This document shows positions 1-27,640 of a DNA stretch of 27,640 nucleotides, one piece after another (within the stretch, counting starts at the first letter, position 1; every line of letters starts with the position of its first letter). The position numbers and the translations under genes are program-made. The notes beneath the pieces are model-generated. The model was not told the DNA's origin. It saw only the letters and a list, made by a program, of their open reading frames with translations, and did not search any database. The stretch lies in IMG/VR virus record IMGVR_UViG_3300027736_000202, positions 1 through 27,640 of that record. One strand, 5' to 3'. The stretch comes from a virus.

Positions 1-36
1 GCGCAAGACACGCCTCGGTTGTGAAGGGGGTACGGC

Positions 37-42
37 TACCAT
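37..42 (+). promoter_or_regulatory. Possible -10 box for leaderless terS
   Basis: TACCAT fits the actinobacterial -10 pattern TANNNT and ends six bases before the ATG at 49, so transcription could start on the start codon. The same geometry recurs at 1983, 12768 and 14131. No -35 is visible, and the motif is short enough to occur by chance. Confidence 0.25.
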
Positions 43-48
43 TGGGTC

Positions 49-591
49 ATGGCAACACCGAGGACTGGAGTTGGGCGTGGCAAGAAGGCCGAGCCTGTCG
101 AGCGCAAACGTGCGAGAGGTGCAGAGATTCGTGGGGGCTTGAAGGCGCAGCCGATGCCGGAGTCTGCGTTGGCGTTGGTGGATTTGGGTGCGATACCGGA
201 AGCACCGAAAACTTTGGGTCAAGTTGGTTCGGCGTATTGGGGGATTTATTGGACGGCTGGTCGGAGACATCTATCGGAACTTCACGACACTCCGCTCATG
301 ACCAGGTTGTGTTCAAACTTCGACAGGATCGCAGAGCTGGAGATTTGGTTGGGGTCGGATGTCGAGCGTCGTTGGTATACAAGTCCGAATGGTCAGATCG
401 TGACTCATCCAGCAGTCAAGCAGATAGATCAGATCGATGCTCAGAACACGGCTTGGATGAGTTTGCTTGGTTTCACTCCGAGCGACAGAGCCAGGTTGGG
501 CTTGGCAGAGATAAGGGTTGCCAATGAGCTTGACCAGTTCAGGCAACGCAAGGCCAACGTGGTCGACACCGAGGTTGTATCCGAAGTCTGA
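49..591 (+). CDS. terS: Terminase small subunit, P27 family
   Basis: A 180-residue protein that probably recognises the packaging site on phage DNA and recruits the large terminase. The call rests on three things: the basic, flexible N-terminus (residues 1-35, rich in Lys/Arg/Gly), the central helical part with LGQVGSAYWGIYW near residue 56 followed by a run typical of P27-type small terminases, and the position directly before the large subunit. Length is normal for the family. The start is the first ATG of the frame. No good Shine-Dalgarno is present at the right distance; instead TACCAT lies six bases before the ATG, which could be a -10 box giving a leaderless message. The gene overlaps the large subunit by 68 bases. 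The family assignment is by pattern and position; the packaging role is inferred. Confidence 0.8.
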   Translation: MATPRTGVGRGKKAEPVERKRARGAEIRGGLKAQPMPESALALVDLGAIPEAPKTLGQVGSAYWGIYWTAGRRHLSELHDTPLMTRLCSNFDRIAELEIWLGSDVERRWYTSPNGQIVTHPAVKQIDQIDAQNTAWMSLLGFTPSDRARLGLAEIRVANELDQFRQRKANVVDTEVVSEV

Positions 592-1990
592 TGGTGCGTT
601 GGTCAGCGACTTTGCAAGAACTTTTCTTCATGTGTCAAAGGGTGTTCGTGCGGGTGAGCCATTGGTGCTTACTGGTTGGCAGTCTGATTTATTGGATAAT
701 CTTTTTGAGCGTCGTCCTGATGGTCTCCTTCGTTATCGGCGAGCGTTAGTTGGGCTTGCTCGTAAGAACGGCAAATCACTTCTTGGTTCTTTGATTGCGC
801 TTTACAATTTGATTGAAGGTGAGCCAGGTGCAGAAGTGTATTCGGCAGCAGGTGACCGACAGCAAGCAAGAGTTGTGTTTAATGAGGCGAAGTGGCAGAT
901 CACTCAGTCGCCAGCGTTGTCGGGTGTATGCAAGGTGTATCGGGATGTGATTGAGGTTCCGTCTACCGGTGCGATCTATCGAGTGTTATCTAGCGATGCC
1001 AAACTTCAACAAGGCCTTAACCCGTCGTGCGTGGTGTTTGACGAGTTGCACGTCCAGCGTGATAGTGAACTTTGGGATGCGTTGACTTTGGGTTCGGGTG
1101 CAAGAAAAGACCCAATGATTGTTGCAATCACAACAGCAGGTTTTGACTTGGACACAATCTGTGGACGGCTGTACAACTACGGCAAGCAAGTTATCTCTGG
1201 CGAGCGTGACGATGAGCGGTTTGGTTTCTGGTGGTGGGAAGCACCGGAAGGTTGTGCTGTTCATGACCGAGATGCGTGGGCGCAAGCCAACCCGAACTTG
1301 GCTCAAGGTTTGCTGGACATGGAAGACATGGAAGTCAGCATGAATCAGACTGCTGAGATTCCTATGAGGCGTTATCGCCTGAATCAATGGGTCAGACAGG
1401 AAGACTCACCTTGGCTACCGGCGGGCGGGTGGGAACAATGCCAATCAGAACTACAACTTGATCCTGACTTGCCGATGTTTGTGGGGATTGACATGGCCTT
1501 GAAGCATGACTCGATTGCGGTGGTGTTATGCCAACCTCAAGGTCATCGTCTGGTGGTGCGAGCCAAGATTTGGATTCCTGATGGGGCGATGACAGACATC
1601 GCAGCAGTCGAGCATTACCTTCGAGACCTGCATCGTCAGTTCAATGTGCGTGAGTTTGCGTATGACCCAGCGTTCTTCCAGCGTTCAGCTGAAGCGTTAG
1701 CTGACGACGGTTTGCCAATGGTTGAGTTCCCGCAGTCTGCGCAACGTATGGTGCCTGCAATCGGAACGCTGTATGAGTGCATTGTGAATCAGCAGTTGGC
1801 TCATGATGGCGATCCGATGTTCACCGATCAGGTGTTGTCTGCTGTGCCACGTCAGACTGATGCTGGGCTTCGTTTGTCTAAGGGTAAGTCTCGTCGCAAG
1901 ATTGACGCTGCGATTGCGTTGGCTATGGCTGTGGATCGTGCGACTCGACGTGAAGAGGTAGCACCTGTGCCTGGGTTCTTTGTAGTCTAG
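524..1990 (+). CDS. terL: Terminase large subunit (ATPase and nuclease)
   Basis: The packaging motor: it hydrolyses ATP to pump DNA into the prohead and cuts the concatemer. The 488-residue product has a Walker A variant LARKNGKS (78-85), Walker B CVVFDE (169-174) and coupling motif ITTAG (202-206). The C-terminal RNase H-like nuclease has its first acidic residue in FVGIDMAL (D323), a second in FAYDPAFF and a third near the C-terminus in DAAIALAMAVDRA. Length matches TerL proteins encoded next to P27-type TerS. The ATG at 524 is chosen over the TTG six bases upstream because AAGG (513-516) lies seven bases before it. The start is inside terS (68-base overlap), suggesting translational coupling. 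All expected catalytic motifs are present. Confidence 0.95.
   Translation: MSLTSSGNARPTWSTPRLYPKSDGALVSDFARTFLHVSKGVRAGEPLVLTGWQSDLLDNLFERRPDGLLRYRRALVGLARKNGKSLLGSLIALYNLIEGEPGAEVYSAAGDRQQARVVFNEAKWQITQSPALSGVCKVYRDVIEVPSTGAIYRVLSSDAKLQQGLNPSCVVFDELHVQRDSELWDALTLGSGARKDPMIVAITTAGFDLDTICGRLYNYGKQVISGERDDERFGFWWWEAPEGCAVHDRDAWAQANPNLAQGLLDMEDMEVSMNQTAEIPMRRYRLNQWVRQEDSPWLPAGGWEQCQSELQLDPDLPMFVGIDMALKHDSIAVVLCQPQGHRLVVRAKIWIPDGAMTDIAAVEHYLRDLHRQFNVREFAYDPAFFQRSAEALADDGLPMVEFPQSAQRMVPAIGTLYECIVNQQLAHDGDPMFTDQVLSAVPRQTDAGLRLSKGKSRRKIDAAIALAMAVDRATRREEVAPVPGFFVV
1983..1988 (+). promoter_or_regulatory. Possible -10 box before small membrane gene
   Basis: TAGTCT (TANNNT pattern) ends six bases before the ATG at 1995 and lies over the last codons of terL. 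The same hexamer at the same distance precedes the gene at 12780. No -35 is evident. Confidence 0.25.
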
Positions 1991-1994
1991 GGTC

Positions 1995-2141
1995 ATGCTT
2001 ATTTTCCTGCTAGAAGTTTTCTCAATCTTGCTCATCGCTTATGGACTATTCTTGATAGCAATTCCATTAGGGCTGATTTTTGTCGGCCTGTCAGTTCTAT
2101 TGTTTACGGCTGCTTACGAGCGTGGTCGGAAAGGTAAGTAA
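1995..2141 (+). CDS. Small membrane protein between terminase and portal
   Basis: A 48-residue ORF reading MLIFLLEVFSILLIAYGLF and on through a second hydrophobic stretch (about residues 25-41), ending in the basic tail YERGRKGK. It could form two short membrane helices or one long one. It fills the gap between terL (ends 1990) and portal exactly: its TAA (2139-2141) is immediately followed by the portal ATG at 2142. That fit, a normal ATG and the clean hydrophobic/basic layout argue it is real despite its size. Function is unknown. A role in membrane association of packaging or in lysis would be speculation. Confidence 0.65.
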   Translation: MLIFLLEVFSILLIAYGLFLIAIPLGLIFVGLSVLLFTAAYERGRKGK

Positions 2142-3686
2142 ATGTTGTCAAGACTGTTAGGTAATGGCAACGAGGAACGGGCGGTTTCGTTTCAAAACTT
2201 GTTTGCTTCTGGTGACACGTTTAGTTTCACTACCGCATCAGGAACAACAGTCACGCAACAAGACTCACTAAAAATTGAAGCGGTCTATGCGTGTGTGCGC
2301 ATGATTTCAGATTCAATTTCAACGCTACCTGTAGACACATTCCTTCGCCTTGATGGGACTCGTCGTCCATTCCGTCCACGACCAGAATGGTTGGATAACC
2401 CTGAATCAGGTGTGACCCGCATCGAACATTTCCAGCAGGTGTTGGTTTCGTTGATGTTGAACGGCAACTCGTTCACTCGTATCTTGCGTGACGATCAAGG
2501 TATCGCAGGTTTGGTTGTTTTGAATCCTGAGCGTGTTGAGTGCAGTCGTGACCGTGAGACTCGTCGTCCGATTTATATCTACGAGGGTCGTGATGTAATC
2601 ACAGCTGACAACATGATTCATATCACCGAACTTCGTTTGCCTGGTGATTTGCGTGGACGCTCCCGCATAGAACTCATCAAAGAAAACTTAGGTCTTGCTA
2701 AAGCGTTGGAAGAGTTCGCTGCACGATTCTTTGGTCAAGGTTCATCAGCCTCCGGCATCATCGAGTTCCCTGGCAACCTGACCCGTGAGCAGGCTAAAGA
2801 CTTGGTATCAGGGTTTGAGGAAGGCCATAAGGGTTTGCGTCGTTCGCATCGTCCTGGTGTGTTGTTCGGTGGGGCGAAGTTCACGAAGACAACTGTTGAC
2901 AACGATTCTGCACAGTTCTTAGAGTCCCGTCGTTTCGCTGTTGAGGAGATTGCCCGTATCTTCCGTGTGCCTCCTTCAATGCTTGGTGTGACTACGCCTG
3001 GTGCGATGTCGTATGCGTCTGTTGAACAGAACGGCATTCAGTATGTGACGCACACGTTGCGTCCGTACATAGAGAAAATTGAGGAAGGCTATTCCCGTCT
3101 GCTTGCTGGTCGTGCGTTCATGAAGTTCAATGTGGACGGTCTGCTTCGTGGTGACCAAGCGTCACGATACGCATCATTCTCCACCGGCATCCAATCAGGT
3201 TTCTTGTCAATCAATGACATTCATCGTCTTGAAGATATGTCACCTGTTGAGGGGGGAGACTCGTATCGAGTGCCACTCGCCAACGTGGATTTGTCAGCTG
3301 CGAACTTGGCTGAGATAGACCGCAAGGTTCTTATGGCTCAACGACTAATCACCACAGGATTTGATCCTGCTGATGTGTTAGCAAAACTTGGTCTGCCTCC
3401 GATGACACACACAGGAGTTCCATCAGTCATGTTGCAAGGTATTTCCAACATTGACCCTGAAGACCCAAAGTCTGCTTATGAGGTGAAGTCACAGAACATG
3501 GATATAAATATGCCTGAGATGGTGATGAACTATACGCCTCCAGCGATCAACATTCCTGCGCCGATCATCAACATTCCTGAGACCGTTGTGCGTGTGAATG
3601 TTCCAGAATCTAAACCGACGATTCGTACTGTTGAACGGGATGAGCATGGTCGGATTTTGAATATCATTGAGAGGACTGAGGACTAA
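2142..3686 (+). CDS. Portal protein, HK97 family
   Basis: A 514-residue portal, the twelve-subunit ring at one head vertex through which DNA enters and leaves and to which terminase and connector bind. Family signs are EAVYACVRMISDSISTLPV (about 46-64), LMLNGNSFTRI (about 108-118) and the helical stem with FRVPPSMLGV. The last 63 residues (452-514) form a low-complexity tail with repeated NIPAP/NIPE units, ending in VERDEHGRILNIIERTED, which is not part of the portal core. The start follows AAAGG in the end of the preceding small gene. The stop overlaps the next start (TAATG). Placement directly after terL and close to protease and capsid supports the call. Confidence 0.92.
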   Translation: MLSRLLGNGNEERAVSFQNLFASGDTFSFTTASGTTVTQQDSLKIEAVYACVRMISDSISTLPVDTFLRLDGTRRPFRPRPEWLDNPESGVTRIEHFQQVLVSLMLNGNSFTRILRDDQGIAGLVVLNPERVECSRDRETRRPIYIYEGRDVITADNMIHITELRLPGDLRGRSRIELIKENLGLAKALEEFAARFFGQGSSASGIIEFPGNLTREQAKDLVSGFEEGHKGLRRSHRPGVLFGGAKFTKTTVDNDSAQFLESRRFAVEEIARIFRVPPSMLGVTTPGAMSYASVEQNGIQYVTHTLRPYIEKIEEGYSRLLAGRAFMKFNVDGLLRGDQASRYASFSTGIQSGFLSINDIHRLEDMSPVEGGDSYRVPLANVDLSAANLAEIDRKVLMAQRLITTGFDPADVLAKLGLPPMTHTGVPSVMLQGISNIDPEDPKSAYEVKSQNMDINMPEMVMNYTPPAINIPAPIINIPETVVRVNVPESKPTIRTVERDEHGRILNIIERTED

Positions 3687-4069
3687 TGGCAACAGGTATT
3701 TCTTCTTATCTTGCGAATGCTTGGTTGGATGCTTTGGGTAATGCAACAGCGTTCTCGGTGACAACAGCGTATGTGAAGCTCCATGTTGGCGACCCTGGTG
3801 CTTCTGGCACAAGTAATGCTGCAACTGAAACAACTCGTAAGGCTGTTGGGTTTGGTGCTGCTTCTGGTGGTGCTTTGGCTTCTGATGCTGATGTAACGTG
3901 GACGAACATCGCTGGTTCACAGGATGCAACACATTTCACCGCTTGGGATAACTTGACCACAGGTAACTTCTTGTTCTCTGGAACCATCACAGGCAACGCA
4001 TACACGGCTGGCGACACATATACAATTTCGTCTGGTGCTTTGACTGTTTCTTTGACTGTCGCTAGTTAG
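3686..4069 (+). CDS. Putative virion structural protein (LHVGDPG type)
   Basis: A 127-residue Ala/Thr/Gly-rich protein, probably all beta. The run YVKLHVGDPGASGTSN (about 29-44) followed by a TRKAVGFGAASGG segment is a pattern I know from small structural proteins of actinobacterial and aquatic phages, often described as fibre-like or hypothetical. It has no enzyme motif, signal peptide or membrane segment. It starts on the TAATG overlap with portal, so the two are translationally coupled. With the next two genes it forms a group of likely decoration or fibre proteins between portal and protease. Structural role is inferred from sequence style and neighbours; the exact position on the virion is unknown. 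Confidence 0.6.
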   Translation: MATGISSYLANAWLDALGNATAFSVTTAYVKLHVGDPGASGTSNAATETTRKAVGFGAASGGALASDADVTWTNIAGSQDATHFTAWDNLTTGNFLFSGTITGNAYTAGDTYTISSGALTVSLTVAS

Positions 4070-4077
4070 GTTTTCTG

Positions 4078-4830
4078 ATGGCCGTTTCACGGTTCATTCT
4101 TGACCAGTCACAACTCAACAATGCTGACTTCGGGTTAGATGGTTTCAGTCCAGCATTTGTTCTAAATACTTCAACACTTGATTCGATAGCCAAGTTAGAC
4201 GGTTTCACCTTCACCACAACTGTCACGGCTTCGGCTGGTTTAGGTGGGTTGGCTAGTTCTGCGTCAGCGTTGGTGTCTCATCAAGTTACGGCTGGGGCGG
4301 TGTTGGGTGGGTTGGTTGGTGCAGCCTCAGCGTCGGTGTCGAATGTTGTTTCTGCTCAGGCGGTTTTGGGCGGTGTTGTTGGGTCTGCTGGTGCAACGGT
4401 CATACATAGGGTTTCGGCTCATGCTGGTTTAGGTGCAGGTGTTGGTTCGGCTACTGCTTCGGTGTTGAATGTCGTTTCGGCTCAGGCTGTGTTGGGTGGG
4501 TTGTCTGCGAATGCGAATGCGAACGTGTCTGGTGTTGTCACGGCTTCTGCTTCGCTTGGTGGGTTGGTTGCTTCGGCTAATGCAACGGTTGATCCGGCAC
4601 CAAGTCCACCGCCAGCTCAGTATCCAGGTGGTAATCCTTGGTACCGTCGTTCACAGGTTGTTCAGCAACCCAAGGTTGAGGAGGTTGTGCAGGTTGTAAT
4701 TGATTTGCCTCGGTTGCCTCGTCGAGTGTTTGGTGCAGGTTCGTCGTCATCGTTTATGACTTCTTCTGCGGTTGGCGTTGTAACATGGTCAATACTGGAA
4801 GATGAAGCAGAACTACTGCTTTTGGTATGA
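4078..4830 (+). CDS. Repeat-built structural protein (six 21-residue repeats)
   Basis: A 250-residue protein in three parts. Residues 1-48 form a non-repetitive head. Residues 49-174 are six consecutive 21-residue repeats of the type VSAQAVLGGLVGSAGASVSNV. Residues 175-250 form a Pro-rich linker and a tail with WYRRSQVVQQPK and an acidic/hydrophobic end. Conserved positions are V-[ST]-A at each repeat start, LGG in the middle and small residues elsewhere, which suggests a beta-stacked rod or fibre. Repeat DNA differs at synonymous sites, so the repeats are old and kept at protein level. The gene lies eight bases after its neighbour. It is likely a fibre or decoration protein; I do not recognise a named family. 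Confidence 0.6.
   Translation: MAVSRFILDQSQLNNADFGLDGFSPAFVLNTSTLDSIAKLDGFTFTTTVTASAGLGGLASSASALVSHQVTAGAVLGGLVGAASASVSNVVSAQAVLGGVVGSAGATVIHRVSAHAGLGAGVGSATASVLNVVSAQAVLGGLSANANANVSGVVTASASLGGLVASANATVDPAPSPPPAQYPGGNPWYRRSQVVQQPKVEEVVQVVIDLPRLPRRVFGAGSSSSFMTSSAVGVVTWSILEDEAELLLLV
4222..4599 (+). repeat. Six tandem 63-base coding repeats
   Basis: Six in-frame 63-base units encode the 21-residue repeats of the structural protein at 4078-4830. The best nucleotide match is between units 3 and 5, which both encode VSAQAVLGG. The units are diverged, mostly at third codon positions. Confidence 0.85.
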
Positions 4831-4836
4831 GGTGAC

Positions 4837-5103
4837 ATGACTTTGAGTTCTTATGTTTATACGGTGAACACAACGCCTAGGTTGCTTGCTGACGCACCTC
4901 TCAATCCTGTCAAGGTGACAATCCACAACAACAACCACCAAGCGAACTCGATTGTTTATTTGGGTGGTTCTGCTGTTACGACTTCAACTGGTTTGCATCT
5001 TGATCCTGAAGCAACTTTATATTTTGTTTTGAACAGTAGCGAACAGCTCTTTGGTGTTGCTGCTAGTGCTTTGGATTGTTCTTTGATTGTGCAGCCGTTC
5101 TGA
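4837..5103 (+). CDS. Small putative virion protein
   Basis: An 88-residue, probably beta-rich protein. It contains KVTIHNNNHQANSIVYLGG (about 26-44) followed by AVTTSTGLHLDPEA, a pattern common in small phage structural proteins that read like a compact beta sandwich. There is no signal peptide or membrane helix. GAGGTG lies just before the ATG. The stop overlaps the ATG of the protease gene at 5103. It belongs to the three-gene block between portal and protease, so a head decoration or fibre-attachment role is plausible. Specific function is unknown. Confidence 0.6.
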   Translation: MTLSSYVYTVNTTPRLLADAPLNPVKVTIHNNNHQANSIVYLGGSAVTTSTGLHLDPEATLYFVLNSSEQLFGVAASALDCSLIVQPF

Positions 5104-6767
5104 TGCCATATTTTATTTCTGATAAGAATGCTGACTGTGCTGGTTGGGCTGTGGAAAAGGAAGATGGCGAAGTGATGGGGTGCCATCAGTTAAAACAGGA
5201 TGCGGTAGATCAGATGGTTGCAATTTCTTTAGATGAGGATATGGAGCCAGGTGGCGAACGTGCAGTTGATTTGAAATTGCCTAGCTACATCCAATCGGCT
5301 GCTGCTAAAGGTTTGGAATATAACGCTCAAGGTTTAGGTGGTGACGGACTGATTGAGCGAACTATTCGTGAGGCACGTTTAATGGCTGACGGGAACATCA
5401 GCGAGGATAAAGTAATTCGGGCTAATGCTTGGGGTGCGAGACATCTTGTTGATTTGGATGCTTCACAGAACTCTGAGCCTGACGATGATGCTTTTCCTGG
5501 TGCCGGTGCTGTGGCGTTCTACCTTTGGGGCATTGACCCGCTTGATCCTGAACCTGCGATGACTTGGTTTGCTCGTAAAGCACAGGCCATCAAAGATGAT
5601 CAGGCTGGGTCATCACGGTCAGCGAACGCTTCCGATGTGGTCATCGTTGACATTGACGGGACACTTCTTGCTGGTGGTGAAGGTATTCAAAAAAACATTG
5701 ACTATGTGAACGCTCTTTATGAGAAGTTCTTTATCTACATTGTGACTGGTCGTGGTGAAGATGAGGAAGATAAGACCGTTGCCGAGTTGGCTGATGCCGG
5801 AGTCAAATATGATGACATTGAGTTCAACGAAGATTTAAGCATTCCAACCCCTGAATACAAGGGCAATAAGGCTGCTGACATTCTGTCTGAACAGACTGTT
5901 GTTTTGGCGATAGATAATGATCCTGCTGCACGTCGAGCATATTTTGATTTAGGTATCAAAACCCTTGACCCTAAGCGGATCAAGTCTGGCGATATGCCAA
6001 CCTTGCGTAAAGCATCAGCGTTCCACCGCAAAGATGAGCAGGACTTTGGTAATGTTTCTCATATGACTGAACAGGTAGAGACACGCAGAGTTACCGTATC
6101 CGATTTTGAGTTGCGGGCTAACGAGTCCGGTGACGGTATGTCATTTACTGGTTATGCAGCTGTGTTCAACTCACCTTCTGAGCCGTTGCCGTTTATTGAA
6201 ACTATTGCACCTGGTGCATTTGCACGTTCATTGAAGGCACGAAACAATATCCGAATGTACATGAATCATGACTCATCAATGTTGTTGGCTACGACTCGTG
6301 CTAAGACTTTGCGTTTGCAGGAAGACTCGAAGGGCTTGTTGGCTTCGGCTGATTTGCCTGAAACTTCTGTTGGTAAAGACCTATCAATTTTGATGAAGCG
6401 TGGTGACGTAACCTCGATGTCGTTCGGTTTTACGGTTCCTTCTGGTGGTGATCGTTGGTCTGAAGATGGCATGAGTCGTGAGTTGCGTCAGATCAAACTG
6501 TTTGAGGTTTCGGTTGTGACAGGCTTCCCAGCGTATTCGGCAACTTCTGCACAGGTTCGCAGTTTTGATGCGTTGGCTACCCGTACCGGTGTTGATGCTG
6601 ACAAACTTGCTGACGCAATTTTGGTGTTGGAATCTGGAAAAACTTTGTCACCAGATCAGGGTGCGTTGTTGCGTGAAACTGTTGCAAAGTTGGAACCAAC
6701 ACCAACTGCACCACCTGCGACACTTGGCCTGATGGCTAAGCATCTTGAACTAATCAAGAACTTCTAG
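5103..6767 (+). CDS. Three-part protein: N-terminal phage domain, HAD-like domain, prohead protease
   Basis: A 554-residue fusion. Residues 1-165 carry a domain with SYIQSAAAKGLEYNAQGLGG, AWGARHLVD and FPGAGAVAFYLWG, a module I have seen attached to phage head-maturation proteins. Residues 178-290 look like a HAD-type phosphohydrolase: VDIDGTLL (D183, D185), IVTGRG (T215), lysines K253/K256 and AIDNDP (D271, D273). Residues about 325-486 are an HK97-type (S78) prohead protease, with the probable catalytic His in MYMNHDSS (H389) and Ser in MSFGF (S440), ending FEVSVVTGFPAYSAT. The protease trims scaffold and capsid N-termini. ATG 5103 overlaps the upstream stop (TGATG) and is preferred to TTG 5076. 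Protease function is confident; the HAD activity is inferred from motifs. Neighbouring capsid gene fits. Confidence 0.85.
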   Translation: MPYFISDKNADCAGWAVEKEDGEVMGCHQLKQDAVDQMVAISLDEDMEPGGERAVDLKLPSYIQSAAAKGLEYNAQGLGGDGLIERTIREARLMADGNISEDKVIRANAWGARHLVDLDASQNSEPDDDAFPGAGAVAFYLWGIDPLDPEPAMTWFARKAQAIKDDQAGSSRSANASDVVIVDIDGTLLAGGEGIQKNIDYVNALYEKFFIYIVTGRGEDEEDKTVAELADAGVKYDDIEFNEDLSIPTPEYKGNKAADILSEQTVVLAIDNDPAARRAYFDLGIKTLDPKRIKSGDMPTLRKASAFHRKDEQDFGNVSHMTEQVETRRVTVSDFELRANESGDGMSFTGYAAVFNSPSEPLPFIETIAPGAFARSLKARNNIRMYMNHDSSMLLATTRAKTLRLQEDSKGLLASADLPETSVGKDLSILMKRGDVTSMSFGFTVPSGGDRWSEDGMSRELRQIKLFEVSVVTGFPAYSATSAQVRSFDALATRTGVDADKLADAILVLESGKTLSPDQGALLRETVAKLEPTPTAPPATLGLMAKHLELIKNF

Positions 6768-6832
6768 TACTCTTTTAGTACTGCGTCGAATGAGTGGAGC
6801 CACCTTCGATGTTGCTGTGTACGGAGCCGTAC
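6766..6832 (+). promoter_or_regulatory. Hairpin cluster upstream of the capsid gene
   Basis: The 135-base gap before the capsid gene holds three inverted repeats in 67 bases. The first is AGTACT-CTTTT-AGTACT (6766-6782), starting on the stop of the protease gene. The second is 6784-6811, a seven-pair outer stem (one G-U pair) enclosing GTG-GAGC-CAC. The third is GTACG-GAGC-CGTAC (6819-6832). The last two present the same GAGC tetraloop closed by G-C. No T-tract follows, so an intrinsic terminator is unlikely. A protein-binding RNA, processing site or translational control element for the capsid message is possible. The structure is visible; the function is inference. Confidence 0.5.
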
Positions 6833-6902
6833 CAGGTTTAAGTTAATTTCCTGCGTATCCAAAACACTCAACATTCATCCCTAACGGGAGAAGGAACACA
6901 TC

Positions 6903-8084
6903 ATGAAAGAATATATTGACCGTCAGGTTGAGATTCGCAATCGTGCATGGGAAGAAGCCAAGTCAATCTTGGACAAAGCCACCGCAGAAAAGCGTGACCT
7001 CTCAGCTGAAGAAAACCAAACCTATGAGCGAATCTCAAAGGAACTGGACGAGCGTGCACAGACCATCGCAAAACTTCGTGAAGACGAAGCTCGTGAACTG
7101 CGCCTCGATGCAGCAACCCGTGACATCGCCTCACAGGCACGTCCACAAGAATCAGCTGCACCAGTTGCAGATGATGCTTCGTTCCTCCGTTCACTTGTTA
7201 TGGGCGAAAAGCGTTCACACACATTTGAACGTCGTGACATCACCAAGGGTTCAGCAGGCGCACCTGTACCAACCTCGTTCTACAACCAAGTAATTGCACA
7301 GGCTCGCCTTGTTGCACCGATCTTGCAAGTAGCAACGATTTTGAACACCGCCGGTGGCGAAAACCTTCAAATCCCTTCGCAGTTCAGCTGGTCAACAGCA
7401 ACTCTGCCAGGTGAAGGAACCGCAATCAGCGAGTCCGATCCACAGTTCAACTCGTTCGTGACCTTGGGTGCTTACAAGTACTCATTCTTGACACAGTTGA
7501 CAACGGAACTCATCGAAGACTCTGGTGTTGACATCCTCGGCTTCTTGGCAGAACAGACTGGTAACGCTCTTGGTTATGCAGTAGGTTCGGCTTTGACAGT
7601 CGGTTCAGGAACCAACCAGCCAAAGGGCATCGTCACAGCATCAGCTGTTGGTGGTACCGCAGGCACCGCAACCGCATTCACCGCAGACAACTTGATTGAC
7701 TTGCTGTACAGCCTTGATGGCGCAGCACGTAACCTTCCTGGTGTCGGTTGGATGATGAACGGCAAGTCAATTGGTGCAGTTCGCAAGTTGAAGGACACAG
7801 CTGGAAATTATGTATTCCAGCCAGCTCTTTCAATGGAATCACCAGACATGCTTCTTGGCAAGCCAATCTACGAAAACCCTTCAATGGTCGACGTAGCAAC
7901 TGGAACCAAGTCAGTTATCGTCGGTCACCTTCCTTCGTACTACGTACGTACGGTTGGTGGAATCAAGTTGGAGCGCAGCGATGACTTCGCATTCAACACC
8001 GGCTTGGTGACTTTCCGCAGCACATACAGGGTTGACGCAAATCTTCCACAAGTTAGCCACATTAAGCACCTCCTACAACCATAA
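6903..8084 (+). CDS. Major capsid protein, HK97 fold
   Basis: A 393-residue coat protein that builds the icosahedral shell. Residues 1-75 are charged and helical (delta-domain/scaffold-like coiled coil) and residues 76-105 form a linker, the part probably removed by the protease encoded upstream. The coat proper runs from about 107 and includes VPTSFYNQVI, LQIPSQFSW, TQLTTELIEDS, a GSGTNQPKGIV segment and the closing FNTGLVTFRSTYRVDANL, typical of the HK97 gp5 family. The Shine-Dalgarno is strong (AGAAGGA, 6889-6895, seven bases before ATG). Codons are unusually C-ended and regular compared with neighbours, as expected for the most abundant phage protein. A strong terminator follows. Confidence 0.95.
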   Translation: MKEYIDRQVEIRNRAWEEAKSILDKATAEKRDLSAEENQTYERISKELDERAQTIAKLREDEARELRLDAATRDIASQARPQESAAPVADDASFLRSLVMGEKRSHTFERRDITKGSAGAPVPTSFYNQVIAQARLVAPILQVATILNTAGGENLQIPSQFSWSTATLPGEGTAISESDPQFNSFVTLGAYKYSFLTQLTTELIEDSGVDILGFLAEQTGNALGYAVGSALTVGSGTNQPKGIVTASAVGGTAGTATAFTADNLIDLLYSLDGAARNLPGVGWMMNGKSIGAVRKLKDTAGNYVFQPALSMESPDMLLGKPIYENPSMVDVATGTKSVIVGHLPSYYVRTVGGIKLERSDDFAFNTGLVTFRSTYRVDANLPQVSHIKHLLQP

Positions 8085-8099
8085 GTTGAAGGTAGTGCA

Positions 8100-8117
8100 A
8101 CCGATAGCAATATCGGT
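8100..8117 (+). other. Hairpin with GCAA tetraloop after capsid gene
   Basis: ACCGATA-GCAA-TATCGGT: seven perfect pairs closed by a GNRA-type loop, 15 bases after the capsid stop and just before the terminator. It may protect the 3' end of the capsid message from exonucleases. Structure is seen; role is inferred. Confidence 0.45.
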
Positions 8118-8125
8118 GTAAGTTT

Positions 8126-8170
8126 GAGGGTAGGTCGAACACGCAGGGCGACCTACCCTCATTTCTTTTT
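8126..8170 (+). terminator. Strong intrinsic terminator after major capsid gene
   Basis: GAGGGTAGGTCG (8126-8137) pairs perfectly over 12 bases with CGACCTACCCTC (8149-8160) around an 11-base loop, followed by ATTTCTTTTT. It would end or attenuate transcription from the head module and separate it from the glycosyltransferase cassette. Confidence 0.9.
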
Positions 8171-8199
8171 ATACCCTGCGACCTGCGAAGGAGAGAACG

Positions 8200-9507
8200 G
8201 TGGGAAATGCTCGTAATCGTCAAGAACACAATGGTCGAGTTACCAGACCTAGAAGCGGAGATATTGCTCCGAAGGGGAATAGCGCACTTGCCAGAGCGGG
8301 CAGATTTGCCGATCCCGACACGCTACGAATCCTCTGGTATTCCAACGCACCATTCGCACCAACCGGTTACGGCACCCAAACAGCGCAAGTCGTCCAAAGG
8401 CTCATCAAAAAACACGAAGTAGCAATCCATGCGATGTATGGCATTGAGGGTATGGCTTCTATTTGGAATGGGATAAAACTTTATCCACGAGGGATGTCAG
8501 CGTATTCAGATGATGTGCTTGTTGCGCATTGGATGGATTGGGCTAATGGCAATCGTGACATTCCAGCGATGTTGATGACGTTGTTTGATGTGTGGGTGTT
8601 GAAGTCACCATCGTTGGATCAGGTAGCGAATATCGCTTCTTGGGTTCCGATTGATCATGCGCCTTGCCCGCCTGAAGTGATTGCTTGGTGCAAGCGTCCT
8701 AATGTGAAACCGATTGCGATGTCTAAGTTTGGTTTGCAAATGTTGCAGAACGCTGGTGTTGATGCGATGTATGCGCCTCATGCGTTTGAAAAAGTTTTTG
8801 CTCCGACACCGAAGTTGGCTAATAGTCGTGGTGAGATGACAGGTCGTCAGCTGATGGAGGTTGATGAGGACAGGTTTGTTGTGATGATGAATGCTGCGAA
8901 CAAAGGTCAGAATCCTTCACGCAAATCTTTTGCTGAGAACATTCTGGCGTTCGCTATCTTCGCTCAAGACCGTCCTGATGCTTTGCTGTATTTGCATACT
9001 GAACGTGATGGTGCGATGGGTGGAATCAACTTGGCTCACCTTCTTGATGCGTGTGGTGTGAAGCCTGAGCAGTACAAGATTGTTGACCCTTACGCTTATC
9101 GGACTGGTTTCCCTCAGCAGGCGTTGGCTGCGCTGTACACCGCTTCAGATGTGTTGTTGGCTTGCTCGATGGGTGAAGGTTTCGGTATTCCTGTTATCGA
9201 GGCGCAGGCTTGCGGTACGAGGGTCATCGTTTCTGATTACACGGCTCAGCCTGAGTTGGTTGGGGCTGGGTGGGCTGTGGACATTCAGCCGTTCTGGGAT
9301 AGCCATCAACGGTCATGGTTCTGCACCCCTCAGGTACCGTCCATCGTGGATGCCCTGATACAGGCCTACGAGGCTCCTAGAGGCGTGTGCCAGGAGGCTG
9401 TGGACTTTGCAAGCCAATATGACGCTGATGCCGTATTTGAGAGCCATTGGAAGCCAATCATGAAGGAGTTGTCGGAATGGTGCCAGTCATCATCATCCCC
9501 GTCCTAA
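8200..9507 (+). CDS. GT-B glycosyltransferase (GT4-like)
   Basis: A 435-residue sugar-nucleotide-dependent glycosyltransferase. The recognisable domain begins at residue 42 with LRILWYSNAPFAPTGYGTQT (the N-terminal Rossmann half) and ends with GEGFGIPVIEAQACGTRVI (325-343), whose two glutamates (E326, E334) form the EX7E donor-binding motif of GT4-type enzymes. Residues 1-41 look like no known domain and coincide with a second ORF in another frame (8207-8422). GTG 8200 is used because AAGGAG (8188-8193) is well placed and no ATG, GTG or TTG occurs in frame before the core. A frameshift from the overlapping ORF is an alternative. Donor and acceptor are unknown; it is the first gene of a sugar cassette. 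Confidence 0.85.
   Translation: MGNARNRQEHNGRVTRPRSGDIAPKGNSALARAGRFADPDTLRILWYSNAPFAPTGYGTQTAQVVQRLIKKHEVAIHAMYGIEGMASIWNGIKLYPRGMSAYSDDVLVAHWMDWANGNRDIPAMLMTLFDVWVLKSPSLDQVANIASWVPIDHAPCPPEVIAWCKRPNVKPIAMSKFGLQMLQNAGVDAMYAPHAFEKVFAPTPKLANSRGEMTGRQLMEVDEDRFVVMMNAANKGQNPSRKSFAENILAFAIFAQDRPDALLYLHTERDGAMGGINLAHLLDACGVKPEQYKIVDPYAYRTGFPQQALAALYTASDVLLACSMGEGFGIPVIEAQACGTRVIVSDYTAQPELVGAGWAVDIQPFWDSHQRSWFCTPQVPSIVDALIQAYEAPRGVCQEAVDFASQYDADAVFESHWKPIMKELSEWCQSSSSPS
8207..8422 (+). CDS. Small phage protein overlapping the glycosyltransferase start
   Basis: A 71-residue ORF wholly inside the 5' end of the glycosyltransferase, in another frame. Its first part reads MVELPDLEAEILLRRGIAHL, which matches a style of small proteins placed directly after the capsid gene in many actinobacterial phages (V-x-LPD-x-EAE-x-LL-x-x-G-x-A). 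The end, PKQRKSSKGSSKNTK, is the basic disordered tail common in such proteins. The Shine-Dalgarno at 8188-8195 is somewhat far (13 bases) for ATG 8207 but close to GTG 8200. Either both frames are translated or this ORF shifts into the glycosyltransferase frame. Function unknown; perhaps head-associated. Confidence 0.5.
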   Translation: MLVIVKNTMVELPDLEAEILLRRGIAHLPERADLPIPTRYESSGIPTHHSHQPVTAPKQRKSSKGSSKNTK

Positions 9508-10142
9508 ACAGGTATGACCTGCTTGACAGGTGCCTTCGGTCGATTGACTATCCGGTTGAAACTCTCATCATCATTGACAATGGTGGACAGTCCACGTTGC
9601 ATGATTGGCCTTGGGTCATTGACCGTCGAATGGTCAAGAACTATCACGTCTGGTCTATGCCCACCAATCTTGGTGTTGCTCCATCATGGAACATCGGTAT
9701 CAAAGCAACACCTCACGCTGACGGTTGGATCATTCTGAACTCTGATGCGTTCTTTGAGCCAGGTCAGTTAGAAGTTTTTTACAACGACTGCAAGCCTGAT
9801 TCGGTGACATTGACTGAAGCTCAACCTGGTTGGTGTTGTGCATGGATTGGTTCTGAGGTTGTTGCCAAAGTTGGGTTGTTTTCGGAATGTTATGTTCCCG
9901 CCTACTTTGAGGACAACGATTTTCAGGAACGGGCTAAACGCCTAAATGTCGAGTTCTGGACTTCTGACGCTGGGGTCATTCATGACAACTCTTCTACTCT
10001 TTTATCTGCACCAGAACTACAGGAAAAGAATGCGAAAAGTTTTGCTGCCAATGGTGCGCTTCATGCGATGCGATGGCAGTCAGGTTTACCTGATGCAGGT
10101 CATTGGGATTTAACACGACGAAGGGAATTGGGATGGGACTAG
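9477..10142 (+). CDS. GT-A glycosyltransferase (GT2-like)
   Basis: A 221-residue family 2-type glycosyltransferase. It opens with VPVIIIPVLNRYDLLDRCL (2-20), has IIIDNGG (31-37, nucleotide binding), NLGVAPSWNIGI (64-75), ILNSDAFFEPG (86-96, with NSD in place of the metal-binding DXD) and FEDNDF (144-149, the probable catalytic base region). These occur in the usual GT2 order. The preferred start is ATG 9477, with AAGGAG (9463-9468) eight bases before it, overlapping the end of the previous glycosyltransferase. It likely adds a second sugar in the same pathway. Substrate unknown; soluble, with no membrane helix. Confidence 0.85.
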   Translation: MVPVIIIPVLNRYDLLDRCLRSIDYPVETLIIIDNGGQSTLHDWPWVIDRRMVKNYHVWSMPTNLGVAPSWNIGIKATPHADGWIILNSDAFFEPGQLEVFYNDCKPDSVTLTEAQPGWCCAWIGSEVVAKVGLFSECYVPAYFEDNDFQERAKRLNVEFWTSDAGVIHDNSSTLLSAPELQEKNAKSFAANGALHAMRWQSGLPDAGHWDLTRRRELGWD

Positions 10143-10780
10143 AGGACTACAACCTTCTTCACGAAGGAGAAACAATTTATGTCATCGGGTCAGGTGCGAC
10201 CTTAGATTATCTGTCACCTGATTTCTTTGATGACAAACTCAGCATCACGGTCAATTTCTCTGGGTCAGTTTTTGGGATGAAAAACTATTACTGCTTCAGT
10301 CATTATCACGGCGACGCAGTTCATGAGGCTCGACTTGATGAGTCAATCGCAGTCTTTACCCCGTTACGTGAACATGGAACCGATGCAGAGTTTCAAGGCT
10401 TCATGCCAAAGATCGTGACGTTCCATACCCGCACCGGCAGACCAGGTGTGTCGTTCAACCCGCATGACAAGGATTGGCCTGTTGAGTATGACCAGTTGGT
10501 TATCGGGTCTTCAGGGATTCATGGGGCGATGCACTTGGCTGCATACATGGGGGCGAAGTTCATTGTGTTGGTTGGGGCTGACTGCGGTTCGCTGGGTGGC
10601 AAGGACAGGGTTGATGGTTATGTAACTGGCGATACTCATTGGGCTTTATATGAGCAACACCTTCGAGCGATGAAGCAACGGTTGTGGGATGTGTATTCCT
10701 GTCAGGTGTATTCGTTGAACCCGTTTGTGAACTATTCCCTTGAGGGTGTGAAGTATCGTGGTGCTGCGTCAATCAACTAG
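10133..10780 (+). CDS. MptE/DUF115-like protein, possible sugar transferase
   Basis: A 215-residue protein that starts with a Rossmann-type YVIGSGATLDYL (16-27). It contains SGIHGAMHLAAYMGAKFIVLVGADC split over residues 127-151 and ends with YSCQVYSLNPFVNYSLEGV. This layout resembles the MAF_flag10/DUF115 group, which includes the 6-hydroxymethylpterin pyrophosphokinase MptE and proteins implicated in nonulosonic (sialic-type) acid transfer to flagellin. ATG 10133 has AAGGGA six bases upstream and overlaps the end of the GT2 gene. As third gene of the sugar cassette, a glycan-transfer role is more likely than a pterin one. The family call is moderate; activity is inference. Confidence 0.6.
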   Translation: MGLEDYNLLHEGETIYVIGSGATLDYLSPDFFDDKLSITVNFSGSVFGMKNYYCFSHYHGDAVHEARLDESIAVFTPLREHGTDAEFQGFMPKIVTFHTRTGRPGVSFNPHDKDWPVEYDQLVIGSSGIHGAMHLAAYMGAKFIVLVGADCGSLGGKDRVDGYVTGDTHWALYEQHLRAMKQRLWDVYSCQVYSLNPFVNYSLEGVKYRGAASIN

Positions 10781-10792
10781 AATCGGAACACC

Positions 10793-11416
10793 ATGACCAT
10801 CACGAACGGTTACGCCACACGCAATCAAGTTAAAGCTGCTTTGCGTATCGGCACAGCTGACACCATTGACGACGACCTGATTGATAACTGTGTTGGTGCA
10901 GCGTCACGCCTCATTGATGGTTATTGCAATCGTCGCTTCTGGTCTGCTGGAACAGCGACCCGTGTCTATCAGGCAGAAGATTCCTTCTACTGTTCCATTG
11001 ATGATATTGCTGGAACGGCTATCACGTTGAGAACTTCATCGTTTGCTGATGGCAACTTTGATGTGACATGGACTGCAACTGATTACCAGTTGGAACCGTT
11101 GAACGGAAACCTTGATGGGTTGACGTGGAGTTACGACAAGATTCGTGCTGTTGGCGATTATCTGTTCCCAACGGTGAACGCTAACTATGGTGAGCAGGCT
11201 TTGGTTCAGGTTACTGCTGTTTTCGGTTGGCCTGCAATCCCTGAGCCAGTAACTCAGGCAACGATCATTCAGGCTTCACGCATCTTCAAACGCTACGACT
11301 CGCCACTTGGGGTGGCTGGGTTTGGTGACTTGGGTGCGATTCGTGTATCTCGATACCTTGACCCTGATATGGCTCAGTTGGTTGAACCGTATCGTCGTAT
11401 GCGGATTTACGCATGA
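10793..11416 (+). CDS. Head-tail connector (HK97 gp6-like)
   Basis: A 207-residue head completion protein that docks under the portal ring. The N-terminal helical part YATRNQVKAALRIG and DDDLIDNCVGAASRLIDGYC (about 25-44) is the classic opening of gp6/gp15-type connectors. The middle (ITLRTSSF, TDYQLEPLNG) is the inserted beta region, and the C-terminus returns to helices (TQATIIQASRIFKRYDSPLG). The family is often about 100-200 residues, so this is at the long end. It begins 12 bases after the sugar cassette and overlaps the next gene by ATGA. TAGAAT lies nine bases before its ATG. Confidence 0.85.
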   Translation: MTITNGYATRNQVKAALRIGTADTIDDDLIDNCVGAASRLIDGYCNRRFWSAGTATRVYQAEDSFYCSIDDIAGTAITLRTSSFADGNFDVTWTATDYQLEPLNGNLDGLTWSYDKIRAVGDYLFPTVNANYGEQALVQVTAVFGWPAIPEPVTQATIIQASRIFKRYDSPLGVAGFGDLGAIRVSRYLDPDMAQLVEPYRRMRIYA

Positions 11417-11820
11417 GTTACTCAGTCACCGACATCAAGACTGGTCTCGCTAACGCTTTAGCAACTGTTCCAGGTTTGCGGGCTTACGCCCAGCAACCGG
11501 ACAATATCAATGCTCCGTTCGCTTGGCCTATGTTGGATTCAATCACCTACAACGGGGCGATGCGTGGTGGGTTGGTGACCCATATTTTCGTGGTGTCTGT
11601 GGTTGTGGGTAGGTCTGCGGAACGTACAGCTCAGACTGCATTGGATGGGTTTCTGTCTTATGAGGGTACGACTTCGGTTCGTGCAGCGTTAGAGGCTGAC
11701 AGGTCTTTGGGTGGGGTCGTATCAAATCTGTTGGTTGAGTCTGCCTCGAATATCTCCACGATGGATGGGAACGATGCGACTTACCTGATGGTTGACTTCC
11801 GTGTGGTGGTGTACGCTTAG
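11413..11820 (+). CDS. Tail terminator / tail completion protein
   Basis: A 135-residue protein. Its opening helix VTDIKTGLANALATVPGLRA, the WPMLDSITYNGAMRGGL strand region, the ERTAQTALDGFLSYEG helix and the final MVDFRVVVYA strand fit the small alpha/beta fold of siphophage tail terminators, which cap the tail tube and join it to the head. It is coupled to the connector by an ATGA overlap and lies just before the tail tube gene, the standard place for this protein. No enzymatic motifs. Assignment is by order and fold pattern more than by a sharp motif. Confidence 0.7.
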   Translation: MSYSVTDIKTGLANALATVPGLRAYAQQPDNINAPFAWPMLDSITYNGAMRGGLVTHIFVVSVVVGRSAERTAQTALDGFLSYEGTTSVRAALEADRSLGGVVSNLLVESASNISTMDGNDATYLMVDFRVVVYA

Positions 11821-11824
11821 TCTG

Positions 11825-11854
11825 TTGATTCGTCGTCCTGCTGGCGTGTATAGT
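11825..11854 (+). promoter_or_regulatory. Candidate promoter for tail tube gene
   Basis: TTGATT (11825-11830) and TATAGT (11849-11854) separated by 18 bases, in the 78-base gap before the tail tube gene. A weak hairpin TGCC-GTGA-GGCA (11875-11886) lies between it and the ribosome site AGGAG (11886-11890). Confidence 0.45.
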
Positions 11855-11898
11855 TTCATTAGTTAATCTTCGAGTGCCGTGAGGCAGGAGTATCAAAT

Positions 11899-12324
11899 AT
11901 GGCAAAGCAAGTTCTCACAAACGTAGCGGTCACCTTCGGCACGGCGAACACCGACATCACTTCGTATGTCGCATCAGTAACGCTGAACCTGTCAAAGGCT
12001 GAAGTAGCTACAACAAGTTTCGGTTCGTCTGGTGCAGTAACTCGTGTTGCTGGTCTTGCAGACAACTCCATCACTCTTGAGTTGCATCAGGATTACCCAA
12101 CCATCGAGAAGTTGTTCTACGATGCTTGGAATGCAGGTACTGCTGTACCAATGACAGTCAAGCCAAACGGTACTGGCGCTGCTTCTTCTAGCAATCCATC
12201 GTATGCGTTTCAGGCTCTCCCGTTAACTTGGACTCCAATTTCTGGGGCGGTGGGTGACCTAGCCACAGCCTCTATCACGTACCCAATTGACGGTGCAGTA
12301 ACTAAGACTGGTACTGGCGCATAA
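11899..12324 (+). CDS. Major tail tube protein
   Basis: A 141-residue protein that would polymerise as stacked rings to form the tail tube. The beta-rich sequence has VTLNLSKAEVATTSFGSSGAVTRVAG split over residues 25-50, then SITLELHQDY (about 57-66), LFYDAWNAG, VPMTVKPNG and a closing SITYPIDG strand. This order of strands and the LHQDY/LFYDAW pair are typical of short siphophage tail tube proteins. Codons are more C-ended than in the surrounding minor genes, in line with high expression. It has its own candidate promoter and good ribosome site (AGGAG, eight bases before ATG). Confidence 0.8.
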   Translation: MAKQVLTNVAVTFGTANTDITSYVASVTLNLSKAEVATTSFGSSGAVTRVAGLADNSITLELHQDYPTIEKLFYDAWNAGTAVPMTVKPNGTGAASSSNPSYAFQALPLTWTPISGAVGDLATASITYPIDGAVTKTGTGA

Positions 12325-12360
12325 CTTTTCTTTAACAACCCTTACCTGCGGAGGTAGATA

Positions 12361-12651
12361 ATGAAGATAGCCCTTGAAGTTACATCGGCATTGGATCAGA
12401 AGACTCGCACAGTTATTGCTGCGTTTCCTGATTTCATCGCTTTTGAAAACAAGTTCAATCGAAGCGTCGCAAAGTTTGAAGCAGAACTAACGCTTACAGA
12501 CTTGGCTTATATTGGTTGGCATTCTGAGCACCGCCAAAAGAAAACTGGTTTAGATTTTGATTCGTGGATTAACGACATTGAGTCATTAGCGATTGGTGAT
12601 GCTGATCAAGCTGTGATCGTCCCTTTGGAGACCAGTCAGCCCATTGGATGA
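12361..12651 (+). CDS. Tail assembly chaperone, first frame (G-type)
   Basis: A 96-residue protein with DFIAFENKFNRSVAKFE (25-41) and LTDLAYIGWHSEHRQKKTG (45-63), the usual core of the G-type chaperone that binds the tape measure during tail assembly. GGAGG lies upstream of ATG 12361. Near its end the zero-frame codons GTC CCT TTG contain the slippery heptamer C-CCT-TTG. A -1 slip there leads into the 40-residue downstream ORF and would give a 136-residue longer product. The pair sits just before the tail completion and tape measure genes, its standard place. Confidence 0.85.
   Translation: MKIALEVTSALDQKTRTVIAAFPDFIAFENKFNRSVAKFEAELTLTDLAYIGWHSEHRQKKTGLDFDSWINDIESLAIGDADQAVIVPLETSQPIG
12621..12627 (+). 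other. Programmed -1 ribosomal frameshift site CCCTTTG
   Basis: The heptamer C CCT TTG fits X XXY YYZ and is in the correct phase of the upstream chaperone. Slipping back one base gives SAHWMIAYLSVETGIAP across the join, a continuous sequence of the kind found in chaperone extensions, where the zero frame stops at 12651. Confidence 0.75.
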
Positions 12652-12770
12652 TTGCATACCTATCTGTTGAGACAGGTATCGCACCATCGGTGTTGCTGGC
12701 AGAAACTCCTCGAATGCTATTTACAATGCTTGCTTATTTGCGTTGGAGAGCAATTCATCTGAACAAGTAG
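12648..12770 (+). CDS. Tail assembly chaperone, second frame (T-type)
   Basis: A 40-residue ORF if started at ATG 12648 (ATGA overlap with the first chaperone). It reads MIAYLSVETGIAPSVLLAET then PRMLFTMLAYLRWRA, a clear T-type chaperone ending. In this class the region is made as an extension of the first chaperone by -1 frameshifting, here probably at 12621-12627, giving join(12361..12627,12627..12770). Sequence before the ATG in this frame (SAHW) also fits the family, which favours frameshift expression over independent initiation. Confidence 0.8.
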   Translation: MIAYLSVETGIAPSVLLAETPRMLFTMLAYLRWRAIHLNK

Positions 12771-12773
12771 TCT
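12768..12773 (+). promoter_or_regulatory. Possible leaderless -10 box TAGTCT
   Basis: TAGTCT begins on the stop codon of the chaperone extension and ends six bases before ATG 12780, which has no Shine-Dalgarno. The 12-mer TAGTCTGTTGAT is repeated at 11818-11829, again starting on a stop codon. Confidence 0.3.
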
Positions 12774-12779
12774 GTTGAT

Positions 12780-13382
12780 ATGGCGCAAGCATTCGGCAGA
12801 GCAGGAGAAGTTTCAATTACTGGTGGCAACGATGCCATTGAAATTGTTGGTATCAATAAGTTTCTCCGTGATGCTTCTAGAGCGAATCAAAAGTTTGACG
12901 CTGAAGCTCGTATTGCTGCTGGAAAAGTTGCAGAAAACCTTTTAGCCAAGACTCAAACTGAGGCTGGTTCGGTGACTCGTAATCGCCAAGCTACCGAGGT
13001 GATGAAAGGGATGAAGGTTGGCAAAGATCGAATCCCTAAACTTTATTTAGCAAGCAAATCTAGTTTTGTTTCAAAGTCCAATCCGAACAGGAATCGTAAG
13101 CGTAAGGTGACCAGAGGTGATGTGTTCTTTGGTGCAGAGTTCGGTGGTGGCAAGTTCGGCAAGGGGGCGAAGACCTCTGCTGGCGGAAGGTCGGTAAATA
13201 AAAAGGGTGAGTCCCGTGATGGGTATCGCAAAGGTGGCGGGTACACCAGCCAGTTTCTTCGCCATCGTGGCAGGGCAGGATATTTCTTTTGGCCTACTGT
13301 CCGTAAAGAAAAAGAGAATATAGCCAGAGAATATCTGGACGCTATTGAGAAGGTGTTGAAGACCCTTGACGATAATGCTTGA
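12780..13382 (+). CDS. HK97 gp10-like tail completion protein (putative)
   Basis: A 200-residue, strongly basic protein. The N-terminal helical half (FLRDASRANQKFDAEARIAA, about 29-48) is followed by a Gly/Lys-rich loop region with VFFGAEFGGGKFGKG. It ends with QFLRHRGRAGYFFWPTVR and a helix IAREYLDAIEKVLKTL. The FFGAEFG and RGRAGYFFWP segments followed by a terminal helix are like HK97 gp10-type proteins, which act at the head-tail joint. In most siphophages such a gene lies before the tail tube; here it lies after the chaperones, so a different minor tail role is possible. No Shine-Dalgarno; start set by first ATG. Confidence 0.55.
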   Translation: MAQAFGRAGEVSITGGNDAIEIVGINKFLRDASRANQKFDAEARIAAGKVAENLLAKTQTEAGSVTRNRQATEVMKGMKVGKDRIPKLYLASKSSFVSKSNPNRNRKRKVTRGDVFFGAEFGGGKFGKGAKTSAGGRSVNKKGESRDGYRKGGGYTSQFLRHRGRAGYFFWPTVRKEKENIAREYLDAIEKVLKTLDDNA

Positions 13383-13406
13383 CTTGAGCTGAGTTTCCTG
13401 TACCCT
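13379..13406 (+). promoter_or_regulatory. Promoter for the primase-like gene
   Basis: TTGACT (13379-13384) and TACCCT (13401-13406) are 16 bases apart. The stretch TAATGCTTGAC (13373-13383) is shared exactly with the promoter at 25876, which has the same spacing. The message would start near 13413, at the strong ribosome site AGGAGGAGG (13410-13418), so the leader would be very short. Confidence 0.55.
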
Positions 13407-13422
13407 TCTAGGAGGAGGGGTT

Positions 13423-14133
13423 ATGGCAGTTCTGTTTAAGAATGTGAAGTCTATTTATCCGAAGCCGTTGGCTTCGTCGTGGGAGCAGCTCAAAGAGTTA
13501 TTGTCGTTCCATGAGGAGAACTCAGTCAAGCAGGCTGGGGCGTTGTGGTCTCCGGTTGAGTATGACTCTGGCACCACCAGAGGTAACAACAACGTCAGGT
13601 TTGTTGAGGCGTTGGTTGTGGACATGGACGGTGAAGCCTTTGATGATGCTCGACTAGACGGTTTGGAATGGTTTGCCTATTCCACCTATTCGCATCGCTT
13701 GGATGATCCTCACTATCACCTGGTCTTGCCGTTAGCGGAGAAGGTGCCTGCTTCGTTGTGGCGGGTGGTGTGGTCTGAGTTGCATGACCGTATTGGTTTG
13801 GTTGGTGACCCTCAGACTAAAGACCCTGCACGTATTTTCTATCTACCTCAACACGCACCGGATCAGCCGTTTGAGTTCCATGAAGGTCATGGTGTGTTGT
13901 TGGATTCTTCGTTCAGGTTGGATGTTGAACCTGTCATCAATCCTGTGTCGCCTCGCTCGAAGCAGGTTCGTCAACCTCGTCAGCGTCGTGCTGGTTCAGA
14001 GATAATGTCTGAGGCTTGGTGGAATGAGCCTGTAGATATTTCTCGTTGGGATGGCCTGTCGGGGAAGGCTTTATATTCTGCGATGCTTGATGAGTTTATT
14101 GCTTTGCGGAATGGGTTGTCTGTTATTGAGTAG
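13423..14133 (+). CDS. Primase-polymerase-like (AEP) protein
   Basis: A 236-residue protein resembling the catalytic part of archaeo-eukaryotic primase/PrimPol proteins of mobile elements. It shows VEALVVDMDGE (61-71, candidate metal-binding D67 and D69), FAYSTYSHRLDD (84-95) with H91, YHLVLPL (98-104) and KDPARIFYLPQ (133-143). The C-terminal 60 residues are basic and then acidic, and no helicase domain follows. A DNA synthesis or priming role is inferred from these motifs. It is oddly placed between tail genes, but has its own promoter and a strong ribosome site, so it can be expressed separately. An inactive or regulatory relative is possible. Confidence 0.6.
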   Translation: MAVLFKNVKSIYPKPLASSWEQLKELLSFHEENSVKQAGALWSPVEYDSGTTRGNNNVRFVEALVVDMDGEAFDDARLDGLEWFAYSTYSHRLDDPHYHLVLPLAEKVPASLWRVVWSELHDRIGLVGDPQTKDPARIFYLPQHAPDQPFEFHEGHGVLLDSSFRLDVEPVINPVSPRSKQVRQPRQRRAGSEIMSEAWWNEPVDISRWDGLSGKALYSAMLDEFIALRNGLSVIE

Positions 14134-14136
14134 AAT
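14131..14136 (+). promoter_or_regulatory. Possible leaderless -10 box for tape measure
   Basis: TAGAAT starts on the stop codon of the primase-like gene and ends six bases before ATG 14143. That start has no Shine-Dalgarno, so a leaderless message is plausible. TAGAAT also overlaps the stop before the connector gene (10778-10783), nine bases from its ATG. Confidence 0.35.
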
Positions 14137-14142
14137 CTTCGC

Positions 14143-16749
14143 ATGGCTGGTGAGCGCACGTTTGTTGTTAAGTTTATTTCTGACATTCTCGGTGCCACCA
14201 AAGGCATCAAGAAAGTTGGGGATGACTTAGGAACCCTAGGTAAACAGGTTGATACTGGGTTCGGTCAAAAGTTCAAGAGCGTCATGCCATCGTTCAAACA
14301 GTTTGCGGTTGCTGGTACCGCTGCGTTTGCAGCTGCTAGTGCTGGTGCCTATAAGGCAATCCAATCTGCCTCTGACTTGGCTGAATCACAGTCCAAGGTT
14401 GGGGTGGTCTTTGGTGATTCAGCAAAACTTGTAAATGATTTTGCTAAGACTTCTGCGACTTCGTTTGGTATAACGAAGCAGGCTGCTCTTGAGGCAACTG
14501 GTACTTATGGCAACTTGTTCCAGGCGTTCGGTGTAGGTCAAGGTGAAGCAGCAACAATGAGTACAACGCTTGTCGCTTTGGCTGCTGACTTGGCTTCGTT
14601 CAATAACACAACTGTTGATGATGCGATTCTTGCTTTGCGTTCTGGTTTGTCTGGTGAAACTGAACCGTTGAAGAAATACGGTGTTGCGATTAACGATGTT
14701 CGGTTGAAGGAGCAGGCTCGAAATATGGGTCTCTATTCGGGGACTGGAGCGTTGAGCGTTACCGCTAAGACACAGGCTGCTTATGCTTTGATCCTTAAGG
14801 ACTCGACGTTGGCTCAAGGTGACTTTGAACGCACGAGCGGTGGCTTGGCTAACCAACAAAGAATCCTCAAAGCACAACTATCGGATGTGACTGCTCAGAT
14901 TGGTTCAGTCATGATTCCGGCATTCCTGGGTGCTGTGTCGTTCATCAACGATTCAATGCTTCCAGCCTTCCGTGATTTTGGTTCAGCTTTAGAAGAAGGC
15001 GGTCTGGCAGGAGGGTTTGATTTTATCGCAACTAAGTTCAAAGAATCTGCACCTATGGTGTTGGAGGCTTTAGGTTCAATGATTACTCAGGCTGTTGAAT
15101 GGATTGGCACATCAGGATTGCCGATGCTCTTTGATGGTATCAACAAACTTGCTACGGCTTTGACGGATTGGATTGAACCTCGAATCCCAATGTTCATCGG
15201 AAACCTCACCAAGTTTTTGATGGCTGGATATGAATGGATTTATACAAAGGGTTTGCCAATGTTGTTGGATGCTGTACAGAAACTTGGTGACACGCTTGCC
15301 AGTTTCGTCGGTAAAGCTGCACGTCAACTTCCAGCACAACTGGTAAATATGCTCGTCACTATTGGTGGATGGATATTGTCTGAAGGTATCCCAGCACTTT
15401 TGGCTATGGGTACTCGACTTGCTGGGTCGCTAATTAAGTGGACTTTGACTATAGGTGGACAACTTATCGCTGGTTTGGGTGGGGCTGTGGTGGCTTTGGT
15501 TGCTGCGGTACCTGACATCTTTGCTGGCTTCGTTAAAGGTATTGCAAACATCGCAGTCAATACAGTCAAGGGTTTTGTTGGCAAGTTTGGTGAAATGAAA
15601 ACAGCCTTAGCCAATGTTGCGGTATCTGTAGTCAACACTCTTATTGATGTATTCAATAAGATTCCTTTGATCCCTAACATCCCGAAGATTACTTTGGATA
15701 CCAAGAAACTTGGTGCTCAGGTTGGTTTGACTGGTGCGCAACTTCAAACCGTTAACGAAAGATTTGATGACGTTAACGGCACTTTGAAGGTTGGTTCTGA
15801 TGTGATGAACGATTTCAAAGAAGAGACCAAGAAGACTGAGACTGCTACTGGTGGTGCTTCTAAGACGATGAAGACTGCTAAAGAAAAGTTGGAGATGTAC
15901 ACGGATGCTTTGAAGAAAAGCACTTCAGCGCAGAAGGGTTTTACAAAGGCTCAAAAGGACACGAAGTCTGCTCAGGATGATTTGACTCAAGCCAATAGTG
16001 ATGTCATCGCAGCTCAGGCTGCTTTAGATAAGGCCGTGTCTGGGTTTGGTGCTGGTTCACCGGAAGCGATTAAAGCACAGAAGGAATTGGATCAGGCTCA
16101 GCGTGGGGTTGAGCGGGCTGGGTATCGTGTCGAGGAATCGTTGTTTGCTGTGGCTGATGCTGAGAAGGCTTTGGCTGATGTTCGTGCTGATCCTGAGTCA
16201 ACTCCTCAGGCGATTCGTGAGGCTGAGATTGCGTTGGCTGAGGCGAAGTTGTCTACGAAGGATGCTGTTGATGAGCAGAAGGATGCGACTGATGGTCTGA
16301 TTGAATCGCAGTCGTATTTGAATGAGTTGATTGGTGGGGCGATTGTTGGTTCAGCATTTTATGCACAGTATTCTGATGCTTTGACGGAGGCTCAGAAGCG
16401 TCAGGCTGATGCACAGGAAAAGCTCGCTGATGCGAAGGATCGTGAGGCTGAGGCTCAGGAGCGTTTGAATGAGGCTTTGCAGAAGACTGCTGATTTGATT
16501 ACTAAGTATCCGAAGGTGCTTGGTGGTATGCCGAACCCTGTTGCTATTACTACTGGCGCACAAACTTTGGCTGATAACAATTCTGGAAGTCTGTTCAATG
16601 GTGGCGGTATGGGTAATTTCAACATTGAAATCAATGCTGGTTTGGGTGCGAGTGGCATTCAGGTTGGTCAGGAGCTTGACCAGTATTTACGAGAGTATCT
16701 CGGTTTTACCGGTAAAGAGTTCTCGTTTGGTTCTATTGGGACTTTGTAA
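14143..16749 (+). CDS. Tape measure protein
   Basis: An 868-residue protein that sets tail length and passes to the host during infection. The N-terminal conserved region (about 60-250) includes AYKAIQSASDLAESQSKVG, GNLFQAFGVGQGEAA and SGLSGETEPLKKYGVAI. The middle (about 310-500) has hydrophobic, amphipathic segments with imperfect repeats around EWIGTSGLPMLFDG, EWIYTKGLPMLLDA and GWILSEGIPALLAM, possibly membrane-active. About 560-810 is an Ala/Lys/Glu/Asp-rich coiled coil. By the usual rule of about 0.15 nm per residue the tail would be near 130 nm. It is the longest gene in the window, directly follows the chaperone region and overlaps the next gene by TAATG. Confidence 0.93.
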   Translation: MAGERTFVVKFISDILGATKGIKKVGDDLGTLGKQVDTGFGQKFKSVMPSFKQFAVAGTAAFAAASAGAYKAIQSASDLAESQSKVGVVFGDSAKLVNDFAKTSATSFGITKQAALEATGTYGNLFQAFGVGQGEAATMSTTLVALAADLASFNNTTVDDAILALRSGLSGETEPLKKYGVAINDVRLKEQARNMGLYSGTGALSVTAKTQAAYALILKDSTLAQGDFERTSGGLANQQRILKAQLSDVTAQIGSVMIPAFLGAVSFINDSMLPAFRDFGSALEEGGLAGGFDFIATKFKESAPMVLEALGSMITQAVEWIGTSGLPMLFDGINKLATALTDWIEPRIPMFIGNLTKFLMAGYEWIYTKGLPMLLDAVQKLGDTLASFVGKAARQLPAQLVNMLVTIGGWILSEGIPALLAMGTRLAGSLIKWTLTIGGQLIAGLGGAVVALVAAVPDIFAGFVKGIANIAVNTVKGFVGKFGEMKTALANVAVSVVNTLIDVFNKIPLIPNIPKITLDTKKLGAQVGLTGAQLQTVNERFDDVNGTLKVGSDVMNDFKEETKKTETATGGASKTMKTAKEKLEMYTDALKKSTSAQKGFTKAQKDTKSAQDDLTQANSDVIAAQAALDKAVSGFGAGSPEAIKAQKELDQAQRGVERAGYRVEESLFAVADAEKALADVRADPESTPQAIREAEIALAEAKLSTKDAVDEQKDATDGLIESQSYLNELIGGAIVGSAFYAQYSDALTEAQKRQADAQEKLADAKDREAEAQERLNEALQKTADLITKYPKVLGGMPNPVAITTGAQTLADNNSGSLFNGGGMGNFNIEINAGLGASGIQVGQELDQYLREYLGFTGKEFSFGSIGTL

Positions 16750-18002
16750 TGGCTAAGACTGCGGTTTGGGGGGAAGTCCTCAAAGTCAATTTGGATGTTG
16801 GGTTTAAGTCCAATATTTTTAAGTTGGATTCAAGCGTTCTTGATGGAACTGATGCGCTTGAAGGTTCAACAGATTTCGTTGATATTACTGAGTATGTTCA
16901 AAGCATTACGATCAATCGTGGTCGTAGTAATCAGTTAGATACTTTTTCAACTGGCACGTTGTCAATCACAGCTGATGACCGTGCATCCGGTAGGTCGTTT
17001 GATCCGTTGAATACTGCGTCACCTTGGTATGAGGGTGAGTTGGGTATTGCTCCCCGAAGGTTGGTTGAGGTTTATGGTGGGTCTGCTGGTACTGCTGCGA
17101 TGTTTAAGGGATATATCTATGACTTAAACATTGATTATGACGAACCGAATTTCTCCACCGCTCAAATTATGGCTGTTGATGCGTTGGCACAGTTGTCGCA
17201 AACAAACCTTGCAGGCTTCAACCCTTCGTCACAGTTGTCGTCTGATCGAGTGAATACTTTGTTATCTCGTAGTGAGGTTTCTTGGTCTACTGCTTTGCGT
17301 GAAATCAATACTGGTGTGGCAACTCTGGGGACTGTTGCTTATGCTGATAATGACAATGCGCTTCAAGCGTTGAACGCTGTACAGCTTGCAGAGAATGGTC
17401 GGTTCTATGCGTCCCGTGATGGGATGCTCGTGTTTGATCCTCGTATTCAGGTTTCGTTTGGGACTGCTGTGGCGGTGTTGGGTGGGACTGCTGCGACTGA
17501 TCTTCCGATTCGTTCTTTGAATAGCGTGTATGGGGCTGAGACTGTTTTGAACCGTGTGTCTGTTCAGGTGCAAGGGTCATCTGTTTCGAGTGTGGTGAAT
17601 GGTACGGCCTCGCAAGTTGAGTATGGGATTAAGAACTTTAGTTTGACGGATTTGCCTTTGGTGAATGATGCTGCTGGTTCTGCTTTGGCATCTACTTTAT
17701 TGAACAGGTATCAGACTCCAGAGGTGGTGTTTGACGAGGCGAGCGTATTGCTTAATGGGCTATCTTCAGCGAAGCAGGAGTTGGTTGCGTCGTTGGAGAT
17801 TGGCGATATTTTGGCGGTTGAGAAACGCTTTGCTGTTGGGTCGCCTTCTACGGTTCGACAGAACGTGGTGGTTGAGGGCATCCGGCATCAGATCGCTCCG
17901 TCACGTCATGAGGTGGTTTTGCGGTTGGGTCAGATTCAGTTGGTGTTGCCGTTTATACTTGACACCAGCAAACTTGATGACACTACTTATGCACTAACAT
18001 AG
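16749..18002 (+). CDS. Minor tail protein / tail hub
   Basis: A 417-residue, mainly beta protein directly after the tape measure, where distal tail and hub proteins lie. It has ITEYVQSITINRGRSNQLD (about 47-65) with GTLSITADDRASGRSFDP next, a typical start of siphophage tip proteins that bind the tube end. GYIYDLNIDYD and VVVEGIRHQIAPSRHEVVLRL fit the hub-type beta barrels of actinobacterial phage minor tail proteins. No catalytic motif is visible. The start is on the TAATG overlap, with GGGA upstream. The structural role is confident; the division between distal tail protein and hub is not. Confidence 0.75.
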   Translation: MAKTAVWGEVLKVNLDVGFKSNIFKLDSSVLDGTDALEGSTDFVDITEYVQSITINRGRSNQLDTFSTGTLSITADDRASGRSFDPLNTASPWYEGELGIAPRRLVEVYGGSAGTAAMFKGYIYDLNIDYDEPNFSTAQIMAVDALAQLSQTNLAGFNPSSQLSSDRVNTLLSRSEVSWSTALREINTGVATLGTVAYADNDNALQALNAVQLAENGRFYASRDGMLVFDPRIQVSFGTAVAVLGGTAATDLPIRSLNSVYGAETVLNRVSVQVQGSSVSSVVNGTASQVEYGIKNFSLTDLPLVNDAAGSALASTLLNRYQTPEVVFDEASVLLNGLSSAKQELVASLEIGDILAVEKRFAVGSPSTVRQNVVVEGIRHQIAPSRHEVVLRLGQIQLVLPFILDTSKLDDTTYALT

Positions 18003-18010
18003 GAGACACT

Positions 18011-18394
18011 ATGGCAGTACGTCCAACATTCTCACCAGGTGACACCCTCACCGCAGCATCAATGTCAGCGTTGTCAAACAGCCTGATATCTATCAACGCT
18101 CAGACCGGAACGGCCTACACACCTGGCACAGCTCAGGTCGGTCAGTTGACGACTTTGAATAATGCAGCAGCACAAACGATTACTATCCCAGCCAACGCAA
18201 CAACCGCATTCGCTATTGGTGACCAACTCAACTTCATGTTGCTCGGTACAGGCACCGCAACTTTTGCTGCGGGTGGTACAGCTGTCATTCGATCTGCTGG
18301 TGGCAAACTTAAACTCACAACTCAATACGCTGTTTGTACCGTACTCAAGTGGGATACCGACGCTTGGATTATGGTCGGCAACGTAAGCGCATAA
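18011..18394 (+). CDS. Small tail fibre-like protein
   Basis: A 127-residue beta-rich protein with RPTFSPGDTLTAASMSALSN (4-23) at the front. Its second half, TITIPANATTAFAIGDQLNF followed by GTATFAAGG, KLKLTTQYAVCTVLKW and WIMVGNVSA, is the common C-terminal beta-sandwich pattern of phage tail fibre and tip proteins. AGGAGA lies just before the ATG. Between the hub and the glycine-rich adhesin it is probably a tip or fibre component. Confidence 0.65.
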   Translation: MAVRPTFSPGDTLTAASMSALSNSLISINAQTGTAYTPGTAQVGQLTTLNNAAAQTITIPANATTAFAIGDQLNFMLLGTGTATFAAGGTAVIRSAGGKLKLTTQYAVCTVLKWDTDAWIMVGNVSA

Positions 18395-18398
18395 CATC

Positions 18399-19271
18399 AT
18401 GCAAATCTTCGCAGGAGTGGGAGCAGGTGCAACAGTATTCTCGGTTGAGTATCTTGTTATCGCTGGCGGTGGTGGCGGTGGCTCTTCTCACGGTGGAGGT
18501 GGTGGTGGTGCAGGCGGTTATCGCACAAGCGTATCGGGAGCTACTTCTGGAAGAAATACTTCTGCTGAATCAGCAGTCAATTTTCTAGGTGGCGATAATG
18601 TGACTGTAACTATCGGTGCCGGTGGCGCAGCACAAACGGCAGGTTCCAACTCGGTTTTGAGTACTATCACATCAACTGGTGGTGGCCAGGGTGGAAGTGG
18701 AGGTAATGGTGCAGCGGGTGGAGCGGGTGGCGGTGGTGCTGGTTTTTTTGTTGCATTAGGCGGTGCAGGTACGGCAGCTCAGGGCTTTGATGGTGGTAAC
18801 GGATATACAACACCTGCGAGTTATGGCGGTGGTGGCGGTGGCGGTGGTTCTAGTCAGAATGGAACCTCAGCTCTTACCAGTCTTAATGGTCAGCCTGGAG
18901 GCAACGGTCTTTCTAATAGCATCACAGGTTCAGCTGTTACCAGAGGCGGTGGTGGCGGTGGCGGTGGTGCTGCTGGTGGTTCAGCCGGTACAGGTGGCGG
19001 TGGTGCTGGTGCTGCTAGTGGTGCTGGAAGCCCTGGAACAGCAAATACTGGTGGCGGTGGTGGTGGTTCTGGTGCTGCGGGCGGTGCAGGTCGAATTGGT
19101 GGTGCAGGCGGTTCAGGAATCGTGGTTATCAGATATGCCGATACACTTCCCAACCTCACAGCAATCGATGGTGGTTTGACTAAAACTGGTGGTGGATTAA
19201 CTCCAACAACAACAACTGGTGGATACAAGATTTATGAGTTCACGGCAGGCACAGGATTGATTACTTTCTGA
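18399..19271 (+). CDS. Glycine-rich tail adhesin
   Basis: A 290-residue protein with a short beta start (SVEYLVIAGGGG) and a body of polyglycine runs separated by short loops (about 22-245). It closes with SGIVVIRYAD and a 45-residue Thr-rich beta tail ending KIYEFTAGTGLITF. This matches glycine-rich receptor-binding proteins in phage tails, where Gly-rich strands form a stiff sandwich and the variable loops between them contact the receptor. The opening YLVIAGGGGGGSS and the closing GxxGIVVIRY are the family landmarks. It is the best candidate for host recognition here. No recognisable Shine-Dalgarno; the start may depend on coupling to the gene ending four bases upstream. Confidence 0.75.
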   Translation: MQIFAGVGAGATVFSVEYLVIAGGGGGGSSHGGGGGGAGGYRTSVSGATSGRNTSAESAVNFLGGDNVTVTIGAGGAAQTAGSNSVLSTITSTGGGQGGSGGNGAAGGAGGGGAGFFVALGGAGTAAQGFDGGNGYTTPASYGGGGGGGGSSQNGTSALTSLNGQPGGNGLSNSITGSAVTRGGGGGGGGAAGGSAGTGGGGAGAASGAGSPGTANTGGGGGGSGAAGGAGRIGGAGGSGIVVIRYADTLPNLTAIDGGLTKTGGGLTPTTTTGGYKIYEFTAGTGLITF

Positions 19272-19576
19272 TGGCACATTACGCATTCATAGACGAAAAC
19301 AATATTGTTGTTGAGGTAATTGTTGGTCGTGATGAGAACGATTTACCTGATGATGTTTTGTCTTGGGAATCTTATTATGGCGAGTTTCGTGGCATGACTT
19401 GTCTGCGAACTTCATATAACACTTATCTTGACGTTAATGGTGTTTCGCAACATCGTGAAGGTGGTACACCGTTTCGTGGAACATTTGCAGGTATCGGATA
19501 CACATACGATCCTGATGCAGATGTCTTTGTTGGCTTTCCCATTGTGGAAACTCCATATTCAGTAACAGCAAGCTAA
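19271..19576 (+). CDS. Small conserved tail-region protein
   Basis: A 101-residue protein beginning MAHYAFIDENNIVVEVIVGR and containing CLRTSYNTYLDVNG and FAGIGYTYDPDADVFVG. This layout (MAHxAxxDENNIVxEVIV, a TSYN segment, then AGIGYTYD) is common in tail or fibre regions of marine and freshwater phages, including cyanophages. Its function is not established; it may be a fibre-associated or accessory virion protein. It begins next to the stop of the adhesin and its own stop overlaps the sulfotransferase start. Confidence 0.65.
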   Translation: MAHYAFIDENNIVVEVIVGRDENDLPDDVLSWESYYGEFRGMTCLRTSYNTYLDVNGVSQHREGGTPFRGTFAGIGYTYDPDADVFVGFPIVETPYSVTAS

Positions 19577-20274
19577 TGATTAGTTACTTGGCAGGATTGC
19601 CACGAAGCGGTTCAACATTATTGGCAAGCGTAATGAACGAGAACCCGGATGTGTTCGTGTCATCATCCAGCCCGTTATGTAATGTTTTATACCATTCGCA
19701 TCGATTGTGGCAGGCGCAAATTGCGTTAAAGGCAAACCCAAATCCGTTGGCTGTTCACAATTCTTTAAGTGCAATAGTTCCAGCGTTCTATGCTGACCGC
19801 ACCGAGAAACTTATTGTAGATAAAGCATTCTCTTGGGGCGTGGCAGATAACCTTTCTTTGTTGTTGCAGTATGCTCCAGAACAACCACGTTTTATCGTCA
19901 TGACAAGAAACCTTGACGATGTTATTGATTCGCTAACACGAATCGTATTTGCAAACCCAAATAACAATTTTGACCAAGACTTCACAGGCGAGCGAACACC
20001 AGAAGCGATACGGCAGCATCTATGTTTAGATGGTGGAATCGTTGATATGTCTGTTCGCTCACGAGACACGTTGTTGTCCCAACACCATGACCGTTGCTTT
20101 GTCGTCGAATATGAACGCCTAGTGAAATCACCACAACAAATACTAAATCAACTTTATGATTTCTACGGTATGGAACAATTTGTGCATAACTTCCATTCCA
20201 TCACAAATAGCAATACCGATAACGACAGCGTTTGGGGAATCCCTGATATGCACAAAATTAAAACTTCTTTATGA
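19576..20274 (+). CDS. PAPS-dependent sulfotransferase
   Basis: A 232-residue enzyme of the P-loop sulfotransferase fold, which moves a sulfate from 3'-phosphoadenylyl sulfate to a hydroxyl or amine. The N-terminal GLPRSGSTLL (7-16) is the 5'-phosphosulfate loop. FIVMTRNLDDVIDSL (106-120), with R111 and S119, is the 3'-phosphate-binding region. The later VVEYERLVKSPQQIL (176-190) is also typical. Size is slightly small for the family but both cofactor sites are intact. No signal peptide, so it acts in the host cytoplasm on a glycan precursor or protein. Position directly after the adhesin block and before a Thr-rich exported protein hints at virion or surface modification. Substrate unknown. 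Confidence 0.85.
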   Translation: MISYLAGLPRSGSTLLASVMNENPDVFVSSSSPLCNVLYHSHRLWQAQIALKANPNPLAVHNSLSAIVPAFYADRTEKLIVDKAFSWGVADNLSLLLQYAPEQPRFIVMTRNLDDVIDSLTRIVFANPNNNFDQDFTGERTPEAIRQHLCLDGGIVDMSVRSRDTLLSQHHDRCFVVEYERLVKSPQQILNQLYDFYGMEQFVHNFHSITNSNTDNDSVWGIPDMHKIKTSL

Positions 20275-20298
20275 ACGACATATCTACACAAGCATTAA

Positions 20299-21657
20299 GT
20301 GTTCAAGGTGAATACAAGTAGTAAGTCCCGTTGGCTAGTCCTTGTCCCAGCGTTAATAGGTTTTCTTTTCACAGCATCGTCGGCTGAGGCTGACACGTTT
20401 GGTGTGTGGGAGTTCTCTAAGTCTTGTCTCGCTGCTGAGGGTGGGTCGGTTGTTCCGATTGAGGGTGGGTTTACTCTTGTTGGTGCTGATGGTGGGACGT
20501 GTGCTGGGAAGTCTCATTATGTTCGGATGCAGGCCACGATTCCTGAAGGCACTAATCAGATTGGTTTCTTGTGGTCGTATCAGACGAACGATGGTTCTTG
20601 GTATGACCCTCCACAAATCATTCTCAATGGGGTTATCACGAAGCTGACGAATGAGAACAACGCCACCGGATCAGGGTTGATTCAAGTTCAGGCTGGGGAT
20701 GTGTTTGCGTTCCAGCAGTACTCGACTGATTCATGCTGCCAACCGGGCAACCTCACGATTACAGGCCTGACATTAGGCTTGGGTGAATGGGTATCTACAA
20801 CCTCATCCACAACAACGACGACGACCTCTACTACTACTGTCCCGCTAGTGACTGTCCCTGTCACCAACCTGACTACTACGACTCTTCAAACAGTCGTGCC
20901 ATCAACCACAACGGAACCACCACAAACAACAACAATCCCAGAAACAGTTTCAACGGTTACCTCAACTAGTTCAACGACAACAAGTACGTCAACGACTGTA
21001 GCCCCAACAACGACCACGACGACTGTGGTTTACACGCCTCCGGCAACGACAACTACCGTTCCTGAAACAACGACAACCACCACAACGGAACCAGAACCAG
21101 CCCCCACCACAACACTCCCGCCTCCGTTAGAAACAACCACATCAACTTCAACAACGACATCAACTGTCCCCCCTGTGACCACAACTCAACCAGATGTGAC
21201 TACAACGCTACAAGCCCCCACAGATGAGCCTGAACCGCTCACCCAAACAGAACTACTAAACACCCTGAAAGCCCTCTCAGAAGCCACGACAGAGGCCATA
21301 GAAGCCATCGTAGATTCAGTCCTCAGCAAAAACCTAGACACCAGCCAAGCGACCCTGCTCATCACCAGCCCAGCCGTATTAGAAAACATCACCACCGCCC
21401 AAGCCGAACAACTCTTCAGCGAAATCGCCCCAACCGAACTCAGCCCCGACGAAGCCGAAGCAGTAGTCGAAGCGGTGCAAAATGCACCATCATCTGTGCG
21501 TAAAGCGTTTGAGTCTGTGTTGAATATCTTCCAAGGTTTCGCTGACAATTATGTTGCGCTGAACTCAACGGTGCCGGTGAAAACCCGTCGTGCGCTGATT
21601 GCGTTGAGTGCTGTATTCTTGACGGTAGCCCCTGCACCTACACGAAGGATTCGGTGA
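20299..21657 (+). CDS. Secreted Thr/Pro-rich protein
   Basis: A 452-residue exported protein. Residues 1-31 form a signal peptide (basic RWLVLVPALIGFLFTASS, likely cut after AEA). Residues 32-165 are a beta-type domain with four Cys pairs or singles (C43, C68, C146, C147). Residues 166-312 are a Thr/Pro/Ser-rich linker like a mucin stalk. Residues 313-440 are helical, acidic and Ala-rich. The end (RALIALSAVFLTV then RRIR) may be a weak membrane anchor. Start is GTG 20299, or GTG 20308 nine bases later. Thr tracts of this kind are common in exported proteins of Acidimicrobiia. Base use changes sharply inside the gene. Function unknown: perhaps host surface display or virion attachment. It overlaps the next gene by one base. 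Confidence 0.7.
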   Translation: MFKVNTSSKSRWLVLVPALIGFLFTASSAEADTFGVWEFSKSCLAAEGGSVVPIEGGFTLVGADGGTCAGKSHYVRMQATIPEGTNQIGFLWSYQTNDGSWYDPPQIILNGVITKLTNENNATGSGLIQVQAGDVFAFQQYSTDSCCQPGNLTITGLTLGLGEWVSTTSSTTTTTTSTTTVPLVTVPVTNLTTTTLQTVVPSTTTEPPQTTTIPETVSTVTSTSSTTTSTSTTVAPTTTTTTVVYTPPATTTTVPETTTTTTTEPEPAPTTTLPPPLETTTSTSTTTSTVPPVTTTQPDVTTTLQAPTDEPEPLTQTELLNTLKALSEATTEAIEAIVDSVLSKNLDTSQATLLITSPAVLENITTAQAEQLFSEIAPTELSPDEAEAVVEAVQNAPSSVRKAFESVLNIFQGFADNYVALNSTVPVKTRRALIALSAVFLTVAPAPTRRIR

Positions 21658-21821
21658 TGAAGTTTTGGGGTGAGTTCCATGCGTTGATATGGACAATCGC
21701 AGCATCAGTCACCACGATTCTCACGTTGTCAGGCACGTTGCAACAGATCGTTATCTGGCTCACTTTGGCAGCTCTCGTTCTGCACTTCATCGGCGCATTC
21801 ACCAATAAGGACAACAACTAA
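21657..21821 (+). CDS. Small two-helix membrane protein, possible holin
   Basis: A 54-residue ORF, MKFWGEFHALIWTIAASVTT and onward. It has two hydrophobic helices (about 9-25 and 30-48) joined by the short turn SGTLQQ and ends in charged FTNKDNN. The ATG overlaps the stop of the Thr-rich gene (TGATG), and its own stop overlaps the next start (TAATG), so it fits exactly into the chain of coupled genes. Two short helices, small size and position before a holin-like gene and endolysin suggest a holin or antiholin partner. No family was recognised. Confidence 0.65.
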   Translation: MKFWGEFHALIWTIAASVTTILTLSGTLQQIVIWLTLAALVLHFIGAFTNKDNN

Positions 21822-22048
21822 TGGAAACCCTCAAGACCCTCATCCTTCGTATCGTTGCAGTATTCGGCTCATCAGCTTTGGCTGCTGTTGCCGGTGGTGC
21901 AGTCCTCGACGTGGAACTTTGGAAGGCAGCAGCAATCGCAGGAATCGTTGCAGCAGCCAAAGTCACCGAAGCCCTCCTTCGTGCTTGGTCATCTGATGGT
22001 GTGTTGACCAAGGATGAGATTGCTGAAGCGTTCGGCAAAGCTAAGTAA
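21821..22048 (+). CDS. Holin, actinophage r1t-like
   Basis: A 75-residue membrane protein. It has hydrophobic stretches at about 6-28 and 34-47, a Trp-Lys turn (ELWKAAAIAG) and the C-terminal WSSDGVLTKDEIAEAFGK, close in style to r1t-type holins of actinobacterial phages. It would form the membrane lesion that lets the endolysin reach the wall. The C-terminal DGVLTKDE resembles an EF-hand-like loop, as often seen in this group. It is coupled by TAATG to genes on both sides, directly before the endolysin. Confidence 0.75.
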   Translation: METLKTLILRIVAVFGSSALAAVAGGAVLDVELWKAAAIAGIVAAAKVTEALLRAWSSDGVLTKDEIAEAFGKAK

Positions 22049-22605
22049 TGGCATCCCTGAAGAAGGGTGCTGACCTTCCGATTATCCCTGTTGTTCTTTG
22101 CTCATGTTTGAAGAACGCTGTGCCTGGCAAGTTGCCACCGAAGTTACTTCGAGCGATTGAAGGCAAAGGCAAGTTGCACCAATGCGCAGCGGATGCGTAT
22201 GAGGCGATGGATGCTGCTGCGAACGCTGAAGGAATTGACTTGTCTCCGACTAGCCAAGCTGACACATATCGCAGTTTGGAAACTCAGGAGTATGGCTTCT
22301 ATCAAAGGTACACAACCGACGTAATCCCAAATCAGAAGCCGAAGGTCTACAAAGGCCAAGCCTGGTATCTCAAAAAGGGAATGGCGATGTTGGCAACACC
22401 AGGTCAATCGAAACATAACCTCGGAATCGCCATTGACATCGCTAACGCCAACGGGAAACGGCTGGAATGGTTGAAGAAGAACGCTGTGTCGTTTGGGTTC
22501 TCTTGGGAAGTTGTGCCAAGTGAGCCTTGGCATTTGAGGTACGTCGTCGGTGATAAGACACCGGAACGAGTCAAGGCTTGGTTGGCTTCAAAGGCTCAGG
22601 TGTGA
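22048..22605 (+). CDS. Endolysin, M15 (VanY-like) peptidase
   Basis: A 185-residue zinc peptidase that cleaves peptide stems in peptidoglycan. The HX6D motif SKHNLGIAID (H123, D130) and EPWH (E159, H162), followed by LRY, provide the zinc ligands and catalytic base of the M15 family. The N-terminal 60 residues are helical and rich in Lys. There is no signal peptide, which fits release through the holin encoded immediately upstream. No cell wall-binding domain is present, so it is a single-domain lysin. Start on the TAATG overlap with the holin gene. Confidence 0.88.
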   Translation: MASLKKGADLPIIPVVLCSCLKNAVPGKLPPKLLRAIEGKGKLHQCAADAYEAMDAAANAEGIDLSPTSQADTYRSLETQEYGFYQRYTTDVIPNQKPKVYKGQAWYLKKGMAMLATPGQSKHNLGIAIDIANANGKRLEWLKKNAVSFGFSWEVVPSEPWHLRYVVGDKTPERVKAWLASKAQV

Positions 22606-22606
22606 T

Positions 22607-22825
22607 GTGGAGGTTGTTCTCGCAGCGTTGGTCACCGCAGTTGGTGGAGTCATTACTACGATTCTGTTGAAGGTACGCAAAGAAAACACGAATGACCATG
22701 CAAGCGTCATGGAAATCCTGCGGTCAGTCGGTGGAAAAGTAGAGCGAATTGATAGTAAGTTAGATTCGCATATCGACTGGCATCTCAAGGAGGCTACAGG
22801 TGGGGAAGTTTCTAAGCGAAATTAA
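22607..22825 (+). CDS. Membrane-anchored coiled-coil protein of the lysis region
   Basis: A 72-residue protein beginning at GTG 22607: an N-terminal membrane helix (VVLAALVTAVGGVITTILL), then a charged helix with SVMEILRSVGGKVERIDSKL that could form a coiled coil and an acidic/basic tail. This plan resembles small one-helix proteins beside endolysin genes in actinobacterial phages, often considered lysis accessories. A longer reading from 22550 lies inside the endolysin and adds nothing recognisable, so the GTG is preferred. Its end overlaps the next gene by 26 bases. Confidence 0.6.
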   Translation: MEVVLAALVTAVGGVITTILLKVRKENTNDHASVMEILRSVGGKVERIDSKLDSHIDWHLKEATGGEVSKRN

Positions 22826-23027
22826 AGGTCAGCCCGTTGGCAACAGCGGAAGCATAGATTCCATTCTCGCCAAACTTGGTGAAACTGATGGTCGTGACTT
22901 GTTGGATGCGTTGAATGATCCAAACATTCGTCCGACCCAAATCATTAAAGCGTTGCAAGCCCGACAAATAAAACTATCTCCGTCAGTCATCACACGATAC
23001 AGGGCTGCCAATGTCACTACTCAATGA
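22800..23027 (+). CDS. Small putative helix-turn-helix DNA-binding protein
   Basis: A 75-residue protein with DLLDALNDPNIRPTQIIKAL (about 34-53) then KLSPSVITRYRAANV (about 58-72). This spacing is like a phage helix-turn-helix in which the second helix (SPSVITRYR) would read DNA. GTG 22800 is a confident start because AGGAGG (22788-22793) lies six bases before it. It overlaps the lysis accessory gene before it and the phosphoesterase after it. It could be a regulator or a packaging-related DNA-binding protein; I cannot tell which. Confidence 0.6.
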   Translation: MGKFLSEIKGQPVGNSGSIDSILAKLGETDGRDLLDALNDPNIRPTQIIKALQARQIKLSPSVITRYRAANVTTQ

Positions 23028-23979
23028 AATACGCCAGTCGTATTATCCTTCGTGGCCTGTTGTACAACAAGGCAAGAAGTATGCACTCCCTGCAACGAAG
23101 GCATCAAAGACACCGCAACGAGATTATGCAGTCGCAGTCGTCCTACCCGACATGCAACTCGGATACTTCCGATCCCACAACAACACACTCGAACCCATCC
23201 ACGACGAGCAAGCCTTAGACGTTGCACTCCAAATCGTCAAAGCCTCCAAGCCTGACCAGATCGTTTTGGTTGGTGACAACCTTGACCTGTGTGAGTTCGG
23301 CAAATATAGGTACACCCCAGCGTTCGCCAGAACCACCCAAGCTGCGATTGATAGGGCTAGTCAGCTCTGCGCACAACTCCGCAAACTAGCCCCAGACGCT
23401 CGCATCATTTGGATTGCTGGCAACCATGAGGAACGGCTCGGCAACTTCATCCTTGATGGTGCGGGTGCTGCGTTCGGATTGCGTCGAGGCTTGCGTCCTG
23501 AAGAGTGGCCTGTGATGTCGGTACCGTATCTCTGCAACCTTGACGACTATGACGTGGAGTATCTGCCTGGATACCCAACGGGTGCGCATTGGATCAACCA
23601 GCGTCTTCACGTCATTCATGGTGACAAGGTTGCCTCCGGTGGAAGTACCGCCCACAAGTATCTTGCGACAGTAAAAACCTCAGTCATCTACGGTCACATC
23701 CATCGCAGAGAATGGGCTGAACGCACTAGGGACGACCATGATGGAGCGAGAACAATCCTCGCTGCATCGCCTGGTTGTCTTGCCCGAATCGATGGTGCCG
23801 TGCCCAGCACTAGAGGAGGCCACGATCTTGACGGTCGCCCGTTGTATCGAGCGGAAGACTGGCAACAAGGTTTAAGCGTGGTTGAGTATGTGCCTGGTGA
23901 CGGGGAGTTCAACCTTGAGATGATCCCTATTCGTGATGGTTGGGCTAGGTGGAGAGGACGAGATTATGTCGCACAATGA
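23011..23979 (+). CDS. Calcineurin-like metallophosphoesterase
   Basis: A 322-residue enzyme with the full two-metal phosphoesterase set in order: PDMQLG (46-51), GDNLD (88-92), GNHEERLG (137-144), VIHGDK and YGHIHRREWA. Such proteins occur in many phages and act on phosphodiesters or phosphomonoesters; here a nucleic acid or nucleotide substrate is likely but unproven. It has no signal peptide. The ATG overlaps the end of the small DNA-binding gene by 17 bases. The next gene starts inside its last codons. Confidence 0.85.
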   Translation: MSLLNEIRQSYYPSWPVVQQGKKYALPATKASKTPQRDYAVAVVLPDMQLGYFRSHNNTLEPIHDEQALDVALQIVKASKPDQIVLVGDNLDLCEFGKYRYTPAFARTTQAAIDRASQLCAQLRKLAPDARIIWIAGNHEERLGNFILDGAGAAFGLRRGLRPEEWPVMSVPYLCNLDDYDVEYLPGYPTGAHWINQRLHVIHGDKVASGGSTAHKYLATVKTSVIYGHIHRREWAERTRDDHDGARTILAASPGCLARIDGAVPSTRGGHDLDGRPLYRAEDWQQGLSVVEYVPGDGEFNLEMIPIRDGWARWRGRDYVAQ

Positions 23980-24253
23980 GATGAGGACGATGGTTGTGGT
24001 GAGATGGCATGACGCTCATTCTGCAACCGACACATGGACACCAATAGACGACATCGGAACCGACCCCTGTGAGGTCGTCAGCTGTGGATTCCTGCTCCCT
24101 ACCAGCGATGGTGGCAAAGAAGACCACATCACGATATTCCAATCGAAGACTGACGCAGACGACGTTGACGGGGTTTTATGTATTCCAGTTGCTATGGTTC
24201 AAGACATGAAGGTCATGACCAAAAATATCCCAGGCTTAGCTCCAAGCAAGTAG
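23966..24253 (+). CDS. Small conserved phage protein of unknown function
   Basis: A 95-residue, acidic, probably beta-rich protein. It contains VVRWHDAHSATDTWTPIDD (about 11-29), VVSCGFLLPTSDGG and VLCIPVAMVQDMKVM, a layout I recognise from small phage proteins of unknown role (WxDAHS, then SxGFL, then IPxxMV). ATG 23966 is chosen because GGAGAGG (23951-23957) lies eight bases upstream. It ends the run of genes before a hairpin and a 104-base gap. Confidence 0.6.
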   Translation: MSHNEMRTMVVVRWHDAHSATDTWTPIDDIGTDPCEVVSCGFLLPTSDGGKEDHITIFQSKTDADDVDGVLCIPVAMVQDMKVMTKNIPGLAPSK

Positions 24254-24299
24254 ACTAAACCTCGGATCGTTCGCCCGCCTTTATTGGGCTTGAACATCC

Positions 24300-24335
24300 C
24301 GCACACCTCCCCCTCCTTGGGTGTGCGTTATATAT
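24300..24335 (+). terminator. Hairpin, possible terminator
   Basis: CGCACACC (24300-24307) pairs perfectly with GGTGTGCG (24320-24327) around a 12-base pyrimidine-rich loop, followed by TTATATAT rather than a clean T-tract. It lies in the 104-base gap before the transglycosylase gene. It could be a weak terminator or a leader hairpin of the next gene. Confidence 0.45.
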
Positions 24336-24357
24336 CGGACAAACGGAAGGAAACAAC

Positions 24358-24888
24358 TTGCTGAAATTAACCGCAAGCCTCATAGCCATACTCACCTTTG
24401 GTGCAGGCGTAACTTACGCTCAAGCACCCCAATCAACCCAGACCAACCCAGCCGTAATAATTGAGCATCAACGGCAAATGCGTGAACTGATGCCACAAGT
24501 CGTAGAAGAAAAACTCCCCAGAGGAGTCCCAAAAGATAAGTCCAAGCGATGCCCACAATGGGAACCTAAGATCGCTGAAGCAGGCTTACCGGTGCAAACC
24601 TTTAGTTATATCGCTTGGCGTGAGTCGGGTTGCAATAGAAAAGCGGTCAATGCCCGTTGGGACGCTCAAGGTCAAATCGTGTGGACACTCAACAAGAACG
24701 GTTCATATGATTCAGGTCTGTTTCAGCACAACTCGTCATGGTGGTCAGCAACGAAGCAGGTCTGCGGTATTGATACAGGTTCAAGGCGCAAAGACCTAGA
24801 AGCCCTCTATGACGTGGACTGCTCAATAGCGATGGCTGTATGGCTCATGGAAAACACCAAAGGCAAACTAGCCAACTGGAATCTCTGA
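24358..24888 (+). CDS. Secreted lytic transglycosylase-like muralytic enzyme
   Basis: A 176-residue exported protein. Residues 1-21 form a signal peptide (hydrophobic core LIAILTFGAG, likely cut after TYA). The mature part has FSYIAWRESGCN (82-93), whose E89 matches the catalytic glutamate of lysozyme-like transglycosylases. SYDSGLFQHNSSWW (116-129) and C-terminal AVWLMENTKGKLANW fit the same fold. Four Cys (C65, C92, C136, C155) could form disulphides outside the cell. It would cut glycan strands between sugars. The TTG start is supported by GGAAGGAA (24345-24352). Because it carries its own export signal it need not use the holin, unlike the M15 endolysin. Confidence 0.75.
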   Translation: MLKLTASLIAILTFGAGVTYAQAPQSTQTNPAVIIEHQRQMRELMPQVVEEKLPRGVPKDKSKRCPQWEPKIAEAGLPVQTFSYIAWRESGCNRKAVNARWDAQGQIVWTLNKNGSYDSGLFQHNSSWWSATKQVCGIDTGSRRKDLEALYDVDCSIAMAVWLMENTKGKLANWNL

Positions 24889-24948
24889 CCATCCACCACA
24901 TCGCTTCAGTCTTGCTCTAATGTCATGAATGACCCGAAGGAGGGCATC

Positions 24949-25221
24949 ATGACAAACCGTCAAAAGCAAATAGGAACCGTAATCGGAATGGGAATCTTGT
25001 GGGGATTCTGGCTCATGCCAACAGCAGAAGACCTACCGGATGCGCAACCAGCAACACCGCTCGAATGGAAACTATTCATCGCACTCAACTTCGCAGCGAT
25101 AATCTATTTACACATCTTGAACGTGCGTGAACATCAACTCCAAATCCGTAAAGAAGCACAGCAACGATATTGGGAACGAATGGAAACTCGTTCACGCAAC
25201 AATCATCCAACCGCCAAATGA
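24949..25221 (+). CDS. Small membrane protein
   Basis: A 90-residue protein with two membrane segments: IGTVIGMGILWGFWLM (about 9-24) and LFIALNFAAIIYLHIL (about 42-57). A charged helical tail (REHQLQIRKEAQQRYWERME) follows. ATG 24949 is preferred over the one at 24925 because AAGGAGGG (24937-24944) is at ideal distance. It is coupled to the WhiB gene by an ATGA overlap. Function unknown; it might act with the exported transglycosylase before it. Confidence 0.65.
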   Translation: MTNRQKQIGTVIGMGILWGFWLMPTAEDLPDAQPATPLEWKLFIALNFAAIIYLHILNVREHQLQIRKEAQQRYWERMETRSRNNHPTAK

Positions 25222-25520
25222 GTAGCGGTCATGTAGTTGATATGTGGTCAGACGGTGATAACACGTTTAGACCACAACGCCCAGACTGGCAAGAAAAAGC
25301 ACGATGCAAAGGCGAGACCGAACTGTTCTTTAACGAAGGTTCACCACACGCAATCGCTGATGCGAAACTGTTTTGCGCTGGTTGCAACGTGCGTCGAATC
25401 TGTCTCAAGTTTGCGTTAGACAACGATGAGGTCGGTATTTGGGGTGGTACGACTACTATGGAGCGTCAAAGGTTGAAACGGTCTAGGAGGCGTACTGGTG
25501 ACATCACCGCAGAAGCGTAA
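25218..25520 (+). CDS. WhiB-like iron-sulfur regulator
   Basis: A 100-residue WhiB family protein. The four cysteines that hold a 4Fe-4S cluster are C30 (ARCKGET), C53 and C56 (FCAGC) and C62 (RRICLKFAL). The turn motif GIWGG (73-77) and the basic C-terminus (ERQRLKRSRRRTG) complete the family pattern. These proteins bind the main sigma factor or DNA in Actinobacteria, so this phage copy may redirect host transcription or block superinfection, as reported for the mycobacteriophage TM4 WhiB. ATG 25218 overlaps the stop before it (ATGA); a later ATG at 25242 would remove residues before the cluster only. Its presence is the strongest host clue. Confidence 0.92.
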   Translation: MSSGHVVDMWSDGDNTFRPQRPDWQEKARCKGETELFFNEGSPHAIADAKLFCAGCNVRRICLKFALDNDEVGIWGGTTTMERQRLKRSRRRTGDITAEA

Positions 25521-25866
25521 AGGTTCCGCAGCTGAACTTGCTGTAGCGAAGTGGTTGCGCAAACTTGGCTGGATTCACGCCGAGCGCAGCCGTTGTGGTT
25601 GGTCGGACGATAGAGGCGACATAGACGGAATGCCTGGAGTCTGCATTGAAGTTAAAGCAGAGAAGAAGATTGATATTCCAGGCTATTTGCGTGAGCTTGA
25701 AGTTGAAATGGAGAACGCTAAAGCATGGACAGGTACCGTCATCATCAAGCGCAGAGGGTCAACCAATGTGGATGACTGGTATGCGGTCATGCCTGCGAAG
25801 GTGTGGGGTGAACTGATGTTCATGCTCGACCAACCAACTCAAAACCCTGTTACACCCACCCCGTAG
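25498..25866 (+). CDS. Small PD-(D/E)XK nuclease, resolvase-like
   Basis: A 122-residue nuclease-like protein. KRKGSAAELAVAKWLRKLGW (6-25) supplies a helix with E13. RGDIDG (39-44) gives D41 and CIEVKAEK (49-56) gives E51 and K53, the E/D-EXK set of the restriction-endonuclease fold. Size and the opening KGxxxE match phage Holliday-junction resolvase-like and VRR-type nucleases. GTG 25498 has AGGAGG seven bases upstream. It overlaps the WhiB gene by 23 bases. It is likely a recombination or packaging-related nuclease; the exact DNA structure it cuts is unknown. Confidence 0.75.
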   Translation: MTSPQKRKGSAAELAVAKWLRKLGWIHAERSRCGWSDDRGDIDGMPGVCIEVKAEKKIDIPGYLRELEVEMENAKAWTGTVIIKRRGSTNVDDWYAVMPAKVWGELMFMLDQPTQNPVTPTP

Positions 25867-25875
25867 AAGTAATGC

Positions 25876-25903
25876 TTGACAAAGCAAATCAACCTGCTAC
25901 TGT
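25876..25903 (+). promoter_or_regulatory. Promoter for the exonuclease operon
   Basis: TTGACA (25876-25881) and TACTGT (25898-25903) with a 16-base spacer. The preceding TAATGC is shared with the promoter at 13379. TTGACA and TGTCAA (25901-25906) form an inverted repeat spanning the promoter, a possible operator. The ribosome site AGGAGG (25931-25936) precedes ATG 25946. Confidence 0.65.
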
Positions 25904-25945
25904 CAATTCACACCCATAATTCCCAAGCTCAGGAGGCCTGCGAAA

Positions 25946-27100
25946 ATGACTACATCAGACGAGTTCAGCTTATTAGCCGAAGCACCAAAAGACCGTTGGG
26001 GTCGCTACAAAATTAGCGATCCAGCATCTGGCAAAGAACGTGGCTACACACGAGTTACAACAATCGCAAAAGTGTTGGACGATTCATCGTCACTTGCTGA
26101 TTGGAAAACACGAATGGCAATCACCGGCATCGTTCAACGAGCCGATCTGCTTGCTCAAGCATCAACAGCATTAGATGATCGAAGCAAACTCAACAAGATT
26201 GCTAACGATGCCATTGATGCTGCTGGTGCATATTCACGAGCCAATCTTGGTACAGCACTTCACTCAATCACCCAGCAGTTAGACCTTGGTATGAAGCCAC
26301 AAATCCTTCAAGGATTACAGGCAGATATTGAAACTTATGTTGCATCAATCGCAGCGTGGGACTTCGGTATGCGCAAGGAATGGATTGAAGTTCTACTCAT
26401 TAACGATGAGTACGAGTATGCAGGTACAGCAGACCGAATCGTCACTACCCGTGATGGCAAGATTTGCATCTTTGACCTAAAGACCGGAACAGACTTGTCT
26501 TACTCTTTCGGTTCAATCGCAGTCCAACTCGCTATGTACGCAAACGCTGACTGGATTTACGACTGGAAAACTGGCGAACGCACAGCACTCCCAGAAGGCT
26601 TGGATATGAAAGAAGGAATCATCTGCCATCTTCCAGCAGGTGAAGCGACGTGCAAGTTCTACACAGTTGACCTGGAAGCAGGATGGGAAGCAGCGAAGAT
26701 GTCGTTCGCAACCCGCAACTGGCGTAAGCGCAAAGACCTCTTCAAGCCTTATCAGTTCTCTGACGAGAAGCGGAGAGTCGTCGAGCCTGTGTCAAATCCG
26801 ATGGCACAGGCCGATGATTCCGTCTCGCCAAAAGAGTTGCAAATCCGTCAAGAATGGATGAAGCAACGCATCGCCAACCTCACCCGTGAAGCCCAAGCGA
26901 TGCTCATTCTTTGCTGGCCTGAAGGATGCCCCAAACTTCAGGAGACTTCACCGGAACAGTTACAACAACTGGTGAAGGTCATTGAAACTGTTGAAGCTCA
27001 ACATGACATCCCGTTCTTTGAAGATGACCCAACCGTCAAGAAGCCTGCAAAGCGTAAGTCGAAGGCGTTTGACACGGCAGAAATTGACAGCATTCAATGA
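25946..27100 (+). CDS. Cas4/RecB-like exonuclease, PD-(D/E)XK fold
   Basis: A 384-residue DNA exonuclease-like protein. Motifs in order: GTALHSITQ (102-110, H106), EWIEVLLINDEYEYAGTADR (145-164, with D163), IFDLKTG (175-181, the DXK pair D177 and K179) and IAVQLAMYAN (191-200, Q194). These are the core motifs of Cas4/RecB-type nucleases that many phages use for recombination or replication. The C-terminal third (about 280-384) is charged and helical, ending in a basic PAKRKSKAF. There is no evidence of a CRISPR array or iron-sulfur cysteine set. It has its own promoter and heads the replication module; the next gene overlaps by ATGA. Confidence 0.85.
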   Translation: MTTSDEFSLLAEAPKDRWGRYKISDPASGKERGYTRVTTIAKVLDDSSSLADWKTRMAITGIVQRADLLAQASTALDDRSKLNKIANDAIDAAGAYSRANLGTALHSITQQLDLGMKPQILQGLQADIETYVASIAAWDFGMRKEWIEVLLINDEYEYAGTADRIVTTRDGKICIFDLKTGTDLSYSFGSIAVQLAMYANADWIYDWKTGERTALPEGLDMKEGIICHLPAGEATCKFYTVDLEAGWEAAKMSFATRNWRKRKDLFKPYQFSDEKRRVVEPVSNPMAQADDSVSPKELQIRQEWMKQRIANLTREAQAMLILCWPEGCPKLQETSPEQLQQLVKVIETVEAQHDIPFFEDDPTVKKPAKRKSKAFDTAEIDSIQ

Positions 27101-27522
27101 ATAGCATTGAAGGTCGTGACCTAGATCAGACAGGCGACGAGCAAGCAGTCACCTATATTCGTGAACGCCTCAACAGCATTCAAGGTGCTGACAGGGCAAG
27201 GATGGCGATGCTTATCACGCAAGCCGAACTTGCGGGTCGCAGCATCAGCCTCAAAGAAACAAAATCTCTTCGAAGGTTTGAAATCGCCAGAGGGTTATTC
27301 CTTCTGTTCGACTCAGGCCAATTCGATGAAGACTTGGTGAAGGACATCTGTTCCCAAATCACCTCGCAGAAATACACAAAACCAGGTGAAGCACTTGCCA
27401 ACCTTGACGTGAAACAAGCACAGCGGTTCGCTAACGCTTGTCACGGCATCGCACGTGACCTGCTGAACCTGATCTATATCCCAGAAACCAATCAATTCCA
27501 CATAGAGGAGCAAGCATCATGA
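27097..27522 (+). CDS. Hypothetical protein of the recombination module
   Basis: A 141-residue, mostly helical protein with RERLNSIQGADRARMAMLIT (about 22-41), a central FEIARGLFLLFDSGQFDEDL and a C-terminal helix ACHGIARDLLNLIYIP. No motif I recognise. It is coupled to the exonuclease by ATGA and to the next gene in the same way, so it is likely part of the recombination or replication operon, perhaps as a nuclease partner. Confidence 0.6.
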   Translation: MNSIEGRDLDQTGDEQAVTYIRERLNSIQGADRARMAMLITQAELAGRSISLKETKSLRRFEIARGLFLLFDSGQFDEDLVKDICSQITSQKYTKPGEALANLDVKQAQRFANACHGIARDLLNLIYIPETNQFHIEEQAS

Positions 27523-27640
27523 CAGACATATTCCTATCCGATGGCGGGAGCAAGTATCCCGCTTTGAAGTTTGAGAATGTCAACGACACCCATTCCGGCA
27601 CAGTCATTGAGGTCAAGAAACTCGAAGACCGTGACCCATC
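27519..27640 (+). CDS. Partial gene, possible OB-type or DNA-metabolism protein
   Basis: The first 40 residues before the window edge: MTDIFLSDGGSKYPALKFEN then VNDTHSGTVIEVKKLEDRDP. This opening (DGG, ALKFENVNDTHSGTVIE) resembles small phage replication-region proteins with a beta-barrel start. AGAGGAG lies shortly before the ATG, which overlaps the previous stop. The rest is outside the window, so the call is tentative. Confidence 0.5.
   Translation, partial: MTDIFLSDGGSKYPALKFENVNDTHSGTVIEVKKLEDRDP

Follow-up and report, generated by a model that had tools for sequence, protein, structure and literature searches.

A small gene overprinted on the start of a glycosyltransferase gene next to the capsid gene in a group of uncultured tailed phages

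Genes and features of the locus

The window, that is, the whole stretch of DNA that was analysed, is the 27,640-base virus record IMGVR_UViG_3300027736_000202 (positions 1-27,640), and its genes follow one another as in a tailed phage, in the order terminase, portal, prohead protease, major capsid protein, glycan cassette, and head-tail connector. The features that matter here are the following.

6903..8084, + strand: major capsid protein gene, HK97 fold, Phage_capsid (Pfam PF05065, E 3e-55; phrog_10 major head protein, E 4.8e-62), immediately 5' of the overlap region
8125..8170, + strand: terminator-like hairpin, 13-bp stem and 11-nt loop, then TTTCTTTTT (RNA fold of 8085-8230, z -3.3)
8189..8193, + strand: Shine-Dalgarno sequence AGGAG, apparently common to both starts (sequence; geometry in relatives)
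8200..9507, + strand: glycosyltransferase (GT) of GT4/GT-B type, 435 aa, GTG start (PF00534, E 3.3e-11, above cut-off; phrog_2170, E 5.8e-32; AF2 mean pLDDT 84)
8200..8325, + strand: N-terminal leader of GT, codons 1-42, overprinted on the small gene, somewhat basic (residues 1-35 at pLDDT ~30, predicted disorder; changes mostly at GT codon position 1; stops avoided)
8207..8422, + strand: overprinted small gene (sORF), 71 aa, +1 frame relative to GT (conserved in 122 + 66 + 20 distinct sequences)
8207..8296, + strand: predicted folded beta-beta-alpha domain of the sORF product, residues 1-30 (AF2 pLDDT 84-87; strands 2-5 and 8-11, helix 14-23)
8375..8422, + strand: basic C-terminal tail of sORF and its TAG stop (GT-frame synonymous change depressed; Val74 is GTA in 113/116)
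9447..10142, + strand: second glycosyltransferase of the cassette, GT2 family (PF00535, E 9.3e-7; phrog_29879, E 1.3e-40)
10103-10780: third enzyme of the glycan cassette, weak match
from 10793: head-tail connector
25170-25520: WhiB transcription factor gene (PF02467, E 3.9e-18)

The WhiB gene points to an actinobacterial host. The hairpin (8125-8161 followed by the T-run) lies between the capsid gene and the overlapping pair, directly 3' of the former and about 20-30 nt 5' of the Shine-Dalgarno site of the latter; a simple terminator scan missed it because its loop limit was 8 and the hairpin loop is 11 nt. Expression of the pair presumably depends on read-through or on a nearby promoter. Elsewhere in the window, the ORF of the prohead protease (Peptidase_S78, 5076-6767) begins with a weak match to HAD acid phosphatases (PF03767, E 1.5e-4, below cut-off), and the protein encoded between the portal and protease genes (4078-4830) contains repeated units resembling VSAQAVLGGLVGSA.

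Relatives used and the two start codons

An open +1 frame is unremarkable in one sequence, and in synonymous permutations of the GT gene it stayed open in 15-91% of cases, so that a test on the single sequence is not decisive and the case rests on relatives. From searches with GT 80 of 248 relatives were kept and from searches with sORF 80 of 99, to which wider sets were added that partly comprise the same contigs. The main set holds 122 distinct relatives, clade 2 holds 66 and clade 3 holds 20 sequences, giving 208 distinct sequences in all. Three loci, L307, L309, and L311, were initially let through by the sORF filter although the frame they carry is unrelated and their GT frame has a stop, and these were removed from the final counts.

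Re-reading of both ORFs confirmed the original prediction that two protein-like frames occupy 8207-8422. The GT frame runs from GTG 8200 to its stop at 9507 (435 aa), with the core, RILWYSNAPFAPTGYGTQ, beginning at about codon 43, and the sORF frame runs from ATG 8207 to TAG 8420-8422 (71 aa), so that 216 bp are common to both. It had also been noted that the GT frame has no other usual start before its core, and indeed there is no in-frame ATG, GTG, or TTG between GTG 8200 and the core. GTG 8200 is a plausible start with AGGAG 8189-8193 located 6 nt upstream. The same AGGAG is 13 nt from ATG 8207, which is longer than optimal, and the two starts are 7 nt apart.

In most relatives the distance from AGGAG(G) to the start is 5-6 nt for GT and 9-16 nt for sORF, and in clade 2 the ATG of sORF is at 3 nt and the GTG of GT at 5 nt so that the two starts overlap as ATGTG. 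The order of the starts thus swaps among clades, the GT start either preceding that of sORF by 4-10 nt or following it by 2 nt. Most likely, judging from this geometry, one Shine-Dalgarno site serves both starts, 2-10 nt apart. The sORF start has a GT-frame start no more than 10 nt away in 122/122 sequences of the main set, 66/66 of clade 2, 20/20 of clade 3, and 58/58 diverse representatives, among which L065 uses TTG in place of GTG. The pair persists across GTs that are only about 52-60% identical.

Selection on the sORF frame

The frames are related such that position 1 of a GT codon is position 3 of an sORF codon. When changes were counted on the tree of the 122 distinct sequences, those in GT codons 4-42 came to 12.05 per site at GT position 1, 5.08 at position 2, and 3.95 at position 3, which is the wobble pattern of sORF, whereas in GT codons 44-61 the values were 1.22, 1.11, and 11.44, which is the pattern of GT. 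Thus, the constrained frame flips from sORF to GT at about GT codon 43 (around 8326), and the same switch recurs in clade 2 (66) and clade 3 (20). In GT codons 62-74, which encode the sORF tail, the values were 3.15, 1.62, and 3.69 compared to 12-15 at third positions downstream, where the first-run and downstream-comparison position tables still include L307, L309, and L311. Both frames are therefore constrained over the sORF tail, and no downstream stretch of equal length had position-3 change as low as GT codons 3-42 or 62-74. A synonymous-site comparison across relatives had been proposed in the original prediction, and a comparison of this kind showed depressed third-position change in the GT frame over GT codons 3-42 and 62-74. 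Codon-periodic purifying selection, as expected of an overprinted pair, is thus present in the second frame.

The stop codon of sORF is likewise under selection. This TAG derives from GT codon 74, a Val, which was GTA in 113/116 sequences, while at other Val codons GTA was used in 170/3566 (5%). In clade 2 the residue at codon 74 alternates between Val and Ile and the codon is always GTA or ATA, whereby TAG is kept. At four-fold third positions of GT, T made up 4-5% over the sORF tail and 22-44% downstream, and this avoidance of T keeps the sORF tail hydrophilic. Most relatives that have no sORF do not show it.

Selection on the GT leader

At the four-fold sites of sORF where T would make a stop in the GT frame, T was found in 0/862 cases compared to 253/1650 at control sites, counts in which L307, L309, and L311 are still included. 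The corresponding figures were 0/379 and 48/1179 in clade 2 and 0/74 and 18/376 in clade 3, and of the inferred changes, those to T were 0/55 at stop-making sites and 24/81 at control sites. Random synonymous replacement of the sORF codons left the GT frame open in 5-38% of cases over 16 lineages and, for W-like sequences, in about 5%; in reality it is open in 16/16. In most lineages the GT leader is slightly more basic than leaders made from random codons, a mild trend, and beyond the open frame and this bias there is little amino acid constraint on it. What these computations establish is selection on both frames and on the GT start, and both frames are open with a start and a stop of their own.

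A reading in which only sORF is translated in this region, the GT starting elsewhere from a non-canonical start near its core and its open frame being incidental, would agree with the near absence of amino acid constraint in GT codons 4-42 and with a leader that is disordered in the model. It is, however, hard to reconcile with the complete avoidance of T at stop-making sites, with the conserved GT start, with a GT frame that is open in every lineage despite chances of about 0.05 to 0.38, or with the lack of any ATG, GTG, or TTG in the window between the leader start and the core. We therefore regard it as quite improbable, although it fares best among the alternatives.

What the two products resemble

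The GT scores 43.5 bits against the Glycos_transf_1 Pfam profile, above the cut-off of 26.4, and is family 4-like. It is likely a glycan transferase in a cassette that modifies the virion or the host surface. A very Thr/Ser-rich protein with long TTTT/STTT runs is encoded at 20299-21657, and one may speculate that it is conceivably an O-glycosylation target of the phage's own glycosyltransferases.

The sORF product had been likened to small post-capsid phage proteins. This likeness is borne out in part, by weak profile, fold, and position evidence, but the matches to DUF7302 (PF23976) stay below the curated cut-off, with 2/58 sORF members matching at a best E of 0.023. Among PHROG families sORF reached others of unknown function (best E 2.4e-4), and phrog_748 was absent from its matches. 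The best viral Foldseek matches were mycobacteriophage "head-to-tail connector" proteins of 65-85 aa with E ~0.09 (0.085, probability 0.97). When cultured phages were searched with the sORF consensus the sole match was Jolie2 gp8 (E 4), which is encoded between the capsid and head-tail adaptor genes and is itself DUF7302-like (E 9.7e-5), and hhalign of sORF residues 1-42 with Jolie2 gp8 gave a probability of 68-75%, this comparison having been picked after the search. Searches of the PDB with sORF gave no match by profile and nothing significant by fold. Like sORF, the DUF7302/phrog_748 "head-tail connector" proteins such as Jolie2 gp8 are short and have a comparable place, 3' of the capsid gene and 5' of connector genes; unlike them, sORF does not reach the Pfam cut-off, and the coding sequence of its tail lies within the GT gene. 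The post-capsid genes of other relatives of the major capsid protein encode gp6-like connectors, none of them sORF-like. Each of these lines is weak, and one was picked post hoc, but their agreement together with the shared genome position makes remote homology of sORF to DUF7302-like post-capsid proteins likely, though we do not assign sORF to that family. A likely role of the sORF product, weakly assigned, is that of a small head-associated or assembly protein of this kind.

In the AF2 models residues 1-30 of the sORF product form a beta-beta-alpha domain (pLDDT 84-87) with the remainder low, and in GT residues 1-35 are at pLDDT ~30 and the core is confident from about residue 43. The two frames are, by these predictions, complementary in that each stretch of DNA encodes one folded and one disordered product.

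Frameshifting, RNA structure, and sequence error

The original prediction had also offered a -1 frameshift, for example near a GGGG run placed at 8271-8276 (its actual position is 8274-8277), that would fuse the small protein to the enzyme. In this reading the N-terminal domain of sORF would be joined to the GT core, and the fusion would be the true product. The switch of the constrained frame from sORF to GT at about 8326 would also fit such a fusion, and the window has an A AAA AAC heptamer near the end of sORF. Slippage at this heptamer, however, would remove the GT motif WYSNAPFAPTGYG, and the GGGG run is about 45 nt before the switch with the sORF frame remaining constrained over that stretch. 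Programmed -1 frameshifting goes with a conserved slippery heptamer and with a downstream frame that needs neither a start nor an open frame upstream, and the data agree with neither. No position has a heptamer of the form X XXY YYZ in more than 9/122 sequences, the GT frame upstream of the switch is stop-free and has a start codon in all lineages, which a fusion does not need, and beyond the switch there is still conservation of the basic tail and the stop of sORF. The absence of a conserved heptamer, the tests on the GT leader, and the test on the sORF stop lead us to reject the fusion as the main product, and we hold it to be slightly less probable still than a GT start elsewhere.

A translated GT with an RNA element in place of sORF is a very remote prospect. 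It would account for the depressed synonymous change in the GT frame, but the changes are codon-periodic in the sORF frame, the sORF stop is conserved, the sORF sequence is still alignable where the GT leader drifts, and sORF resembles post-capsid proteins. A sequencing or assembly indel that conceals either one ORF or two separate genes, as a single-base change could in principle join the frames, is practically negligible, since the same layout with no net frame change recurs on many independent metagenome contigs (about 290 fetched loci, 289 of them with sORF, and 208 distinct sequences).

Distribution and history of the overlap

In all 289 loci that carry sORF it overlaps the GT core, and a standalone sORF was seen in 0/289, in a sample that is biased as it was assembled through searches with GT or sORF. 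No sORF was found in cultured phages by tblastn or in prokaryote genomes. It is missing from GT relatives L299-L305, L307-L312, L314, L315, L319-L321, and the Pontimonas phage phiPsal1, so that not every phage with this GT requires it. When sORF was sought elsewhere in GT relatives that have no overlap, only short matches over the GT-driven tail were obtained. phiPsal1 and the Microcystis phage Mae-JY09 encode, close to the capsid gene, a GT homologue of about 40-42% identity, but unlike in the window their GT genes do not extend over a second gene by a leader, and sORF is missing. On the GT tree, in which some placements are uncertain and phiPsal1 is an outgroup lacking sORF, four changes of the sORF label are needed, and the simplest reading is that sORF was basal in the ingroup and was later lost in L299-L315, L319-L320, and L321. 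Among the relatives lacking sORF, L299-L305, L307-L309, L311, L312, L314, and L315 have a short basic leader resembling MSNRATRRQQAKH 5' of the GT core; its start and Asn-Arg motif recall the leaders of sORF-bearing relatives, and it may be a remnant of the overlap.

Proposed mechanism and significance

The explanation we favor is true overprinting, which the original prediction had put beside the frameshift and which the start, the stop, and the conserved open frame of each gene support: a genuine same-strand overlapping pair, sORF at 8207-8422 and GT at 8200-9507, both probably translated by ordinary initiation. From the sequences we give this a probability of about 0.92. AGGAG 8189-8193 would most likely feed both GTG 8200 and ATG 8207, and no frameshift would be needed. 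The upstream 90-120 nt or so of the overlap would encode the folded domain of sORF together with the disordered GT leader, and the downstream 95 nt or so the folded first strand and helix of GT together with the disordered basic tail of sORF. In the likeliest scenario for its origin, the leader of GT was extended upstream over an older small gene and the tail of sORF came to read into GT. That a single Shine-Dalgarno site with two out-of-frame starts 2-10 nt apart is a maintained device coupling a head-associated small protein to a glycosyltransferase is a tentative idea, to which we give somewhat less than even odds.

In overprinted virus genes in general, one stretch is coding in two frames of the same strand and both are selected (PMC8227390). 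The present case differs from overprints in general in that a small post-capsid protein is paired with a glycosyltransferase, and in that the two genes, both of a tailed phage, have almost coincident starts, most likely fed by a single Shine-Dalgarno site. Our literature searches found no report of this post-capsid/glycosyltransferase gene pair. In the P/C genes of paramyxoviruses, starts a few nt apart open two frames and one protein overlaps the other with its disordered N-terminus, but initiation there is by eukaryotic scanning and here by a bacterial Shine-Dalgarno site, and there is no homology. In lambda Rz/Rz1 a phage gene is embedded in the +1 frame of another, but these are lysis proteins with an internal start, and proteins and geometry are unrelated to those of GT and sORF. 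To our knowledge deeply conserved same-strand overprints in tailed phages have seldom been documented, and part of the reason is that gene callers keep only one frame.

Hundreds of contigs from uncultured phages retain the overlap of GT and sORF, and several lineages seem to have lost sORF. With its clean split between folded and disordered products in the two frames, the overlap lends itself naturally to studying the origin and persistence of such arrangements, and the choice that a bacterial ribosome makes when a single Shine-Dalgarno site offers it two starts. For this phage group it also brings in a probable head-module protein, possibly absent from existing annotations.
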